Source: Solibacillus sp. FSL H8-0538
Lineage (GTDB): Bacteria > Bacillota > Bacilli > Bacillales_A > Planococcaceae
Direction of reading: 5' to 3'
DNA length: 64,000 bases
NCBI RefSeq assembly: GCF_038003525.1
Contig: NZ_JBBOPI010000001.1
Span: 3,440,001 to 3,504,000 of the forward strand
Part shown: piece after piece, positions 1 through 64,000 of the stretch
Layout: each line of letters begins with the position of its first letter
How positions within the stretch are numbered: the stretch's first letter is position 1
Translations under genes and position numbers: made by a program
The notes under the pieces: model-generated
Told to the model about the DNA's origin: nothing
Databases searched by the model: none
The model's input: only the letters and a program-made list of their open reading frames with translations

Positions 1-286
1 CTTCTAGCAGTAACATACGGAAGTCCTTATCACGATGCTTATACCCTAATCCTTGAATATGTAAATGGTAGTGGCAAAGCTCATGTAAAATAATGCCCCG
101 CAATTCATCTATTCCAAAATAATCATACAGCTTTTTATTTAGTTCTATATTATGTGATCTTAACAAGTATCGGCCTCCCGTTGATTTTAAACGGTTATTG
201 AAATAGGCATTATGTAAAAACGGCCGATTAAAATACTGTAATGATAAATCTTCTACTAATTGTTGGGCTTGTTCATCCGTCAACAT
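1..286 (-). CDS. SprT-like zinc metalloprotease-fold protein, 3' end outside window
   Basis: This is the first 95 codons of a SprT-family protein; the C-terminus lies beyond the left edge. The zinc-binding HExxH motif is visible as [11 protein letters not shown] at about residues 74-84. The start ATG at 286 follows a strong GGGGGAGAG ribosome-binding site. In B. subtilis the orthologue ydcK neighbours tex (ydcI), as here, so the family call is supported by both motif and synteny. The family's cellular role in bacteria is poorly defined. The gene was not in the supplied translations because it is truncated. Confidence 0.85.
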
Positions 287-297
287 CTCTCCCCCTT

Positions 298-381
298 AAC
301 ATGGCACATCTTTCCCCAAAAATAGAGCAAGCTGATGTCCTATTTTATGTTGTTAAGAACGTTACACTTTCTCAAGCAAAA
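298..381 (+). repeat. Family A element, copy 1 (diverged)
   Basis: This diverged copy keeps the core CTGATGTCCTATT and a weak second hairpin, and it ends at the A-run of the tex terminator. It lies between the sprT-like start and the tex stop, antisense to both genes. Confidence 0.5.
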
Positions 382-407
382 AAGTGCGCACGAAAATCTG
401 CGCACTT
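378..407 (-). terminator. Intrinsic terminator of tex
   Basis: A 9-bp stem (AAGTGCGCA / TGCGCACTT) is followed on the minus strand by TTTTTT, just after the tex stop codon. Confidence 0.8.
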
Positions 408-413
408 ACTATT

Positions 414-2585
414 TTAGTCCATTTGAGCTTCTGGTGGTAGCATTGTCAAAGAAATACGGCCTTTATTTGCTTCTACCTTTTCTACCCAAACGGTTACGAT
501 GTCACCAAGAGCAACTACTTCAAGCGGATGCTTGATTCTACGCTTTTGCAGCTTTGAAATATGCACTAAACCATCCTGCTTCACACCGATATCAACGAAA
601 GCACCGAAGTCCACAACATTGCGGACTGTCCCTTGTAGCTCCATACCTACTTGTAAATCTTCCATCTTTAATACATCCGTTTTTAGAAGCGGCTGCGGGA
701 ATGCATCACGGGGATCACGCGAAGGCTTCATTAATGTATCGACAGTATCCTTCACGGTTACTTCGCCCACGTTTAATGTAGCACTTAGCTCTTGTACATT
801 TAGCTTACAAATTGCTTCTTCTGCTTTTTTCGTGCCAACATCCTTTTTCGTAATACCCGCTACTTTTAAAATTTCCTCCGCTAGCTTATAGCTTTCCGGG
901 TGAATACCTGTTGCATCTAGTGGATTTTTTGCCTCCGCAATACGCAAGAAGCCAATTGCCTGTTCAAATGTTTTTGCACCAAGACGCGGAATTTTCTTTA
1001 GCTGCGCACGAGAAGTGAATTTTCCTGCTTCGCCGCGGACATTGACGATATTTTCGGCGACTGTTTTTGATAAACCTGAAACGTATTGTAATAGCGAAGC
1101 AGACGCTGTATTTACATCAACTCCAACTTGGTTAACAGCTGTTTCTACAATAAATGTTAAAGAGTCTGCTAACTGTTTTTGCGATACATCATGCTGATAC
1201 TGGCCAACACCAACTGCTTTTGGCTCAATTTTCACAAGCTCTGATAATGGATCTTGTAGACGACGCGCAATCGATATGGCACTACGCTGCTCCACCTGTA
1301 AATCTGGGAACTCGGCACGTGCCACATCCGATGCAGAATATACCGATGCACCGGCTTCATTAACAATAACGTAAGCAGCATCCGTTTCAACTTCTTTCAA
1401 TAGGTCTGCGATAAATTGTTCTGTCTCACGAGAGGCTGTTCCATTGCCAATCGCAATAATGCTAATCGGATACTTTTTAAGAATTTCTTTTACGACCGCT
1501 TTTGATTTTACGATATCAGGCTTTGGTGGATGTGGATAAATCGCTGTCACTTCTAGCATTTTTCCAGTTTCATCGACAACAGCTAGTTTACAGCCTGTAC
1601 GGTATGCTGGGTCTACCCCTAATACCATTTTCCCACGCATAGGTGGCTGCAGTAATAAATTACGTAAGTTCTCAGAGAAAATATGAATAGCCTGCGCTTC
1701 CCCTTTAGCTGTTAACTCTCCGCGTAACTCCCGTTCAATCGATGGCTGGATAAGACGCTTATAGCTATCCGCAATAGCAAGCTTCACTTCATCCACCGAT
1801 GTCCCGCTAAAATTGCGTGGAATCCACTGTTGTTCCATGATTTGAGTTGCTCGCTCAAGTGGTACCTGAATAGCCGCACGAAGAATATCCTCTTTTTCCC
1901 CACGATTAATCGCTAAAATACGGTGTGGTACAATACGGTGAATAGGTTCCTCATATTGATAATACATTTCAAACACTTGCTTTTCGTCTTCTTCTGCATT
2001 TTTTACAGACGTTTCAAGTTTCCCTTCGCGCCAGGATAGCTGACGTAACTTATCACGCACTCCCGCATCATCTGCAAAACGCTCGGCTATAATATCACGT
2101 GCTCCATTTAGTGCATCCTCTACGGTTGAAACACCATTTTCTTCATTAAGAAATGAAGCAGCGATAGTCGCGATGTCCCCCTTAGTAAATTGCATTATTT
2201 TATCTGCGAGCGGTTCCAGACCACGCTCTTTTGCAATCGTTGCTTTCGTACGGCGTTTTTGCTTATACGGACGATATAAATCTTCCACGCGCTGCAAGAT
2301 TGTTGCACCATTAATTGCTGTAATTAACTCTTCTGTTAGCTTGCCTTGCTCCTCGATTAAACGTGATACTTCTTCTTTTCGATTTTCTAGTTGCTGTATG
2401 TAATGATAGCGATCTTCCACCGCTTTAATTTGAACTTCATCTAATGAACCCGTCGCTTCTTTTCGGTAACGTGCAATGAACGGCACAGTATTGCCATCCT
2501 CTAAAAGTTTAATGACCGTTTCTGCCTGATGCGGCTTTACTTTTGCATCGTTTGCAATGATTTGTAGCATTTGTTTATGTTCCAT
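414..2585 (-). CDS. tex: Tex, S1-domain RNA-binding transcription accessory protein
   Basis: This 723-residue protein has the full Tex architecture: an N-terminal helical Tex domain, a YqgF/RNase H-like domain (LGVDPAYRTGCKLAVVD, about 325-340), helix-hairpin-helix motifs (about 500-570) and a C-terminal S1 domain (about 645-715, GTVRNVVDFGAFVDIGVKQD). Tex binds nucleic acid and associates with the transcription machinery; in several bacteria it affects toxin expression or stress tolerance. The start ATG follows AAGGGTAGTGG. It is monocistronic, with its own terminator. Length and domains are normal for the family. The B. subtilis counterpart is ydcI. Confidence 0.95.
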   Translation of the reverse strand: MEHKQMLQIIANDAKVKPHQAETVIKLLEDGNTVPFIARYRKEATGSLDEVQIKAVEDRYHYIQQLENRKEEVSRLIEEQGKLTEELITAINGATILQRVEDLYRPYKQKRRTKATIAKERGLEPLADKIMQFTKGDIATIAASFLNEENGVSTVEDALNGARDIIAERFADDAGVRDKLRQLSWREGKLETSVKNAEEDEKQVFEMYYQYEEPIHRIVPHRILAINRGEKEDILRAAIQVPLERATQIMEQQWIPRNFSGTSVDEVKLAIADSYKRLIQPSIERELRGELTAKGEAQAIHIFSENLRNLLLQPPMRGKMVLGVDPAYRTGCKLAVVDETGKMLEVTAIYPHPPKPDIVKSKAVVKEILKKYPISIIAIGNGTASRETEQFIADLLKEVETDAAYVIVNEAGASVYSASDVARAEFPDLQVEQRSAISIARRLQDPLSELVKIEPKAVGVGQYQHDVSQKQLADSLTFIVETAVNQVGVDVNTASASLLQYVSGLSKTVAENIVNVRGEAGKFTSRAQLKKIPRLGAKTFEQAIGFLRIAEAKNPLDATGIHPESYKLAEEILKVAGITKKDVGTKKAEEAICKLNVQELSATLNVGEVTVKDTVDTLMKPSRDPRDAFPQPLLKTDVLKMEDLQVGMELQGTVRNVVDFGAFVDIGVKQDGLVHISKLQKRRIKHPLEVVALGDIVTVWVEKVEANKGRISLTMLPPEAQMD

Positions 2586-2719
2586 TTTTCCACTACCCTT
2601 CTTTGTTTATTACATTTATCCCGCATTTCCGAGGAATAATACCCATGCTGATTGAAGTTCCACTTTATTTTACCATTTGATTACACTTGAACGTAAGTTA
2701 GTTCCATTCGATAAACCTA

Positions 2720-2768
2720 CCTTACTCGCGAAAGCAGGCAAATTGATGTCCTTTCATGAACACTAAAA
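2720..2768 (+). repeat. Family A element, truncated copy
   Basis: The segment has ACTCGCG...GCAGG, then ATTGATGTCCTTTC and AACACTAAAAA. It matches the shortened copy at 53270, which also lacks hairpin 2, and it runs straight into the next terminator. Confidence 0.45.
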
Positions 2769-2798
2769 AACGAGTCTACTTTTTATAAAGTAGACTCG
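2764..2798 (-). terminator. Intrinsic terminator downstream of the rsbT region
   Basis: A 12-bp stem (CGAGTCTACTTT / AAAGTAGACTCG) with a T-run on the minus strand. It would end transcripts coming from rsbT. Confidence 0.8.
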
Positions 2799-2799
2799 T

Positions 2800-3005
2800 A
2801 GTATAAGAACATAATGAACACCACCACTCGAGTCAAAATTGAATAATTCATCAAGCGCTTGGTAGGTAAGCGCCCTCTCCATTACCTCTAATACATCTTC
2901 TGCTCGTACGTCTAAATAAATTACTATGAAGATCGCCGTAACTCGGTCGTTAATGCTTCAACCGCCGATTTTAATATCGTAGTCCCCGTTCTATTATTCC
3001 ATTAG
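2800..3005 (-). pseudogene. Possible decayed coding relic downstream of rsbT, family not recognised
   Basis: On the minus strand two overlapping frames carry protein-like stretches: one has GTTILKSAVEALTTELRR, the other YLDVRAEDVLEVMERALTYQ. Neither has a start codon with a ribosome-binding site, and stops interrupt both. The pattern suggests a frameshifted remnant. In B. subtilis, rsbU, rsbV, rsbW and sigB would lie here, but I could not match the residues to any of them. This could be chance in non-coding DNA. Confidence 0.25.
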
Positions 3006-3075
3006 AAACTCAAACCGCCCATGTTTTATTATATAAAAAACGTTTAATTTCCCTAGTACTCTAAATTATTTTCTG

Positions 3076-3474
3076 CTAAATCCATTTCTCTACTCGAATG
3101 GTTGTCCCTTTGTTGACGAAAGATTGAACATCCATATCGTCCATCAATTGTCGCACTCCTGGTAAACCCGCACCTAAGCCGCCTGATGTCGAATAACCAA
3201 CCTCCATTACCTTGCGTACGTCTCCTATTCCAGGCCCTTTGTCTGAAGCTGTAATTCTAATTCCTTCTCTATCATTTTCGCTAATTCTTTCTATTGTAAT
3301 CTTACCTGCACGAGCATATAAGTAAATATTACGTGCCAGTTCACAAATCGTTGTCGTAATCTTTGCCTGATCAAGTGTACCAAATCCCACAGACTTAGCT
3401 TCGTTACGACCGAGTTGACGTGCCGCTACAATATCCCATTCCGTGCTTATCTCAATAATAGCCTTTTTACTCAT
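3076..3474 (-). CDS. rsbT: RsbT, switch serine/threonine kinase
   Basis: This 132-residue GHKL-type kinase is very close to B. subtilis RsbT across its length: TEWDIVAARQLGRNEAKSVG near the N-terminus, the N-box ELARNIYLYA, the ADP-binding DKGPGIGD and the STSGGLGAGLPGVRQLMDD lid. In known systems RsbT phosphorylates the stressosome proteins RsbS and RsbR, is released, and activates the phosphatase RsbU. Here none of rsbR, rsbS, rsbU, rsbV, rsbW or sigB is present. ATG at 3474 is preferred because GGGGG lies 6 nt upstream; an in-frame GTG precedes it. The protein shows no damage. Confidence 0.93.
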   Translation of the reverse strand: MSKKAIIEISTEWDIVAARQLGRNEAKSVGFGTLDQAKITTTICELARNIYLYARAGKITIERISENDREGIRITASDKGPGIGDVRKVMEVGYSTSGGLGAGLPGVRQLMDDMDVQSFVNKGTTIRVEKWI

Positions 3475-3822
3475 CACTGTCCCCCAATTCCAGTTGGAGA
3501 TTCATTGGTGCTTGAATAATCCCTTTTTGATTCATTTCGAAAATATACTTTCACAAGTTACAATCAATTAATAGCAACAATTACGATACTTCTATCTATT
3601 AATATACCGAAGCAACCAGTCTATAGTATCCAACTAAGTATAGTACGATTTTTAGTTATATCGTTAAATTTTTAAATATTTTAAATATTTAATTGATTAT
3701 AATACAAAGAACCAAAAATTACTCGTTAAACATTCTACCTTTGAATAATATATTTACTTGTTTATACTTTCGTTGTATCACATATCGTTTTAAGTTTTTC
3801 GATTATTTTAAGAAAAGAATAT
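3475..3822. other. AT-rich intergenic region between endoA and rsbT
   Basis: rsbR and rsbS would sit here in B. subtilis. I see no intact gene. A 22-codon minus-strand frame starting near 3536 ends at 3470, overlapping the rsbT start codon in ATGAGTAA fashion; its C-terminus reads LQLELGDSDE. It may be the tail of a lost rsbS or simply leader sequence. The rest is very AT-rich and probably carries the rsbT promoter. Confidence 0.4.
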
Positions 3823-3860
3823 GAAAAAACATCGAAACAAGTTGTTTCGATGTTTTTTGG
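3823..3860 (-). terminator. Intrinsic terminator of the alr-endoAI-endoA operon
   Basis: A 10-bp stem (ACATCGAAAC / GTTTCGATGT) with a 5-nt loop. It is flanked by A- and T-runs, so it can work in both directions. Confidence 0.85.
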
Positions 3861-3872
3861 TTTTTTTATGTA

Positions 3873-4223
3873 TTAAAATTTAACTAGCCCTAAACTGATT
3901 TCAAGTGCAACATCTACTTTTTCCATCAATTGTGCATCAAGCTGTGTAATGCGATCTGTTAACCGCGACTTATCAATTGTACGCAATTGCTCAAGCAAAA
4001 TTACCGAGTCCCGCTCAAAGCCATATTTTTTGGCATTGATTTCAACATGTGTTGGTAATTTTGCTTTTTGAATTTGCGCAGTAATTGCAGCAATGATGAC
4101 AGTAGGACTGAATCGATTTCCTATATCATTTTGGATTATTAATACGGGTCTAGTACCACCTTGTTCAGAACCTACAACAGGTGAAAGGTCTGCAAAAAAA
4201 ACGTCTCCACGCTTTACAATCAA
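3873..4223 (-). CDS. ndoA: EndoA (MazF family) mRNA interferase toxin
   Basis: This 116-residue protein is almost identical in pattern to B. subtilis EndoA/Ndo[21 protein letters not shown] with the catalytic Arg region, [15 protein letters not shown], and the C-terminal [13 protein letters not shown]. It is a MazF-type, ribosome-independent endoribonuclease; the B. subtilis enzyme cuts at UACAU. It lies 4 nt downstream of its antitoxin gene and shares an operon with alr, the conserved Bacillales arrangement. The terminator at 3823-3860 closes the operon. Confidence 0.95.
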
Positions 4224-4227
4224 ATTG

Positions 4228-4521
4228 TCATCCCCCGCTTACGAGACGCTCCACCATATGTTCCGCTTCATACTCTGCATGTAAACATTCACTACAAATA
4301 GACAGATTTATGTGCGACATTTCCACATAGCCTTTCATTAAAGCTTCCCGTATTTGATTTGGTTGCTTATGCTTCGTAAATTTACGAGTTGATAGATACG
4401 TAATATCTTCGTCGCTTACAAAACTACTCCCAAAAGTCCGTTGAAATTGAACAAACATTTCTTCTGGCAGTCCTACAAATACTTTTTTCATTACAACATC
4501 GTCTAATTTCTTTGCGTACAC
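4228..4521 (-). CDS. ndoAI: EndoAI, antitoxin of EndoA
   Basis: This is the antitoxin partner of EndoA. The C-terminal half that wraps the toxin is well kept ([12 protein letters not shown] and [16 protein letters not shown]). The N-terminal ribbon-helix-helix portion starts normally ([14 protein letters not shown]), but its second helix is replaced by a different sequence of similar length ([17 protein letters not shown]), so DNA binding may differ from B. subtilis. The start is set at GTG 4521 because TGGAGGTG lies 6 nt upstream; a longer frame opens at 4539, and an internal ATG at 4491 is possible. Confidence 0.88.
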
Positions 4522-4666
4522 AACAAGCACCTCCACCAAAACGTACCATTTTACATTCCTAGTTCATTTTAGCATTGAATAGAAACGATTAAAAGACAAG
4601 AAAATAAAAAAACTGACAATTCTTGTATTTATAGGTTCGTTTTATGGAGTTTTATATCGAAATTAC

Positions 4667-5788
4667 TTACTTAATATAGATTCTTGGCACTCTTGACGTA
4701 ATAATACACGGTACTTCATAGTTGATTGTTTCGACTTTTGTCGCCCAATCATCTAATGTAATCTCTTCTCCCTGCTGCTTACCGACTAATGTAACTCTCT
4801 CTCCAACATTATATGCTGCGGGTAATAAAATCATACATTGATCCATACAAATTCGCCCAATAATTGGCGAACGCTTGCCATCAACTAATACGTCTTGACC
4901 GCTAAGCTTACGAATCATACCGTCTGCATAACCAATCGGAATCGTACCAATATAGCAATCGTCCGCTGCTGTAAATGTTGCGCCGTAGCCAACTGATTGA
5001 CCAGCGTGCAATTTTTTCACATGCACAAGTTCTGTTTCAAGTGCAAGTGCCGGGCGGAGTGGAAATGGTAGCACTTCTCCAACATAAGAAGAAGGAAGCA
5101 GACCATACATTGAAATACCGAAACGAACTGCATCAAACTGTAAAGATGAATGCTTAATTAATGCTGTTGCAGTATTTGCTACATGTACAAGCCTCGGTTT
5201 TTCAGGGAGATATTGTAAAAGTTCTTTAAATTTATCAACTTGCTTGTCGAAATACAGTGTTTCTTCTTCGTCAGCCGTAGCAAAATGCGTAAATATTCCA
5301 TCTACACTAAATTGTGCAGTCGATGTAATTATTTCATATAGTTGGAGTAGCTCTTCTAGCGAATTAACGCCAATTCTACCCATCCCCGTGTCGATTTTTA
5401 TATGGAGTTTTACAGGACTTTGTAGCGACTTTATTTGTTGGGCTTGTTCCACCCATTGTACTGAAAATACTGCTAATGTAATGTTTTCACTTGCTGCATA
5501 AGGGATGAATGAAATTGGCGTAGCGCCTAGTACTAAAATATCAATATGCGCAAAGTGTTGGCGTATGCGCACTGCTTCATCCGGTGTTGCAACAGCCAGC
5601 ATCACTGCCCCCGCTTCTATTGCTGCTGCTGCTACTTGAATATCACCGTGTCCATATGCATTCGCTTTTACAACCGCAATAATATCTACATGTGGCTGCA
5701 AATAATTGCGTAGTGACTGAATATTTGCTTTGATTGCTTGTAAATCAATAAGGGCTTTTGTTGGACGATAATACGTTAAGTTTTCCAT
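4667..5788 (-). CDS. alr: Alanine racemase
   Basis: PLP-dependent alanine racemase, 373 residues, which makes D-alanine for peptidoglycan. The PLP lysine is in VVKANAYGHGD (about 39-49), and the catalytic Tyr region is QSVGYGATF (about 264). PIGYADG and GRICMDQ are also present. It is first in the alr-endoAI-endoA group, 128-146 nt upstream of the antitoxin depending on the antitoxin start used, with no clear terminator between. With ddl and murF at 13-16 kb, the window covers D-Ala supply, D-Ala-D-Ala ligation and its addition to the muropeptide. Confidence 0.96.
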   Translation of the reverse strand: MENLTYYRPTKALIDLQAIKANIQSLRNYLQPHVDIIAVVKANAYGHGDIQVAAAAIEAGAVMLAVATPDEAVRIRQHFAHIDILVLGATPISFIPYAASENITLAVFSVQWVEQAQQIKSLQSPVKLHIKIDTGMGRIGVNSLEELLQLYEIITSTAQFSVDGIFTHFATADEEETLYFDKQVDKFKELLQYLPEKPRLVHVANTATALIKHSSLQFDAVRFGISMYGLLPSSYVGEVLPFPLRPALALETELVHVKKLHAGQSVGYGATFTAADDCYIGTIPIGYADGMIRKLSGQDVLVDGKRSPIIGRICMDQCMILLPAAYNVGERVTLVGKQQGEEITLDDWATKVETINYEVPCIITSRVPRIYIK

Positions 5789-5877
5789 TTTGCATATACC
5801 TTCTTTTACTAGTATTAAACTACTTCGACTGAATTCTACCTATTTTTTAGATTTATTTTAGTAAGTAGATGTTACAT

Positions 5878-6879
5878 TTACTTCATACTATCTTCTGTAA
5901 CAGAGGCAGCAACCTCCATCATTTCTTCTCTAGATAACTTAGTAGAAGCAATAAAGAATGAGACACCATCCTTTTCCCAGCTAATTGAATGATCTGTCAT
6001 AGCTCCAATCGTAAATCCTAAATCAGCTGGATCTCCAGGAGAGAATACAGGCAATGTCGTTTCATTATACACAACTGGTTGTTGCATTAATGTAAACGGT
6101 TTTTCTCCTTCAAACGTTAAAATAACTCGCTCTACTCCATTATCATTTATAGACTGAGTATCTACAAGCTTTGTATGATCCCAATTTAACTCTGGGTAAT
6201 GTGTACGGAACTCCTCGCTCTCTATATCGGCTGCTGCTGTTTCTTTTTCTTCATTTTCCGTAAACTTTTCAACGGCATATTCTTCTGCTTTATGCTTGGC
6301 ACCTAAATCAATTGAATTAAAAGTAATGACGACTTGCTCCTCAAGCGCCTCATTCATAATGCTAACACGTGTAGGCAACATTGTTTTTTTGTCGACAATA
6401 ATTTGCTGAACAGGTAAAGCCGTTTTTTCGCGATTACGTGTTGCTACTTCAAAAACATAGTGTTTTTCTTCTTCCTTCATGACGGCTGCCTCATCAGATA
6501 ATAAATCCTCTGCTAATGCACCAATTAAATATGCTTGGCTATTTTGCTTTGGCCAATCACTTTGGAACTTATACGTTTTTCGTAGTGATGGGGTAACAAC
6601 AAACACCCCTTCTTTGTTTCGCACAATCATTTGTGTAACATCCTCACCTTGCTCTTTCACCGTCACACGGTAAAAATCAGGCTTTGTATGCCAAACATTT
6701 ACATCATATACCCGTGGCTCACTTCCTGTTTTCACTTCCATAGATGCACTTAGCTCATACCCTTTTGCGTCATTCCACTTTTCATTTGCTTTGTGTACAA
6801 CATCCTCCTGTGATGCTTTTCCACAAGCACTTAGCACCACCATACAAATAACGAGCAAAGCGACTATCCGGAATTTCAT
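5878..6879 (-). CDS. YdcC-like outer-surface lipoprotein (LolA-like fold)
   Basis: This 333-residue lipoprotein has a signal peptide ending in the lipobox LSAC (Cys about 19). Its body resembles the LolA/LppX-like YdcC (sporulation protein YdcC) family, with sequences such as QMIVRNKEGVFVVTPSLRK and GALAEDLLSDEAAVM. It is expected to be anchored outside the membrane; its biochemical role is not established. It lies between acpS and alr, as in B. subtilis, 65 nt after acpS, and is probably cotranscribed with it. Confidence 0.85.
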   Translation of the reverse strand: MKFRIVALLVICMVVLSACGKASQEDVVHKANEKWNDAKGYELSASMEVKTGSEPRVYDVNVWHTKPDFYRVTVKEQGEDVTQMIVRNKEGVFVVTPSLRKTYKFQSDWPKQNSQAYLIGALAEDLLSDEAAVMKEEEKHYVFEVATRNREKTALPVQQIIVDKKTMLPTRVSIMNEALEEQVVITFNSIDLGAKHKAEEYAVEKFTENEEKETAAADIESEEFRTHYPELNWDHTKLVDTQSINDNGVERVILTFEGEKPFTLMQQPVVYNETTLPVFSPGDPADLGFTIGAMTDHSISWEKDGVSFFIASTKLSREEMMEVAASVTEDSMK

Positions 6880-6944
6880 TTCTTCATCCTTTCTCCATTC
6901 TACTCCGATAAATCAGCATATGGAGATAACATAAAAATTATGTA

Positions 6945-7298
6945 TTAATTCATTAATACAACCTGCGCAGCTGCTACTTGATTTGTATGCGTAATTGAAA
7001 TAAATGCATTTGCTAGCTGCTCGTCAAAAAATAACACTGGCTTCCCGCTGTCATCTTTTAATATTTCAATTTGCTGTAGCTCGCAGCCTTTCCCAATGCC
7101 CGTACCATTTGCTTTCGCATATGCTTCTTTTGCAGCAAAACGCCCTGCTAAAAACTCGATTTTACGCGAGAGAGATAATGTGTCAAAAATCTCTAATTCT
7201 CGCGGAGTTAAAATTCGTTGCTGAAATTTTTCTGAGCGATTCATCGCCTTTTCTATACGTTGTAATTCTACAATATCCAATCCAATTCCTTTAATCAT
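6945..7298 (-). CDS. acpS: Holo-[acyl-carrier-protein] synthase
   Basis: Phosphopantetheinyl transferase of the AcpS family, 117 residues. It moves 4'-phosphopantetheine from CoA to apo-ACP. The Mg-binding GIGLDIVELQRI at the N-terminus and LAGRFAAKEAYAKANGTG (about 50-67) are diagnostic. The start follows GGAAGAAAC. The gene precedes ydcC and alr, as in related genomes. Confidence 0.96.
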   Translation of the reverse strand: MIKGIGLDIVELQRIEKAMNRSEKFQQRILTPRELEIFDTLSLSRKIEFLAGRFAAKEAYAKANGTGIGKGCELQQIEILKDDSGKPVLFFDEQLANAFISITHTNQVAAAQVVLMN

Positions 7299-7348
7299 CT
7301 AAGTTTCTTCCTTTCATTTCTTAGTCATTCCAATGTATAATAATTTTA

Positions 7349-7437
7349 TTAGAAAGACATATACCGACCAAAGATAGGTCGAGATGATGTCTTTGCTTAT
7401 GCAGATAACCTAAAACCTTACATTCTTATCTGCTAAA
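7349..7437 (+). repeat. Family A element in the rhomboid gene 5' region
   Basis: The element starts TTAGAAAGACAT. Hairpin 1 is CGACC / GGTCG and hairpin 2 is GCAGATA / TATCTGC, both changed in both arms relative to other copies. This is the only copy placed directly in front of a start codon, 13 nt before the rhomboid ATG and overlapping the spacing to its ribosome-binding site. No terminator follows. Confidence 0.7.
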
Positions 7438-7450
7438 TCGAGGTGGAAAA

Positions 7451-8056
7451 ATGTTTATTCGTAGAGAAAATTTCAAGCAATATATTCGACTGTATCCGGT
7501 CGTCTCCACAATTATCACCATTAACATAATTGTTTTTATTATTACACTCCTACCAGGTTTTGGCGATGAAATCCTTTATGCCGGCATGAGCGTCAATGGA
7601 TTAATCGCTGAGGGCGAATGGTGGCGCATTATTACGTCGATGTTTTTACATGGCGGCTTTATGCATGTACTGTTTAATATGTTTTCACTATTTTTATTTG
7701 GACCAGAACTTGAAAATATTGCAGGCAAAATTCGCTTTTTAACAGTTTATTTCCTTGCTGGCATTTTTGGAGCAGCCGCAACATTTGTAACGCAAGACGC
7801 ATTATATGCTAGTGTTGGCGCAAGTGGTGCGATCTTCGGAATTATTGGTGCATTTGGTGCGCTCGTATTTTACACGCACAAATCTTTCCCTCAACTACGC
7901 CAAATTATTTTACCGATTATCGTCATTAGTGTTATTATGACCTTTTTACAACCAAATATTAATGCTGCTGCCCATTTAGGTGGCCTCGTTGCCGGCTTTG
8001 TATTAGGACTTGTTTATTTTAATCCCAAAAATATGCTGCGCTGGCGTATGAAATAA
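7451..8056 (+). CDS. Rhomboid family intramembrane serine protease
   Basis: This 201-residue membrane protein has about six transmembrane segments. The catalytic Ser is in ASVGASGAIFG (about 118-128) and the catalytic His in NAAAHLGGLVAGF (about 174-186); the L1 loop WWRIITSMFLHGGFMHVLFN is also present. Rhomboids cleave transmembrane substrates within the bilayer. It corresponds in position to B. subtilis ydcA, and is divergent from acpS. ATG at 7451 follows GAGGTGG. It is short for the family and lacks extra soluble domains. Confidence 0.92.
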   Translation: MFIRRENFKQYIRLYPVVSTIITINIIVFIITLLPGFGDEILYAGMSVNGLIAEGEWWRIITSMFLHGGFMHVLFNMFSLFLFGPELENIAGKIRFLTVYFLAGIFGAAATFVTQDALYASVGASGAIFGIIGAFGALVFYTHKSFPQLRQIILPIIVISVIMTFLQPNINAAAHLGGLVAGFVLGLVYFNPKNMLRWRMK

Positions 8057-8121
8057 AGGGGGCTTACAAAGTACAGGACGTACTAGCGGCGACATTAATC
8101 AGCCTGCCTCCTAAATGCGAG

Positions 8122-8166
8122 AAAAAGGACATCTGCTCATGAATTTTCACGGGAGATGTCCTTTTT
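8122..8166. terminator. Bidirectional terminator between rhomboid gene and ydbT
   Basis: A 13-bp stem (AAAAAGGACATCT / AGATGTCCTTTTT) serves both convergent genes. Confidence 0.85.
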
Positions 8167-8167
8167 C

Positions 8168-9637
8168 TTATTCACGTTCATACCAGTGATAAATTTCTTC
8201 AATTTGCTGTTGCTCCATATGATACGCCTTCGCTGCAGCACCGTTCATACCTGACATAACAACAATGCGCGCAGAGGCTACCTTCTTACGCTTTTGGAAA
8301 TAGCTTTGACTGCTTTGCACAACTTGAATTCGTTTTTTCTCTGCAAAGAATGTGACGCGACTAATTCCTCGTGACACAATCGTTAGCTGTTGATCGGCAA
8401 TCGTAAAACCCGCCGTCTTATGCCGCCAAATGCCAAGTACAATGACCGGTACGATTAATAATAGCGACAACAAGCCGTACGGGAAAAAGAAATACGACAA
8501 TACCACCATTAAAGGTACTACCCAAATGAAATCAATTCGGTAAAAAAACTTCCTTGCTCTATTAGGCGAAGACACTTCAGGTGTGTAGTTAAAGTTTAAC
8601 TGTGGAAACAGCTCATTTAGCGGGTTTAGCGCAGCTTTTTTTGAAATAAGCGGAAACAGTACAATTTTCTTATCCTTATCCCCACTAAATCCTCCACCAG
8701 CACTTTCAACTACTACAGCCGCCAATCCTAGCATTTGGCGAAACGGATTTTCAACGATTTTAATGGCCTGCACACGGTTAAGCGGAATCGTAATTCGCTT
8801 CTTTTCTAATAATCCACGCGTAATAACTAACCGTTCGCTTTCCTCGGTCACAGTAAAATTATAGTAGCTAAGGAATGTCATAATGACAGATACTACCCAA
8901 GCCAAAATTAAAGAAATTACTACTAAAATTGTGATAATAAGAAAGCTATACTTCATTAAGTATGATAATTCTTTAAAAATCATTTCAAACGGAATCAAAT
9001 CCGCAAATTGTGATACTGCAGCAATAATCCCTGCTAGCACTACACCTATTCCACTTGAAGTCGTTGCTAGTAATAACAACTCCCCTGTTGCCATCTTATG
9101 CAACACTTTTACTGGGGGCTGAAGGATTTCTTCGACTACTGCCGCATCTCCCGTCGTTATTTGCTTCGCTTTCTTCATCTCACGTTCAATTTGCTCTGCT
9201 GCCTGCCTTGTAACAGCTGTTAATTCTGCTTCAGGCTTGCCATTTTTGCTTCCAGCCGTTTCAACCATTACTTGCACAAGTCCAAAAAGCCGGTGAAAAA
9301 TACCTTCTTTATAATTTAAACTTTGGATTCGATCGAATGGAATATACCGCTTTTTTTTCACAAATAGCCCGTATTCGACACGCAGTTCACTATCCTCAAA
9401 CCAATAGGTAAACGTCCACCATTTTACAATACCATTAAACAAGGAATAGATAACAAATACAAATAAAAACAATAGCGGAATCATCTCACCGATAAAGTTT
9501 TCATCGCGGTAATCAAAATTAAAATTAAAGCCATTTGCAACAATTAGTATGGCAATCGGAATTAGCAGTTCCTTAAAAGCTTTAAGAAAATTAATAACTG
9601 TAGTGATTGGGTGAAGTTTGTATTTTTCATTAGACAT
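8168..9637 (-). CDS. ydbT: YdbT-like bacterial PH-domain membrane protein
   Basis: This 489-residue membrane protein has repeated bPH_2 (DUF304) domains. RYIPFDRIQSLNYKEGIFHR, ITIPLNRVQAIKIVENPFRQ and FFAEKKRIQVVQSSQSYFQK mark three copies of the same signature, at about 95, 290 and 430. Transmembrane pairs separate them. It overlaps ydbS by 8 nt, so the two are translationally coupled and probably form one complex. In B. subtilis YdbS-YdbT has been linked to resistance to a co-produced bacteriocin; whether that holds here is unknown. Confidence 0.9.
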   Translation of the reverse strand: MSNEKYKLHPITTVINFLKAFKELLIPIAILIVANGFNFNFDYRDENFIGEMIPLLFLFVFVIYSLFNGIVKWWTFTYWFEDSELRVEYGLFVKKKRYIPFDRIQSLNYKEGIFHRLFGLVQVMVETAGSKNGKPEAELTAVTRQAAEQIEREMKKAKQITTGDAAVVEEILQPPVKVLHKMATGELLLLATTSSGIGVVLAGIIAAVSQFADLIPFEMIFKELSYLMKYSFLIITILVVISLILAWVVSVIMTFLSYYNFTVTEESERLVITRGLLEKKRITIPLNRVQAIKIVENPFRQMLGLAAVVVESAGGGFSGDKDKKIVLFPLISKKAALNPLNELFPQLNFNYTPEVSSPNRARKFFYRIDFIWVVPLMVVLSYFFFPYGLLSLLLIVPVIVLGIWRHKTAGFTIADQQLTIVSRGISRVTFFAEKKRIQVVQSSQSYFQKRKKVASARIVVMSGMNGAAAKAYHMEQQQIEEIYHWYERE

Positions 9638-10109
9638 CTTCTTCCGCCACCCTTGCTAATTCAGAAATTTTTGTACGAAGCTGATCTGCATCTGCCGTCA
9701 AAAGCATCGGAATCGTGTGAACCGTTGCTGCCGAGGATATGGAAATGTTCGCCAAGTCATATTTCTTTAAGATTGGTCCCTGTTCCGTATCGACATGCTG
9801 TACACGCACCATAGGAATGAGTGTACGAGTGACGACAAATAAACCACTTTGAATTTCGATTTCTTGTTCTCGCACTTCATAACGCCAAACTTTCCAACGT
9901 ACATTGGGGAATACAATAACCATTAAAATGCCTACCACTAGTACTAGCACACTAGCAATGAAGCTAATATACTCTGGCCATTCAAATTTATACGTCAGAA
10001 AAATAACAACCCCAGCAATAATTGCTAATATTATAGTTTGAAATACACCATATAAACGCCAGACAGTCCGCGCTTTTGGAGGGATTTGATAAATCGGTTG
10101 TGCTCTCAC
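9630..10109 (-). CDS. ydbS: YdbS-like bacterial PH-domain membrane protein
   Basis: A protein of about 159 residues with two transmembrane segments near the N-terminus followed by one bPH_2 domain (RTLIPMVRVQHVDTEQGPIL, about 115-134). It is paired with ydbT, which it overlaps by 8 nt. GTG at 10109 is chosen because AGGTGG lies 5 nt upstream; the reading frame extends to a GTG at 10118 that falls inside that ribosome-binding site. Confidence 0.88.
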   Translation of the reverse strand: MRAQPIYQIPPKARTVWRLYGVFQTIILAIIAGVVIFLTYKFEWPEYISFIASVLVLVVGILMVIVFPNVRWKVWRYEVREQEIEIQSGLFVVTRTLIPMVRVQHVDTEQGPILKKYDLANISISSAATVHTIPMLLTADADQLRTKISELARVAEEDV

Positions 10110-10172
10110 TACTTCCACCTCGTTTCTTTATTAGTTTATACGTTCAATACTGTAAATTGTTTCAAATTATTT

Positions 10173-10286
10173 GAGAAGTGCATTCGCGCCCTTTTGCACG
10201 CGACAAGCGCTGGAGAGTTCGAAGCAAAGGCCCTTATCACCCGAGGACCGACCGCTACCTTTAGAGGCTGGCGCTTTCGCCTAGAC
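10173..10286 (+). repeat. Family B element, copy 1
   Basis: This GC-richer block opens with AGTGCATTCGCGCCC and closes with GGCGCTTTCGCCTAGAC. It aligns well with the copy at 60546, sharing TTTGCACGCG, CACCCGAGG-like and CGACCGC-like blocks. It is followed by an A-like second hairpin and a terminator. Confidence 0.75.
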
Positions 10287-10325
10287 GTAGCATTTACTTA
10301 TTTGAATGTTATCCAATGTTACCCA

Positions 10326-10362
10326 CATGGCGAAATTTTATTATTTCCTTAACCATAAAAAA
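10326..10362 (+). repeat. Variant of family A second hairpin (GGCGAAATTTTATTATTTCC type)
   Basis: This short hairpin segment ends in CCTTAACCATAAAAAA and is shared with 48570 and 56236. At 10 kb and 48 kb it sits between a family B copy and a terminator, where family A sits at 60 kb. Confidence 0.6.
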
Positions 10363-10402
10363 GCTGCATAACAAGACGATTGCTCATCTTGCCATACAGC
10401 TT
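10356..10402 (-). terminator. Intrinsic terminator of cshA
   Basis: A long stem (AAGCTGxATxxCAAGATGA and its partner) with a T-run on the minus strand. It lies about 95 nt past the cshA stop codon, with a family A element in between. Confidence 0.75.
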
Positions 10403-10488
10403 AGAAAGACACAACTCGCCCAAAACAGGGCGAGTTAATGTTCTTACTTATGTGGATGGGAAAGGTATACTTTCTTTTCCACTAAAAA
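10401..10488 (+). repeat. Family A element between cshA stop and its terminator
   Basis: A clear copy: TTAGAAAGACAC, hairpin 1 ACTCGCCC / GGGCGAGT, hairpin 2, then CCACTAAAAA. It is inverted relative to cshA, so it would be transcribed as the reverse complement in the cshA 3' UTR. Confidence 0.85.
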
Positions 10489-10495
10489 TTTTTAA

Positions 10496-12040
10496 TTAGT
10501 CTTCGCGACGTTGACGACGAGGAGCTCCGCCTTCACGGTTTCCGCCTTCACGACGGCCACCTTCACGACGAGTACCACCGCCAGCAGAACGACCACCACG
10601 GTCTCCACCACGGTTACGATCGCCACCGCGACCACCGCCGCTTGGACGACCACCACGACCACGATCTCCGCTACGGCTACGGCCACCGCCGCCACCGCCA
10701 CCTGAACGTTCGCGACGCATTGGTAATGGACGCTCTTCAGTAATTGAGATAGGTGTTGCATCAGGTTCTTTAGTTATAGACTTAAGTGCCGCTGCAACTA
10801 AATCAATTGCATCATTACTTTGTAATAGTTGAGCCGCAAATTCACGGTATTCACCTAGGTTGTTATTTTGAACCATTTCTACTAAAGCTCTCATTGATGC
10901 TTCTTGTTGTCCAGCTAACGCTTCTTCTGAGCTTGGTGGACGTAAAGGAGTCATACGCTTTTTAGTAGTTTCTTCAACGATACGTAAGTAACCCATTTCA
11001 CGTGGAGTTACAAAAGTAACTGCTGTACCAGACTTACCAGCACGACCAGTACGGCCGATACGGTGAACGTAAGATTCTGGATCTTGTGGAATATCAAAGT
11101 TGTAAACATGTGTTACACCTGAAATATCAAGACCACGTGCAGCAACGTCAGTAGCGATTAAGATATCAATTTTACCTTCTTTAAATTGACGTAAAACTGA
11201 AATACGTTTCGCTTGGCTTAAATCACCGTGAATACCTTCTGCGATAAATCCACGTAATCCTAATGCTTGCGATAACTCATCAACACGGCGTTTCGTACGA
11301 CCAAAGATAATCGAAAGTTCCGGTTTTTGAACATCTAATAAACGAGATAATGCGTCAAACTTCTCACGTTCTGTCGCTTTCACGAAGAATTGTTCGATGT
11401 TGTCAACTGTTAATTCTTTTGCTTTAATTTTTACGATTTCAGGGTTTTTCATGAATGTCTCTGCAATTTTACGGATTGCTGGAGGCATAGTAGCTGAGAA
11501 TAGTAAAGTTTGGCGATCAGATGGCACGCTTTCTAAAATCATGTTGATGTCATCGATGAAGCCCATGTTTAACATTTCATCCGCTTCGTCTAATACTAAA
11601 GTTTGAACTTCGTCTAATTTAAGTGTGCGGCGGTTGATATGGTCTTGGATACGTCCAGGAGTACCAACGATAATTTGTGGTTTGTTTTTAAGTGCACGTA
11701 TTTGACGGCTAATTTCTTGACCACCGTATACTGATAGTAATTTAACGCGTTTGTCATAACCTAGCTTGTAAAGTTCTTCTGAAACTTGGATTGCTAACTC
11801 ACGAGTTGGTGCAATTACTAATGCTTGAATGTTAGGGTTTTTAGGATCGATTTTCTCAATTAGAGGAATACCGAACGCAGCTGTTTTACCAGTACCAGTT
11901 TGTGCTTGGCCTAATACATCGCGGCCTTCCATAGCAAACTTAATAGTACCTTCTTGAATTGGTGTTGCTTCTTCAAATCCCATACGTTGTACTGAACGTA
12001 ATGTAGATTCGCTAATATTTAATTCTGAAAAATTTGTCAA
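10496..12040 (-). CDS. cshA: CshA, DEAD-box RNA helicase
   Basis: This 514-residue DEAD-box helicase has a Q motif (FEEATPIQ), Walker [26 protein letters not shown] and [10 protein letters not shown]. Residues about 445-514 form an RGG/RG-rich tail that is disordered and RNA-binding in character. CshA is the main degradosome-associated and cold-shock helicase of Firmicutes. TTG at 12040 is preferred because AAGGAGA is 9-10 nt upstream; a TTG at 12049 would touch that site. It has a long 5' leader. The tail's repetitive DNA also creates spurious open frames in other phases. Confidence 0.95.
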
Positions 12041-12270
12041 ACTCTTCAATCTCCTTTTTCCTTATAGGTTGACAAATGGTTACATTTTCAGATGACATGT
12101 CGGCAAATTGGAGCCTGTATATGGAACGTTTCCGTTACTTAAAAAATTCTCTCTGTGTCTAGCAGAGCTCTCTTATATGAAAAGGAAAGCCCGGTCATTG
12201 CCGAGCGGTTCAATTCTATACTTCTAATTGTTTTCCGTAAATAAAAAATAGAATAAAACCGTTAAGTTCA
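12041..12270 (-). promoter_or_regulatory. Long structured 5' leader of cshA with possible attenuator
   Basis: About 230 nt separate the cshA start from the upstream terminator. On the minus strand the leader contains CCGGTCATTGCCG and, at 12141-12167, a CTCTG / CAGAG hairpin followed by AGAATTTTTT, which looks like a weak intrinsic terminator. Long leaders are common for cold-shock helicases. Regulation by this structure is inference. Confidence 0.4.
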
Positions 12271-12305
12271 AAAAAAAGCACTCTTCAACAATTAAATGAA
12301 GAGCC
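12270..12305 (-). terminator. Intrinsic terminator of the esterase gene
   Basis: A 7-bp stem (CTCTTCA / TGAAGAG, extended by GC pairs) with a run of eight Ts on the minus strand. Confidence 0.8.
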
Positions 12306-12397
12306 TTCGCACAAAATGTATCCATTGCTTTACATAGTCTATCATGGGTTGTGACGGTATGCAACGATAATGCTTGTATCTAAATAATCTGACTTTT

Positions 12398-13090
12398 CTA
12401 GACCTTGCACAAAAACTTCATCACCTCACTAAACCAGCTATCACAATCTTCACTATAGCAGATATGATGTTTTCCACCCGTTGATAAATAAACATACTTC
12501 TCCGCAGAAGAGATATGCTCCATTAAATAGTGCGCTGTTGCCTTTGGGACAATACCGTCTAGTTCGCCTTGCACAATATAAACGGGGATCTTAATATGCG
12601 AAATGTACGGCTCCACTAAGCGAACAATTTTCATAAATTCAACTGTAGCACTAAACGGAACATGCTTTAGTTTAAACGCATAACGTTGAAATAATACATT
12701 GTTTTTCAACGACCCATGTATTGCATCATCTGCTACATCACGTAAATCACGAACAAGCTGTGATGGACTAACATATTTTGCTGCCGCACTAAGCAGTACA
12801 AGCTTTTTCACCTTGTACCGTTTAGCTAGATATAGCGCAATCATGCCGCCCATCGAAAAGCCAACAATAATTATTTCATCCACCTGTTTTGCTAAACTGC
12901 GATACGCAATCTCTGCTGTCATGAGCCAATCTGTTGCTTTATAGCCCTTCAACGATAAAGCCTCTCCGTGCCCAGGCAAAGTTGGCATGTCTATTACCCA
13001 GTCTGTTCGTGCTGCTATATAATCGGCAAATGGTTGTATTTCATATGTACCGCCAGAAAATCCATGAATCATCAATACACCTATTGTCAT
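12398..13090 (-). CDS. Alpha/beta-hydrolase, carboxylesterase (YvaK/Est30-like)
   Basis: A 230-residue alpha/beta-hydrolase with an oxyanion region MIHGFSGGTYE at the N-terminus, nucleophile elbow GFSMGG (about 97-102), acid in QGELDGIVP (about 188) and His in GGKHHICYSEDCDSW (about 210). This matches the small monoacylglycerol/carboxylesterase group (Est30, YvaK). The natural substrate is unknown. The start follows CCGGAGG. It sits between murF and cshA and has its own terminator. Confidence 0.88.
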   Translation of the reverse strand: MTIGVLMIHGFSGGTYEIQPFADYIAARTDWVIDMPTLPGHGEALSLKGYKATDWLMTAEIAYRSLAKQVDEIIIVGFSMGGMIALYLAKRYKVKKLVLLSAAAKYVSPSQLVRDLRDVADDAIHGSLKNNVLFQRYAFKLKHVPFSATVEFMKIVRLVEPYISHIKIPVYIVQGELDGIVPKATAHYLMEHISSAEKYVYLSTGGKHHICYSEDCDSWFSEVMKFLCKV

Positions 13091-13137
13091 AAGTTGCCTC
13101 CGGAATAGTCGTTTCTTTTATATTAACTCGTCGGGTG

Positions 13138-13177
13138 AAAAAGAAAACCTTTCAGCAAAAATTGCCAAAAGGTTTTC
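13138..13177 (-). terminator. Intrinsic terminator of ddl-murF
   Basis: AAAACCTTTT and GAAAGGTTTT form the stem, followed by CTTTTT on the minus strand. Confidence 0.75.
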
Positions 13178-13221
13178 ACATTTACAAAATTATTTTTACA
13201 TATTTTTTTGTGGATATAAAT

Positions 13222-14601
13222 TCATTCAAACCCTCTACTGAATGAGTTTAAAATTGTTTCTAACCTCATGCCACGAGAGCCCTTAAGTAAAATTATAGAT
13301 TGATCTGTAGCATACTGCTGAATGTATTGGATAATAGGAGCATAATCTGCTTCTGAATAAATGAGTCGATCTGCCTCAAAACTCCTTTGCAACTTGTCAT
13401 ATAGCCACTTCATACGTGGACCATATAAACAAACACGAGCGATTTCCTCAGCATGAATGTAGTCTGCAGTCTGTTCATGGAACTGCTGCTCATTCTCACC
13501 TAATTCCAACATATCTCCCAGCACAAGCCATTTGTCATCACGCATCTTTGTTGATGTAACGAACTGAATAGCCGCGTTCATAGATGTTGGTGCTGCATTG
13601 TAAGCATCATTAATAAATAATGCCCCGTTGCTGCCGTTTACAAGCTGCATGCGCATATCCGTCAGCGTTACTTGTTGCAGAGCTGCACGAATTTGTTCAT
13701 CAGTAAGACCCATCGCTTTACTTACAAGCATTGCATTTAGCGTATTTTTCACTTGGTGCTTTCCTAAGACAGAGATGAAAAATTCGCCCTCCATTATCCC
13801 TTTGACTTGGAAACGGCTACCGGATTCAATCGTTTCAATATCGTATGCCATTAAATCATTGTACTCACCAAAGCCAAATGATTTAGTTTTAGAATACTCA
13901 TCTTCCGCTACTAAATGTTGTAGTAACGGCTCATCCCCATCAAAGAACAGTACACCCTCTTCAAGTAAACCTTTAACAATTTCATATTTCGCCCGTGCAA
14001 TACCTTCGCGTGAGCCTAGGTCCTGCATGTGCGCCTCACCAATATTTGTAATAACCGCTAAATGCGGTCGTGCTATGCGCGTTAAAAATTCGATTTCCCC
14101 GAAGCCGCTCATACCCATTTCAAGAACAGATACTTCTGTATCCTCGTCTAATTGTAATATCGTTATTGGCAATCCGAGCTGGTTGTTAAAGTTACCAATC
14201 GTTTTTTGCACTTTAAAATACGGTGCCAGTGCGCCTGCTAAAATATCTTTTGACGAGGTTTTCCCGTTTGATCCAGTAATACCAATAAACGTCGCTTGAT
14301 GCTCGCTCCGGTATGCAATCGCCATTTGTTGAAGTGCTTGTTCTGGATCCTCGACAAAAATAAGAGGGCAATTGGCGGGTGGGTTGGGTTCATCCTGCAT
14401 CCATAAAGATGCTGCTGCTCCTTTTTCAAAAGCTTGCTCGACAAATTTATGGCCATTGACCGCCTCGCCGCGAAATGGTATGAAAAGGTCCCCTTCTTTA
14501 ATTGTTCGTGTATCAATAGAAATGCCACTTACGAAGGTCTCTTCAAATTGCTGGTTTTGAATGTTTAACCACGCCGCAATTTGTTTTAAATTCTTTTTCA
14601 A
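13222..14601 (-). CDS. murF: MurF, UDP-MurNAc-tripeptide:D-Ala-D-Ala ligase
   Basis: MurF adds the D-Ala-D-Ala dipeptide to UDP-MurNAc-tripeptide in the cytoplasm. The about 459-residue protein has the Mur ligase ATP loop GITGSNGKTSSKD (about 106-118), NIGEAHMQDLGS, and the C-terminal DAYNAAPTSM and GDMLELGE. TTG at 14601 gives MKKNLKQIAAWLN, the usual family N-terminus; an in-frame TTG at 14616 overlaps the ddl stop codon. Either way it is coupled to ddl, whose product it uses. Confidence 0.95.
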   Translation of the reverse strand: MKKNLKQIAAWLNIQNQQFEETFVSGISIDTRTIKEGDLFIPFRGEAVNGHKFVEQAFEKGAAASLWMQDEPNPPANCPLIFVEDPEQALQQMAIAYRSEHQATFIGITGSNGKTSSKDILAGALAPYFKVQKTIGNFNNQLGLPITILQLDEDTEVSVLEMGMSGFGEIEFLTRIARPHLAVITNIGEAHMQDLGSREGIARAKYEIVKGLLEEGVLFFDGDEPLLQHLVAEDEYSKTKSFGFGEYNDLMAYDIETIESGSRFQVKGIMEGEFFISVLGKHQVKNTLNAMLVSKAMGLTDEQIRAALQQVTLTDMRMQLVNGSNGALFINDAYNAAPTSMNAAIQFVTSTKMRDDKWLVLGDMLELGENEQQFHEQTADYIHAEEIARVCLYGPRMKWLYDKLQRSFEADRLIYSEADYAPIIQYIQQYATDQSIILLKGSRGMRLETILNSFSRGFE

Positions 14602-14612
14602 TTTTATCCCAC

Positions 14613-15686
14613 TCAATCTTTATTGTATTGAAGTTGTTGTTTTTCTGCGTGACGCTCAGTCGCAAGAGCAATTAATCGATCAATTAATGCTGGATAGCTC
14701 ACACCTGTATGCTGCCATAATAGTGGATACATACTAACTGGTGTAAAACCAGGCATTGTATTTACTTCATTGATGTAAACTTCATTATTTTCTGTAACAA
14801 AAAAGTCCGAACGCACTAGGCCGGCACCGTCTAAAATTTTAAACGCTTTAACTGCCATTTCCGCCATTTCCATTTCTACATCCTTTGAAATGTCAGCTGG
14901 AATAATTAGCGCTGTTGAGCCGTCCTTGTATTTTGAATCGTAATCGTAAAAGTCTGTTACCGGCTTAATTTCTCCAGCAACCGAAACTTTCGGTTCATCA
15001 TTTCCAAGTACACCCATTTCAATTTCTCGTGCGACAACCCCTTGTTCGACAATGATTTTTCGGTCATATCGAAGTGCAAATTTTACCGCCGCAACAAGCT
15101 CTTCTGTGTCTGATGCTTTGCTAATTCCTACACTTGAACCTAAGTTTGCAGGTTTGACGAACATCGGCCAACCTAGCTCCCTTTCACATTTAGCGACAAT
15201 TGATGATAAATTAAGTTCCCATTCACTACGAATGAAATGTACATAGGGAACTTGCTTTAAACCCGCAATTTCAAATAATTGCTTCATCACAACTTTATCC
15301 ATTCCTGCAGCCGATCCTAATACACCATTTCCTACATACGGAACATTTAATACGTCAAGCAACCCTTGCACTGTACCATCTTCACCATTTGTTCCGTGAA
15401 GTAAAGGGAAAACAACATCAAATTGTAGTTTTGTGTGTGCTTCGATAAATTGCATAATATTATTTAATGAGCTCGTTTCGATCGGCTCAAATTGTAATTG
15501 TTCAACGGTTTGTGCCGGTTCTGTTAATTGAGGTCCTACACGCCATTCTCCATCCAATGTAATAAAAATCGGATGTACTTCATACACATCAAAATTCAAA
15601 GCTTGCGTTACTGCTCGCGCTGTTAACAGCGATACTTCATGCTCCGCAGACTTTCCTCCATATAATAAACCGATTCTTTTTTTCAT
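14613..15686 (-). CDS. ddl: D-alanine--D-alanine ligase
   Basis: ATP-grasp ligase of 357 residues making D-Ala-D-Ala from the product of Alr. GGKSAEHEVSL (about 10-20), LHGTNGEDGTVQGLLD (about 99-114), GSSVGISK and INEVNTMPGFTPVSMYP (about 312-328) are visible. The ATP- and Mg-binding residues are all present. The ATG follows TGGAGGTC. It is the first gene of the ddl-murF pair. Confidence 0.96.
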   Translation of the reverse strand: MKKRIGLLYGGKSAEHEVSLLTARAVTQALNFDVYEVHPIFITLDGEWRVGPQLTEPAQTVEQLQFEPIETSSLNNIMQFIEAHTKLQFDVVFPLLHGTNGEDGTVQGLLDVLNVPYVGNGVLGSAAGMDKVVMKQLFEIAGLKQVPYVHFIRSEWELNLSSIVAKCERELGWPMFVKPANLGSSVGISKASDTEELVAAVKFALRYDRKIIVEQGVVAREIEMGVLGNDEPKVSVAGEIKPVTDFYDYDSKYKDGSTALIIPADISKDVEMEMAEMAVKAFKILDGAGLVRSDFFVTENNEVYINEVNTMPGFTPVSMYPLLWQHTGVSYPALIDRLIALATERHAEKQQLQYNKD

Positions 15687-15730
15687 TACTTTGACCTCCA
15701 GTTATTGAGTATTTCTAGTTTATCACGAAT

Positions 15731-15906
15731 TAGAAAAGCACTAAAGCGATCGATTATCCCCGACAAGCATTGGACGAAAAAAAGCCACGTCCTGCAGTAT
15801 ATTCGTTATTAACCAGTCCTTGTGCGTAGAGGTTCCTGACGAGTAGGCTGGCACACGCGAGGAGGAACATACTGCGACCTCAAGGGGAAGATGCTTTAGC
15901 CTAGAC
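15731..15906 (+). repeat. Family B element, copy 2 (long form)
   Basis: The element begins TAGAAAAGCACTAAAGCG and ends GATGCTTTAGCCTAGAC, so its ends form an imperfect inverted repeat. It contains CCCCGACAAGC, shared with other B copies, and an inner stem GAGGTTCCT / AGGAGGAAC. A terminator follows about 70 nt later. Confidence 0.65.
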
Positions 15907-15973
15907 ACATCGAAAAAGATGCACTCTTCTCTTTCAAAAAAAACGTAAAGATAAAACTTCTTACATATCGTAA

Positions 15974-16020
15974 ATAAAACACTCACCGCTCCCGGAATTT
16001 CCCCAGTGCTGTGAGTGTTA
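15974..16020 (-). terminator. Intrinsic terminator of the hypothetical gene at 16 kb
   Basis: A 9-bp stem (AACACTCAC / GTGAGTGTT) with a long loop and TTTTATTT on the minus strand. Confidence 0.7.
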
Positions 16021-16776
16021 GCTAATTTGTATAAATTCATCATAGCCTAGCTTTAAAATTTCGGTTAAATCATCCCATACTTCATCCGGATAATCGTAAT
16101 AAGCAAGCGTGCGAATTTCGATACCATAATGCGAGCTCGGTTTATCCAATTTATATAAGGATAATAATGCCCCCTCCTTCGCATATGAGCGAAATGCCTT
16201 TAGCATTGATGGATCAATGGTTGGTGACTCATCCTTTAACTTACGGCGCCAAAAACTACCTGTTCCTTCTTTTTCCTTAATCATTCGATTAAATAAATTA
16301 GCAACGAGCAGTTCTGAATCCCCAATAAAACGGAAATAAATCTTGGTCATTTTATCAATGCTTGATGAATAATAAATATATCGATTTTGAAGCTTTGCAA
16401 AAAATGGTGACGCTAATGGCTCACGCTTATGTCGGAAATAAAGCAACTCCGCTTGTTCCAGGGGCGTTAACGCATTCACATTTTTTTCTGTAGTAAAATC
16501 AACCCAACATAAATCAGCCGCAACATCGGTTTCTTTTTTTATAAAGTTTGGAATCTCCTCGCTACTAACAAAGTCCAATTGGGTATGCATATTAAAAGAG
16601 CCATCCTCGTATGTGTGCTTTAAAAGTAAGGCGTTTTTCAACGGATCAATTGATGTCATAAATTGTTTTAGTGACAGACCGCTATAAACAACGAAATGAT
16701 CGACATCGTTCATATGTACATATAAATGATGCATAAAGTCTTCTGCCGACTTCATTTTTTTCGCCACAACATACAC
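16018..16776 (-). CDS. Conserved hypothetical protein, family not recognised
   Basis: A protein of about 250 residues with no signal peptide and no transmembrane segment. It is rich in aromatic and charged residues (YFRHKREPLASPFFAKLQNR, SHYGIEIRTLAYYDYPDEVW). I see no catalytic motif. The coding quality looks real: no antisense competitor, a terminator follows, and GGGAG precedes the start. GTG at 16776 opens the frame, but GTG 16767 has better ribosome-binding-site spacing, and ATG 16755 is another option. It is divergent from rodA; its function is unknown. Confidence 0.75.
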   Translation of the reverse strand: MYVVAKKMKSAEDFMHHLYVHMNDVDHFVVYSGLSLKQFMTSIDPLKNALLLKHTYEDGSFNMHTQLDFVSSEEIPNFIKKETDVAADLCWVDFTTEKNVNALTPLEQAELLYFRHKREPLASPFFAKLQNRYIYYSSSIDKMTKIYFRFIGDSELLVANLFNRMIKEKEGTGSFWRRKLKDESPTIDPSMLKAFRSYAKEGALLSLYKLDKPSSHYGIEIRTLAYYDYPDEVWDDLTEILKLGYDEFIQIS

Positions 16777-17039
16777 GCTCCCTTAAAGATAAATAATATG
16801 ATTATTATATGATGAATTGTTGTAATTTGAAACATTTTCTCACCGAGTTCGTCACATCTTTTAACTTCAGTCATTTACAGTTTTTTTCGGGATAATATGA
16901 TAAAGTTAAACATGCTAAAATAAACATGTTTAATTAAGAAAGATAAGCTAAAATAACCACTCCGTGTAGTAACGGCTCTTTATCCGACTTTGTGTCGGCA
17001 CTCAGATTCAAATCTTTAAATAACAGTAAGGTGGAATTC

Positions 17040-18236
17040 ATGGAAAATAATAATCGCAATTTTGCAAGACGCTTCGACTGGACGCTTGCTTTAATTATAA
17101 TGATGTTTCTTATTATTAGTTTACTCGCAATCGCTTCTGCTCAAACTTCCGGACAGTACGGTAGCACCAACTTTGTGATAAAACAAATCCAGTGGTATTG
17201 CATCGGCTCCTTTATCGTTGCCTTTGTTATGTACTTTGAACCGGATCAATTCAAGAAAATGGCATGGGTACTTTACAGCTTCGGTATTTTTTTACTAATA
17301 ATGCTCATATTTATGCCTGAAGGGAAAGGACAAATCGGTGAGCTCGTTAACGGCGCAAAAAGCTGGTATCATACACCACTTGGAAATATTCAGCCGTCTG
17401 AATTCATGAAAACCTTCTATATTCTAGCACTTGCTCACTTAATTAGTAAGCATCATGAAAAATATTCTTTAAAAACAATCCAAACCGACTTTATTCTACT
17501 CGGAAAAATCTGTCTTACTTTAATTATTCCACTTGGCTTTATTATGACACAGCCCGATCTTGGTTCTTCTCTTGTATTTTTAGCAATTACCGCAGCACTA
17601 GTTATCGTTGCAGGGGTGTCATGGAAAATTATTTTACCCGTATTCGCAGGAGGCGTAGCTGTAGGCGGTACTCTTTTATGGATGGCTCTTTACGCTCAAG
17701 ACTTCCTAGAAAAAACATTTGGCTTTAAAGCGTATCAATTTGCCCGTATTTACTCTTGGCTTGATCCGTATTCATATTCAACGAGTGATGGGTATCACTT
17801 AATTACCTCACTAAACGCAATCGGTTCAGGCGAGATTTTAGGTAAAGGCTTCCAAACTCGTGAAGTATACGTAGCCGAAAACCATACCGACTTTATTTTC
17901 ACTGTTATTGGAGAGGAATGGGGCTTTATTGGTGCGAGTATTGTTATTTGCTTGTATTTCCTATTAATCTATCATTTAACAAAAACAACATTACTGTTAA
18001 AAGATCCTTTCTGTACATACGTATGTGCAGGGATTATTGCCATGATTACATTCCATGTCTTCGAAAATATCGGCATGACAATTCAGCTATTACCGATTAC
18101 CGGCATTCCACTACCCTTCCTCAGCTATGGTGGTAGTTCACTAATGGGTAACGCACTTGCAATCGGGCTCGTATTTAGCATGCGATTCCATTATCGTACG
18201 TATATGTTCTCGGCAAACGACAATGAAGATGAATAG
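17040..18236 (+). CDS. rodA: RodA/FtsW-family (SEDS) peptidoglycan glycosyltransferase
   Basis: This 398-residue protein has about ten transmembrane segments. SEDS signatures include IQPSEFMKTFYILALAH (about 116-132), MTQPDLGSSLVF (about 172) with the conserved Asp, ENHTDFIFTVIGEEWGFIG (about 280) and GIPLPFLSYGGSS. SEDS proteins polymerise lipid II with a class B PBP. The elongation-type signature and the nearby ddl-murF favour RodA over FtsW. ATG at 17040 follows AAGGTGG; a longer frame from 16992 has no such site. A family B repeat starts at its stop codon. Confidence 0.93.
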   Translation: MENNNRNFARRFDWTLALIIMMFLIISLLAIASAQTSGQYGSTNFVIKQIQWYCIGSFIVAFVMYFEPDQFKKMAWVLYSFGIFLLIMLIFMPEGKGQIGELVNGAKSWYHTPLGNIQPSEFMKTFYILALAHLISKHHEKYSLKTIQTDFILLGKICLTLIIPLGFIMTQPDLGSSLVFLAITAALVIVAGVSWKIILPVFAGGVAVGGTLLWMALYAQDFLEKTFGFKAYQFARIYSWLDPYSYSTSDGYHLITSLNAIGSGEILGKGFQTREVYVAENHTDFIFTVIGEEWGFIGASIVICLYFLLIYHLTKTTLLLKDPFCTYVCAGIIAMITFHVFENIGMTIQLLPITGIPLPFLSYGGSSLMGNALAIGLVFSMRFHYRTYMFSANDNEDE

Positions 18237-18360
18237 AAAAGAGCTAAAGCATCCGTTCACGCCCGACAGCAACGCTCCTTCCATGTAGTAACGGTTGCAA
18301 AAGCTTTATGTACCGAAAGTAAAACGGCAGGTACATAAATCACATCGTGTTAGCCTAGAC
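18234..18360 (+). repeat. Family B element, copy 3
   Basis: The element starts TAGAAAAGAGCTAAAGCATC, so the rodA stop TAG is its first triplet, and it ends GTGTTAGCCTAGAC. The CCCGACAGC block is present. It is followed at once by a terminator. Confidence 0.65.
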
Positions 18361-18374
18361 ATCGAATAAAAAGA

Positions 18375-18407
18375 AAATTCCCGCTGATTTACTCAGCGGG
18401 AATTTTT
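18375..18407. terminator. Bidirectional terminator after rodA
   Basis: A 13-bp stem (AAATTCCCGCTGA / TCAGCGGGAATTT) serves rodA on plus and the small ORF on minus. Confidence 0.85.
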
Positions 18408-18408
18408 A

Positions 18409-18495
18409 TTTTAGTAGATAAGAAAGTATAACTTTCTTATCTACATAAGTAAGGACATCATCTCGCCCTATATTAGGCGAGATGTGTCTTTCTAA
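18409..18495 (-). repeat. Family A element, minus orientation
   Basis: Read on minus: TTAGAAAGACACATCTCGCC, a GGGCGAGATG arm, GATGTCCTTACTTAT, then GTAGATAAG / CTTATCTAC and TAAAA. It lies between the stop of the small ORF and the terminator. It is the only clear copy in minus orientation. Confidence 0.85.
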
Positions 18496-18497
18496 CC

Positions 18498-18635
18498 TTA
18501 ATTTTGTGTTTGGGGTGTCTGTGTTGGGGGTGTTAAAACTTTTAAAAGCTCAAGACGAGATTTTGTAACTGTAGCCGTAACACCTAATTTTGATAAATTC
18601 GTAACGATTTGCTTTAAATCAATCTCTTTAGCCAT
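18498..18635 (-). CDS. Small hypothetical protein, 45 residues
   Basis: The ORF encodes MAKEIDLKQIVTNLSKLGVT and continues to a Pro/Thr/Gln-rich tail (LTPPTQTPQTQN). TTGAGGTG lies 8 nt before the ATG, and a family A element and terminator follow the stop. It has an amphipathic, alpha-helical start and no signal peptide or transmembrane helix. I do not recognise the family. The strong ribosome-binding site, unbroken frame and neat 3' boundary support a real small gene. Confidence 0.6.
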   Translation of the reverse strand: MAKEIDLKQIVTNLSKLGVTATVTKSRLELLKVLTPPTQTPQTQN

Positions 18636-19104
18636 TCGAATACACCTCAACCTTTCTTTCATTACTCTATATAACGCTTAAATTGCTAAAAAGTTTCAAG
18701 TTCATAAGAGGTCTGACATATAACCTTTCACTTATCATACCATTAATTTTCACAAAAAAGTTTTTCGAATTTGTTACAATTTACAAAAGTCAAGTAAATC
18801 GTCTACACAAATTTTATCCCAATTTTTTAATTTTAAACACTCGATACTTACATAAGCATAAAATAATTGTTTTGAGGCAGTAAAATCGGATTAAACTAAT
18901 CGCCTAAACCGGATTTACTATTTCAATTGGCCGTGCTAGAACGTACGATTGTACGCTTGGTCTCCCATATCAACACCTACATCGCTTGTGACAGGCACTA
19001 ACAGGAGATTATAATTGTTATCATCCACGTATAAGGATACATGGATAGTTGTTTTTAAAACAGTTACAATAGATAGGATAATGTTAAAAGAAAGCAGGAT
19101 TTAT
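18636..19104. other. Intergenic region before the MFS gene
   Basis: Very AT-rich. A 66-codon plus frame at 18683 has no ribosome-binding site and looks spurious. At 18879-18920 an imperfect inverted repeat (AGTAAAATCGG / CCGGATTTACT) contains AATCGCCTAAAC, faintly like the end of family B. Nothing else is recognised. Confidence 0.35.
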
Positions 19105-20265
19105 ATGAAAAAGGCACTTTTATTACTGATGTCCATTCAATTCCTTGTGTACTTAGGGTTTGCGATTATTATTCCCGTCTTACCCGAAGTTATCATACAG
19201 CAAGGCTGGGATGAAATTCACGTCGGCGGTTTATTAACCGTTTATGCTTTAGCAAGCTTCTTCACCGCTCCTCTATGGGGGCAGCTATCTGATAAAATCG
19301 GACGCAAACAATTGATTTTAATTGGACTCATTGGCTTTAGCCTAAGTTTTATTATCTTTAGTGTATTCATTAGCAATTTATTCATGCTTTATGTCTCACG
19401 TGTTATTGGTGGCTTGTTCTCCGGTGCTCTCTATACTGCTGTTACAGGTTTCATTGGGGATATGTCTACAAACGAGACCCGTAATAAGTATATGGGCTTT
19501 ATGGGCATGTCAATTGGACTTGGCTTTATTTTCGGTCCAGCAATTGGCGGGGTACTCGGCCATATTAGTTTACAGCTTCCGTTCATTGCGTCTGCTGCTC
19601 TGATCGCACTTCTATTTGTTTACGCTTTATTCGTGCTGCGTGAACCCGAGCGCTCTGGACAAGCAAATAAACGCGTACTTGTTCCGACTGGTGCTACCCA
19701 TTTATTAAAATATCGTGTTCGCTATTTATTTCTTTTTTCTTTTTTCGTAACGTTTACGCTCGCTGGTGTTGAAGCGACGTTCCAGCTTTTCCAAATCGAA
19801 CGAATTGCCATCACACCGTTACAGCTTGGTTATTTATTTATGTTTAGTGGCTTTGCAGATGCAGCAATTCAAGGCGGTGTCGTACGACGAATTAAAGACG
19901 GGGCAGAGGTTAAATGGCTAATCGGCGCCCAAATTGTTACAGCAGTAGGACTACTTCTCATTACATTGACAACAAGCCTAGTGTTTGCCGGAGTCGCTTT
20001 AGCTGTGTTTACTGCTGGAAACGCGCTCGCTAGAACTTGTGTCGTCTCACTCACTTCTAAAGAATCAGGAGGGAAATACGGCACAGCAGCTGGACTCACA
20101 TACTCCATGGATAATTTAGGTCGTATAATCGGCCCGCTATTTTTCGCAGGTTTATTTAAGCTTGAGCCAACAATGACCTATTATTTCGGCATTATTTTCG
20201 CGGTGCTGACAATCCTATTTATCCTATTATTTAAAAAATCCACTAACACTTTACGAATTGATTAA
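19105..20265 (+). CDS. MFS drug-efflux-type transporter (DHA1 family)
   Basis: This 386-residue protein has twelve predicted transmembrane segments. The MFS signature between TM2 and TM3 is LWGQLSDKIGRKQLI (about 67-81), and motif C-like GLGFIFGPAIGGVLG (about 150-164) indicates a proton antiporter of the multidrug type (NorA/Bmr relatives). The substrate is unknown. ATG at 19105 follows AGCAGG; the longer frame from 19015 lacks a ribosome-binding site. Monocistronic with a strong terminator. Confidence 0.88.
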   Translation: MKKALLLLMSIQFLVYLGFAIIIPVLPEVIIQQGWDEIHVGGLLTVYALASFFTAPLWGQLSDKIGRKQLILIGLIGFSLSFIIFSVFISNLFMLYVSRVIGGLFSGALYTAVTGFIGDMSTNETRNKYMGFMGMSIGLGFIFGPAIGGVLGHISLQLPFIASAALIALLFVYALFVLREPERSGQANKRVLVPTGATHLLKYRVRYLFLFSFFVTFTLAGVEATFQLFQIERIAITPLQLGYLFMFSGFADAAIQGGVVRRIKDGAEVKWLIGAQIVTAVGLLLITLTTSLVFAGVALAVFTAGNALARTCVVSLTSKESGGKYGTAAGLTYSMDNLGRIIGPLFFAGLFKLEPTMTYYFGIIFAVLTILFILLFKKSTNTLRID

Positions 20266-20271
20266 TAAATA

Positions 20272-20313
20272 ACAAAAGCATTGCGTATTCTACAATTACG
20301 CAATGTTTTTTTG
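20272..20313 (+). terminator. Intrinsic terminator of the MFS gene
   Basis: A 10-bp stem (GCATTGCGTA / TACGCAATGT) followed by TTTTTT. Confidence 0.85.
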
Positions 20314-20373
20314 TTTCTTAAAACTAAATTCAATAAATTTTAGGCTCTTCACTATAATCCGCACTTGATTAAA

Positions 20374-20583
20374 TTATCTCAAAAAATAAGCCCAGCGATA
20401 TTGTAAAATCACCAAATAGATGATACAACATATCCAAAAATATGTGCAAAATGGATCGGATATCGCTTGCTGACGCTTATTACCGAATAAGTCGTATAGC
20501 GCTTTGCTCGATTGTGCGCATCCTGGATAAAAAAAATGCAGTGACGTAAAACGAAACGCCGACAGATTCGAACTATTGAGAAT
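20374..20583 (-). pseudogene. Possible decayed small membrane-protein ORF
   Basis: An unbroken minus-strand frame of about 69 codons with no ATG, GTG or TTG start and no ribosome-binding site. The translation has protein-like composition, with a hydrophobic stretch FWICCIIYLVILQYRWAYF at the end and a polar ALYDLFGNKRQQAISD before it. A related string (CTCGATTxTGCGCA, then TCCTG) recurs at about 25533, so this may instead be part of another dispersed repeat. No family recognised. Confidence 0.3.
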
Positions 20584-20838
20584 TTATAACATGAAAAAAG
20601 AGTGAGTCTCGTCGCAAGAGCAGATTTCGTTATTGAGCCAATTTTTTGTATCCTTATTAACTACTTTTATCGGAGTGACGTATCAACTAATTTTACAGTC
20701 CCTCCTTTTGTTCTCTCATTTCATGCAAACCCCTTTTATTTCTATTTTTAACTAAAAAAACATATAAAACTTATGGAGTAAGCACAAACTGAAGATACTT
20801 CTGTTTCAAGCAGGTAAAACTTGAAGCAACTTCACTTC

Positions 20839-20856
20839 AAAGGAGGAATTAACATA
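20839..20856 (+). promoter_or_regulatory. Perfect Shine-Dalgarno followed by an ATA codon
   Basis: AAAGGAGG at 20839-20846 is followed 7 nt later by ATA at 20854, in frame with the YwqG-like gene. No ATG or GTG lies at that spacing. This site decides the likely start of the next gene. Confidence 0.6.
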
Positions 20857-21651
20857 AATTCACCCAGACAGCTTCATGTACCGAAGGAGTTTGAAAACTT
20901 TCGCGTACATTTACAAAATTCAGCCGTCGTAACTTCCATAATTTACCCCATTCATGGTAAACCTAAAATTTACGAAAGTAAGCTTGCAGGATACCCATAC
21001 TTACCACGAGATGCAGTACATCCAAAAGATGCTAACGGGCAGTACATGCTGTTATTAGCACAAATTAATTTTTCTGAAGTACATTTAGGTGCCCCATTCC
21101 CAACACAAGGCCTCCTACAATTTTATATTTCAGAACACTGTTATCACCATGCTCAATTAGGTACTGGGGATAGACTTTATAAAATACGGTACTACCCTAC
21201 AATTATTGACAAGTCACATCTCATTTCCGACTTCTCTTATTTAACACAAACATATTCTACTGATTTCCCGATTAATAGTGAATTGGGTATTCAATTTTCG
21301 ACAGCGATTGAACCGGTTTCAGCAACTGATTATCGATTATCATATTATTTTAACCCCTTAATATCGGGAGAGCATTTTGCAGTGGATGGGCGCACATTTA
21401 ACGACCTGTACTTAGAGAACTTTTTAAGCGCAGACCACAAAGTAGGCGGTTACCCTTATTTTATTGAGGAAGATATTCGTAAAAATTCTGTAGCCCTTCA
21501 ATGCTATGACACGCTATTACTTCAAATTGTTTCAAATGATGAACACGGTATTATGTGGGGCGACTGTGGTGTGATGAGCTTTTTTATTAACTCTAAAAAG
21601 CTACAGCATTTGGATTTCTCGGATATTTACTTTCATACAGAAGATTATTAA
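20854..21651 (+). CDS. YwqG-like DUF1963 protein
   Basis: A soluble protein of about 265 residues with family hallmarks such as YLPRDAVHPKDANG (about 47-60), MLLLAQINFSEV (about 64-75), GLLQFYISE (about 85-93) and the C-terminal IMWGDCGVMSFFI. YwqG proteins are conserved but their function is unknown. The natural N-terminus is probably INSPRQLHVPKEFENF, starting at ATA 20854 behind a perfect Shine-Dalgarno sequence. The alternative TTG at 20821 would add 11 residues encoded across that ribosome-binding site. No transmembrane segment. Confidence 0.85.
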   Translation: MNSPRQLHVPKEFENFRVHLQNSAVVTSIIYPIHGKPKIYESKLAGYPYLPRDAVHPKDANGQYMLLLAQINFSEVHLGAPFPTQGLLQFYISEHCYHHAQLGTGDRLYKIRYYPTIIDKSHLISDFSYLTQTYSTDFPINSELGIQFSTAIEPVSATDYRLSYYFNPLISGEHFAVDGRTFNDLYLENFLSADHKVGGYPYFIEEDIRKNSVALQCYDTLLLQIVSNDEHGIMWGDCGVMSFFINSKKLQHLDFSDIYFHTEDY

Positions 21652-21688
21652 GCTGTCTCAAAATATTAATGCGACAGCTGCTTTTTAT
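21651..21688 (+). terminator. Intrinsic terminator of the YwqG-like gene
   Basis: A 7-bp stem (AGCTGTC / GACAGCT) followed by GCTTTTTATT. Confidence 0.75.
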
Positions 21689-21764
21689 TGTTGAGGCTAT
21701 TCATTTTAACTCGCCTTACATTACGTTATAATTATGTTCATTATAGTTAAAGTAGGTGAAAATA

Positions 21765-23222
21765 TTGGCCACCTTTTTAGATATGAGTTACATTTTACCC
21801 ATTGTTACATTCCTAAATATTTCATTTGCTTTAACGCTCATTTTTTTAGAGCGTAAAGATCCATCATCTAGTTGGGCTTGGATACTCGTATTATTCTTCC
21901 TTCCATTAGTGGGCTTTGTATTCTATTTATTGCTCGGTAGAAAGCTACGAAAAAAGCATTTATTCCGTTGGGAAGGAAGCAAAGATATTGGGATCGACAA
22001 ATTAATCGATTTTCAAATTGAAGCGATAAAAAATGACCAACTCGATTACCGAACAGATCATGTCAAAGATTATAATCATCTTATTTATATGAACCTCACG
22101 ACAAACAATTCCGTTTTAACACAGGACAATGATGTCGTCATTTATCTGGATGGGACAGATAAGTTTGAGGCACTTATTGAGGATATTTTAGCTGCGAAGG
22201 ATCATATTCATATTCAGTATTATATTTTTAAGGTAGATAATTTAGGACAACGCATTTTGAATGTTCTTATTAAAAAAGTAAAACAGGGTGTAAAGGTACG
22301 TATTTTATATGATGAGATGGGGTCACGCGGTGTCAGAAAGCGCCATTTTAAAGATTTGACTGATGTAGGTGGCGAAGTCGAAGTATTTTTCCCTTCGATT
22401 TTTCCGATGATTAACCCTCGTCTAAACTTCCGAAACCACCGAAAAATCGTTGTGATTGATGGGCGTATTGGTTATATTGGTGGCTTTAATGTAGGGGATG
22501 AGTACTTAGGCTTAACCTCCAAATTCGGCTATTGGCGTGATACGCATTTACGTATTGAAGGCAGTGCCGTGCATCCGCTCCAAACTCGTTTCATACTAGA
22601 CTGGAATCAAGCAAGTACCAAACAGCGGATTAATTATTCAGAACGTTATTTCCCTGCTATCCCCAAAAAGGGAGAAGCTGCGATGCAAATCATTTCAAGT
22701 GGTCCAGATACCGAGTGGGAAGTTATTAAAAATGGCTATATAAAGCTCATTACTAATGCAAAGAAATATGTTTATATTCAGTCCCCCTATTTCATTCCGG
22801 ATGACAGCTTTTTAGACGCTGTAAAAATCGCTACGCTCTCGGGCATTGATGTTCGCATTATGATTCCCAATAAGCCGGATCATATTTTTGTATTCTGGGC
22901 GACTTACTCCTATGTTGGACAGCTTGTACACGCGGGCGCAAAAATTTATCATTACGCAAAAGGATTTATACACGCAAAAATGATTGTTGTTGATGACGAG
23001 GCTGCATCTGTTGGTACAGCAAATATTGACGTGCGAAGCTTTAGCTTAAACTTTGAAGTGAATGCCTTTATTTATGATCGTGAAATTGCACATAAACTAG
23101 CAGAAATTTTTGAGCAGGATATTTTAGATTGCTCCGAGCTAACCGTAGAAATTTATGAAAACCGCTCAAATATTGTAAAGTTTAAAGAATCTATTTCGAG
23201 ACTATTATCTCCAATACTATAA
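21765..23222 (+). CDS. cls: Cardiolipin synthase
   Basis: A protein of about 485 residues with two N-terminal transmembrane helices and two phospholipase D HKD motifs: NHRKIVVIDGRIGYIGGFN (about 223) and HAKMIVVDDEAASVGTANID (about 402). It joins two phosphatidylglycerols to make cardiolipin at the membrane. TTG at 21765 is preferred because AGGTGA lies 5-6 nt upstream; a GTG at 21756 overlaps that site. The length is typical of Firmicute Cls. Confidence 0.95.
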   Translation: MATFLDMSYILPIVTFLNISFALTLIFLERKDPSSSWAWILVLFFLPLVGFVFYLLLGRKLRKKHLFRWEGSKDIGIDKLIDFQIEAIKNDQLDYRTDHVKDYNHLIYMNLTTNNSVLTQDNDVVIYLDGTDKFEALIEDILAAKDHIHIQYYIFKVDNLGQRILNVLIKKVKQGVKVRILYDEMGSRGVRKRHFKDLTDVGGEVEVFFPSIFPMINPRLNFRNHRKIVVIDGRIGYIGGFNVGDEYLGLTSKFGYWRDTHLRIEGSAVHPLQTRFILDWNQASTKQRINYSERYFPAIPKKGEAAMQIISSGPDTEWEVIKNGYIKLITNAKKYVYIQSPYFIPDDSFLDAVKIATLSGIDVRIMIPNKPDHIFVFWATYSYVGQLVHAGAKIYHYAKGFIHAKMIVVDDEAASVGTANIDVRSFSLNFEVNAFIYDREIAHKLAEIFEQDILDCSELTVEIYENRSNIVKFKESISRLLSPIL

Positions 23223-23260
23223 AAAAACGTGTTTCGATTTTACTCGAAACACGTTTTTTA
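23221..23260. terminator. Bidirectional terminator between cls and the VanY-like gene
   Basis: A 15-bp stem (AAAAACGTGTTTCGA / TCGAAACACGTTTTT). Confidence 0.9.
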
Positions 23261-24118
23261 ATCGATATTTAAATATTCCTCAAGTGAAACGCCTGCTTGA
23301 AATACTTTCGTTGCTAGTTCCTTACCTAAATAGCGGAAGTGCCAAGATTCATACATAAAACCTGTAACATTCTCTTTGCCTTTTGGATAGCGCAAAATAA
23401 AACCGTACTGGTGGGCATTGCCAATAAGCCATTGTCCGGCTTTCGTTTCACCGAATTCACTTGTTAGCCATAAATCCTCTTTACCCTTTTCACCAATATC
23501 AAAGGCCAATCCTGTTTGATGCTCAGAATAGCCAGGACGCGCGCTATAACGGTCTGCATTTACCTTGCCATCCCGATTCACGTAATTTGTATAAAGCTGT
23601 TGTTGATACTCATAAGAACGGAAGCCACTAAATGCAACAAGCTCGAATCCTTCTATTCTTGCAGCTGCTGCCATTTTCTCAAATGCAGCTCGCGCTTTTG
23701 GATCCTCACCCTTATTATACGTTTTAGGTAGAGGAGTCTTTTTATTTACAACGAGCACACCGTCAATAAATGTTGGCTCAGTTGGTGCAGCTTGTCCGTC
23801 AATATACCCATTTTCAATCTCTTGCTCTTTTGGTATAGAATCTTTAGGCTGCTCTGTGGTTGGCGCTTCTCCCTGCTCTACTTCTTCTGCCGACTTATCC
23901 TGGTTTGGTTGTGGTTCTGGTTGTGGTTCTGGTTCTGGTTCTGGTTGTGCATCCACTTCCGTTACTTGCTCTTCTTGTTGATGCGCTAAACTCGTTTTTG
24001 CCATTTCGTTTTTATAAAAAATCGAAGCAACAATAGAAATAAGCAACACAAATGAAATGAAAGCTCCAATTAATATTTTATTATTACTACGTTTATGACT
24101 CGTTTTCAACTTCCCCAT
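23258..24118 (-). CDS. VanY-type D-alanyl-D-alanine carboxypeptidase
   Basis: A 286-residue, membrane-anchored M15 peptidase. An N-terminal transmembrane helix (about 15-33) is followed by a Glu/Pro-rich linker (PEPEPEPQPEPQPN, about 52-70) and the catalytic domain. The zinc site is visible in GYSEHQTGLAFDIG (His and Asp, about 197-210) and ESWHFRYLG (about 255-263); SGFRSYEYQQQLY is also typical. It trims the terminal D-Ala from peptidoglycan stem peptides outside the cell. No van resistance genes accompany it, so a housekeeping role is likely. Confidence 0.92.
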   Translation of the reverse strand: MGKLKTSHKRSNNKILIGAFISFVLLISIVASIFYKNEMAKTSLAHQQEEQVTEVDAQPEPEPEPQPEPQPNQDKSAEEVEQGEAPTTEQPKDSIPKEQEIENGYIDGQAAPTEPTFIDGVLVVNKKTPLPKTYNKGEDPKARAAFEKMAAAARIEGFELVAFSGFRSYEYQQQLYTNYVNRDGKVNADRYSARPGYSEHQTGLAFDIGEKGKEDLWLTSEFGETKAGQWLIGNAHQYGFILRYPKGKENVTGFMYESWHFRYLGKELATKVFQAGVSLEEYLNID

Positions 24119-24213
24119 AATGCGCCTACTTTCCTATACAATGTTACTATTTTAACATTATTTTTCTGATTTTACTTTATGAAAAACTTTTCTTGATGAC
24201 AATCACCTAGTCG

Positions 24214-24300
24214 TTAGAAAGACACAACTCGTCCAAAATAGGGCGAGTTGATGTCCTTACTTATGTGAATGGGAAAGTCATACATTCTTATCCACTAAAA
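24214..24300 (+). repeat. Family A element at 24.2 kb
   Basis: A full copy: TTAGAAAGACAC, ACTCGTCC / GGGCGAGT (one G-U), TTGATGTCCTTACTTATGTG, hairpin 2 and CCACTAAAA. A terminator follows directly. Confidence 0.85.
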
Positions 24301-24332
24301 AGAGCTGTGACAATATACTTGTCGCAGCCTCC
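24296..24332 (-). terminator. Intrinsic terminator of the small membrane-protein gene
   Basis: A stem GCTGTGACAA / TTGTCGCAGC with CTTTTT on the minus strand. Confidence 0.75.
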
Positions 24333-24339
24333 TTAAAAT

Positions 24340-24588
24340 TTATCCCGAAATAATAATATACAAAACAAATGCGGATGCAACGGCAAAGAATAGGGACATA
24401 TACTTCATCCACTTTGCCTCTTTTTCATAGCCTTTTTCTTTAAAACTACGGAATCGGAAAAAGTTTGATAATGCAAACATAATCGTTAACGCGAACACAG
24501 CTAGTTCAAAGTTTTGCTTCACTACGAAAAATAATGCAGTTAAGCTCGCCCCTACAACAAGAACAGTAGATACGATTTTTTCATTCAT
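24340..24588 (-). CDS. Small membrane protein, function unknown
   Basis: An 82-residue protein with three hydrophobic segments (STVLVVGASLTALFFVV, LAVFALTIMFALSNFF, MSLFFAVASAFVLYIII) and a basic loop between the second and third. ATG at 24588 follows AAGGAGATG; the longer frame to 24639 runs over the yidC terminator and is not used. I do not recognise the family. Confidence 0.7.
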   Translation of the reverse strand: MNEKIVSTVLVVGASLTALFFVVKQNFELAVFALTIMFALSNFFRFRSFKEKGYEKEAKWMKYMSLFFAVASAFVLYIIISG

Positions 24589-24602
24589 GCTGTCATCTCC
24601 TT

Positions 24603-24629
24603 CAGAAAGAAACATTTCACCACTAAAAA
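24603..24629 (+). repeat. Minimal family A remnant
   Basis: AGAAAGAAACA then CCACTAAAAA, that is, the two ends of family A with the middle lost. As in full copies, it abuts a terminator, here that of yidC. Weak on its own. Confidence 0.3.
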
Positions 24630-24654
24630 GTCGAGGCAAATAGCACCTCGACTG
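24627..24654 (-). terminator. Intrinsic terminator of yidC
   Basis: An 8-bp stem (AGTCGAGG / CCTCGACT) with CTTTTTAG on the minus strand. Confidence 0.85.
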
Positions 24655-24663
24655 TATTGTACA

Positions 24664-25425
24664 TTATTTTTCTATTTCCTCGGGTATTGCCGAATAATAT
24701 TTCTTACCGATATATGTTTGAATAACTAAAATTAGTCCTCCAATAGACCAGTACAGCGGTAGTGCGGCCATTGATGAGAATGAAATAAACACAATCATTA
24801 TCGGAGAAATATACATCATAATTTTCATTTGAGCCTTTTGTGCATCAGGTACAGTCCATAATGATACTTTTGCTTGTACAAAATAAATAATACCCGCAAC
24901 AATCGTCATCGTAATGTCCGGTGACCCTAAACTAAACCATAAAAATTCATGCGATTTTACGTCGGCCGAATGTAAGATGGCAAAATATAATCCCATAACA
25001 ATTGGCATTTGAATGATAATTGGTAAACAACCCATATTTATAGGATTAATTCCGTTATCACGATACAATCCCATCATTTCCTGTTGCAGTGACATTTGCT
25101 CTTCTTTTGTTTCAGCAGTCTTTAATTTCTTTTGGATTTCGTCCATTTTTGGTTTAACGACATCCATTTTTGTTTTCATTACCGCTTGATTGCGGTAATT
25201 TTTCAACATAAATGGCATTAACACTAAACGAATCGCAATTGTAATCGCAATGATTGCTAATCCATAGCTCCCGTTAAATACCGTATTACCTAAAAAGTCT
25301 AATAAACTATCCATAGGTTTTACAAAAACACTATAGAAAAAGCCTTCTTTATTGTCGACTGACTCACACCCTGTCAATAATACGAGAACCAGTGTCAACA
25401 GGGAACCTAACTTTAGTTTTTTCAT
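24664..25425 (-). CDS. yidC: YidC/Oxa1 membrane protein insertase
   Basis: A 253-residue insertase lipoprotein: lipobox LLTGC (Cys about 19), then five transmembrane segments with the conserved IAIRLVLMPFMLKNYRNQAV (about 61-80, containing the hydrophilic-groove Arg) and INPINMGCLPIIIQMPIVMG (about 126-145). It inserts membrane proteins alone or with SecYEG. The typical spoIIIJ copy lies beside rnpA and carries no such neighbours, so this is probably the second paralogue (YidC2/YqjG-type by context). No MifM-like leader ORF was seen upstream. Confidence 0.92.
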   Translation of the reverse strand: MKKLKLGSLLTLVLVLLTGCESVDNKEGFFYSVFVKPMDSLLDFLGNTVFNGSYGLAIIAITIAIRLVLMPFMLKNYRNQAVMKTKMDVVKPKMDEIQKKLKTAETKEEQMSLQQEMMGLYRDNGINPINMGCLPIIIQMPIVMGLYFAILHSADVKSHEFLWFSLGSPDITMTIVAGIIYFVQAKVSLWTVPDAQKAQMKIMMYISPIMIVFISFSSMAALPLYWSIGGLILVIQTYIGKKYYSAIPEEIEK

Positions 25426-25625
25426 TTTTCCACCTACTATAATATTTTAACTATTTCGAAGTATAACGTAACTCTTTAATAAATATCAAATAGCAGGCAT
25501 GGTTTTATTATAGTTGTCAAAGCATGAGCACATCCTCGATTATGCGCAAATCCTGCTAACGTGACAGGATCCCGCGTTCTTAAGGAAGTACAACGGTAAA
25601 AACATTCGCGAATACTCTTTTCTTG

Positions 25626-26420
25626 TTAAACTTTTTCATATTCAAGTTCGCCAATTTCAAAGCGGTAAAATTCATGATGTAGTTCATCACGGAAATGCTT
25701 GGGTGTAACGCTCGTATATTTTTTGAAAATCCGCGTGAAATAGCTTTGATTACAGAAATGGAATTGGTCTGAAATTGACGTAATGCTTTTATTTGTATGA
25801 CGTAAGTAATATTGAGACTCTTCCACGCGTCGAACATTTAAATATTCAACAAGTGTAATACCCACATGCTCACGGAAAATTCGCGACAAATGGCTCGTAC
25901 TAATATGGAAATTTCCTGCAATACTCTCTACGGTTAAGTCATTTTCTAATTCATCATTAATATACATAATGACTTTATTTACTGTTTGGTGGCGGAATGT
26001 TGGTTGCTTTCGATCTGCGATGAAGTACACATAGAAATCAATTAAATCATCTGCGAATTGCAAAAATTCCGCATCCTTCATTTTATTTTCGATCATATCG
26101 GCACATGCAAGGTTAAATGCAAACGCTTTTTTCGAAGGAACTTGGTTATCAAGCAACTTACGGGCAACAATCGATGACAAAATCACAAAGTAATGGCGTA
26201 CTACTTTAATTACTTGTTTTCCAAAACGAATAGAAAGGATATCAATAATCTCATGTAAAGATTTTTTTGCCTTCACTGCCTCCAAATGATATATCTCAAA
26301 CAATAGCTTAGACTCTATTGTGAAAAATTCCTCAATCCCATTGTATTGGTTAATATTATCTATTTCTTGGAAGTATCTTTTAGAAATTGTTTCAGATATT
26401 GAATGTTGATGTAATTGCAT
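25626..26420 (-). CDS. AraC-family transcriptional regulator
   Basis: A 264-residue protein with a C-terminal AraC DNA-binding domain (about 150-250): first helix-turn-helix LTVESIAGNFHISTSHLSRI, second SITSISDQFHFCNQSYFTRI. The N-terminal 145 residues are helical and not a cupin; they resemble no sensor I can name. It is divergent from the LytTR regulator gene across a 504-bp AT-rich gap. Its target is unknown. No clear terminator follows; a short ATCCTG / CAGGAT hairpin lies at about 25554-25574. Confidence 0.85.
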   Translation of the reverse strand: MQLHQHSISETISKRYFQEIDNINQYNGIEEFFTIESKLLFEIYHLEAVKAKKSLHEIIDILSIRFGKQVIKVVRHYFVILSSIVARKLLDNQVPSKKAFAFNLACADMIENKMKDAEFLQFADDLIDFYVYFIADRKQPTFRHQTVNKVIMYINDELENDLTVESIAGNFHISTSHLSRIFREHVGITLVEYLNVRRVEESQYYLRHTNKSITSISDQFHFCNQSYFTRIFKKYTSVTPKHFRDELHHEFYRFEIGELEYEKV

Positions 26421-26924
26421 AGATTACCCATCTTTCTTCAGAATGCAATGCGCATTATTTATTTACAAAAATTTACGTAAACCTTATTGCTATTTTTGAA
26501 AAGTAAACTACGAAAATGTTTTTTGGTAATTTTTTATAACATATTGAGTAAATCAATTGGTCCTCTAAACGCTAAATATACTATGTAACACTACGTTTTT
26601 CTTATAATTTTTAGTAACTAAAGTGAATATTACCATAATTTGCGTTTTTTTTTCAACCTAATTTTAGTAAACATTATAGTTCTAAAATCTTATTCATGCC
26701 CTTCCAAAATGATTAGACCATAGCTTTATATGCTACTTTTCCTACTAAATTAACAAAGAATTTTTTCCAATAAAAATACATAAATTGGATCTTTTAAAAC
26801 TTTTACATTTACTTCAACCATAATTATTTCTTTGTTATTCAAAAATCTTCTTTAGGTAAACACTTTAAATATGTAGTAAAATAGTACATAATTATTTAAA
26901 ATGCTTATGAAGAGGTGTTAGAGA
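26421..26924. other. 504-bp AT-rich divergent promoter region
   Basis: It lies between the araC-type and LytTR-type regulator genes. It is very AT-rich with no ORF, hairpin terminator or repeat that I can support. It should hold both promoters and may be an intrinsically curved regulatory region. Just upstream of the LytTR start, GAAGAGGTG is the ribosome-binding site. Confidence 0.5.
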
Positions 26925-27575
26925 GTGGATCCAAAACAAATAGAAGAAATCATGGATATAATTAAAGAATTTTTCCCAGAAAATACGTCAATCGCTATTT
27001 CAGATACAAATGAGTATTTGTATTATCAACCTAGCAAAAAAGTTGACCTGAAAATTAAGCCGGGTGATCCAATCAAAGAAGGTTCTGCTGCACACAAAGC
27101 GGTAACGTATGGACAAAAAATCAGTACTTACATCGAACCGGATGTTTTCGGCGTACCCTATTTCGGCATGAGTATTCCACTAATAGAAGAAGGTGAAACA
27201 AAAGGCGCTATTACAGCCATCTTCCCACAAAAGCCATCACCATTTTTAACAAACTACATTACCGTAAAGATTGATGACTGCTGGTACCCAATCAAGCATA
27301 ACCAAGTCATTTATCTTGAAACACAGCTTCGTAAAACATTTGTTAAAACAATGGGCCGTGAAGGTTATCACCGTTTAAACTTAAGCGATCTAGAACTTTT
27401 CCTTGCTCCAGATTCATTTATTCGATGCCATCGTTCATATATCGTGAACATTGATTATATCGATGAGATTCAACCAGATTCTCACTCAACATTCTTATTA
27501 ATTATGAAAGACGGTACGCGAATCCCTGTAAGTCAGCGTTACGCAAGCTACTTCCGTCGTTCATTAGGATTCTAA
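26925..27575 (+). CDS. LytTR-domain transcriptional regulator
   Basis: A 216-residue protein. Residues about 115-215 form a LytTR DNA-binding domain (VIYLETQLRKTFVKTMGREG, DSFIRCHRSYIVNIDYIDEI). The N-terminal part (about 1-105) lacks the phosphorylatable receiver fold and looks PAS/GAF-like (TSIAISDTNEYLYYQPS, PYFGMSIPLIEEGETKGAIT), so it probably senses a ligand rather than taking phosphate. GTG at 26925 follows GAAGAGGTG. It lies on the same strand just upstream of the CoA-transferase gene, which may be its target. Confidence 0.85.
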   Translation: MDPKQIEEIMDIIKEFFPENTSIAISDTNEYLYYQPSKKVDLKIKPGDPIKEGSAAHKAVTYGQKISTYIEPDVFGVPYFGMSIPLIEEGETKGAITAIFPQKPSPFLTNYITVKIDDCWYPIKHNQVIYLETQLRKTFVKTMGREGYHRLNLSDLELFLAPDSFIRCHRSYIVNIDYIDEIQPDSHSTFLLIMKDGTRIPVSQRYASYFRRSLGF

Positions 27576-27601
27576 TTCCATAGACTTAAATAGCTGTCTA
27601 A

Positions 27602-27637
27602 CAAAAGACCTTTGCACTATTTGCAATGGTCTTTTTG
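27602..27637 (+). terminator. Intrinsic terminator of the LytTR gene
   Basis: AAAGACCTTTGCA pairs with TTGCAATGGTCTTT, followed by T residues. Confidence 0.8.
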
Positions 27638-27726
27638 TATTTATTTGATTTACAAAATATACAAATTCCCGTCGTTCAATAACACTATTCATTCGAAAAA
27701 ACTCCATTATTCTCTTTAAAGTATTT

Positions 27727-27742
27727 TTTAAGCGCTTTTATG
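27727..27742 (+). promoter_or_regulatory. Possible cre (CcpA) site upstream of the CoA-transferase gene
   Basis: TTTTAAGCGCTTTTAT has the AAGCGCTT centre of a catabolite-responsive element but two mismatches to the Bacillus consensus. It lies about 145 bp before the start codon. Acetate-metabolism genes are often CcpA targets, so the place fits; the site is weak. Confidence 0.3.
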
Positions 27743-27885
27743 TGCTTTATGGAGATTTTGTGACAATTTGATGTTATTATTAGGTAATACGCTGGTTAGA
27801 TATCCGGCCGAATAAACAGAAAATTCTTACACATTTTTTCAGTCTTACAAACCATCATAAAAACTTTTTAGGGGAGGATTTTAAA

Positions 27886-29409
27886 ATGGATCCAAGAGTT
27901 GAGAAACGCTTAGGTTTAAAAGAATTAGCAGATAAAATCGTATCTGCACAAGAAGCTGCAGCTTTAATTGAAGACGGCAGTGTAGTTGGTATGAGTGGAT
28001 TTACTCGTGCAGGGGACGCGAAGGTTGTACCACTAGCACTAGTAGAACGTGCTCAAAACGAAAAATTTAAAATCGATGTATATACTGGCGCTTCATTAGG
28101 TCCTGAAGTAGACAAACACCTTGCTGAAGCAGGAGCTATCCGTAAACGCGGACCATTCATTGGTGATGCAGGTATCCGTAATTTAATTAACTCTGGTGAT
28201 GTATCATATGTAGATGCTCATCTTTCTCATAACGCGGAACTAGTGCGTCAAGGGATTATCGGTCCAATTAAACACTTAATTATCGAAGCTGTTGCCATTA
28301 CTGAAGATGGCTTAATCATTCCTTCAAACTCGGTAGGAAACTCACCAATCTTCGCTCAATACGCTGAAAATATTATTGTTGAATTAAACCTTTCACATCC
28401 AGAAAGCTTAATCGGTATTCATGATATTTATGTACCAAAAGCACAAGGTGAACGTGAGCCAATTCCTATGACTGATATTACACAACGTATCGGTGAAATC
28501 GGTATTCGTGTAGATCCAGCTAAAATTCAAGCAATCGTTATTTCTGAAGAGCCAGATGCGCCTTCATTAATCGTACCTCCAGATGAAGAAACACAGAACA
28601 TGGCTAACCTTTTATTAGACTTCTTCCGCAGTGAAATTAAAGCAGGTCGTTTAACTAATAACTTAATGCCATTACAATCTGGTGTAGGTTCTGTAGCAAA
28701 CGCAGTACTTGATGGCTTTGCGAATTCAGAATTCGAAGATTTAGTTGTAGCTTCTGAAGTACTTCAAGATGCTGTATTCAACTTAATCGATGCTGGTAAA
28801 GTTAAATACGCTGCTGCAACTTCAATTACACTTACTGAAGAATTACAGAAAAAAGTGTACGGCAACTTAGAAAAGTATGCTGACAAAATTTGCTTACGTC
28901 CACAAGAAATCTCTAACCACCCAGAGCTTATTCGTCGTTTAGGATTAATTTCAATTAACACAGCTCTTGAGTTAGATATTTATGGTAACGTAAACTCTAC
29001 GCACGTATCAGGTACAAAAATGATGAACGGTATCGGTGGTTCTGGTGACTTCGCGCGTAACGCTCGTCTGGGTATCTTCGTAACGAAATCATATGCAAAA
29101 GGCGGCGCGATTTCTTCAATCGTTCCAATGGCATCTCACGTAGACCATACTGAGCATGATGTAGATGTAATCGTAACTGAACAAGGGATCGCTGACTTAC
29201 GTGGCTTAGCTCCAAAAGAGCGTGCTGCTTTAATTATCGAAAACTGCGCTCACCCAGATTACAAAGAACAATTACGTGATTACTACAACCGTGCTGTTGA
29301 AGCAACTGGTAACTCACAAACTCCTCATATCTTAGAGGAAGCTTTATCTTGGCACGTGAATCTTGCGAAAAACAAAACAATGAAACAAGAAACACCTGCT
29401 CAAGCTTAA
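27886..29409 (+). CDS. Acetyl-CoA hydrolase / succinyl-CoA:acetate CoA-transferase family
   Basis: A 507-residue protein of the Cat1/AarC/Ach1 family. Family features include GMSGFTRAGDAKVVP (about 37), the CoA-binding LQSGVGSVANAVLDGF (about 263-278) and ASEVLQDAVFNLIDAGK (about 287), where the Glu is the expected thioester-forming residue, plus VSGTKMMNGIGGSGDFARNA. It moves CoA between succinate, acetate or related acids, or hydrolyses acetyl-CoA; the choice cannot be made from sequence. The start follows GGGGAGG. Probably regulated by the upstream LytTR protein. Confidence 0.92.
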   Translation: MDPRVEKRLGLKELADKIVSAQEAAALIEDGSVVGMSGFTRAGDAKVVPLALVERAQNEKFKIDVYTGASLGPEVDKHLAEAGAIRKRGPFIGDAGIRNLINSGDVSYVDAHLSHNAELVRQGIIGPIKHLIIEAVAITEDGLIIPSNSVGNSPIFAQYAENIIVELNLSHPESLIGIHDIYVPKAQGEREPIPMTDITQRIGEIGIRVDPAKIQAIVISEEPDAPSLIVPPDEETQNMANLLLDFFRSEIKAGRLTNNLMPLQSGVGSVANAVLDGFANSEFEDLVVASEVLQDAVFNLIDAGKVKYAAATSITLTEELQKKVYGNLEKYADKICLRPQEISNHPELIRRLGLISINTALELDIYGNVNSTHVSGTKMMNGIGGSGDFARNARLGIFVTKSYAKGGAISSIVPMASHVDHTEHDVDVIVTEQGIADLRGLAPKERAALIIENCAHPDYKEQLRDYYNRAVEATGNSQTPHILEEALSWHVNLAKNKTMKQETPAQA

Positions 29410-29420
29410 TTGATAAATTT

Positions 29421-29458
29421 ATCGACAAAATCCCTTAATTGGATTTTGTCGATTTTTT
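29421..29458 (+). terminator. Intrinsic terminator of the CoA-transferase gene
   Basis: A 13-bp stem (ATCGACAAAATCC / GGATTTTGTCGAT) and a T-run. Confidence 0.9.
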
Positions 29459-29506
29459 TATATTTTAAAATGCTATAATAGGTGAATAAAAAGCTACTCT
29501 GGAGGG

Positions 29507-30661
29507 ATGGGCATTTTGCGGTATTTTATTTATGCCATTATTTTCTTTTCATTTTTTGATTTATTTACACAGCTACCGATTATGAGCACATTTGCTGAAT
29601 CTGTTGGTGCTTCTGCATTTGTAACCGGACTAGCTGTCGGAATGTATTCCTTTTCAAATACATTCGGAAATATTTTTTCTGGATTTTTTACAGACAAAAA
29701 AGGACCATTTCATGTGCTTGTGGCTGGTCTTCTCCTAACAGGTGCGGCTTTGTTTCTTTACGCCTTTATTGAGGAACCTTTCGCCCTTCTTGCCATACGT
29801 TTCCTTCATGGATTAGTTGCTGGATTTATTGTGCCAGCTGCCTTTACATATTTAGCGAATGAGACCTCACCGGAAAAACGCGGGAAAGGTGGAGCTATTT
29901 CTGGTGCATTTGTAGGGATTGCTGCCATTATCGGACCTGCTTTTAGTGGGATTTTAGCTAGTCGCACGAGCGCTCCTATTGTGTTTAACTTTACGGGTAT
30001 ATGTATGGTTGTTCTAGGGCTCATCGCTGTTGTTGTTTTACGTAATCAACAGGGGCATCGTAGTACAAAAACAGCTTCAACCGAGGTGCCAATTCGGGCA
30101 TTCTTTAGAAACAGTGGTACATTAAAGGCGTTTACAGGCGCATTCTTTTTAATGTTCTCGCAAGGCGTCATTGCATATTTATTACCTTTACATGTTCAAA
30201 GTTTAGGATTTGATTCAAGAATGAGCGGTATGTTGATGAGTACGTTCGGTATAGTTGCTGTTTTGGTATTTATTTTACCGACGAATAAAATTTTTGACTT
30301 AGTTAAGCCGAAGTATACGTTAGCACTTGGTATCGGATTGATGGGCATTAGTCAGCTATTGCTCAGTCAATCCAGCGACACAACACTCCTATATGTCGCA
30401 CTTGCTTGCTACGGGGTAGGATTCGGCTTTTTGTTCCCTTCAATCAATTCCTTATTAATTGATTCCACTACAAAGGAAGTACGAGGAAAGGCGTATGGCT
30501 ATTTTTATGCATTCTTTTCTTTAGGTGTCGTCGTCGGGTCTTCATTACTCGGTTGGTTACCTATCAATCATACGCAGGGCTTCATACTTACAGGTACTTT
30601 GTTAATTGTATTTGCTCTCATTTCACTAATGGATCGGCAGAAATTTGTCCATTTAGCATAA
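29507..30661 (+). CDS. MFS transporter
   Basis: A 384-residue, twelve-helix MFS protein. The motif A region is NIFSGFFTDKKGPFHVLVAG (about 50-69), and GIAAIIGPAFSGILASR (about 137-153) is motif-C-like, suggesting an exporter. ATG 29507 touches the ribosome-binding site GGAGGG; TTG 29516 has the better spacing (9 nt) and may be the true start. The substrate is unknown. It lies 97 bp after the CoA-transferase terminator and is a separate unit. Confidence 0.85.
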   Translation: MGILRYFIYAIIFFSFFDLFTQLPIMSTFAESVGASAFVTGLAVGMYSFSNTFGNIFSGFFTDKKGPFHVLVAGLLLTGAALFLYAFIEEPFALLAIRFLHGLVAGFIVPAAFTYLANETSPEKRGKGGAISGAFVGIAAIIGPAFSGILASRTSAPIVFNFTGICMVVLGLIAVVVLRNQQGHRSTKTASTEVPIRAFFRNSGTLKAFTGAFFLMFSQGVIAYLLPLHVQSLGFDSRMSGMLMSTFGIVAVLVFILPTNKIFDLVKPKYTLALGIGLMGISQLLLSQSSDTTLLYVALACYGVGFGFLFPSINSLLIDSTTKEVRGKAYGYFYAFFSLGVVVGSSLLGWLPINHTQGFILTGTLLIVFALISLMDRQKFVHLA

Positions 30662-30663
30662 AT

Positions 30664-30702
30664 TAAAGCATGGCTCAAAATAATATGAGCCATGCTTTTT
30701 TA
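30664..30702. terminator. Bidirectional terminator after the MFS gene
   Basis: An 11-bp stem (AAGCATGGCTCA / TGAGCCATGCTT) with T-run. Confidence 0.85.
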
Positions 30703-30714
30703 TTATTTATTAAG

Positions 30715-31041
30715 TTATTGACTTTCTTCGTTATAATAATTAACCGTTGTTATTGCTCCTTCGCTAACCATATTATTACCACGTATGACTTGATTTGTTG
30801 CTTCAGCTGCACCTTGAGCGACATCATTTAGTGACTCGCCTGCTCCTTCATTCGTCTCTTGCAGGTACTTCTCTGTATTTTTATTGTTTTCTTTTTGCGT
30901 ATCAACGAAGTTCATCGCTTTTGTTTTGGCTTCATTTAAAACCACCATTGCTTTATCACGATTTTCTTTTTTGCTCAGTACTGACGCTACACCAGCAGCT
31001 AAACCCGCAAGTGCAATACTTTTACCTTTGAACTTTGCCAT
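30715..31041 (-). CDS. Small hypothetical protein, YtxH-like in composition
   Basis: A 108-residue protein. An N-terminal glycine/alanine-rich hydrophobic stretch (SIALAGLAAGVASVLS) is followed by a long charged, helical, low-complexity region with many Asn, Glu and Ala (KENRDKAMVVLNEAKTKAMN). This pattern resembles YtxH-type stress proteins, but the similarity is compositional. ATG at 31041 follows GGAGGG; the frame extends to 31056. Confidence 0.65.
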   Translation of the reverse strand: MAKFKGKSIALAGLAAGVASVLSKKENRDKAMVVLNEAKTKAMNFVDTQKENNKNTEKYLQETNEGAGESLNDVAQGAAEATNQVIRGNNMVSEGAITTVNYYNEESQ

Positions 31042-31239
31042 TGAATATCCCTCCATAAAAATATTAACTGTTATGAAGTTCTTTTACCCAACATGATTAA
31101 AAAATAAACCTAAAGCTTCGCTGTATAAATTATGCAAATGTTTCAACATAGAGATATTGAATATGAGTGGACAGAAATTTCACCTCTTTTGGGTGAAGCC
31201 GCATTTGTTTTTACATCATCACCCTTTAAAGACCGTGAA

Positions 31240-31278
31240 AAAAGGAGTTGGCACATTTTAAGCCAACTCCTTATTTTT
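31240..31278 (-). terminator. Intrinsic terminator of the YidJ-like GNAT gene
   Basis: An 11-bp stem (AAGGAGTTGGC / GCCAACTCCTT) with T residues on minus. Confidence 0.8.
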
Positions 31279-31559
31279 TATGCCTTCACATCATCATACT
31301 CTTCCGTTTTTTCGAATGCCGCTACTACATAAGAACAAATGGCATTCATTTTCAATTCATTTGCACGAGCATAATCTGCTGCTGTGTCTAGTAATTTTTT
31401 TGCTACCCCTTGCCCACGCAGTACGTCAGATACGTACGTATGATCCATATGCATTACTCCGTCGTGTTCAGACCACGTAATTTCAGCAACCTTTTGGCCA
31501 TCCTGCTCATATTCAAATGCCGCATGATTTGGAAGTACTTTATTTAACGAAAATTGCAT
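31278..31559 (-). CDS. Small GNAT-like acetyltransferase (YidJ/Gcn5-like)
   Basis: A 93-residue single-domain protein with the acetyl-CoA loop RGQGVAKKLLDTA (about 49-61) and the preceding MHMDHTYVSDVLRG. This is the small YidJ/NATD1 class, which lacks the N-terminal GNAT strands. The substrate is unknown. The start follows GGGAGG. The terminator hairpin starts within the stop-codon region. Confidence 0.85.
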   Translation of the reverse strand: MQFSLNKVLPNHAAFEYEQDGQKVAEITWSEHDGVMHMDHTYVSDVLRGQGVAKKLLDTAADYARANELKMNAICSYVVAAFEKTEEYDDVKA

Positions 31560-31612
31560 TGTCTTCCCTCCCCATTTAATTCCAATATATCACAATTAGG
31601 TTTTCACTATAC

Positions 31613-31645
31613 AATAAAAGCCTCCCATGAAAGGAGGCTTTTAGC
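31613..31645. terminator. Terminator of the DUF1002 gene
   Basis: A 10-bp stem (AAAAGCCTCC / GGAGGCTTTT), flanked by A and T residues. Confidence 0.85.
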
Positions 31646-31647
31646 TA

Positions 31648-32559
31648 TTATTTAAACCAAGAGGATACCGTATCAACTAAATTGTTGAAAAAGTTTTTAA
31701 CGCTTGTCCAGAAGCCCTCATCTTGTAAGATTGCGCCGAATTTTTCTTCAAACTTTGTACTTAAATCGGTTAATTGGCTTGATAACTTACTAAAATCGAT
31801 ATTTAAATTACTAATACGGTCCATTAGATCTACTAACAGCTCGCGGTCTTTATCACTTAGCGTAATTTGTAGTTTTGATAATTGTTCTTCTACAATTTGT
31901 TGGACTTCTTCACGCGTTGCGGGATTTTGTTCTGCAATCACTTTTTTAATTTGTGTAAGCAACTCTGCTACCTTTTCATCACTAATGCCTGCATCTTCTG
32001 TTAGAGACGTGGCAACAGATAGTTCATCATTGGCTACATCTGTACGTTCAATATCCAGTGCTTCTCCTGTTTTTACCTCGTATGCCTTGTAAATCCCTAC
32101 AAGTGCAGAGTGGCCGGTTACTGGCTTTGGTGCCGCAATTTCTACAATTGCATCCTCAATACCAGCTGTCAGCATTGCATTAGCGTACATTTCTGCTGTT
32201 ACTTGTGTAATATTTTCTGGTGTAACAATACTAATGATTAAGCCTTTACCTTCATCTTGACGTGTAATTTTCGCTGATGAGTACATGCGTGAACTTGAGT
32301 TACTGTCTTTAATATAATTCACTAAGTCCTGTCCCGATACTGTAATTTCATCAAATTCCGGCTCTTGCTCAACCCGCAATGCTGTTTTTACTATTTCTTT
32401 TTCCGCGTCTGATAAACTACTACCGTACACAATAATCGGTACTCCAAGCTTTTCGTTTATGGCATTTTGATTATTTGTAGTAGCGAATGTAGATGTTGGA
32501 AGGAAAAATGAAATGGTTAGCGTAAATATCGCTAGACAGGCAATCCATTTTTGTTTCAT
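31648..32559 (-). CDS. Secreted DUF1002 (YpuA-like) protein
   Basis: A 303-residue protein with a Sec signal peptide (about 1-26, cleavage after TFA). The DUF1002 signature is seen in VPIIVYGSSLSDAEKEIVKT (about 40-59) and AMLTAGIEDAIVEIAAPKPV (about 127-146). The C-terminal 100 residues form a coiled-coil-like region followed by FFNNLVDTVSSWFK. Family function is unknown; an extracellular or cell-wall location is expected. Confidence 0.88.
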   Translation of the reverse strand: MKQKWIACLAIFTLTISFFLPTSTFATTNNQNAINEKLGVPIIVYGSSLSDAEKEIVKTALRVEQEPEFDEITVSGQDLVNYIKDSNSSSRMYSSAKITRQDEGKGLIISIVTPENITQVTAEMYANAMLTAGIEDAIVEIAAPKPVTGHSALVGIYKAYEVKTGEALDIERTDVANDELSVATSLTEDAGISDEKVAELLTQIKKVIAEQNPATREEVQQIVEEQLSKLQITLSDKDRELLVDLMDRISNLNIDFSKLSSQLTDLSTKFEEKFGAILQDEGFWTSVKNFFNNLVDTVSSWFK

Positions 32560-32644
32560 TTTAATAACCCCTTTCGAAACGTACTCATTTATTTATATTA
32601 TACAGCATATCAATTCATGTACGTTCTCTTAGTTAGTAGTACGA

Positions 32645-32690
32645 CAAAAAAAGCAAAAGGTTCCAGCATACGCTCCACCTTTTGCTTTGA
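32645..32690 (-). terminator. Intrinsic terminator of cvfB
   Basis: A 12-bp stem (AAAGCAAAAGGT / ACCTTTTGCTTT) and a T-run on minus. Confidence 0.85.
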
Positions 32691-32692
32691 TT

Positions 32693-33550
32693 TTAGACGC
32701 TCTCTGTCCAGCCGTCTTGTTGTTTAATTTTACCGGCTTTCATTAATGTGCCTAAAGCGCGCTTGAACGCACCTTTACTAATTTTAAACATTTCTTGTAC
32801 TTCTTCTGGTGTTGATTTATCGCCAAATGGCATTTTACCACCAACACTTTCAAGATAAGCAAATATCTTTTCTGCATCCGTACCTAAACGCTCATGCTTA
32901 CGTGGTAGTAATGAGCCGTTCAGTGAGCCATCATCTTTCACGTCGATAATGCGCACATGCACTTCTTGTCCCAGACGAGGTTCTGCTTGCATTTCTGACT
33001 CATGTACAAAAATACGGTACGGTACGTCAACGCCTAATAGGAATGAACCTACTGGTAGTAAACGGTACGGACGCGCAATAAGGTTTTTGTTGTGCACATC
33101 TTCCGCAGCACCTTCGTACATTTCAATTACTTTTTCTTCTGTCACTAACCGACCGAATAAATCGCCATTGCGGTCTGTACGCAATGTCATATATAAATGG
33201 TCACCTGGTTGTGGCCATAATTCCTCAAGTACTGGTAAATCCTCCGCCTTCACTAACACTTCACGCGATGTACCGATATCACAAAATGCGCCTTCACGTG
33301 TTACTTTAAGTACGCGTCCCCAACCGTAGTCCGCTTCTGTAATGGTTGGCAATGCTGTCGTTGCTTGAAGATCCCCGCGGCGGTCCGCAAATAAAAATAC
33401 TTTCACTTGCTCACCGATCGTTAACGGTTCTAAAACGTCTGAAGAATTTAACGGAATTTCTACATCACCATTCGTTAAAATATAGCGAGACCCTTGTTCT
33501 TCTAATACTGTCAAGCTGACAACTTGACCCGATTTGATTAATTGATTCAT
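32693..33550 (-). CDS. cvfB: CvfB, S1-domain RNA-binding virulence regulator family
   Basis: A 285-residue protein with three S1-like modules (about 5-60, 70-130 with GRVLKVTREGAFCDIGTSRE, and 145-210) and a C-terminal winged helix (about 225-280, STPEEVQEMFKISKGAFKRA). This is the CvfB (YitL) architecture. CvfB binds RNA and affects virulence-factor expression in Staphylococcus. Monocistronic, start after GAGGGAAATAA. Confidence 0.92.
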   Translation of the reverse strand: MNQLIKSGQVVSLTVLEEQGSRYILTNGDVEIPLNSSDVLEPLTIGEQVKVFLFADRRGDLQATTALPTITEADYGWGRVLKVTREGAFCDIGTSREVLVKAEDLPVLEELWPQPGDHLYMTLRTDRNGDLFGRLVTEEKVIEMYEGAAEDVHNKNLIARPYRLLPVGSFLLGVDVPYRIFVHESEMQAEPRLGQEVHVRIIDVKDDGSLNGSLLPRKHERLGTDAEKIFAYLESVGGKMPFGDKSTPEEVQEMFKISKGAFKRALGTLMKAGKIKQQDGWTESV

Positions 33551-33577
33551 TTATTTCCCTCTTTTCCTCGTAAATCA

Positions 33578-33997
33578 TTACATACTATGATTTGTTTTCA
33601 TTTCCTCAAGCTTTTTTGTAAGCTCTGGTTGGTCTTCCAATAACTGAACTAAGTCAGCAATTCGATCGATGGAGTTCCAGCTAAGGTGATGCTCAATCCC
33701 TTCAACATCCTCATATATACGTCCTTCATCGACACCGATAAGACGTAAGAATTGCTCCAATAGCTCATGTCGTTGGACAAGGCGCTTTCCTAGCTTTTCC
33801 CCTTTTGGTGTTAATGATAAGCCTCTATATTTTTCGTATACTAAATATCCATCTTTATCTAATTTTTGGACCATTTTCGTAACTGAGGAAGGTAGAACAG
33901 ATAATGCATCCGCAATATCAGACACACGTGCGTACCCTTTATTTTCAATTAGTAAATAAATTTGTTCAATGTGGTCTTCCATGCTCGGTGTTGGCAT
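33578..33997 (-). CDS. mntR: MntR, manganese-dependent transcriptional repressor
   Basis: A 139-residue DtxR-family regulator very close to B. subtilis Mnt[21 protein letters not shown] carries the Mn ligands Asp8 and Glu11, the winged helix is [20 protein letters not shown], and the later ligands are in [10 protein letters not shown]. It represses Mn uptake when Mn is plentiful. ATG at 33997 gives the family N-terminus; the GTG frame to 34012 runs over the ribosome-binding site. No mntH or mntABC gene is in the window. Confidence 0.94.
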
Positions 33998-34084
33998 ATC
34001 CTGTTCCCTCACTTTCCAAATGCTATTACAAGTTTACTACAACTTTGTATAAAAAGTTAACTGAAAACGAAAAATGAGCCATCC

Positions 34085-34384
34085 TCATACCGAAGAAGGC
34101 TCATTTTCATGTCGCGGATTGCGCCCTACAATATGAATCGCACGAATAATTTGTTTATTAATCATTTCAATATTTTCTGGTGTATTAAGTTGTTGAAATG
34201 CCGCGTCACGTGAATCTTTCGTAGTAACATATTTAGGAGGCAGAGTATTCAAAGTTATGGCGATAATATCCAACTCACAAACCTTACAATGACAAAAAGT
34301 TTGATACTCATTCCCATGCAGTAAAAATCTGACAAGTCCACTTACAATTTCTTCAATAACATTTCCTAAAACCGGTTCTGTCAT
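34085..34384 (-). CDS. ComFB-domain protein, orphan
   Basis: A protein of about 99 residues with a single late-competence ComFB domain. The Cys pair CHCKVCELDIIAITLN (about 32-47) is the family's probable zinc site, and LPPKYVTT follows. In B. subtilis comFB sits between comFA and comFC; neither is here. ComFB-like domains are also proposed to bind c-di-nucleotides in some bacteria. ATG 34384 or ATG 34402 could be the start; neither has an ideal ribosome-binding site. Confidence 0.8.
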   Translation of the reverse strand: MTEPVLGNVIEEIVSGLVRFLLHGNEYQTFCHCKVCELDIIAITLNTLPPKYVTTKDSRDAAFQQLNTPENIEMINKQIIRAIHIVGRNPRHENEPSSV

Positions 34385-34572
34385 ATAATACTTTCGCCTC
34401 ATTTAACTTTTTCGTTAATATTCATTTAACTCATCATAGCGCTTAACTGAGAATAACTCAATATTCCCCATGCATTTCAACAAAAAATTATCGTTTTTCC
34501 GTTTTCCAATAAATCTATAATGTTCTATTCAGATGCTTAAATTTTAATTTATTGTTAAATTTTAATAACTAT

Positions 34573-36696
34573 TTAGGATTTATTGATTTTTAATAATCGT
34601 AAGGAATTGAGTACGACGAGTAACGTGGCCCCCATGTCAGCAAAAATAGCAATCCATAACGTTAGCCATCCTGGAATAACAAGTAATAGCGCAAGTAATT
34701 TCAAGCCCAGAGCAAACGAAATATTTTGCTTTATAATTTGGAGCGTTTTTCTACTCAGTCGAATTGTATAAGGCAACTTTGTTAAATCATCACCCATTAA
34801 TGCAATATGTGCCGTTTCAAGTGCTACATCTGTGCCAGCACCACCCATCGCAATTCCGACAGAAGCCGTGGCAAGTGCAGGAGCATCATTCACTCCATCA
34901 CCTATCATTGCAACTGCTCCGTACTGTTGTTGGAGCTGCTTCATAGCCTCTAGCTTATTTTCTGGAAGTAGCGCTGCTCGCACATCACGAATACCGAGCT
35001 GTTGTGCAATAGCCTGCGCCGTCTGTTCGGCATCCCCTGTTAGCATAACTGTATGCTCGATATGATTATGATGGAGCGCTTCAATGACCGCGCGACTTTC
35101 AGCTCGAATTTGATCCGCTATCGCAAGTGCACCTATAACTTCGAATTTTGTTGCAGCGACAATGACAGATTGCCCTTGCATTGTAAGCTGTTGAATTGTC
35201 TTAGCTAACTGCGGTGTTAAAGGGGCAATCGTTTCAATCCATTTTACACTACCGACGTAAACGGTTTGCTCGTTGACGGTAGCATACGCTCCCTTTCCTG
35301 TTACTGACTGGAACTCGGAAGGCTCTGGAATGATGACACCTTGCTGATGAGCTTTTGATAGCACAGCGCGAGCGAGCGGATGCTGTGAATTTTTTTCAAC
35401 CGCTGAAACCATCGCTAGTAGCTCGACTTCTAATAGGTCTGCTGCCGGAATAATATGCGTGACTTCCGGTGCACCTTTTGTTAATGTACCGGTTTTATCA
35501 AATGCAACCGCCTTAATGCGCCCAAGCTCTTCTAAATGGACACCGCCCTTAATAAGCACACCTTGCCCCGCTGCGTTTCCAATTGCTGTAACAATCGCAA
35601 CGGGTGTTGAAATGACGAGCGCACACGGACACCCTACAACGAGCACAGCTAAACCTTGATAAATCCAATGCTGCCAGTCTCCAGTAACGAGTGGTGGAAG
35701 AACAGCTACAAGTAGTGCCACAAGCATAATAGCTGGAGTGTAATATTTTGCAAAGCGGTCAACGAATTTTTGAGACGGCGCCTTCTCTGCCTGTGCCTCC
35801 TCTACTAAATGAATTATTTTAGCAATTGTTGTATCTTCTACGCGCTTCGTCACCTTTACCTCAAGCGCGCCTTCTTCGTTTAACGTCCCAGCAAACACTG
35901 TGTCATCCACCATCTTTGTTACAGGAATAGATTCACCTGTAATCGGTGCTTGATTAACTGTTGAAAGTCCGCGAATAACAATGCCGTCCATCGCAATTTT
36001 TTGACCTGGCTTTACAATTAGCACATCGCCTATTTCAATATCTTCCGTTGCTACTTCCATCTCATGAGTGTGATTACCGTGCGCACGTTTTACAAGTGCT
36101 ACAGGTGGTGCAATATCCATTAGCTGCGCAATCGATTGTCGCGCCTTATTCATTGAGTAAGCTTCTAATGCCTCACTAACGGCAAATAAGAATACAACAA
36201 TAGCTGCCTCCTGCCATTCACCAATAATCGCAGCGCCAATGATCGCAATTGTCATTAATGTTTTCATATCAAACTCAAACTTCAGTAAATTTCGTAAGCC
36301 AGTTTTAAAAATCTGTAAACCCCCAATGATAATGGCAATACCGTATAAACTATTAACTGCAATATGACCCTCACCTTGAAAGGTCCCTATAAAATAAGCT
36401 GCAACGACAAAAAATAATGAAAGTGCAGCTAGCTGATTTTCCGTACGTTTATAAAATGGCACACTTGTATCAATCCGGCGCTCCGTAGCAGCTACTACCT
36501 TAATACCGTCAAAGGCTCCAGCTTCCTCTAGCTGCTCTAGAGATGCATCCCCCGTTACAGTAAGCTTTGCCGCACCAAAATTTAATTGCACATCCTCTAC
36601 CGTTGGAATGTCCCGAACATTACGTTCAAATTTTGCTGCGCAGTTTGCACACGATAAATTTTGCAGACGGTATTGCTGTTTGTTTGTTTCATTCAT
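34573..36696 (-). CDS. cadA: CadA, Zn/Cd/Pb-translocating P-type ATPase
   Basis: A 707-residue P1B-type ATPase. One N-terminal metal-binding domain carries CANCAAKFE (about 15). The transmembrane metal site is CPCALVIS (about 355), the phosphorylated Asp is in DKTGTLT (about 397), and TGES, the HP motif (SQHPLARAVL) and GDGVNDAPALA are present. The CPC motif with the partner CadC favours export of Zn, Cd or Pb rather than Cu. It is 6 nt downstream of cadC and forms an operon with it. Confidence 0.95.
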   Translation of the reverse strand: MNETNKQQYRLQNLSCANCAAKFERNVRDIPTVEDVQLNFGAAKLTVTGDASLEQLEEAGAFDGIKVVAATERRIDTSVPFYKRTENQLAALSLFFVVAAYFIGTFQGEGHIAVNSLYGIAIIIGGLQIFKTGLRNLLKFEFDMKTLMTIAIIGAAIIGEWQEAAIVVFLFAVSEALEAYSMNKARQSIAQLMDIAPPVALVKRAHGNHTHEMEVATEDIEIGDVLIVKPGQKIAMDGIVIRGLSTVNQAPITGESIPVTKMVDDTVFAGTLNEEGALEVKVTKRVEDTTIAKIIHLVEEAQAEKAPSQKFVDRFAKYYTPAIMLVALLVAVLPPLVTGDWQHWIYQGLAVLVVGCPCALVISTPVAIVTAIGNAAGQGVLIKGGVHLEELGRIKAVAFDKTGTLTKGAPEVTHIIPAADLLEVELLAMVSAVEKNSQHPLARAVLSKAHQQGVIIPEPSEFQSVTGKGAYATVNEQTVYVGSVKWIETIAPLTPQLAKTIQQLTMQGQSVIVAATKFEVIGALAIADQIRAESRAVIEALHHNHIEHTVMLTGDAEQTAQAIAQQLGIRDVRAALLPENKLEAMKQLQQQYGAVAMIGDGVNDAPALATASVGIAMGGAGTDVALETAHIALMGDDLTKLPYTIRLSRKTLQIIKQNISFALGLKLLALLLVIPGWLTLWIAIFADMGATLLVVLNSLRLLKINKS

Positions 36697-36702
36697 GGTA
36701 AT

Positions 36703-37047
36703 TCACTCCTTTGAATGTTCATACGCAATTTTAACGATTTGATATACATGATCATCTGCTAACGAGTAATACATTAGTTTGCCATCTCGTTTAGATATCG
36801 CTAATCTGTGCTCCTTTAAATAGCGTAAGTGATGAGATGCTGTTGCTGTACTTGAACCGATAACGGCGGCCACATCACATACACATAGAGACTCTTCAAT
36901 TGTTAACGCATAGGCAATTTTTAAACGAGTTTCATCTGCCAACGCTTTTAAAAACTGAGCCACCTTCGATAAGTCAGGCATTTGTTGCTGTACATGATGA
37001 ACGGCGGCTTCATTAATCTTTGTGATTTCACACACTTCTTTATTCAC
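36703..37047 (-). CDS. cadC: CadC, ArsR/SmtB-family metal-sensing repressor
   Basis: A 114-residue ArsR-family winged-helix protein. The metal-sensing ESLCVCDVAAVIGSSTATAS (about 53-72) carries the CxC pair typical of CadC in its recognition-helix region, and Cys6 near the N-terminus could complete the thiolate site. It should release DNA on binding Cd, Pb or Zn and so switch on cadA. GTG at 37047 follows GAGGTGA. Two operator palindromes lie immediately upstream. Confidence 0.94.
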   Translation of the reverse strand: MNKEVCEITKINEAAVHHVQQQMPDLSKVAQFLKALADETRLKIAYALTIEESLCVCDVAAVIGSSTATASHHLRYLKEHRLAISKRDGKLMYYSLADDHVYQIVKIAYEHSKE

Positions 37048-37058
37048 TGTCTCACCTC

Positions 37059-37078
37059 ATTCAAATATTCATTTGATT
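37059..37078 (-). promoter_or_regulatory. CadC operator, promoter-downstream site
   Basis: ATTCAAATATTCATTTGATT is an imperfect inverted repeat resembling the known cad operator. It lies between the -10 element and the cadC ribosome-binding site. Confidence 0.65.
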
Positions 37079-37084
37079 GTTCAC

Positions 37085-37113
37085 AGTATAGCCGATTTAT
37101 TCATAATATTCAA
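37085..37113 (-). promoter_or_regulatory. cadC-cadA promoter
   Basis: On the minus strand TTGAAT (-35) and TATACT (-10) are separated by exactly 17 nt. The -35 box lies inside the upstream operator palindrome. Confidence 0.7.
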
Positions 37114-37127
37114 ATGTCCATTTGAAT
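37108..37127 (-). promoter_or_regulatory. CadC operator, perfect palindrome
   Basis: ATTCAAATGTCCATTTGAAT is a perfect 9-2-9 inverted repeat overlapping the -35 box. It matches the TCAAATA...TATTTGA pattern of published cad operators. Confidence 0.8.
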
Positions 37128-37263
37128 GTTATGGACAAAAGTACAATAAAACTCGTAAGAATCTTCTCGGATAATTCCCAAGCATCGCCTAAGCACAAAT
37201 TTGCTTCATGCGGTCAGTATGGTTACCGAGGTACATAACAGATACTCCAAGAGAATTTTTATA

Positions 37264-37302
37264 ATGTTTAAATGAGACAGGTATACTTTCTTATCCATAA
37301 AA
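37264..37302 (+). repeat. 3' part of a family A element
   Basis: GGTATACTTTCTTATCCATAAAAAAA is the second half of hairpin 2 and tail of family A. A faint ATCGCCTAAGC, similar to the end of family B, lies 80 bp before it. It abuts a terminator like other copies. Confidence 0.45.
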
Positions 37303-37346
37303 AAAGCTGTCCAAAAGCGAGTTATTCACTCACTTTTTGGACAGCC
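37300..37346 (-). terminator. Intrinsic terminator of the penicillin acylase-like gene
   Basis: An 11-bp stem (GCTGTCCAAAA / TTTTGGACAGC) with a T-run on minus. Confidence 0.8.
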
Positions 37347-37356
37347 CATCTTTACA

Positions 37357-39774
37357 TTATTCTTGAGGTTTTAAAATTAATTCGTATGTTGTATCTATGT
37401 CACCATTAATTTTTGTTTTCGAATAGCGTCCGTAAACCCAGCGTGAAATTTGATTATCATACCATTTTGATTTCACATGACCACTTTGACCTGGACCTAC
37501 AATATGCTCGGCATACGATAAATCTTGAAGATCAGCTACAAAACGCCAAGACGCGCCGTGATTTACAATGCCACTGCCATTTTCAGAAGCAGCTTGCACC
37601 GTTACACTAGAGCCGCCTACAGCCATTTGATCAGGAGTTAAATATGAGGCTAGTAAATCTGAAGCGCCCGACAATGGATGATTAAACGTTAGCTTATTAT
37701 AGCTACCCCATTGCCATTTTGAAATGGACGTACCGAATTTCTGATTAATTATCGAGACAGAATCCTCAAATGCTTTATAAACAAATGCATCTAAGCCGCC
37801 TTCATTCGCAATCCAAACGCCTTCGTTGCCTGCATACGCATCACGTAACATTTGGTCCATAACTTGCGACTTACCAGGCATTAACTCATACACATCTTCT
37901 GGCATTGCATCTTTAAATAACGCTTCCTTCATGTTTTTCATTAAGAAGTGGAAAACAAGAGGTGCACCCTCATCCTTGTTATCATACAGTTCCCATTCTT
38001 CCATTAATGTAATAACATTCGCGTATTTATTATCTGTATCCATCTTCTTTATTGTCGCCAGTAATTCCGGCAAAAACTCTTCTGCATACAGATTTTTCTT
38101 ATCCATTTGCATCGCCTTCATATCCGCTGCTGTTAGTTTGAGCTGTGCGCCCGTTTTCTCGTCATAAATAGGCGTTTCAATCATCTCTACGATACGCTCG
38201 TAGCGATACGGCTGTGCCCAAATATTAGAAATATGGTACGGATATTCCTCACCAATGACTTCATTATTCGCTGTTGCGATATAGCCTTCTTCTGGGTTCA
38301 CAACGGTCGGCAGTTCATCGTACGGGATGTAACCTTCCCACCCGTATTCAGAAGAATCACCTGGTACTGGTAGCTCTGCATTCCCCTTTTTACGAATCGG
38401 GACATTGCCGTTTGCTTTATACGCAATCGTTCCGTCTTTTGACGCGAATACGAAGTTTTGTGCTGGCGCCATGAAATCTTCCAGTGCGAGCTCAAACTCT
38501 TCCCAATTCGACGATTTATTAAAACCAATAACCGCTTGTAGTTCTTTCGTTGGCTCTAACGCTGTCCATTGCATTGAAAATACTGCCGATGCTTTTGTAT
38601 CGTCTGTCATGACATTTGAAATAATTGGACCATGACGTGTCTCAACAACTTCAAAATCAATTGTTTGCCCATCTTTTACAATAATCGGCTCACTACGAAC
38701 TGTCGCATCTTCCCACTGCCCGTCATACTTAAACTGATACGGATTATTTGGATTTGGCGTTTCGATATATAAATCTTGCACGTCTGGGTTCACATTTGTT
38801 ACGCCCCATGCGATTTCTTCGTTATGGCCTAAAATAATGCCCGGAATCCCGGCAAAAATAACACCGCTAACATTTTGCTCCGGTGATTTTAAGTGCATTT
38901 GATACCAAACGGATGGCGAGCTCAAACCTAAATGCGGATCATCTGCAAGAAGTGGGTAACCTGATTCCGTAAGCTCCCCTGAAATGACCCAGTTATTACT
39001 ACCATTAAATTCTTTAGGTAGTAAATCTGTATTGAATACACCCGAAACCTCTACCTGATTTGCTAAGTTTGCTTCAATAATTGATTTTGCGTTTTCTGGA
39101 TAGTTAAACATTAACTCATCCACTTGCTCTTTTGTATAGTTTTGTAATGCCCAGTGGCGGAATGCTTGTAAATTCCAGTTGCCACCTAAGTCATAGGCCA
39201 TATATTTACCAATCGCCAATGAGTCCACTGGTGTCCAAGTCTCTGGCTCGTAACCTAGTAACTTAAATTCATATGATAGCTTGCTCGTGCCTTTTACTTC
39301 GTCAATAAAAGCATTTACACCTTCTGCATACCATTCTAATATTTGTTTTGACTCATCATCATAGCCGTCCCATGATTCTTCCGCTGCATGACGCAGACTA
39401 AATGTACGGAAAAACTTATCTGTTTCAACCGCAGCTGCACCGACAACTTCCGCTAATGTTCCGCTCGCTTGACGACGTGCTAAATCCATTTGGAATAAAC
39501 GATCCTGAGCCTGCACATAACCTTGTGCACGATATAAATCTTGTTCGGACTGTGCCTCGATATGTGGAACCCCCATACCATCGCGTGTAACATTAACATC
39601 TTCATCTAAAATTGTGACAACTGTTTCTCCTTCAATTAAAGGCTTAGAGTTTGCTACATATAAATGTAATCCGGCTACTATAACTCCACCAGCCACAATT
39701 ACTAACCCGATAATCCAAATAAGCAAGTTGACGATTTTCTTGCCTCTACTCTTCACTGTTTTTTGTGACATCAT
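37357..39774 (-). CDS. Penicillin acylase family (Ntn-hydrolase) protein, membrane-anchored
   Basis: A protein of about 805 residues. One N-terminal transmembrane helix (about 12-38) is followed by an S45 acylase domain. NGSNNWVISG (about 261) holds the conserved Ser that becomes the N-terminal nucleophile after self-cleavage; DPHLGLSSPSVWYQ, GIPGIILGHNEEIAWGVTN and NHGASWRFVADL are also typical. The natural substrate may be an N-acyl compound such as a quorum signal; this is not decidable here. ATG at 39774 follows GAGAGG. It has no visible operon partner. Confidence 0.9.
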   Translation of the reverse strand: MMSQKTVKSRGKKIVNLLIWIIGLVIVAGGVIVAGLHLYVANSKPLIEGETVVTILDEDVNVTRDGMGVPHIEAQSEQDLYRAQGYVQAQDRLFQMDLARRQASGTLAEVVGAAAVETDKFFRTFSLRHAAEESWDGYDDESKQILEWYAEGVNAFIDEVKGTSKLSYEFKLLGYEPETWTPVDSLAIGKYMAYDLGGNWNLQAFRHWALQNYTKEQVDELMFNYPENAKSIIEANLANQVEVSGVFNTDLLPKEFNGSNNWVISGELTESGYPLLADDPHLGLSSPSVWYQMHLKSPEQNVSGVIFAGIPGIILGHNEEIAWGVTNVNPDVQDLYIETPNPNNPYQFKYDGQWEDATVRSEPIIVKDGQTIDFEVVETRHGPIISNVMTDDTKASAVFSMQWTALEPTKELQAVIGFNKSSNWEEFELALEDFMAPAQNFVFASKDGTIAYKANGNVPIRKKGNAELPVPGDSSEYGWEGYIPYDELPTVVNPEEGYIATANNEVIGEEYPYHISNIWAQPYRYERIVEMIETPIYDEKTGAQLKLTAADMKAMQMDKKNLYAEEFLPELLATIKKMDTDNKYANVITLMEEWELYDNKDEGAPLVFHFLMKNMKEALFKDAMPEDVYELMPGKSQVMDQMLRDAYAGNEGVWIANEGGLDAFVYKAFEDSVSIINQKFGTSISKWQWGSYNKLTFNHPLSGASDLLASYLTPDQMAVGGSSVTVQAASENGSGIVNHGASWRFVADLQDLSYAEHIVGPGQSGHVKSKWYDNQISRWVYGRYSKTKINGDIDTTYELILKPQE

Positions 39775-39896
39775 ATCCACCTCTCTATCTATGTAGTTAC
39801 TGTTTTTCCAATAATGTACTTAATTCAACAAGTTCCACATGTACTGATTGAAGTCCTGCAACTGTATGAACTTTCAATTAAACAGTATGTACCCAT

Positions 39897-40655
39897 TTAC
39901 ATCGTTTTCAATTTTAATACGATTGGGCAATGATCGCTACCTAAAACTTGCGAATGAATACCCGCTTCGTCGATAAATTCCACTATACGATCCGATACAA
40001 TGAAGTAATCAATACGCCAACCTATGTTGCGCTCGCGTACCTTATTCATATAAGACCACCACGTGTAGTGATCGGTTGCATGTGGATGAAGATGACGGAA
40101 AGTATCGGTAAATCCACTTGTCAGTAATTCTGTCATTTTCGCCCGTTCTTCCACTGTAAATCCTGAATTCCCCATATTGGATTTAGCATTTTTTAAATCA
40201 ATTTCGGCATGCGCAACATTTAAATCACCGCAATAAATGACTGTTTTTTTGACATCAAGCTCTTTTAAATAAAGGGCTAGTTTCTCTTCCCACTCCAAGC
40301 GCAGTGGTAAACGAGCGAGATCGCGCTGGGAGTTTGGCGTATACACATTCACTAAATAAAACTGCTCGTATTCTAGCGTAATGATACGTCCCTCCGACTG
40401 TGTTTCCTCGTCACCAACCCCATAGCAAACGGATTGCGGCTCATGCTTTGTAAAAATCGCTGTACCGGAATAGCCTTTTTTCTCTGCATAGTTCCAGTAT
40501 TGATAATACCCTTCAAGCGGCAGCTCAATCTGGCCAGCTTGACATTTTGATTCTTGAATACAGAAAAAATCTGCGTCCATTTCATTAAAGTAATTTAAAA
40601 AACCTTTTGTGACACAGGCACGGATGCCATTGACGTTCCACGATATAAATTTCAT
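39897..40655 (-). CDS. exoA: ExoA, exodeoxyribonuclease III family AP endonuclease
   Basis: An Mg-dependent AP endonuclease of 252 residues for base-excision repair. MKFISWNVNGIRAC, FFCIQESKCQAGQIEL (metal Glu), CGDLNVAHAEIDLKN, TWWSYMN and GSDHCPIVLKL (catalytic Asp-His pair) are all present. ATG at 40655 follows GGAAGGG; the frame extends further but that part has no support. Confidence 0.95.
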   Translation of the reverse strand: MKFISWNVNGIRACVTKGFLNYFNEMDADFFCIQESKCQAGQIELPLEGYYQYWNYAEKKGYSGTAIFTKHEPQSVCYGVGDEETQSEGRIITLEYEQFYLVNVYTPNSQRDLARLPLRLEWEEKLALYLKELDVKKTVIYCGDLNVAHAEIDLKNAKSNMGNSGFTVEERAKMTELLTSGFTDTFRHLHPHATDHYTWWSYMNKVRERNIGWRIDYFIVSDRIVEFIDEAGIHSQVLGSDHCPIVLKLKTM

Positions 40656-40677
40656 TGTATGCACCCTTCCTGTTATG

Positions 40678-40763
40678 TTAGAAAGACCCATCCCGTCCAA
40701 TAATACGAGGAGATGATGTCCTATTATGTAGTTAATGGAAGCTATCCTTTCTTAACTACTAAA
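40678..40763 (+). repeat. Family A element at 40.7 kb
   Basis: The element runs from TTAGAAAGACCC, through GATGATGTCC, to GTAGTTAA / TTAACTAC and TAAA. The hairpin 2 arms differ from other copies but still pair. Its 5' end lies just upstream of exoA and its 3' end abuts the murB terminator. Confidence 0.75.
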
Positions 40764-40801
40764 CAAGCGCCCTCCGTCTTCACGAAAGGCGCTCTTTTTG
40801 G
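40763..40801 (-). terminator. Intrinsic terminator of murB
   Basis: Stem AGCGCCxT / AxGGCGCT with CTTTTT side on the plus strand and TTGTTT on minus. Confidence 0.7.
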
Positions 40802-40811
40802 TTAGTTACGA

Positions 40812-41723
40812 TCAATCTTCGCCGACAATTTTTACTTCCTTTTCTAACTCTACACCGAACTTTTCTTTTACGACGCGTTGCACCATTTTAATTGTTTCAA
40901 TATAATCTTTTGCAGTGGCGTTGTTTTTATTAATGATAAATCCAGCGTGCTTTTCAGATACTTCCGCACCACCAACACCCTTACCTTGTAGCTCACTATC
41001 TTGAATGAGTTTACCTGCAAAATATCCTGGTGGACGTTTAAATACACTACCTGCTGATGGATATTCGAGCGGCTGTTTTGACTCGCGCTGAAATGTTAAA
41101 TCTGCAATTTTCGCATCAATTGCTGCTTGGTCACCTTTGGCTAATTGGAATGTTGCTGATAAAACATAGTAGCCGTTTTTAGAAATAATACTTTTGCGAT
41201 ATGACAAATCCAGCTCATCTTTAGACAACACTAGACACTCGCCTTCATCTGTTAACACCGCACACTGTACGATAACGTCTTTAATCTCACCGCCATACGC
41301 ACCGGCATTCATTGCCATTGCACCACCGATTGATCCCGGAATTCCACAAGCAAATTCAAAGCCTGTTAAACTTTCTGCTGCAGCACGTTTTGAAACGTCT
41401 ATAATGAGCGCTCCGCTCCCAGCATATACTGTGTCGCCTTCAATACGGATTTCATCTAGCTTTGCAAAATGAAGTACAATACCACGTACACCGCCATCAC
41501 GTACAACCATGTTTGAACCGTTTCCTAGCATTAGTAACGGAATATCATGAGTATGTGCATATTTTACAACGGCTACTGCTTCTTGTTCTGTTGCAGGCAT
41601 GACGAAAACATCAGCATTACCACCAAGTTTTGTCATCGTATATGTTTTTAATGATTCATTTGTTTTAATATTTTCTGGTTTTATCCATTGAGCTAAATCC
41701 TCAGCCCATTGATATAATGTCAT
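40812..41723 (-). CDS. murB: MurB, UDP-N-acetylenolpyruvoylglucosamine reductase
   Basis: A flavoenzyme of 303 residues that makes UDP-MurNAc. FAD-binding GNGSNMVVRDGGVRGIV (about 56-72), CGIPGSIGGAMAMNAGAYGG (about 125), the catalytic Ser in YPSAGSVFKRP (about 225) and SEKHAGFIINKNNATAKDYI are seen. This is the shorter type II form. ATG at 41723 has AGGA 10 nt upstream; an ATG at 41732 overlaps the ribosome-binding site. Confidence 0.95.
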   Translation of the reverse strand: MTLYQWAEDLAQWIKPENIKTNESLKTYTMTKLGGNADVFVMPATEQEAVAVVKYAHTHDIPLLMLGNGSNMVVRDGGVRGIVLHFAKLDEIRIEGDTVYAGSGALIIDVSKRAAAESLTGFEFACGIPGSIGGAMAMNAGAYGGEIKDVIVQCAVLTDEGECLVLSKDELDLSYRKSIISKNGYYVLSATFQLAKGDQAAIDAKIADLTFQRESKQPLEYPSAGSVFKRPPGYFAGKLIQDSELQGKGVGGAEVSEKHAGFIINKNNATAKDYIETIKMVQRVVKEKFGVELEKEVKIVGED

Positions 41724-41803
41724 AAAAGTCATTTCCTTTCCTGTAAACCTCTTGTACTCCTTTAGTATCGGGTTTTACGAACTTTTTGACAAGTAAAAAC
41801 ATA

Positions 41804-42109
41804 TTACGTCCACTGTTGCGACCACTTTTCAATTTCACGAACGGCCCCTTCTAACGATTGGCCTTTTTCTGTCAAGGAATACTCCACACGAATTGGTACT
41901 TCTGAGAACATTTTACGCTCTACAAGACCTTCTTTTTCAAGCTCTTTTAAACGTTCTGATAATAGGCGTCCACTAATCGGCAAGGCAGATTCAATCGCAT
42001 TAAAGCGTTGTGGCCCTTCTAATAGTTGATAAATAATTAACGCCGTCCAGCGCTTCCCTACTAACTCCATCGCTTTCGCTAGGCGTGGACATAATGCTGT
42101 TTCTTTCAC
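41804..42109 (-). CDS. HxlR (DUF24)-family transcriptional regulator
   Basis: A 101-residue winged-helix protein: CPRLAKAMELVGKRWTALII, GPQRFNAIESALPISGRLLS, ERLKELEKEGLVER. Cys7 matches the conserved sensing Cys of HxlR-family members such as YodB and HypR, which respond to quinones, aldehydes or disulfide stress. GTG start follows AGAGGTG. It is divergent from the YceI-like gene across 220 bp holding two inverted repeats, so that gene is a probable target. Confidence 0.9.
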   Translation of the reverse strand: MKETALCPRLAKAMELVGKRWTALIIYQLLEGPQRFNAIESALPISGRLLSERLKELEKEGLVERKMFSEVPIRVEYSLTEKGQSLEGAVREIEKWSQQWT

Positions 42110-42189
42110 TATTTTTCACCTCTACTTCATCTATTGTAACGATATTAATAACGATTGTAAATTTCACATTAAATAACGGTTAGCTATAT

Positions 42190-42235
42190 TGCTAGTGTAC
42201 CACTAGCACAAAATTACGAAAAGTAAGTAGCTTAC
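42190..42235. promoter_or_regulatory. Two inverted repeats between hxlR-type and yceI-like genes
   Basis: TGCTAGTGTACCACTAGCA (42190-42208) has 8-bp perfect arms. GTAAGTAGCTTAC (42223-42235) is a second, shorter repeat resembling half-sites used by YodB-type regulators. They lie in the divergent promoter region; assignment to the neighbouring HxlR protein is inference. Confidence 0.5.
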
Positions 42236-42329
42236 ACAATATTCACATTAAATTTAATAACATTTATTGTAATAAGTGGTCATTTATTTTATTATTACAG
42301 TTGTAAGCATTATTTGGGGGGATTATGTC

Positions 42330-42857
42330 ATGACTCGATATGCAGTTGATCTTGCTCATTCATCAATTGGCTTTTCTGTAAAACATATGATGATTTCTAA
42401 AGTAACAGGACTGTTTGATTCGTACTCTGCAAAAATTGAAGCCGTTGATATTGCTAATTTAGCTGATTCGACTATTCAATTTGAAATTGATGTAGCCAGC
42501 GTTTCTACTCGAGATGCGGCTAGAGACAATCATTTAATTTCAGCAGATTTTTTTCATGCAGACCGCTTTCCTAAAATTACATTCGTTAAAACGGCTGTTG
42601 AACTAGTTGATGCTCGGCATTTTCGTGTCACTGGTGCTTTAACGATTAAGGATGTAACAAGGCCTGTGACATTTGATGTTACCTACACTGGCCATGTAAC
42701 AAATCCATGGGGGGCAGAGGCTTATGGATTCTCATGTACAGCAATTCTTAATCGTAAAGATTTCCAGTTAACCTATAATTCCGTGCTAGAATCTGGCGGA
42801 TTTCTAATTGATGAAAATGTTGTCGTTTCTGTTGAATTAGAATTAAATCCGATATAA
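42330..42857 (+). CDS. YceI-like lipocalin-fold protein
   Basis: A 175-residue protein with the YceI family start YAVDLAHSSIGFSVKHMMIS and the core FPKITFVKTAVELVDARHFRVTGALTIKDVTRPV. YceI proteins form an elongated beta barrel that binds isoprenoid-type amphiphiles. No signal peptide, so cytoplasmic here. ATG at 42330 follows GGGGGG; a longer frame from 42276 is not used. Divergent from an HxlR regulator. Confidence 0.93.
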   Translation: MTRYAVDLAHSSIGFSVKHMMISKVTGLFDSYSAKIEAVDIANLADSTIQFEIDVASVSTRDAARDNHLISADFFHADRFPKITFVKTAVELVDARHFRVTGALTIKDVTRPVTFDVTYTGHVTNPWGAEAYGFSCTAILNRKDFQLTYNSVLESGGFLIDENVVVSVELELNPI

Positions 42858-42866
42858 CTTATACAC

Positions 42867-42902
42867 ATCTAGCGTTGCTTTATGCAGGGCTAGATTTTTT
42901 TT
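42867..42902 (+). terminator. Intrinsic terminator of the yceI-like gene
   Basis: A 7-bp stem (ATCTAGC / GCTAGAT) with eight Ts. Confidence 0.75.
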
Positions 42903-42951
42903 GGAACTTTTTTATTGATATTACGTAAACAGAACGGAAGGTGGGGTTTAT

Positions 42952-43323
42952 ATGTTTCCAGGTGATTTTATGTTTAATTTTGCACCTATTTTTATCGGTA
43001 TTATTTTTATCATAGTATTTAGCATGCTTGCGTTTACAATTATTTCGAAATTTATGGAAGGGATTAAAAATAATAATTCTCCGTTATTAAATGTACCTGC
43101 ACAAGTCGTAGCGAAACGCACAAAGGTTCAAGGAAGTAATTCTTATACAACCTATTATGTAACCTTTGAAGTACATAGCGGTGATCGTATGGAATTAAAG
43201 CTATCTGGCTCAGATTACGGAATGTTCGCTGAAGAGGATTTAGGAATATTATCATTCCAAGGCACGCGCTTCGTTTCCTTTAAACGCCAAAAACCAGAAA
43301 AACACACCTCGTCCCAAAATTAA
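42952..43323 (+). CDS. DUF2500 family membrane protein
   Basis: A 123-residue protein with one N-terminal transmembrane helix (about 9-31) and a beta-rich domain containing PAQVVAKRTKVQG, TTYYVTFEVHSGDRMELKLS and YGMFAEEDLGILSFQGTRFV. Function is unknown. The last eight residues (EKHTSSQN) and the stop codon are encoded by the start of a family A repeat, so the original C-terminus has probably been replaced. The start follows GAAGGTGGGG. Confidence 0.85.
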   Translation: MFPGDFMFNFAPIFIGIIFIIVFSMLAFTIISKFMEGIKNNNSPLLNVPAQVVAKRTKVQGSNSYTTYYVTFEVHSGDRMELKLSGSDYGMFAEEDLGILSFQGTRFVSFKRQKPEKHTSSQN

Positions 43324-43382
43324 GGGCGATAGATTTTCCTTTATATGTGATTAAGAAGGTTATACTTTCTTTTCCACCAAAA
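43296..43382 (+). repeat. Family A element overlapping the DUF2500 stop codon
   Basis: A diverged copy: AGAAAAACACACCTCG, CCCAAAATTAAGGGCG, then GTGATTAAGAAGG and CTTTCTTTTCCACCAAAA. It begins within the DUF2500 coding sequence and ends at the next terminator. Confidence 0.7.
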
Positions 43383-43411
43383 AAGCTCCTCGCATGCGAG
43401 GAGCTTTTTGT
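43380..43411. terminator. Bidirectional terminator between DUF2500 and azoreductase genes
   Basis: A 12-bp stem (AAAAGCTCCTCG / CGAGGAGCTTTT). Confidence 0.9.
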
Positions 43412-43417
43412 TACTTA

Positions 43418-44056
43418 TTATACAGTTACTGTAGCTAATTTTTGTGCAGCAGCTTTTACATTTTCAAGACCAGCAGCGATGATGTTTTGTGCTTCTGCTG
43501 GATTAGCATTGTGACCTTCGATAATTACTTCTTCAAGTAATTGCATACCGAATACGCCGCAAGCTACGTTTTTAATGTAAGTGTGAGCCATTTCCATTGG
43601 TGCTGACTCCGGAGTAGAGTAGATACCACCACGAGCTGAAAGAAGTATTGTTTTCTTATCAGTAAGAAGGCTAATTAATTGACCTTCAGCGCTGTATTTG
43701 AAAGAAAAACCAGCAGCATAAGTATAGTCAATGAAAGTTTGTAGTGCAGCCGGAATTGTTAAGTTCCAAAGTGGGAATGCCCATACTACTACGTCAGCAG
43801 CAGTGACAGCATCCATTGCTTTTTGTTTAGCCGCTAAGATACGCGATTCTAGTTCAGATAATTCTTCACTAGCTTGTAATTTACCGAAAGCATTGAATAA
43901 ATCTTGACCGAAGTAAGGCATGTCTTCAGCGAATACGTCGAAAGTTGTTACGTTTGTACCTTCAACTTTAGCAGCCTCGGCTACAAAAGTTTCATACATT
44001 TGTGTTGAAACGCCGTCTGGACGGTTGTTAGCTTTAATTACTAATACATTAGTCAT
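43418..44056 (-). CDS. FMN-dependent NADH-azoreductase (AzoR family)
   Basis: A 212-residue flavodoxin-fold quinone/azo reductase. MTNVLVIKANNRPDGVSTQM, VWAFPLWNLTIPAALQTFID (about 91-110) and the FMN-binding LLSARGGIYS are typical. Such enzymes reduce quinones by two electrons and protect against electrophiles. It resembles B. subtilis AzoR2, which belongs to the MhqR regulon; a perfect MhqR-type palindrome lies 34 bp before the start codon. Confidence 0.93.
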   Translation of the reverse strand: MTNVLVIKANNRPDGVSTQMYETFVAEAAKVEGTNVTTFDVFAEDMPYFGQDLFNAFGKLQASEELSELESRILAAKQKAMDAVTAADVVVWAFPLWNLTIPAALQTFIDYTYAAGFSFKYSAEGQLISLLTDKKTILLSARGGIYSTPESAPMEMAHTYIKNVACGVFGMQLLEEVIIEGHNANPAEAQNIIAAGLENVKAAAQKLATVTV

Positions 44057-44089
44057 TTATAATAATCTCCTTTTAATTCAAAACTCATT

Positions 44090-44107
44090 TATCTCGAATT
44101 CGAGATA
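44090..44107 (-). promoter_or_regulatory. MhqR-type operator upstream of the azoreductase gene
   Basis: TATCTCGAATTCGAGATA is a perfect 18-bp palindrome. It equals the inverted repeat described for MhqR (tATCTcgaAtTCgAGATa) in front of B. subtilis azoR2, mhqA, mhqED and mhqNOP. The regulator gene itself is not in this window. Confidence 0.85.
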
Positions 44108-44172
44108 TACTCTTATAATAAAAGAGCAACGATTAAAAATCAATCAAATTGCTCTCAGACTTTAGGATGAAA

Positions 44173-44877
44173 TTATAGATCACACTGTCCATCTACACAT
44201 GCTGCGCCTTCTTGACCTACCATATTAATCTTACGGCGAAGTCCTGCTTCCTGAGCAGCCTTCTCAATTGTTTGTTCAAATAATGCTTGAGGCTGTGCAC
44301 CTGAAATCCCGTACTTATTGTCCACGACAAAAAACGGTACGCCGCGTACGCCAAGCTGCTGTGCTTCATAAATATCTTGCTCGACCTCGGCATTGTAATC
44401 CGTACTGTGAATAACTTGGAGCGCCTGCGCCTCATCTAAACCTACTTCTTTGGCAAGGGCCACTAGTTCGTCTGCACGTCCGATTGCCTTCCCTTCAAGG
44501 AAATAGGCTTTAAGTAAACGTTCACTCAATTCAGCACCCTTCCCTTGCTCCTCAGCCCACTTTACTAATCGATGCGCAGCTGTAGTATTCGCTGTTTTCA
44601 TGTCATCGAAATTGTATTGTAAACCTACTTCTTTCGCGCGCTCAGCCACATTTGCAGTCATATTTTTTACTTCCTGCTCGGACATATTGTATTTTTTACT
44701 TAATGAATCATAAACAGAATCTTCAGCATCTACAGGTGTTGATGGATCTAGTAAATAACTTTTAAACTTTACCTCTACTTGCCCTAAGTAACCTGAGTCT
44801 TGTATAGCTTTTTCTAATTGTCTTTTGCCAATATAGCAAAATGGACATACATAATCTGACCATACTTCGATTTTCAT
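44173..44877 (-). CDS. DsbA-family oxidoreductase (FrnE-like)
   Basis: A 234-residue thioredoxin-fold protein. The redox motif is CPFC (VWSDYVCPFCYIGKRQLEKA) and the cis-Pro region is LGVRGVPFFVVDNKYGISGA. No signal peptide, so it acts in the cytoplasm, as FrnE does. FrnE proteins have disulfide isomerase activity and are linked to oxidative stress. A C-terminal CVDGQC adds a second Cys pair. It lies next to the azoreductase gene in the same direction. Confidence 0.92.
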   Translation of the reverse strand: MKIEVWSDYVCPFCYIGKRQLEKAIQDSGYLGQVEVKFKSYLLDPSTPVDAEDSVYDSLSKKYNMSEQEVKNMTANVAERAKEVGLQYNFDDMKTANTTAAHRLVKWAEEQGKGAELSERLLKAYFLEGKAIGRADELVALAKEVGLDEAQALQVIHSTDYNAEVEQDIYEAQQLGVRGVPFFVVDNKYGISGAQPQALFEQTIEKAAQEAGLRRKINMVGQEGAACVDGQCDL

Positions 44878-45002
44878 AATTTTTCACACTCCTTGTTATT
44901 TATTGTAACGACGTATGTAAAGTTTACACAATTAAAAAGTCTTATGAATAATGCATCCTCCTCCCTCCTATACTGCCCAATAAAAAGAAAAAAGGTGATG
45001 TT

Positions 45003-46379
45003 TTGAGACATTCTATATGGCTAGATAATTTTACAGCCTTAGCAACTCCTACGCTAGCAAATGACATGAGGTGTCAGGTTTGCATTATAGGGGGTGGACT
45101 CAGCGGTATTTATACTGCCTATTTATTAGCTAAAAGCGGCGTAGATGTCGTACTTGTGGAGGCACAAGCAACAATTGCTCACGGTGCTACTGCCTACTCA
45201 ACAGGGAAGTTAACTGCACAGCATGACATTATTTATTCAAAGTTAACAGAAGCACAAGGTAAAATGTATTACAGCTCAAACAAATCGGCCATTGATGCTG
45301 CGTTAACGACAAACCCTCCTTCCTTTTCACTTGCTACTTCATATTTATATACTACGACTGAAGAAGGCCAAGAAAAGTTGAAGCAAGAAGCAGAAGCGTA
45401 TAAAAAAATCGGCATTCCTATGGTCGCAACGAAGGAAGTTGAATTAGCTCTACCTATTCAGTTGGCACTTGGTATGAAAAATGAAGGGCAAATAAATCCA
45501 GCTGAGTTTACTACTCATTTCGCGAAGCTTGCGCGTAAGGAAGGTGCACAGCTATTCACAGATACACGCGTCATCACTATAGATGCACAGGATAAGATCA
45601 TTCTTACTCATAATGACTACACTATTTCCTACGATAAGCTAATATTATGTACACATTATCCAATTGAATCGATCAAGGGCTTATACAGTGCAAAGCTCCA
45701 AGTAAGTCGATCTTATTTAATGGCAACTGAAACTACAGAATTATTAAACGGGCAATATATTAGTATCGATGAACAAAGCCGCACAATGCGAACTGCTCTA
45801 ATAGGACAAACACCGTATTTTATTTACGGCGGTAGCGCCCATTTAGCCGGCACTGAATCGAATACAGATAAATTTTATGACACGCTCCGATCAGAGCTTA
45901 CAGGTCAATTTGATTTACCAGAACCCTCTTTTATGTGGAGCGCACAGGACGTTATGACGCCAGATAACCTCCCCTATATCGGGCAACTAACAGAAAGTGA
46001 AGACACAATTTATATCGCAACAGGCTACCGTAAATGGGGATTATCTACTTCCCTTGTAGCAGGAGAAATTTTAAATGCGGCGATCACAGGAACAGCGCAT
46101 CCGGCAGCAGAACTATATGCACCAAGCCGGTCAGCATTTGGACGCAAGCTTTATTTCATGCTGACAACAGGTGGCTTCATTAGCGAGCAATTGATTGCAG
46201 GCTATGTCACGCGTATGGATACGCCGCGCTGTACGCATTTAGGCTGTAAAACGAGATGGAATAAAGGGGACGAAACTTGGGACTGTCCTTGTCACGGCTC
46301 ACGTTATGATAAACACGGACAAGTTATCGAAGGACCGGCTGTTTATCCACTAAAATTAAAAAAGACCGATGAGCGTTAA
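45003..46379 (+). CDS. FAD-dependent oxidoreductase with C-terminal Rieske domain (YhfW-like)
   Basis: A 458-residue protein. The N-terminal FAD-binding GxGxxG is [20 protein letters not shown] (about 27-46), in a DAO-type domain. The C-terminal Rieske [2Fe-2S] ligands are CTHLGC (about 416) and CPCHGS (about 434). This is the YhfW architecture; the electron donor and substrate are unknown. TTG at 45003 follows AAGGTGAT. The terminator arm begins within its last codons. Confidence 0.9.
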
Positions 46380-46397
46380 CTCATTGGTCTTTTTTAA
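46358..46397. terminator. Bidirectional terminator, Rieske flavoprotein / ppaC
   Basis: AAAAAGACCGATGAG pairs with CTCATTGGTCTTTTT. The left arm is inside the coding sequence. Confidence 0.8.
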
Positions 46398-46398
46398 T

Positions 46399-47325
46399 TT
46401 ATTTTAAACCGTCTGTAAGAACAGGGACAATTTGTTTTTTACGAGATACAACACCTGGTAATGAAATGCGACCGTTTACGATTTCACCGCCGAAGCTTCG
46501 CGCAGATGCCTCTGCTACTTTACCCACTGCTACTGCTGTAGAGTCGTTGTTTAAGATGTCTGTTACGACGAAGAAGAATAAATCTAAACCGTTTTCTTCA
46601 ACGTTTTTCGCAAGTAATGCTTCTAGCTCTGCTTGGCGACCTAGTACGTCTTCGATATCTACTGCGTTCACTTGTGCAACAACTGCTTTGTTTACACCGA
46701 AGTCAAAGCCTTTCGCATCTAAAGAAAGTAAGTCTTCTAATGATTTATCTGAAAGGTCAGCACCTGCCTTAAGCATTGCAAGACCGTATTCAGCAGCGTC
46801 AACACCAGCAATTTCTGCTAGCTCTTCCCCTGCCTTCACGTCTGCTGGAGTGCAAGTTGGTGACTTGAATAGAAGTGTATCTGAAACAATTGCTGAAAAC
46901 ATTAAGCCCGCGATGTTAGCAGGAACTTCTACACAATTTTCTTTAAAGATTTTATATAAGATTGTTGCAGTACATCCAACTGGCTCTGCACGGAAGTATA
47001 GAGGGTCAGACGTTTGAAAATTAGCGATACGATGATGATCGATAACTTCTGTAATTTGCACTTCTTCAATACCATCCGCTGATTGTTGAAATTCATTGTG
47101 GTCAACAAGAATTACTTGCTCTGCTTCTCCCAAAACCGAACCAATTAAGCGTGGTGCTTCGAAACCGAATTTCTCTAATGCGAACTTTGTTTCATTATTT
47201 ACATCCCCAAGGCGGACTGCTTCTGCCTTCACACCTAGCTGTTGTTTTAAATAAGCGTATACAATAGCAGATGTAATTGTATCTGTATCTGGGTTTTTAT
47301 GTCCGAAAACTAAAATATTTTTCAT
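46399..47325 (-). CDS. ppaC: Manganese-dependent inorganic pyrophosphatase
   Basis: A family II pyrophosphatase of 308 residues in the DHH superfamily. [37 protein letters not shown] and the C-terminal SRKKQIVP substrate site are present. It hydrolyses PPi with Mn and drives biosynthesis. ATG 47325 has AGGAGG 6 nt upstream; the ATG just before is too close. Confidence 0.96.
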
Positions 47326-47625
47326 CATTTTCCTCCTATAATAATTGCTTATATGCGTGTTTATTTTATCATACCTCTCCTAGAGGAAAAATAGAAATTT
47401 TCTATATTGGTGAATATTAGCATTACCTCATCGCCTACCTTTCCATCAACAAATACTAATGAAAAATACTCGCTTTTAGCTCTAAAAATATTAAATAACA
47501 GTCATTTTATCAAAAAAAACATAACATTTAAGTTAATACTTATTATATAATGATTATTAGAAATATGCTTTTTTTAACAAAATACTTGCACATATTTACT
47601 TTTACATACAGAAATGAGGATTTAC
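47326..47625. other. 300-bp AT-rich divergent region between ppaC and a GNAT gene
   Basis: No ORF or repeat is recognised. TATAAT at 47546-47551 is a candidate -10 for the GNAT gene, though no good -35 box is visible. Confidence 0.4.
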
Positions 47626-48423
47626 ATGACGAAGAAAATGGAGAAAAAGTATATTCCATTAGCTGAATTCTTCCAAAATGCGTCGCAAAAGCAAATGACT
47701 CTGACATATGACGAGATTGAAAATATTATGGGGCAGGAGTTGCCAAATGCTGCGTATTTAAATTTAAGTTGGTGGAAGAAAACAAAGCAACCATTAACGC
47801 ATTACTTATCTTGGTTAAATTCAGAATATAATGTAATTGATGTGAAGCTTAGTCGTTCTGTCACGTTTTCACGCTTGAATCATAGTACGGAAGATGAACT
47901 AGATGTAAGTGCTACAAAAAATACATTTATTATCCGCTCAATAGAAACGGATGATGCACGTGCATTCATTAACTTACAAGAAGAAATTTTCGAGCAAACG
48001 AATTTCGAATATTTCGGACCCAATGAGCAAGGATTAACTGTTCAACAAATTAGAAAAATGATGGCGGATTGGCGTAAGCAAAAAAACTGTACAATTTTAA
48101 TGTGTATATTCAATGGACAGTTTGCTGGCTATGCAATGATTCAAGGAAGTGTATCAACGCGTACAAAGCATATAGCAACCGTTCGCATCGCTGTAAAACA
48201 ACAATTTAAAGGTAATGGCATTGGCTCAGCTTTATTAGAACAATGCGAAGTTTGGGCAAAAGAAAATAGCATCGAGCGTTTAGAAGCAGCCATTATGTCA
48301 CATAACGAAACTGCATTATCACTATTCAAAAAGCATAACTATTTAGTAGAAGGTACACGTCACCACGGAGTAAAAATAGAGGCAGATTACTTTGATGAGC
48401 TTTATCATGGCAAATTAATATAA
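47626..48423 (+). CDS. GNAT acetyltransferase with an unusual N-terminal domain
   Basis: A 265-residue protein. The C-terminal half (about 105-265) is a GNAT domain with the acetyl-CoA loop VRIAVKQQFKGNGIGSALLE (about 185-204). The first 100 residues (SQKQMTLTYDEIENIMGQEL, LNLSWWKKTKQPLTHYLSWL) resemble the small domain found at the start of restriction-like and DUF7662-type proteins; I cannot name it with certainty. ATG at 47626 follows ATGAGG. The substrate is unknown. Confidence 0.8.
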   Translation: MTKKMEKKYIPLAEFFQNASQKQMTLTYDEIENIMGQELPNAAYLNLSWWKKTKQPLTHYLSWLNSEYNVIDVKLSRSVTFSRLNHSTEDELDVSATKNTFIIRSIETDDARAFINLQEEIFEQTNFEYFGPNEQGLTVQQIRKMMADWRKQKNCTILMCIFNGQFAGYAMIQGSVSTRTKHIATVRIAVKQQFKGNGIGSALLEQCEVWAKENSIERLEAAIMSHNETALSLFKKHNYLVEGTRHHGVKIEADYFDELYHGKLI

Positions 48424-48430
48424 TTTCTTT

Positions 48431-48462
48431 ACGGTATTCCTGCATTAGGAATACCGTTTTTC
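48431..48462 (+). terminator. Intrinsic terminator of the GNAT gene
   Basis: A 12-bp stem (ACGGTATTCCTG / TAGGAATACCGT) and a T-run. Confidence 0.9.
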
Positions 48463-48470
48463 TTAACCAC

Positions 48471-48542
48471 GAACAATAGCCGTAATGTGCCTGTTTAACC
48501 TCGACAAGCCGATGTGGAGGTGCTCTTTGCCTTCGCCTAGAC
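48471..48542 (+). repeat. Family B element, copy 5 (short form)
   Basis: CTCGACAAGC is followed by TTCGCCTAGAC at the end. It is shorter than other copies and is followed by the A-like second hairpin. Confidence 0.55.
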
Positions 48543-48569
48543 GTTGCATGTACTTATTCACATGTTATC

Positions 48570-48609
48570 CATATGGCGAAATTTTATAATTTCCTTAACA
48601 GTAAAAAAA
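48570..48609 (+). repeat. Variant of family A second hairpin
   Basis: CATATGGCGAAATTTTATAA then TTTCCTTAACAGTAAAAAAA. Nearly the same as 10326-10362, and again between a B copy and a terminator. Confidence 0.6.
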
Positions 48610-48640
48610 TCGTAAAAGCATGGGGCTTTTACGATTTCAA
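48603..48640 (-). terminator. Intrinsic terminator of the rpiR-type gene
   Basis: A 12-bp stem (AAATCGTAAAAGC / GCTTTTACGATTT), A/T runs on both sides. Confidence 0.85.
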
Positions 48641-48643
48641 ATA

Positions 48644-49504
48644 TTAGCTAATAGCAATAATGTTCTTCAGTTGATCTGCTTGACGAACGTCATCCATATA
48701 CGTCTCACGGTATGTTTCATATTGGTCCTTATTTTGCTGCACAACACATTCTACGAGTGCATGTAGTACAGAAAACACTGCAATGGTACAAGTCGCTCCC
48801 CCATCATGTACTGATGCGACTGTAAGCAGTACATTTGCCTGCTCTTGAACAGTACTAAGAGGCTGATCTCTTACTGCAATAATCTTTACATTTTTGCGTT
48901 TAGCAATATCAACCGTCGTAATAATATCCTCATATTCTTCATTCAATGAAATAACAAATAGTACTGAGTTCTCATCCATTAGCGCAAGTTGTAGCGCTAT
49001 TTTTTCCGCGTCATGCGGAATGAAATGAACATGATTGCGTAACATGGATAAATTAGTATATAGCCAATGAGCAGCTGGAGCCGATTGTCTAAAACCTAAA
49101 ATATGTATTTTTTTTGCACGGTGGACAAGTTGTACAGCTTCTTCAAAATGATTTTCATCAATTAATTGGAATGTATTTGAAATACCACTTATATCCTGAT
49201 TCATGACATCATTCCGTGGGTTACGCTTTTCCTTCTTCGCTGCAACTTTTCTTTTAGGTACAGGCATCCCACCATTTTGAACGATGAAGTCTCTAATTTT
49301 CTCTTGTAGTTCACTAAAACCAGATAAATCGATTGCATAGCAGAAGCGAATTACCGTCGATTCACTAACACCAGCAAGTCTACCTACTTCTGAAGCGACT
49401 TGTGAGGCAATAACATTCGGATTATCAATAACGAACTGCGCGACCTTTCTTTGTCCTTTAGATAATCGAATATATTTCTTCTTAATACTATCGCAAATAC
49501 TCAT
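48644..49504 (-). CDS. RpiR-family transcriptional regulator
   Basis: A 286-residue protein with an N-terminal RpiR helix-turn-helix (VASEVGRLAGVSESTVIRFC, about 35-54) and a C-terminal SIS sugar-phosphate-binding domain (KKIHILGFRQSAPAAHWLYT, about 130-149). Such regulators respond to phosphosugars. No sugar-use genes adjoin it, and the neighbouring NiaP-like transporter has its own terminator, so the target is unknown. Confidence 0.9.
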   Translation of the reverse strand: MSICDSIKKKYIRLSKGQRKVAQFVIDNPNVIASQVASEVGRLAGVSESTVIRFCYAIDLSGFSELQEKIRDFIVQNGGMPVPKRKVAAKKEKRNPRNDVMNQDISGISNTFQLIDENHFEEAVQLVHRAKKIHILGFRQSAPAAHWLYTNLSMLRNHVHFIPHDAEKIALQLALMDENSVLFVISLNEEYEDIITTVDIAKRKNVKIIAVRDQPLSTVQEQANVLLTVASVHDGGATCTIAVFSVLHALVECVVQQNKDQYETYRETYMDDVRQADQLKNIIAIS

Positions 49505-49781
49505 TCTTCATACCCTTTCCTTTCTATTAAATTGGTATACGTTATGTCAGTCTACGAGCGCTATGTTTCATATGATAAAAAATACATTATCATGAATATA
49601 AATTGAATACAATGACTTTTCTGAAAAAACTTTAATACAGTAAAGAACGCAGCTTTTTCATGTATATAAATGACAAAATTTTGTAATCCTTTTTAAAAAG
49701 ATAAAAGATTTATTAATTTTAAACTAAATATATTATATTAGTGCTATTAAAAACAATGTATATTTTCTATTAAAATAGAAT
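49505..49781. other. Intergenic region before the rpiR-type gene
   Basis: AT-rich with no ORF. It should contain the rpiR-type promoter. Nothing else is recognised apart from the terminator at its right end. Confidence 0.4.
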
Positions 49782-49825
49782 AAAACGGCGCTAGCTCATA
49801 TGTAACTTGAGCTACCACCGTTTTG
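49782..49825 (-). terminator. Intrinsic terminator of the NiaP-like gene
   Basis: A long stem, AAAACGGxGxTAGCTCA with TGAGCTACCACCGTTTT, bidirectional in form. Confidence 0.85.
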
Positions 49826-49845
49826 TACTAAAAGCAACCAGCGAA

Positions 49846-51090
49846 CTATTGCAATTCTGTTTGTTTCGTTTCTTTTCCTAAAATAGCGACCGCTGCTACA
49901 CCGATTAAAATGGCAATACAGAAAATGGTGAAGATGAAACCAATGTCATAGCCTTTTGTTAAAAGTGACCCCACTAATAACGGGCCGAAAATCCCACCGA
50001 TACGTCCAACTGATGCAGCCATTCCTGCACCTGTACCGCGAATAACAGCTGGATATTGCTCAGGTGTATAAGCATATAGGGCGCCCCATGCTCCTAGATT
50101 AAAGAAAGATAATAACATTCCTGATACGAGCAATGCCGTCACTGTATCTGCATTCCCGAAAACAAACGCACTTGCGGCTGTACCAATTAAATAAGTAATA
50201 AGTACAAATTTACGCCCCCATTTTTCAATAAACCAAGCAGCTGTAAAGTAGCCCGGTAACTGTGCAAGCGTCATAATCAATACATATTTAAAACTTGAAA
50301 TTAAGCTAAAGCCCTTGCCGACCATTACACTTGGTAGCCAAAGGAACATACCGTAGTAAGAAAATACGACAGTAAACCATAAAATCCATAACATTAATGT
50401 AGATCGAGAATAGTTTTTTGACCAAACTTCCTTCATATTTTGCATGATGGAACGTTTTTGTGACTCTACCTTTACTGTGAACTGTGGTGAATCTGGCAAC
50501 TTCATACGAATATAGACAGCGTAAAATGCGGGTAATGCTGTTAATAGAAGTGCCACACGCCAACCTTCAATTGGCCAAAAATCTGCAGGTATAACAAAAT
50601 ACGAAATTATTGCTGCAATTAACCAGCCACCTGCCCAGAAGCTCTCTAACAGTACGACAACACGCCCGCGTTCCTCTGCCTTTACACTTTCTGAAACAAG
50701 CGTTGAAGCTACTGGCAACTCCCCACCGAGCCCCATCCCAACAAAAAAGCGGAACACTAAAAACACTGTTAATGTTGTTGTAAATGCAGACAACCCACTT
50801 GCTACGGAGAACAGCACAAGCGTCCACATAAAAATTTTCTTACGGCCTACTTTATCTGCAAATACACCGAAAACTAATGCACCAACTGCCATCCCTATGG
50901 AGTTAATACTACCAATCCAGCCCATTTGAGTTGAATTAAGGCCCCAATCAACAGCGAGTGCCGCAATAACGAACGATAGAATCCCAACGTCCATCGCATC
51001 AAACATCCAACCAATCCCCGCAACGCCTAGTAACTTATTGCGAGAAAGTGGTTGTGTCATATTTTTCTCTTTTGTATGAATTCTAGTCAT
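49846..51090 (-). CDS. niaP: MFS transporter, NiaP-like niacin permease
   Basis: A protein of about 414 residues with twelve transmembrane segments, in the aromatic-acid:proton symporter branch. AGIGWMFDAMDVGILSFVIA (about 23-42) is the NiaP-type N-terminus; FADKVGRKKIFMW and GMGLGGELPVASTLVSE are MFS motifs. B. subtilis NiaP (formerly YceI) takes up niacin for NAD synthesis. Specificity here is inferred from similarity. ATG at 51090 follows AAGGTGAT. Confidence 0.8.
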   Translation of the reverse strand: MTRIHTKEKNMTQPLSRNKLLGVAGIGWMFDAMDVGILSFVIAALAVDWGLNSTQMGWIGSINSIGMAVGALVFGVFADKVGRKKIFMWTLVLFSVASGLSAFTTTLTVFLVFRFFVGMGLGGELPVASTLVSESVKAEERGRVVVLLESFWAGGWLIAAIISYFVIPADFWPIEGWRVALLLTALPAFYAVYIRMKLPDSPQFTVKVESQKRSIMQNMKEVWSKNYSRSTLMLWILWFTVVFSYYGMFLWLPSVMVGKGFSLISSFKYVLIMTLAQLPGYFTAAWFIEKWGRKFVLITYLIGTAASAFVFGNADTVTALLVSGMLLSFFNLGAWGALYAYTPEQYPAVIRGTGAGMAASVGRIGGIFGPLLVGSLLTKGYDIGFIFTIFCIAILIGVAAVAILGKETKQTELQ

Positions 51091-51234
51091 CTTTACTCTA
51101 TCACCTTTCATCTGTCTTTACACTTGACTTAACAATGAATACTATAACACATTTGTTCCCTAAAAGTGACAACAAAAAATTAATTTATCCAATTGTTTAG
51201 ACTATTTATTCATTACCTATTGAAATAGCACTAG

Positions 51235-51261
51235 GAGAGGGTTAAAATGTCTTGTATATAA
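51235..51261 (+). promoter_or_regulatory. Leader mini-ORF (M-S-C-I-stop) with strong ribosome-binding site before thrC
   Basis: AGGAGAGGG is followed by ATG at 51247 and a TAA at 51259, giving a four-codon peptide. It ends 44 nt before the thrC start. It carries no Thr codon, so classical attenuation is unlikely; translational coupling or a chance site are both possible. Confidence 0.35.
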
Positions 51262-51305
51262 AAACAACTGTTCATCTAGTGAGAACAAAAGGAGCTAATT
51301 TCGTT

Positions 51306-52364
51306 ATGTGGAAAGGTCTTATCGAAGAATACAAACAATATTTACCAGTTAATGAAAATACACCAGCACTAACACTAAATGAAGGAAACACTCCTTTGAT
51401 CCATTTAGTAAACCTGTCTGAAAAACTAGGCATTGAATTATACGGGAAAATAGAAGGTGCTAACCCAACCGGTTCTTTTAAAGACCGCGGTATGGTATTT
51501 GCGGTAGCCAAAGCAATCGAAGAAGGCGCTAAAGTAATTATCTGTGCGTCTACTGGTAATACATCGGCAGCTGCTGCAGCATACGCAACACGTGCAGGCA
51601 TTAAATCGATCGTTGTAATTCCAAAAGGCAAGGTTGCTTTAGGTAAACTCGCACAAGCTTGTATGTACGGAGCAAAAATTATTGAAATCGACGGTAACTT
51701 TGACGACGCCTTAACAATCGTACGTAAAGTAAGCGAAACAACACCAGTTGCACTTGTAAATTCAGTGAATCCTTATCGTATCGAGGGCCAAAAAACAGCG
51801 GCATTCGAAATCGTAGACAGCTTAGGTGCTGCACCTGATTATTTATGTATTCCTGTCGGTAACGCAGGTAATATTACAGCGTACTGGAAAGGCTTTAAAG
51901 AATATAATGAAGCTAAAGGTACTGGTCTGCCAAAAATGTTCGGCTTCGAAGCAGAGGGTGCAGCGGCAATCGTACAAGGTGCCCCAATTGCAAACCCTGA
52001 GACCGTAGCAACAGCAATTCGTATCGGGAATCCAGCAAGTTGGAAATTCGCTGAAGCAGCGCGTGATGAATCTGGCGGTATTATCGACTCTGTAACAGAT
52101 GATGAAATTTTAGCAGCGTATAAATTAATTGCTGGTACAGAAGGTATTTTCGTAGAGCCTGGTTCAGCAGCTTCTCTTGCAGGAGTGATTAAATCAGTAG
52201 AAGCAGGAAAAATTGCTAAAGGTAGCCGTGTCGTTACTGTATTTACAGGAAACGGCTTAAAAGATCCAGATACAGCAATGAGTGTTTCAACTGTTGATTT
52301 AGTGTCTCTTGATAACGATGAACAAGCAATTCGTGAATATATTGAAGGTGTTTTTGCACTATGA
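51306..52364 (+). CDS. thrC: Threonine synthase
   Basis: A PLP enzyme of 352 residues that converts O-phosphohomoserine to threonine. The PLP lysine is in [17 protein letters not shown] (about 54-70); [14 protein letters not shown] and [15 protein letters not shown] (phosphate-binding) follow. ATG at 51306 is chosen because AAAAGGAG lies 10 nt upstream; a TTG at 51252 would add 18 unsupported residues. It overlaps thrB by 4 nt (ATGA). The usual first gene, hom, is not adjacent. Confidence 0.95.
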
Positions 52365-53260
52365 GTAATCAATGGCAAATCTCCATTCCTGGAAGCACAG
52401 CGAACTTAGGACCAGGCTTTGACTCTATCGGGTTGGGTTTGTCACTGTATTTAAAGCTAACTGTTACGCTTCAAGATGAATGGCAATTCGTACATGTAGG
52501 TGAAAATGTGCCAACTAATACAACAGTTGAGGACCATTTAATTTATAAAATAGCAAAACAGGTTGCTGAACAGTTTGGCAAACAATTGCGCCCATGCCTA
52601 GTTGAAATGACAAGTGAATTACCTCTTGCACGTGGTTTAGGCAGCAGTGCAGCGGCAATTGTAGCAGCTATTGAACTTGCTAACCTATTATGTGAACTTG
52701 ATTTATCCATTCAAGATAAATTAAATATTTCCTCACAAATTGAAGGTCATCCAGATAATGCAACAGCTTCTGTATTAGGCGGCTTGACGATTTCAGCAAT
52801 GAGCGAAGACGGTATTGTCGACACAATACAAGTAAATGATATTGATGCGGCATTTGTTGTATTCATTCCGAATGTGGAGTTGAAAACGGCGGAAGCACGC
52901 GGCGTTCTTCCTGCACAGTTTGACCGAGCTTATGCAGTACGGGCAAGTGCTAATGCCAATATGCTAGCAGCCGCACTCATTGCAAAGGATTATGAACGTA
53001 TCGGTTGTTATATGGAAGTAGATTTGTTCCATGAGCCGTTCCGTGCTAAACTAATTCCGCAGTATGTAGAAATCCATGCAGCAGCTAAGCAAGCTGGAGC
53101 ATACGGTACAGCGCTTAGCGGTGCAGGACCTACACTCATTTCCATCATACCTAGTGAAGGTGCCGAGCAATTTGTGGTGAATATGAAGGCACAGTTCCCT
53201 ACTCATAAAATAGTATTAACAACAGCGGATCACAAAGGCGCTCAAGTACTAGCGCTATAA
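52361..53260 (+). CDS. thrB: Homoserine kinase
   Basis: A GHMP-family kinase of 299 residues. [20 protein letters not shown] at the N-terminus, the ATP loop [20 protein letters not shown] (about 87-106) and [16 protein letters not shown] near the end are all present. It makes the ThrC substrate and is translationally coupled to thrC. A shortened family A element and a terminator follow. Confidence 0.95.
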
Positions 53261-53269
53261 ATTATAAGA

Positions 53270-53326
53270 TTAGAAAGACACATCTCGCCCCAAAATAGGG
53301 CCAGATGATGTCCTTTACCACTAAAA
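53270..53326 (+). repeat. Family A element lacking hairpin 2
   Basis: TTAGAAAGACACATCTCGCC, AATAGGGCCAGATG, GATGTCCTTT, then straight to ACCACTAAAAA. The middle of hairpin 2 is missing. A terminator follows directly. Confidence 0.8.
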
Positions 53327-53327
53327 A

Positions 53328-53367
53328 TAAGGCAATAACATCTCAGGTGAGATGTTATTGCCTTTTT
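53328..53367 (+). terminator. Intrinsic terminator of thrC-thrB
   Basis: A 17-bp stem (AAGGCAATAACATCTCA / TGAGATGTTATTGCCTT) and a T-run. Confidence 0.9.
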
Positions 53368-53431
53368 ATGCATATTTTACCCATAAAATGGATATAATAA
53401 TAGAATCCGATAAAAGAAAGGGGAAAGGACG

Positions 53432-54076
53432 ATGAAGATTGGAATTATTGCAGCTTCAGGAATAGCCGGAGGTCATATTTTACGTGAGGCTGTAATGCGT
53501 AATCATGACGTGACAGCCATTGTCATGAATAAAGCTGCCCTCAAACTCGATGTCGATACAATTGAGACGGATTTATTCTACTTAACACCTGAGCAGATCC
53601 AGCCATTTGATGTACTAATTAACGCCTTTTCCCCACCACTTGGAGAAGCGCATTTACACGTTGAGGCAGGTAAACATTTAATCTCGTTACTAGAAAATAG
53701 TGAGAAGAAGTTATTTGTCGTCGGAAGTTCCGGTTGTCTATTCATCGATCGTAACAAATCGATTCGCCTATTAGAGCACGATGAATATCCAAAGCATCTC
53801 GTCGAAACAGCGAAACACCAGTTGCAAAATTTACACGACTTACAAAATTCTTCGATTCAATGGTCTTTCCTAAGCCCTTCCGTCATGTTCGATTCAGATG
53901 GACCACGTACAGGACATTATATTTTAGGTAAGGAGCGCGTACTAGTAAATTCACAGTTCAATAGCTACATTAGCTATGCGGATTTTGCGGTAGCGGTCAT
54001 TGATGAGATTGAAAATAATCACTTTGTAAACAAAAGCTTTACAGTCGCTTCTGAAAACGTAAATTCCACTTCCTAG
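53432..54076 (+). CDS. NAD(P)-binding Rossmann-fold protein (atypical SDR)
   Basis: A 214-residue protein whose nucleotide loop IIAASGIAGGHILREAVMRN (about 4-23) and VVGSSGCLFI mark it as an atypical SDR of the NAD(P)H-binding (NmrA/SDR_a5-like) group. The typical catalytic Tyr-xxx-Lys is not evident. The function could be redox sensing or an epimerase-like step; it cannot be named. The family A element begins at the base after its stop codon. Confidence 0.82.
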   Translation: MKIGIIAASGIAGGHILREAVMRNHDVTAIVMNKAALKLDVDTIETDLFYLTPEQIQPFDVLINAFSPPLGEAHLHVEAGKHLISLLENSEKKLFVVGSSGCLFIDRNKSIRLLEHDEYPKHLVETAKHQLQNLHDLQNSSIQWSFLSPSVMFDSDGPRTGHYILGKERVLVNSQFNSYISYADFAVAVIDEIENNHFVNKSFTVASENVNSTS

Positions 54077-54162
54077 TTAGAAAGACACAACTCGCCCAAA
54101 ATAGGGCGAGTTGATGTCCTTACTTATGTGGTTAAGAAAGTCATACTTTCTTAACCACTAAA
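54077..54162 (+). repeat. Family A element at 54.1 kb
   Basis: A full copy with hairpin 1 ACTCGCCC / GGGCGAGT and hairpin 2 GTGGTTAAGAAAGT / ACTTTCTTAACCAC, where both arms carry the A-to-T change relative to other copies. Confidence 0.88.
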
Positions 54163-54164
54163 CC

Positions 54165-54203
54165 GAAGGGAAGTATCCAAAAACTTTGGATACTTCCCTT
54201 TAT
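54165..54203. terminator. Bidirectional terminator, SDR-like gene / ZIP gene
   Basis: A 16-bp stem (AAGGGAAGTATCCAAA / TTTGGATACTTCCCTT). Confidence 0.9.
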
Positions 54204-54209
54204 TGTGCT

Positions 54210-55025
54210 CTACACTATTAATACTAAACTAATCGCCATGACGGCCATCCCTGCCACTAAACCGTAAATTGATAAATGGGTTTCGTCGTATTTCTTTGCA
54301 GCTGGTAACAACTCATCTAGCGAAATAAATACCATAATGCCGGCAACCCCTGCAAAAACAACACCAAACATAACATCATTTAAATACGGCATTAAAATTA
54401 GGAATGCTACAATAGCACCTACTGGCTCTGCTAACCCTGATAATAACGATAAACGGAATGCCTTAACACGGTTACCTGTCGCGTAAAAAATTGGTACTGC
54501 AACCGCAATACCTTCTGGAACATTGTGAATAGCCACGGCAATCGCAATCGCAACACCGAGACTAGGATCCTGCATCGCTGACATAAACGTTGCAATACCT
54601 TCTGGGAAATTATGAATGGCAATGGCAAGCGCTGTAAATGTACCCATCTTCATTAATTTATCCGCATCCACAGCGGGTTTCATCTCAACAGCATTAACGT
54701 CCTCTACTGTGCGTACCTCATGTGGATTATTTTTATTTGGGATAAAACGATCGATTAACGCAATTATCAACATACCTCCAAAAAAGCCAGCTAACGTCAT
54801 CCAGTAGCCTTCTGTTTCACCTAGTGCATTCGTTAATGCATCCTTTGCCTTCACAAAAATCTCGACAAGTGAAACATAAATCATTACACCCGCTGAAAAT
54901 CCAAGTGCAATTGATAAAAACTTTGTATTCGTTCTTGATGTGAAAAAGGCAATTAAACTACCTACACCGGTCGCTAACCCGGCAAAAAGTGTTAAGCCTA
55001 ATGCTAACAGTACATTTCCATCCAT
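54210..55025 (-). CDS. zupT: ZIP-family divalent metal transporter (ZupT-like)
   Basis: A 271-residue protein with eight transmembrane helices. The metal site appears as [10 protein letters not shown] (TM4, about 138) and [12 protein letters not shown] (TM5, about 167); a short charged loop with [10 protein letters not shown] lies after TM3. ZupT imports Zn, Fe or Mn. The metal here cannot be fixed; no Zur, Fur or MntR box is obvious in its 5' region. Confidence 0.92.
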
Positions 55026-55139
55026 ACACTTTCCCTCTGTTTCTTAATATTATTTTGATTATACCGCAAAAGTTTCATTCAGGAAACATTTTTAGCCTAA
55101 TAAATATTTTGTGTGACAAACCAACTTTTAGTTCAAAAT

Positions 55140-55166
55140 TAAAGCGCCTAATTTCTTAAGCGCTTA
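55140..55166 (-). terminator. Probable terminator of the PAP2 gene
   Basis: AAAGCGCCTAA / TTAAGCGCTT stem overlapping the last codons; the T-run on minus is modest. Confidence 0.5.
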
Positions 55167-55768
55167 TTTTTAGCAGTTCGTCTTTTACTATATTCATACC
55201 AAATGACACAAACGACAAACCATGTATACCCCATGCTCCAACCAGCTAGTACATCTGTTGCAAAATGTCTGCTTTCTGCAATGCGGGACAGACCAATCAG
55301 ACAGGCTAACGTTACTGCCACAACCCAAACCCCTATAATTTGCTTACGGACTATTAATACCTCCGATACTAAATATGCCAGTGCTAATAAATAGAGTACC
55401 CCTGTCATCGAGTGACCTGACGGGAAACTATAAGACGTTAGCTGCTCCACAATTTCTGGACGTGGACGCTCAAAAATAGCTTTTAACAGTTGATTTAATA
55501 GATTTCCCGCAGCGACTGTTAGTAACACAAATAACATCCCGCGGTAATTGCGCCCACGTATCCATAATACAAGCATGGTGATTAGCGCGACACACACAAC
55601 AAAAATCGTATCCCCTATATAGTGGAACAAAATAAGTAGCTCATTGCCACCTAGTAGCGATGACATGGTAGTATCAAATTCGACCGTAAACAATTTTTCA
55701 TAGTTTATTGCTAACAATAGGAATACTACGAATGTTACAGCGGCTAACGGATACGCCCAATTCTTCAT
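55148..55768 (-). CDS. PAP2-family phosphatase
   Basis: A 206-residue membrane phosphatase with about six transmembrane segments. The catalytic motifs are KAIFERPRPE (about 91), SYSFPSGHSMTG (about 107) and SRIAESRHFATDVLAG (about 161). In Gram-positives such proteins dephosphorylate undecaprenyl pyrophosphate or phosphatidylglycerol phosphate; which applies is unknown. Confidence 0.9.
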   Translation of the reverse strand: MKNWAYPLAAVTFVVFLLLAINYEKLFTVEFDTTMSSLLGGNELLILFHYIGDTIFVVCVALITMLVLWIRGRNYRGMLFVLLTVAAGNLLNQLLKAIFERPRPEIVEQLTSYSFPSGHSMTGVLYLLALAYLVSEVLIVRKQIIGVWVVAVTLACLIGLSRIAESRHFATDVLAGWSMGYTWFVVCVIWYEYSKRRTAKNKRLRN

Positions 55769-55847
55769 TTACATCGCCTCTCTTTCTAAATAATTACTGA
55801 CATTTTACCATATGCAGAGGAAAATACGTTATTTCCAAGTTCAATTA

Positions 55848-55896
55848 AAAAAGGCACTGACTTAAAAGTAGCGTTACCACTTTTGAGTCAGCCCCA
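55848..55896 (-). terminator. Intrinsic terminator of the siderophore locus
   Basis: A long stem (GGCACTGACTTAAAAGTxG and CxACTTTTGAGTCAGCC) with TTTTTT on minus. Confidence 0.85.
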
Positions 55897-55901
55897 CATA
55901 G

Positions 55902-56225
55902 TTATTCTATAACAATATAATTACCATGTTCCATTGCAATAATAAATTCTGGTTGTTCAGGCTTTCCTTCTTTTAGTCGCGCTTTGTGGCCTGCAATATG
56001 CTCCGGGCTCTTCTCCCAGTTTTTCCATGCTTCTTGAGATTCCCAACGAACAATCATGACTACTTCTTCATCACCGCGACGCACTTTTTTCACAAGAAGC
56101 TCGCGCCCAATAAAGCCAGGTTGTTTTTCAATAAGTGTTGGCCCATCTGTTTTTTTCGCAAAGCGTGTTACAATTTTATCCGAGTTGCCCTCTGTTACTA
56201 TCCATTTACGAATTTGTACGAACAT
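55902..56225 (-). CDS. IsdG/HmoA-like antibiotic-biosynthesis-monooxygenase fold protein
   Basis: A 107-residue ferredoxin-like ABM domain protein resembling heme monooxygenases of the IsdG/HmoA group. The Trp (MIVRWESQEAW, about 66) and His (EHIAGHKAR, about 80) of the IsdG triad are present, but the N-terminal Asn position is taken by Arg/Lys (QIRKWIV). Heme degradation is therefore uncertain. It lies 89 nt after a siderophore-binding lipoprotein gene, which supports a role in iron use. Start follows GGGAGG. Confidence 0.8.
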   Translation of the reverse strand: MFVQIRKWIVTEGNSDKIVTRFAKKTDGPTLIEKQPGFIGRELLVKKVRRGDEEVVMIVRWESQEAWKNWEKSPEHIAGHKARLKEGKPEQPEFIIAMEHGNYIVIE

Positions 56226-56235
56226 AATATCCTCC

Positions 56236-56275
56236 CATAAGGCGAAATTTTATCATTTCCATAATAATTAGAAAA
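56236..56275 (+). repeat. Isolated variant of family A second hairpin
   Basis: CATAAGGCGAAATTTTATCA then TTTCC, close to 10326 and 48570. It lies just before a terminator, with no B copy here. Confidence 0.45.
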
Positions 56276-56298
56276 GCTGCCCTAGAAAGGACAGCTTG
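56272..56298 (-). terminator. Intrinsic terminator after the siderophore-binding protein gene
   Basis: AAGCTGxCC / GGACAGCTT stem with CTTTTC on minus; probably partial, allowing read-through to the monooxygenase gene. Confidence 0.55.
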
Positions 56299-56313
56299 TT
56301 ATTTAGGTAGTGA

Positions 56314-57315
56314 TTATTGGAATGCCGCTTTAATTTCTTCTACTTTTTCAAGTTCAGAAGTTAAACCGCCACCTGCTAGATACCATAAAGCACCGTTTAG
56401 GTAAACAATTTTGCCGTTTTGTGCAGCAGTTGTTTTATTTACTAATTCATTTTCAATTGCTTCTTTTACGTTTGATTCTTCACCTGTAGCTGCCAAACGG
56501 TCTACTACGAAAAGAATATCAGGGTTAATTTCAAGAATTTGCTCATAGCTAATTTGTGCACCGTGTGTAGAGTTTTCTAACGTTTCATCTGCAGCAGCAA
56601 AACCATATACGCTGTGTACGAATCCGAAACGAGAACCTTCACCAGGACCGTAAGCTGAAATTGTTTCATTGTAAAGAGACACTAATGCTTTACCACCATC
56701 AGCTGTTGCTACTTCTTTCACTTCAGCAATTGCAGCATCAATTTCTGCTAATTTAGCGTCGGCTTCCGCTTGCTTACCGAAAAGATCTGCAGCGATTTGT
56801 ACAGAAGCTTTGAATGTGTTCATGTAATCCTCGCTTGAAGTACCAACGAATACAGTTGGGGCAATCTCACTTAATTGCTCATACGCGTCACCTTGACGAC
56901 CTGAGATGAAGATTACATCTGGCTCCATTGCTGCGATATCTTCAAATAATGGCTCTTTTAATCCACCAGCGTTTAAATATTTATCATCATTGTATTGGCT
57001 TAAAAAGTCTGGGAAGTTCCCTTTCGCTACTGCTGTTACATCCACACCAAGTGCAGTTAATGTATCTAAGAAGCCGTAATCAAATACTACAATTTTTTCT
57101 GGCATTTTTTCAAACGTTACATCTTCATAACCTTCAACAGTTGATTTTACTGTCATCGGGAAAGCTGGAGCTTCTTCTGTTGTTGTTTGCTCTGCTCCTG
57201 ATGTTTCAGCAGTTTCATTCTCTACTTCTGTTTTTGCTTCGTTATCTGAACCACAAGCAGCCAACATAAGTACTAACATTGATAAAATGACCGTAAGTAA
57301 TTTCCAATTTCTCAT
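56314..57315 (-). CDS. yclQ: Siderophore ABC transporter substrate-binding lipoprotein (YclQ/FatB-like)
   Basis: A 333-residue lipoprotein with lipobox LAAC (Cys about 21), an acidic linker, and a class III binding-protein fold: EKIVVFDYGFLDTLTALGVD (about 73-92), EDIAAMEPDVIFISGRQGDA (about 124-143). It is close to YclQ/FpuA/FatB proteins, which bind petrobactin or similar catecholate siderophores outside the membrane. It has its own Fur-type control region and sits 294 bp after the ATPase gene. Confidence 0.93.
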   Translation of the reverse strand: MRNWKLLTVILSMLVLMLAACGSDNEAKTEVENETAETSGAEQTTTEEAPAFPMTVKSTVEGYEDVTFEKMPEKIVVFDYGFLDTLTALGVDVTAVAKGNFPDFLSQYNDDKYLNAGGLKEPLFEDIAAMEPDVIFISGRQGDAYEQLSEIAPTVFVGTSSEDYMNTFKASVQIAADLFGKQAEADAKLAEIDAAIAEVKEVATADGGKALVSLYNETISAYGPGEGSRFGFVHSVYGFAAADETLENSTHGAQISYEQILEINPDILFVVDRLAATGEESNVKEAIENELVNKTTAAQNGKIVYLNGALWYLAGGGLTSELEKVEEIKAAFQ

Positions 57316-57371
57316 CTGTAAAAACTCCCCTATCTTTATTATGAATATTTATATTTGTTATTTAGCATCCT

Positions 57372-57430
57372 AAATGATTCTCATTATCATTTGAACAATT
57401 CTCATTATATCTAGGTTGATTCTCATTGTC
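57372..57430 (-). promoter_or_regulatory. Triple Fur-box array upstream of yclQ
   Basis: AATGATTCTCATTATCATT (57373-57391) is a near-consensus Fur box. ATTCTCATT recurs at 57377, 57398 and 57419, spaced exactly 21 bp (two helical turns). The array starts about 57 bp before the start codon. Confidence 0.8.
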
Positions 57431-57481
57431 AACTACTCTTGGAATTTCTCCCTTAATTATCCGAATTTTTCTTTTTAAACA

Positions 57482-57518
57482 AGAAAAACCTGTATAAATA
57501 TTAGCTTATACAAGTTTC
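57482..57518 (-). terminator. Intrinsic terminator after yclP
   Basis: AACTTGTATAA pairs with TTATACAGGTT on the minus strand, then TTTT. Confidence 0.7.
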
Positions 57519-57609
57519 AATTATTCTATTTATACATTTAAAAGTTGTAAATTCTACCAAAAGATACTACCTCTTACTGTTAGGTAACTATTTTATTCTC
57601 AATTATCTA

Positions 57610-58377
57610 TTATGAGTGTGAGTTAAAATATACACAAATACGACAACCATCTTGCTCTTGAACCGGGATATTCATATCGTATATTTCTTTTAGTGCGTCT
57701 GAATTAATAATGTCATTTGTTGGTCCATCTTTTACAACACGACCATCTTTTAGCGCTACTATGCGATCTGAATACACAGAAGCAAAGTTAATATCATGTA
57801 AAACAATGACTACTGTTTTACCTAACTCATCAACAAGTTTGCGTAAAATCTTCATAATTTGTACAGAATGCTTCATATCTAGGTTGTTTAATGGCTCATC
57901 CAGCAATACATAATCTGTATCTTGCGCTATTACCATGGCAATAAATGCTCGCTGACGTTGACCACCTGATAACTCATCTAAAAATTGATCTTGCATATCC
58001 TCTAAGTTCATATAATTCAGTGCTTGGTTTACAAGTTCGATATCTTCAGCATTTAAACGTCCCTTTGAATAGGGGAAACGTCCAAATGAGACTAACTCGC
58101 GCACTGTTAAACGAACGTTCATAAAGTTCGATTGTTTTAAAATCGATACGCGCTTGGCAAACTCCTCGGACTTCCAGCTACGTACATCGTTTTTATCTAA
58201 TAGCACTTCTCCTGAATCTGCAGAAAGCAACCGACTAACCATTGATAATAATGTTGATTTACCGGCGCCATTCGGACCGATAAACGATGTAATTTTGCCT
58301 GTTTCAATTGTGACCGATACATCTTCAACAACAGCTTTCTTACCAAAGAATTTGCTTAATCCTTTTACTTGAATCAT
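57610..58377 (-). CDS. yclP: Siderophore ABC transporter ATP-binding protein (YclP-like)
   Basis: A 255-residue FecE-type ATPase. Walker A GPNGAGKSTL (about 33), signature ELSGGQRQRAFIA (about 136), Walker B DYVLLDEPLNNLD (about 155) and the H-loop VIVLHDINFAS are intact. It powers iron-siderophore import with the two permeases, and overlaps yclO by 4 nt. Confidence 0.95.
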   Translation of the reverse strand: MIQVKGLSKFFGKKAVVEDVSVTIETGKITSFIGPNGAGKSTLLSMVSRLLSADSGEVLLDKNDVRSWKSEEFAKRVSILKQSNFMNVRLTVRELVSFGRFPYSKGRLNAEDIELVNQALNYMNLEDMQDQFLDELSGGQRQRAFIAMVIAQDTDYVLLDEPLNNLDMKHSVQIMKILRKLVDELGKTVVIVLHDINFASVYSDRIVALKDGRVVKDGPTNDIINSDALKEIYDMNIPVQEQDGCRICVYFNSHS

Positions 58378-59330
58378 CCTGTCGCCCTACTTTCCTTCAG
58401 TAATAAGTAAATAAAGTACACACCGCCAATAAAGTTAATAATGACGCTTAGAGTTGTACTAAATTCAAATAAATGTTCTACTACAAACTGACCACCGACA
58501 AGTGCGATAATACTAATTAAACTTGCGCCAAAAATAAGCGTTGTATGCTTGTACGTCGCAAAGAACTGGTACGAAAGGTTCGCAACAATTAATCCGAAGA
58601 ATATTATTGGTCCAACAAGTGCTGTGGACGTTGCAATTAATACGGATGATAAAATTAACACATTCATGACAATGCGATCGTAATTCACACCTAAATTCAT
58701 CGCATGTTCACGTCCTAGTGACATTACATCTAGCTTATTCATCATCGTAAAGCCGTAAATAAACGCGACAAGTAATATTACAGCCGCTACCCATACTAAA
58801 TCACCATTAACATTATTAAAACTCGCAAACATTTTGTTTTGCAGGCTTAAATATTCATTTGGATCAATGATTACTTGCATGAACGACGTAACACTACCAA
58901 GTACCGTCCCTAAAATCATCCCTACTAATAACAAGAAATAAATCGGATGCTTATCTGCACGGAATAGGAAGCGATATAAAAGAAGTGCAAAAATTACCAT
59001 TGCCACGATTGAAATCGTAAAGTTTAAATATTTATTCATAATTAATATGGATGTGGAGCCGAAGAAGAAATAAATACACGTTTGAACAACCATATACATG
59101 GAATCAAGCCCCATAATAGAAGGCGTTAAAATACGATTATGTGTAATCGTCTGGAAAACGACCGTTGCATATGCAATTGCCACACCCGTAATGATCATCG
59201 CTAATACACGTATCATACGACGTGGGAACGCATAATCAAAGCTTCCCTTAATATCATACAGTCCGTATATTCCAATACAAATAATACTTAAAATGATTAG
59301 AACTATAAACTTAACATTATTATTTCGCAT
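58374..59330 (-). CDS. yclO: Siderophore ABC transporter permease (YclO-like)
   Basis: A 318-residue FecCD/BtuC-type permease with eight to ten transmembrane helices (GVAIAYATVVFQTITHNRIL, GPIIFFGLIVANLSYQFFAT). It pairs with the YclN-like permease, overlapping that gene by 11 nt. Start follows GGGGGAGAG. Confidence 0.93.
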   Translation of the reverse strand: MRNNNVKFIVLIILSIICIGIYGLYDIKGSFDYAFPRRMIRVLAMIITGVAIAYATVVFQTITHNRILTPSIMGLDSMYMVVQTCIYFFFGSTSILIMNKYLNFTISIVAMVIFALLLYRFLFRADKHPIYFLLLVGMILGTVLGSVTSFMQVIIDPNEYLSLQNKMFASFNNVNGDLVWVAAVILLVAFIYGFTMMNKLDVMSLGREHAMNLGVNYDRIVMNVLILSSVLIATSTALVGPIIFFGLIVANLSYQFFATYKHTTLIFGASLISIIALVGGQFVVEHLFEFSTTLSVIINFIGGVYFIYLLLKESRATG

Positions 59331-60270
59331 ATGCTCTCCCCCTAAATAGCATAATTAAGAAGAGTACGCCGCCAATGACGCCAACAGTTAAATTAATCGG
59401 TATTTCATACGGATAAATAACTAACCGTCCAAAAATATCACATGCAAGAAGGAACAATGCCCCTAATACTGCCGTATGTGGTAATGTTTTTGATAAATTA
59501 TCCCCGTTATAAATCGACACAAGATTTGGTACAATAAGTCCTAAAAACGGAATGACTCCGACTGTTAAAATAACCGTTGTTGAAATAAGCGCAACTAAAA
59601 TGAGTCCTAAATTCAACACATACTTATATTTCACGCCGAGGTTTTTCGCAAAATCTTCACCCATTCCGGCAACAGTAAAGCGATTAGCATAGAAGTATGT
59701 AATAATTAATATCGGAACACTCAAATATAGGAGCTCGTAGTTGCCCTTTAAAATCAAGGTAAAGCTTCCCATCATAAAGGCTGAAACGTTTTGTAAAATA
59801 TCGGCCTTATACGCAAAAAACGTCGTAATGGAAGATAGGATATTCCCAAACATAATTCCGACTAACGGAATAAAAATCGCATCTTTAAACTTAATCCGAT
59901 TTAAAATGTGCATAAATAATAGTGTTCCTAGTAACGCAAATGTAAAACTAAAGAAGATCTTTTGCGTATAGGTAGCACTCGTAAAAATCATTGCTATTAA
60001 AATACCAAGTTTAGCTGCATCTAGTGTCCCTGCAGTCGTTGGAGAAACAAACTTGTTTCTACTCAAACTTTGCATTATTAAACCAGCAATACTCATACCG
60101 ACACCAGCCAAAATAATGGCAGCTAGTCGAGGTAACCGACTGATTAAAAATATTTCTGTTTCCTCTGATTGAAAATCCAATAAATCTAGCAGTGTAATGT
60201 CTTTCGCTCCGATAAATAATGAAATAAAGGATAGTACAATCATTGCTATTAAAAGATATCTTAGTTTCAT
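59320..60270 (-). CDS. yclN: Siderophore ABC transporter permease (YclN-like)
   Basis: A 316-residue FecCD-type permease and first gene of the operon. AGVGMSIAGLIMQSLSRNKF, GVIPFLGLIVPNLVSIYNGD and the C-terminal NLTVGVIGGVLFLIMLFRGR are family signatures. ATG at 60270 follows TGGGGA; the frame extends to 60327 but that part overlaps the Fur box. A Fur box lies about 45 bp upstream. Confidence 0.93.
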   Translation of the reverse strand: MKLRYLLIAMIVLSFISLFIGAKDITLLDLLDFQSEETEIFLISRLPRLAAIILAGVGMSIAGLIMQSLSRNKFVSPTTAGTLDAAKLGILIAMIFTSATYTQKIFFSFTFALLGTLLFMHILNRIKFKDAIFIPLVGIMFGNILSSITTFFAYKADILQNVSAFMMGSFTLILKGNYELLYLSVPILIITYFYANRFTVAGMGEDFAKNLGVKYKYVLNLGLILVALISTTVILTVGVIPFLGLIVPNLVSIYNGDNLSKTLPHTAVLGALFLLACDIFGRLVIYPYEIPINLTVGVIGGVLFLIMLFRGRAYAK

Positions 60271-60312
60271 AATAATCCCCAATAGATTTATTTTTTTGAT
60301 AGTATTCTCAAT

Positions 60313-60331
60313 GAAAATGATTATCATTGTT
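60313..60331 (-). promoter_or_regulatory. Fur box upstream of yclN
   Basis: GAAAATGATTATCATTGTT matches the 19-bp Fur consensus GATAATGATTATCATTATC at most positions. Confidence 0.85.
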
Positions 60332-60377
60332 TGCGAAATTAATTATAACATCGAAAATTCCGAAATCAAATTACAAA

Positions 60378-60396
60378 TGACATTGATAATCATTAA
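60378..60396 (-). promoter_or_regulatory. Second, weaker Fur-like site upstream of yclN
   Basis: TGACATTGATAATCATTAA holds the TGATAATCATTA core, 65 bp further from the gene than the main box. Confidence 0.5.
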
Positions 60397-60545
60397 TAGG
60401 AATTTTTTTGTATGCAAAAATCCACTTATCAGAAAATAAGACACATTTTCTAGCTAAAAATTACCTATAATTTATATATTTTTATTAATTCTTGCTTCTA
60501 CTTTAAAATTGTTATAATTTTTTCGCTTCCAACTGATAATACATC

Positions 60546-60673
60546 AGAAAAGCGCATTCGCCCCCGTTTGCACGCGGGCAAGCTGCTTGCGAGCCCGAAG
60601 CGAAAGTAAAAACTCCACCACTTTCGCCCGAGGGCAGACCGCAACCTAGAGCGTGCGGCGCGAATGCCTAGAC
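60546..60673 (+). repeat. Family B element, copy 4 (GC-rich)
   Basis: Strikingly GC-rich in AT-rich surroundings. It runs from AGAAAAGCGCATTCGCCC to GGCGCGAATGCCTAGAC, so GCATTCGC and GCGAATGC close it as a terminal stem. Inner stems such as GCGGGCAAGC / GCTTGCGAGCCCG-like pairs are visible. A family A element starts 5 nt later. Confidence 0.8.
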
Positions 60674-60677
60674 ATTT

Positions 60678-60761
60678 GCAAGACACAACTCGCCCAAAAT
60701 AGGGCGAGTTGATGTCCTTACTTATGTGGATGGGAAGTTATACTTTCTTATCCATTAGAAA
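60678..60761 (+). repeat. Family A element directly following a B element
   Basis: CAAGACACAACTCGCCC, GGGCGAGTTGATGTCCTTAC, then hairpin 2 to CTTATCCATTAGAAAA. A terminator follows. With the B copy it forms a 265-bp B-A-terminator unit. Confidence 0.85.
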
Positions 60762-60808
60762 AGAGCTACGCTAAAAGTGTGAATTCTCACTTTTAGCGTA
60801 GCTCTTTC
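60760..60808. terminator. Strong terminator downstream of the NSAR gene
   Basis: An about 19-bp stem (AGAGCTACGCTAAAAGTG and its complement) around AATT; bidirectional. Confidence 0.9.
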
Positions 60809-60814
60809 TCTTCT

Positions 60815-61921
60815 CTATTTTATAACTACTACATTTTTAGCATAACGGTTAATGATATCGCGATTCACATCGTAACCTATGCCAATTTCTTTCGGCACAT
60901 AAATATAGCCGGCATCCACAGTCACTTCTGGTACAATCACATCCTCATACCAGTAGCGGCTCGATGCTGCAGTATCTCCAGGCATAACAAAATTCATCAG
61001 TGACGTTAATGCAATATTATGGGCTCGTCCAATGCCTGCTTCAAGCATGCCACCACACCAAACAGGGATGCCATGCGCCTCACAGTAATCATGAATGCGT
61101 TTTGCTTCTGTAATGCCCCCGACACGTCCAATTTTAATGTTAATGATGCCACAGCTACCAAGCTTCACTGCTTTGCGAGCATCATCAAAGGACGTAATAC
61201 TTTCATCTAAGCAGATTGGTGTCTTCAACTGCTTTTGTAAAATAGCGTGATCCACAATATCATCATGAGCAAGCGGCTGCTCAATCATCATTAAATTAAA
61301 TTCGTCTAACTGCTTTAATAAAGCTATATCTTCTATTGTATAAGCAGAATTGGCATCAGCCATAAGCGGGATGTCTGGGAAGCGGGCACGGATTTGACGA
61401 ATAACATGTACGTCCCAGCCTGGCTTAATCTTCACTTTTATGCGTCTATAGCCTTCGTTTAAAAATTGCGCAATCACTTGAAGTAGTTCTCCTACAGTCG
61501 GTTGAATGCCTATGCTAATGCCAACTTCAATTTTTTCTCGTGTCCCTCCAACTGCTTGAGCGAGCGACTGCTTTGTAAGTTGCGCATATATATCCCATAC
61601 TGCACCTTCAATGGCTGACTTGGCCATATTATTGCGACGAATCGATTGGAATAACCCGGTTACCTCATCTGGATGCCCCAGTTCCCTACCTATCAGCATA
61701 GGGACAAGAAAATCCTGTAGCATGTGCAGCGATGTTTTGACCGTTTCCTCCGTATACCAGGGCGTATCAAAAGCAACCCCTTCTCCCCATCCAACGACCC
61801 CGGATTCATCCTTTGCTTCTATTAAAAGAAATGTTTTGTCTTGCATTGTACCAAAGCTCGTGGTGAATGCCGTTTTCATTCGCATTTCCATCGTATATAG
61901 TTTGACTTCAGTTAACTTCAT
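60815..61921 (-). CDS. menC: N-succinyl-amino-acid racemase / o-succinylbenzoate synthase family
   Basis: A 368-residue enolase-superfamily enzyme of the NSAR/OSBS subgroup. The catalytic Lys pair and metal ligands appear as [10 protein letters not shown] (about 165), MADANSAYT (Asp about 191), [10 protein letters not shown] (Glu about 216), CLDESITS (Asp about 241) and [11 protein letters not shown] (Lys about 265). The adjoining GNAT and M20 genes argue for the racemase role rather than menaquinone synthesis; no other men gene is near. It is 16 nt after the GNAT gene. Start follows AAAGGAG. Confidence 0.9.
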
Positions 61922-61937
61922 AAATAGGCTCCTTTAT

Positions 61938-62771
61938 TTAAAGAGCAAATAGAGAGCGTTTCACGAATAAATACTGATTCACATGCTCGTTATGGGGCGT
62001 TAAATGAACAATCGTAAAACCCTGATCAAACATTGCCTGAAAAATAGAACGTGTTTTATAGCGCCAGTCTTCAGCTAACGGTGGACTCTCGATTTTAATC
62101 TTTTGGAAATATTGCGGAATTGGTAACAAATATGCATCACGGTAATAAGAAATTGATGGTGCAAATTCATTGTCCTTATCAAGCATTGGTAAGCCTACTG
62201 CACTTAGTGACCAAGATACGAGTTGTTCTGCACCCTCGAGTAGCTCCTCCACCTTCGCATCCCAGCGCAAGTAGTCATTATCTACGAGCTGCCATTCAAC
62301 GACTAAACGGTCTGTTGGTAACGAGCGGTTAAATGGGTCTTGCATCTCGCCGTAGCAATCTGAAATATACATATTGGCATACGCACGGAGCTTCGTAAAG
62401 TTCAAATAACCATTACGCGCCTCAAGCGGATCAAACGTCCACTTACATTTGCGGTAGCCACGTGTCGTAGCGATATCCTTTTGATAAATTTTTAACAACT
62501 CACCAACACCAAGTTCACGGAATTCCCGCTTAATTCCTAGCATATGTGAATATAAATACGTCTCGCCGTCCATATAGCCGGGGCAACTATAATTAAAACC
62601 GATTAGCTCCCCATCCAAATAAGCACCCAGCACTAAACCGCCATTACGGATAGCAGATACCGTTTGATGCACTGGAATACTATCTACGTCCCAAATTGTG
62701 TGCTCAAGGTGTCTTGCCTCTTCTATTTGCTCAATTGAATTTAACTCTTTCACTATTACTGATTCTAACAT
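61938..62771 (-). CDS. GNAT-family acyltransferase, probable D-amino-acid N-succinyltransferase
   Basis: A 277-residue protein with one GNAT domain (about 1-150: LVLGAYLDGELIGFNYSCPG, LGIKREFRELGVGELLKIYQ) and a C-terminal extension (about 160-277). This matches the large acyltransferase found next to NSAR in Geobacillus, which uses succinyl-CoA on D-amino acids. It overlaps the M20 gene by 41 nt and precedes the racemase gene by 16 nt, so the three are one operon. Activity is inferred from context. Confidence 0.8.
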   Translation of the reverse strand: MLESVIVKELNSIEQIEEARHLEHTIWDVDSIPVHQTVSAIRNGGLVLGAYLDGELIGFNYSCPGYMDGETYLYSHMLGIKREFRELGVGELLKIYQKDIATTRGYRKCKWTFDPLEARNGYLNFTKLRAYANMYISDCYGEMQDPFNRSLPTDRLVVEWQLVDNDYLRWDAKVEELLEGAEQLVSWSLSAVGLPMLDKDNEFAPSISYYRDAYLLPIPQYFQKIKIESPPLAEDWRYKTRSIFQAMFDQGFTIVHLTPHNEHVNQYLFVKRSLFAL

Positions 62772-63915
62772 AATGTTCTACCTCCTCATTTTTAGCGTGC
62801 TGCAAAGCGGATAGTACAGTTCTTGTTAAAATTTCTATGCCTGTAATTAATCGCTGCTCATTAAATGTCATATTAGGGTGATGTAGTCCTGGTGACAGTC
62901 CGCAGCCAAGCCCAAGCATTGTCGCCTTCAATCGCGGTCGCTTGACGGCATAATAATGAAAGTCTTCTCCTCCTGGCGTATGAATAGCTGGCTGTAAGTG
63001 CTCCTCTCCTACTACATCAATTATCGCTTGACTCAGTATTTCCTGTGCATGCTCATCTACTTCTGCTGCCACAATACTCGACACCTCAGTAACATGAACT
63101 TTAACGCCGTGGAGCCGCCCAATGACTTCAATATGATGAATTATTTGCTGTTCAATCATATCCATTACTTCATTGCACTGCGCTCGCACATCAATGGTGA
63201 ACTCGGCACGGCCTGGAATAATATTCGAGGCTTCACCACCTGCCTGAAAACGCGTCAGCTTAAACGACGCAGGAATCATCGGATCATGGTGAATTGTTGT
63301 AAGAGATTGTACAATTGCTGCTCCAATCTCAATGGCGTTTTGACCTAAATGTGGACGTGCAGCATGTGCATCCTCACCAACAATTTCTCCGATAAATGTT
63401 TTTGCCGCACCGTGATACAGTGCTGGACTATAATCCCCGTCGTTAAGTTCTTGAATGGGACGTACATGTACGCTAAATAAATAGGATAGCGGATCAATTA
63501 CGCCCTCTTCTAATAGTTTCAATGCACCTCCGCCTTTTTCCTCCGCAGGCTGAAAAATAACTCGAATCGTGCCATCTACTATTTGCGGTAATTGCTTCAA
63601 TAATAACAGTGAACCAATGGCCATCGTCATATGACCATCATGCCCACATGAGTGATTTGCTTGCCAAACACCATCTACCTCCTGCCACAGCGCATCCATA
63701 TCTGCACGTAACCCGACGACCGGACTACCGTGTCCAATATCCACATATACACCTGTACATTGCTTAAAGCGCTTCGGTTCAAAACCTTCTTGCTGTAGCA
63801 ATCGGGATATGTAATTGGTGGTATATACTTCCAGCCAACTTACTTCAGGATGTTCATGTAAATGCTTAAATATAGATAATATTTTTGGAGCTAGTTCACT
63901 TAATATACTTTTCAT
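62731..63915 (-). CDS. M20-family amidohydrolase, probable N-succinyl-L-amino-acid desuccinylase
   Basis: A 394-residue zinc aminoacylase/carboxypeptidase-like hydrolase. GLRADMDALW (about 68), SCGHDGHMTMAIG (about 87), FQPAEEKGGGAL (catalytic Glu, about 120) and GGEDFHYY are the M20 metal and catalytic motifs. In the NSAR pathway such an enzyme releases the L-amino acid. ATG at 63915 follows GGAAGGATG; the longer frame to 63984 would start upstream of the promoter -10 element. First gene of the operon. Confidence 0.88.
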   Translation of the reverse strand: MKSILSELAPKILSIFKHLHEHPEVSWLEVYTTNYISRLLQQEGFEPKRFKQCTGVYVDIGHGSPVVGLRADMDALWQEVDGVWQANHSCGHDGHMTMAIGSLLLLKQLPQIVDGTIRVIFQPAEEKGGGALKLLEEGVIDPLSYLFSVHVRPIQELNDGDYSPALYHGAAKTFIGEIVGEDAHAARPHLGQNAIEIGAAIVQSLTTIHHDPMIPASFKLTRFQAGGEASNIIPGRAEFTIDVRAQCNEVMDMIEQQIIHHIEVIGRLHGVKVHVTEVSSIVAAEVDEHAQEILSQAIIDVVGEEHLQPAIHTPGGEDFHYYAVKRPRLKATMLGLGCGLSPGLHHPNMTFNEQRLITGIEILTRTVLSALQHAKNEEVEHYVRISNSERVKFN

Positions 63916-63946
63916 TTTAATCGCATCCTTCCGTCTACTTAATGAC

Positions 63947-63952
63947 ATTATA
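63947..63952 (-). promoter_or_regulatory. -10 element of the NSAR operon
   Basis: TATAAT on the minus strand (within GGTATATAATGTC), about 32 bp before the ATG at 63915. The -35 region is weak. Confidence 0.55.
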
Positions 63953-64000
63953 TACCATAAACAAATTTTGTAATTGCTTGTCATTAAATTATTTTTCTTA

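Follow-up and report, generated by a model that had tools for sequence, protein, structure and literature searches.

RsbT is taught as the messenger that the stressosome releases and whose target is RsbU. This raises the question of what keeps an rsbT gene intact at a locus from which the rest of the sigma-B module has disappeared, as is the case in the 64,000-nucleotide stretch of the Solibacillus sp. FSL H8-0538 chromosome analysed here (the window). The original prediction, made from the letters of the window, was that this RsbT had been under selection without local partners and may serve a distant stressosome or a new target. We followed this up with searches of the whole genome, a comparison with relatives and tests of selection.

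An intact rsbT stands alone between ndoA and tex

The features of the locus are listed in Table 1.

Table 1. Features of the rsbT locus, in window coordinates.
Feature	Position	Strand	Remarks
sprT, N-terminal part	about 8..283	-	runs off window edge
tex	414..2585	-	flank
Intrinsic terminator	2770..2799	-	now closes the rsbT unit
sigB pseudogene fragment	2823..3051	-	codons about 93-174; three frame pieces and an internal stop
rsbT	3076..3477	-	intact ORF; 133 aa from GTG 3477 (or 132 aa from ATG 3474); PF02518, PF13581
Shine-Dalgarno-like GGGGGA	3480..3486	-	ahead of rsbT; direct reading
Bidirectional intrinsic terminator	3824..3858	.	between ndoA and rsbT; similar hairpin in relatives
ndoA	3873..4223	-	MazF-type endoribonuclease; flank
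ndoAI antitoxin	4228..4539	-	upstream in-frame extension; flank

The rsbT product is a GHKL/HATPase switch kinase in which the N-box (ELARN), G1 (DKGPGI) and the lid (GGLGAGLPG) are all retained. The gene follows ndoA/ndoAI and is in turn followed by tex and the start of sprT, placing it in the syntenic position of rsbT, which follows ndoA and precedes the remaining sigB operon or tex. Judged by sequence and position, the ORF is an RsbT orthologue by descent that outlived its own module. The intact gene, its ATP-binding motifs and its two flanks are all as the original prediction had described them. Because the bidirectional terminator separates ndoA from rsbT, the gene is likely to be its own transcription unit, and it is probably monocistronic between two terminators. 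Elsewhere in the window, positions 37357-39780 (- strand) encode an 807-aa member of the penicillin amidase family (PF01804, E 8.6e-223).

The gap between rsbT and tex holds a sigB fossil

The 490 bp separating rsbT from tex contain frameshifted remains of sigB. When the sigB products of relatives were used in tblastn, the matches (E about 1e-10 to 6e-11) fell into three collinear stretches in different frames, at codons 93-117, 118-132 and 138-174, and blastn against relatives’ sigB gave 65-67% nucleotide identity over about 210-230 bp. An unrelated small gene in the gap was considered and rejected on the tblastn result. The terminator at 2770-2799 is the counterpart of a hairpin that lies directly after sigB in relatives, and together with the fossil it identifies the locus as an eroded sigma-B operon. 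A deletion that begins about 25 bp beyond rsbT and reaches into the middle of sigB removed rsbU, rsbV, rsbW and the 5′ part of sigB, and a second loss took the sigB 3′ end. In place of a sigma-B general stress module, with an intact sigB beside rsbV and rsbW, the locus has only this fossil. The claim that sigB is absent held for an intact SigB, of which none was found elsewhere in the genome (best match SigF, E 1.5e-33), but has to be amended for the stretch it described (2770-3870), inside which the frameshifted remains lie.

Module loss that spared rsbT has recurred in the family

The comparison set comprised 250 genomes of the same family from 19 genera, and a clear rsbT (E at most 7e-27) was found in 241 of them. 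Two arrangements predominate, ndoA-rsbR-S-T-U-V-W-sigB-rsbX-tex and ndoA-rsbT-U-V-W-sigB-tex, the second without R, S and X. RsbS and RsbR are missing genome-wide in 9 of the 19 genera, among them the genus of this genome and its nearest relatives. From this distribution, loss of rsbR, rsbS and rsbX is ancestral to the surrounding clade and not part of the event in this genome. The rsbT-rsbU-rsbV-rsbW-sigB order in genomes without rsbR, rsbS or rsbX anywhere was seen at loci L069-L071, L074-L076, L085-L088 and L103-L106 and in many further genomes, and RsbT must therefore be controlled there without a stressosome. In genus g11 (L104, L107-L126) the ATP lid of RsbT is variable and often shortened (for example GSSSVGIPAV and SSAQVAGIKG) despite the presence of rsbU, as if kinase activity were unneeded once RsbR and RsbS had gone.

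The RsbU N-domain is missing from 15 of the 250 genomes, and five of these carry a lone rsbT: the genome studied here, G031, and the trio G034, G050 and G063. G016 (L090, 5507-7664 in tex orientation) has an rsbT-rsbV-rsbW-sigB operon without rsbU and a divergent RsbT. Six genomes of genus g15 and two of g6 (L097-L102, L094, L096) have V-W-sigB without T and U; having lost both genes, these eight have no RsbU as input phosphatase of sigma-B. G023 has no module genes left, only rsbU and sigB remnants. The gene orders of relatives can be set out as a series, R-S-T-U-V-W-B-X, T-U-V-W-B, T-V-W-B, V-W-B and lone T.

The species tree places this genome as the sister of genus g14, which has T-U-V-W-B. 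G031 nests within g14 next to a T-U-V-W-sigB species and has breakpoints of its own, its remnant joining rsbU codons 5-34 to sigB codons 198-261, so it lost the module independently. Genus g17 contains G034, G050 and G063 as a single clade, and three of its four species have a lone rsbT; no sigB remnant is left at the loci of these three, and a terminator-like sequence after rsbT is common to two of them. Together, the tree positions and breakpoints indicate that module loss sparing rsbT occurred at least three times. With lone rsbT found in other genomes, belonging to other genera of the family, and an assembly of 2 contigs that is 99.96% complete, an assembly artefact, raised at the outset as a possible undoing of the prediction, is unlikely. 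Exact peptide patterns searched for close relatives gave only matches in distant phyla, and our literature search found no paper describing, for this family, a lone rsbT or an rsbT operon without R and S.

The RsbU-contact surface has partly changed

Sites were numbered against what we take to be the B. subtilis RsbT sequence, which reproduces R19, R23, N24, D78 and D92. In B. subtilis, a salt bridge between RsbT D92 and R91 in the RsbU linker drives activation, and charge-swap experiments support the contact (PMC12143880). The equivalent of D92 in this genome is V93; the contact residues R19 and R23 are kept, as are the N-box Asn (B. subtilis N49) and the lid glycines. Among 100 RsbTs from genomes with rsbU, the D92-equivalent site is acidic (D or E) in 98, and the other two have a gap and a G at a point where the lid alignment is uncertain. 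In six RsbTs from genomes without RsbU the site reads V (here), A, T, K, D and D, and is therefore non-acidic in four of the six, with the K belonging to G016. On a 30-taxon tree, each of the four non-acidic changes (4/4) maps to RsbU-less branches, which make up 8% of the tree length (p about 5e-5).

Five positions that are invariant among intact-module RsbTs have changed in this protein (V35L, R39K, S45C, D93V and R110Q). V35, R39 and R110 are invariant in the 100 RsbTs from rsbU genomes, and V35 and R39 are changed in G016 as well. With a contact residue changed and the ATP site kept, the constraint facing RsbU has been partly released, and that on the ATP site has not. Loss of the contact residue favours the possibility that this RsbT serves a new target.

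Selection on rsbT appears to have outlasted sigB

A codon branch model run on 22 rsbT genes gave a background omega of 0.045. The branch of this genome has an omega of 0.029, which does not differ from background, and omega = 1 is rejected (p 3e-6). For the lone-rsbT clade of g17, read on the assumption of one shared loss before the three species split, omega is 0.077 (about 0.05-0.12), a sign of strong purifying selection, and an omega of 0.9 is worse by 2dlnL 130. The rsbT of G031 has an omega of about 4, which differs from background (p 0.014) and not from 1 (t2 about 0.1). A neutral phase of 0.05-0.15 is compatible with this gene, which by these estimates is probably a relic; the idea that every lone rsbT is under selection was rejected on this case.

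Because the branch of this genome mixes time before and after module loss, we fitted a two-phase branch, holding other branch lengths at their M0 values; the fit is limited to 74 fossil codons and to a branch on which synonymous sites are saturated. A neutral phase of about 0.5 substitutions per codon (about 0.2-1.0) is required to account for the sigB fossil, and none for rsbT (upper limit about 0.14). A single neutral phase shared by both is rejected (2dlnL 8.7, 1 df, p about 0.003), so selection on rsbT seems to have continued here beyond the death of sigB. Purifying selection thus appears to have persisted after the death of the module, in agreement with what had been predicted.

The main rival explanation is that rsbT is a slowly dying relic, its module having been lost so recently that no disabling change has occurred yet. 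A young loss would fit a sigB fossil that is still legible; the neutral phase that this fossil requires, however, cannot be shared by rsbT, and the approximately 230 bp of sigB have accumulated several frameshifts as well as a stop, against none in the 402 bp of rsbT. The G031 gene, intact but relaxed, demonstrates that intact-but-useless stages exist, yet the g17 clade, with no sigB remnant and a dS of about 0.8-1.2, still has a dN/dS of about 0.1. The five changes at otherwise invariant sites could be early decay and would suit a relic. We consider this explanation unlikely on balance, though it deserves to be taken seriously.

No known partner of RsbT is encoded in the genome

The search for partners covered the whole genome and found four STAS domains, in SpoIIAA, two SulP transporters and a 134-aa STAS protein beside an MCP-like gene. 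The SpoIIE-type phosphatases are SpoIIE and one REC-PP2C, and the only RsbW-like HATPases above cut-off are SpoIIAB and one in the MCP operon. No RsbR or RsbS was found in the genome or anywhere in the surrounding clade, leaving neither the scaffold of a stressosome nor the STAS substrates that an RsbT working as in B. subtilis would have. An RsbU target with the N-terminal RsbT-binding domain is likewise missing, as neither sequence nor profile searches of the genome detected an RsbU N-domain; a hidden RsbU N-domain fused to another output was rejected on the negative profile search. RsbV and RsbW of the sigma-B operon were found neither at the locus nor genome-wide. The inventory rests on searches, and by these the reported absence of rsbR, rsbS, rsbU, rsbV and rsbW extends from the locus to the genome. 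The genome-wide search also found no second rsbT, and hence no complete module elsewhere that would include one, the other outcome that could have overturned the prediction.

A partner-switching operon lies at 195.6-199.3 kb of the organism’s own chromosome (L037 5622-9349) and encodes a REC-PP2C, an RsbW-like HATPase, an MCP-like membrane protein and the STAS protein, without a sigma factor. We think it very doubtful that RsbT has been re-wired into this operon. Apart from SpoIIAA and SpoIIE, the genome has no free STAS protein and no SpoIIE-type PP2C other than those of this operon, but the operon has a HATPase of its own, and its PP2C carries a REC domain and no RsbU N-domain. A comparable close STAS/PP2C pair occurs in G050, a lone-rsbT genome; such pairs are, however, also present in G042 and G017, which have intact rsb modules, and none was found in the lone-rsbT genomes G034, G063 and G031. 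Compensation for module loss by the MCP/STAS/PP2C operon was rejected, since the occurrence of similar pairs does not follow the state of rsbT. Cooperation of RsbT with a stressosome or an RsbU from another part of the genome, the distant stressosome of the original prediction, would suit the kept ATP motifs and R19/R23 contacts. It is refuted within the limits of the nearly complete assembly, in which the genome-wide search gave no candidates for RsbR/RsbS, an RsbU N-domain, or further STAS or SpoIIE-type PP2C proteins.

A proposed role for RsbT independent of RsbU and the stressosome

We lean towards the explanation that the locus is an end stage of sigma-B operon erosion, where RsbT is kept for an ATP-dependent, RsbU-independent role with another partner. 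As comparison with relatives shows, the clade ancestor lost rsbR, rsbS and rsbX, leaving rsbT-rsbU-rsbV-rsbW-sigB. The deletion seen at the locus, from just after rsbT to mid-sigB, came next, with the remaining sigB decaying to the frameshifted fossil. The substitution tests support a third step, in which rsbT would have escaped decay, with its ATP-binding fold, its start site and its terminator all preserved. Finally, RsbT may have been kept for an ATP-dependent role that needs neither RsbU nor a stressosome, most likely by binding or phosphorylating another protein through a contact independent of the surface that pairs with the RsbU linker. Against a selected function, the lone rsbT of G031 looks relaxed, so selection is not universal among lone rsbT genes.

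In B. subtilis, RsbT kinase activity is reported to be unneeded for RsbU activation (Kang 1998), and on that account retention of the ATP motifs without RsbR and RsbS is not explained by RsbU activation alone. The kept motifs of lone RsbTs point instead to a use of ATP binding other than RsbU activation, and Ser/Thr kinase activity of this RsbT on STAS proteins is predicted from its motifs. The only free STAS protein common to all five lone-rsbT genomes is SpoIIAA and the only strong SpoIIE-type PP2C is SpoIIE, so these two proteins of the sporulation sigma-F switch would be the first candidate partners. Hanks and BY kinases would be the second; in yeast two-hybrid assays, interactions of B. 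subtilis RsbT with PrkD, PtpZ and inactive PtkA were reported (PMC4166321).

A broader proposal, to which we give slightly less than an even chance, is that RsbT has a second function, independent of RsbU and the stressosome, that was already present in RsbR/RsbS-less ancestors. Deletion of the surrounding sigma-B cascade would have exposed it on at least two occasions, in this genome and in the g17 clade of three species. The function would be placed in those ancestors because ATP-binding motifs were kept though the known substrates had gone.

Comparison with known systems

This RsbT is orthologous to that of the Bacillus/Listeria RsbRST-RsbU-V-W-SigB systems, with which it has the GHKL fold, N-box, G1, lid, R19, R23 and the position between ndoA and tex in common, and it is up to about 74% identical to family members that retain rsbU and sigB. 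It differs in that the genome encodes neither an RsbR/RsbS substrate nor an RsbU target, in the change of D92 to Val and in being probably monocistronic. Retention of RsbT where SigB is missing recalls Vibrio and other Gram-negative stressosomes; those have RsbR and RsbS, with RsbU adjoining in V. brasiliensis (PMC4976288, PMC9237108), whereas RsbT here is without all three. The anti-sigma kinases SpoIIAB and RsbW belong to the same GHKL switch-kinase superfamily, and SpoIIAB is the closest solved structure by sequence. The similarity is weak, however (E about 5e-5 in PDB; 43.6 against a cut-off of 135 for the NCBIfam SpoIIAB model), and the genome encodes a separate SpoIIAB of its own.

The parallel loss of the D92 contact is independent support for the recent structural model of how RsbU is activated. 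If RsbT is indeed selected in a genome without a stressosome, RsbU or SigB, the messenger would have another recipient, and the lone-rsbT lineage would provide a clean background in which to find it.

Follow-up and report, generated by a model that had tools for sequence, protein, structure and literature searches.

The YwqG-like gene of Solibacillus sp. FSL H8-0538 probably begins at an AUA codon at position 20854 of the 64,000-nucleotide stretch of DNA that was analysed (the window), where initiation would be weak but real and would follow a lineage-specific substitution of the start codon. Sequence comparison and the analogy with AUA starts of Staphylococcus aureus lead us to give this reading a probability of roughly 0.68. 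The features of the window on which the argument depends are as follows.

19105..20265, + strand: upstream neighbour, major facilitator transporter (PF07690, E 4.5e-55)
20802..20828, + strand: predicted 9-bp hairpin with TTG in its 3' arm, within an outer 5-bp stem 20790-20839 (fold of 20790-20900)
20821..20823, + strand: alternative start TTG, adding 11 residues and leaving the Shine-Dalgarno sequence inside the gene (own Shine-Dalgarno -5.7 kcal/mol; unpaired 0.00-0.04)
20839..20846, + strand: Shine-Dalgarno AAAGGAGG (16S 3'-tail pairing -12.1 kcal/mol)
20847..20853, + strand: 7-nt spacer AATTAAC (commonest AGGAGG-to-start spacing in a 464-kb sample)
20854..20856, + strand: ATA in start-codon position (exact start of 46/69 orthologues, the other 23 within -2 to +3 codons; predicted unpaired 0.98-0.99)
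20854..21651, + strand: proposed coding sequence, DUF1963/YwqG-like, 265 codons plus stop (PF09234, E 7.9e-48; 1pv5, E 9e-40; 0/45 near-invariant columns changed)
21756..23222, + strand: downstream neighbour, cardiolipin synthase (TIGR04265, 637 bits, cut-off 290)

The ATA site and its reading frame

As read in the window, the Shine-Dalgarno (SD) sequence AAAGGAGG at 20839-20846 is followed by AATTAAC at 20847-20853 and then by ATA at 20854-20856. The 7-nt spacing that an earlier sequence-only reading had described as ideal is exact, and it is also the mode (13/57) among AGGAGG motifs followed by an ATG, GTG or TTG opening at least 100 codons in the 464-kb sample. With 16S 3'-tail letters that were not taken from the genome of this strain, SD pairing before the ATA comes to -12.1 kcal/mol, and 62/69 orthologue SDs are weaker. 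The earlier description of this SD as perfect calls for some qualification, since 7/69 orthologues have an equal or stronger SD and the sequence is mostly paired in one of six predicted folds.

In none of the three frames does an ATG, GTG or TTG occur 3-13 nt after the SD, in agreement with the earlier statement that no usable canonical codon is present apart from an upstream TTG. This TTG, at 20821, is the sole canonical in-frame start upstream of the ATA, and the first in-frame ATG, GTG or TTG downstream is a Met codon, residue 76 when counted from this TTG. The site has the layout of natural AUA starts with extended SDs, in that a strong SD at working distance precedes a near-cognate codon which opens a frame of 265 codons.

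Start positions in orthologous loci

A search of 261 family genomes found a YwqG-like match in 115, the source genome included. The 71 other loci that were read comprised 69 fetched loci and those of Lysinibacillus antri and L. odysseyi, the latter two being contigs already among the 69; removal of duplicates (L002 = L022 and L003 = L106) gave 69 distinct other loci, with the lower-scoring remainder of the 115 left out. A script took as the start of each orthologue whichever canonical codon had the best SD energy, a choice that partly builds in the presence of an SD and leaves its position free. The codon so chosen was ATG in 51, GTG in 11 and TTG in 7 of the 69 loci.

The sequence-only reading had placed the ATA in frame at the expected N-terminus of a YwqG-like protein and had suggested looking at orthologues for an ATG at this position, and both the protein matches (PF09234 and 1pv5) and the orthologue starts agree with this placement. 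A canonical start behind an SD falls within -2 to +3 codons of the ATA in 69/69 loci, 46 of them exactly, with 2, 15, 46, 4, 1 and 1 loci at query positions 10, 11, 12, 13, 14 and 15, respectively, where position 12 is the ATA. In the protein alignment, 47/68 orthologues begin in the column of the ATA reading. Because canonical starts lie at or near the ATA in all 69 orthologues, the ATA occupies the start position, and this coincidence is what raises the site above chance. ATA itself is in start position in 0/69 other loci, which confines it to its lineage and sets it apart from the conserved regulatory non-canonical starts of ccpN and infC.

Start codons also vary elsewhere in the family. 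Within genus g18 (e.g., L006, L019, L024-L026, and L028-L032) the start is GTG or TTG in 18/25 orthologues, and ATG is used in all 44 orthologues outside g18. Judged from these codons, g18 is a case of genus-wide weakening of the YwqG-like start codon, and since all 18 non-ATG starts belong to it, weak starts do occur in this gene family.

Protein family, conservation, and gene neighbourhood

The encoded protein matches PF09234 (DUF1963) with an E-value of 7.9e-48 (164 bits against a cut-off of 23) over profile positions 1-213 of 216, and the relative with a solved structure is B. subtilis YwqG (1pv5, E 9e-40). A GGxP-like motif and a conserved Gln mark the TYPP superfamily (PMC4275035), and both are found in the translation, in VGGYPYF and LLAQINF, respectively. 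According to the accessible text of the same source, a chaperone-like role has been proposed for the superfamily, with no evidence of a ribosome-assembly role for its bacterial members (PMC4275035). Compared with YwqG, DUF1963 and TYPP proteins, all features of the protein are family-like and only its start codon is unusual.

Conservation was assessed against 68 other sequences, leaving out L103, whose frame closes after 48 codons. At the 45 columns conserved in at least 97% of these sequences the YwqG-like protein does not deviate, and at the 90% level it is changed in 2/68 columns (F to L and L to I, both exchanges of large hydrophobics), which ranks it 43 of 69 against a median of about 1/68. 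The protein is 45.9% identical to the outgroup genus g7 (g16, 40.2%; g18, 44.7%) and 42.0% identical to g3 (g16, 38.3%; g18, 42.4%). The sequence thus bears no sign of relaxed constraint or accelerated divergence, although a very recent loss of the start would be expected to leave none either.

The cardiolipin synthase gene adjoins the YwqG-like gene in 31/31 other loci with wide flanks (L002 and L022 being one genome). The upstream transporter (19105-20265, + strand) matches Tet(A)/Tet(B)/Tet(C)-type efflux proteins at 169 bits, far under the family cut-off of 475, and is therefore described as a general efflux-type transporter and not called a resistance gene.

SD and ATA combinations in the genome

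There are 214 genomic matches to the pattern AAGGAGG-N5-9-ATG and 45 to a reversed-pattern control, and the corresponding figures with ATA are 46 and 64; the bare combination of SD and ATA is accordingly not enriched, and a general use of AUA as start codon here is ruled out. The 46 places correspond to 48 ATA sites when read singly, two SDs being counted at two spacings. Only 2/48 sites open at least 100 codons and lack a canonical start 3-13 nt past the SD, namely the site at 20854 and one at C1:1256138. The latter (L045, G000:C1:1256138-1256155, + strand) reads AAGGAGG-N8-ATA and opens 188 codons of a predicted membrane-like open reading frame; a TTG lies six codons upstream of its ATA, and the frame has relatives in just 2 other of the 261 genomes. 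Among good SDs in 464 kb, the non-canonical codons with the best SD were ATA in 7, ATT in 22, ATC in 3 and CTG in 2 cases. A canonical candidate was absent in 1/7 ATA cases, which is the one in the window, and in 3/22 ATT cases, which resemble internal chance matches, and an SD followed by AUH is therefore not in itself evidence of a start.

Alternative starts and alternative explanations

Translation might instead start mainly at TTG 20821 behind a weak AGGT, which would give a 276-residue protein with AAAGGAGG as a relic inside the gene. This codon is canonical and in frame, AGGT stands ahead of it (-5.7 kcal/mol) and the frame is open; among the orthologues, 22/69 carry a canonical codon in frame at a distance of 6-20 codons upstream and 32/69 have at least 11 open codons, and an upstream extension is hence not impossible in the family. 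However, the SD of the TTG is 6.4 kcal/mol weaker than that of the ATA (-5.7 vs. -12.1 kcal/mol), and the codon lies within a predicted stem, its unpaired probability over six folded windows being 0.00-0.04 against 0.98-0.99 for the ATA. The SD before the ATA is unpaired at 0.44-0.60 in five of these windows and at 0.06 in the sixth (20700-20900), and the fold of 20790-20900 is itself a modest prediction (z -2.25, with 6/200 shuffles equally stable). An in-frame stop within 11 codons upstream in 37/69 orthologues also argues against a TTG-started extension, as does the ACTTCA ahead of the SD, which is similar to the 5' untranslated DNA of several g16 orthologues. The weak SD, the predicted pairing and the upstream stops together make use of TTG 20821 unlikely.

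If the ATA does mark the start, it could still be a base-calling or assembly error for a true ATG, since a one-base change would restore the canonical start type of 69/69 orthologues and a protein free of decay fits such an error. The assembly has two contigs and 99.96% completeness, however, and of the 46 AAGGAGG-N5-9-ATA places only 20854 combines a long frame with canonical-start orthologues; as the lone case among 46, it does not point to systematic G-to-A errors at starts, and an error here would be quite improbable. Loss of the start codon, which would leave the gene effectively silent as a very young pseudogene, is about equally hard to credit. It would agree with AUA being usually far weaker than AUG and with an ATA private to its lineage; a recent loss would not yet show in the protein. 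Against it stand the intact 265-codon frame, the lack of accelerated divergence and the 0/45 near-invariant columns changed, together with the ~10% of AUG activity which, in the accessible account of S. aureus reporters, AUA keeps behind a strong SD (PMC13009471). With one genome of the genus compared, the ATA could be fixed, or could stem from a sequencing error or from a mutation of this strain.

Weak AUA initiation after a lineage-specific substitution is the explanation that we prefer. The sequence-only reading, which is borne out for the site itself and for the most part in its interpretation, had offered two branches, rare AUA initiation or a start-codon mutation lowering expression; both still stand, and the two are probably one and the same, namely a substitution that leaves weak AUA initiation. 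Mechanistically, the 8-base SD pairing would hold the 30S subunit on the mRNA, and the initiator tRNA (anticodon CAU) would accept AUA in the P site, mismatched at its third position, although IF3 acts to reject it. The protein would then be made with fMet as its first residue at a reduced rate, perhaps 10-30% of that from AUG if S. aureus ccpN and citZ are a guide. The simplest origin would be a single ATG-to-ATA transition, and the ATA may be tolerated because a low dose of the protein suffices; in the related genus g18 the start is already GTG or TTG in 18/25 orthologues.

Other RNA elements upstream of the gene were also considered. The sequence CCCTCCTTTTG at window positions 20700-20710 (+ strand) includes CCTCCTTT, the exact complement of the SD at 20839-20846, and may pair with it if transcribed. 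Sequestration of the SD by this CCTCCTTT, ~150 nt upstream, gave p 0.012 with mononucleotide shuffles but was set aside as a curiosity, as 0/68 orthologues tested have the element and the longer fold does not stand out (z -0.83); in the SD-complement shuffle test, 1/69 loci reached p ≤0.05. Coupling to a short upstream open reading frame was rejected, the candidates at 20708, 20723 and 20773 all being without an SD, and an Rfam search of the window gave no match at gathering score.

Non-canonical starts of ccpN and infC

The ccpN gene of the same genome (L137, G000:C1:2373103-2373282, minus strand) begins with ATA-GAA-CTC-AAT behind GCGGGTGAG. It was first found by a query match, and its identity was then confirmed independently by the CcpN profile NF053704, which matches the protein from residue 1, the ATA codon, at 338.5 bits (cut-off 260). 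Across 60 family genomes (L137 and L141-L199) this column reads ATC in 34, ATA in 16, ATG in 6 and TTG in 4, and the ten canonical cases mark it as the start. A TGA lies three codons upstream in L145, L146, and L151, and the first canonical codon beyond the column there is a TTG 10 codons downstream, already within the conserved N-terminus; owing to the upstream TGA, ATC is the sole plausible start in these three. The other 47 non-canonical cases have a GTG three codons upstream, within the SD, and two of them (L160 and L176) have a GTG or ATG directly before the start column.

An AUA start of ccpN has been described in S. aureus and is conserved in B. subtilis (Kohl et al., 2026, PMC13009471), and AUC is not mentioned in the accessible text of that paper. 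The retention of ATC or ATA in 50/60 family genomes looks like conserved AUC/AUA translational control, and the persistence of a non-canonical codon across the family suggests selection. On the precedent of ccpN, AUA and AUC starts are, so far as the aligned codons tell, at home in the clade, and the ccpN pattern may outdo the ATA of the YwqG-like gene in interest. The infC gene (L096, G000:C1:2661383-2661880, minus strand) reads TTGGAGGTGG-ATT-ATT-ATT-AGC-AAA-GAC, which would fit an AUU start of the kind that other bacteria use.

Possible regulation and significance

A more far-reaching proposal is that in this lineage the AUA was selected as a valve for dose and growth rate, so that the YwqG-like gene would join infC and ccpN among a few AUA-, AUC- or AUU-started genes whose translation tracks IF3 and initiator-tRNA supply, tuned further by the hairpin that buries the TTG and possibly by the anti-SD element at 20700-20710. 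This we hold to be improbable, and we know of no link between YwqG and IF3. If it were true, a relative of the eukaryotic ribosome-assembly chaperones TSR4/PDCD2 would be coupled to the state of the initiation machinery.

Gene finders accept only ATG, GTG and TTG as starts. As a consequence, a wrong N-terminus (here TTG 20821) would be listed for a gene of this type, and AUA, AUC and AUU starts are undercounted. The combination used here, namely a strong SD, no canonical codon, and a position that matches the starts of homologues, is a cheap recipe for finding such starts. Comparison with orthologues further splits them into two classes, private starts such as the ATA of the YwqG-like gene and family-conserved starts such as the AUC/AUA of ccpN, with regulation likely in the latter.

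Comparison with known AUA starts

Among the literature matches listed, no title deals with the start codon of the YwqG/DUF1963 family, and the nearest parallels come from S. aureus, in which AUA starts with extended SDs have been shown for infC, ccpN and citZ by Ribo-Ret and reporters (PMC13009471). As given in the accessible text, AUA or AUU behind an extended SD has ~10% of AUG activity in poor medium, a figure that also holds for the citZ AUA reporter, and ccpN reaches up to 30% in rich medium (PMC13009471). The AUA of citZ resembles that of the YwqG-like gene in being lineage-restricted, with a start that is presumably canonical elsewhere; it differs in being established by Ribo-Ret and reporters and common to the NCTC 8325 lineage (PMC13009471), whereas the ATA of the YwqG-like gene is known from the sequence of one genome. 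The ccpN gene shares with the YwqG-like gene an AUA behind a strong extended SD in the same genome, but its start is non-canonical in 50/60 family genomes and the ATA of the YwqG-like gene is private (0/69 others). Similarly, infC has an AUA/AUU/AUC-type start read through a strong SD, and it differs from the YwqG-like gene in encoding IF3 and being autoregulated. Taken with these systems, and on the strength of the sequence comparisons, the ATA of the YwqG-like gene is private to its lineage and not a conserved regulatory start, and it is a credible new case of a rare, already documented type of start.
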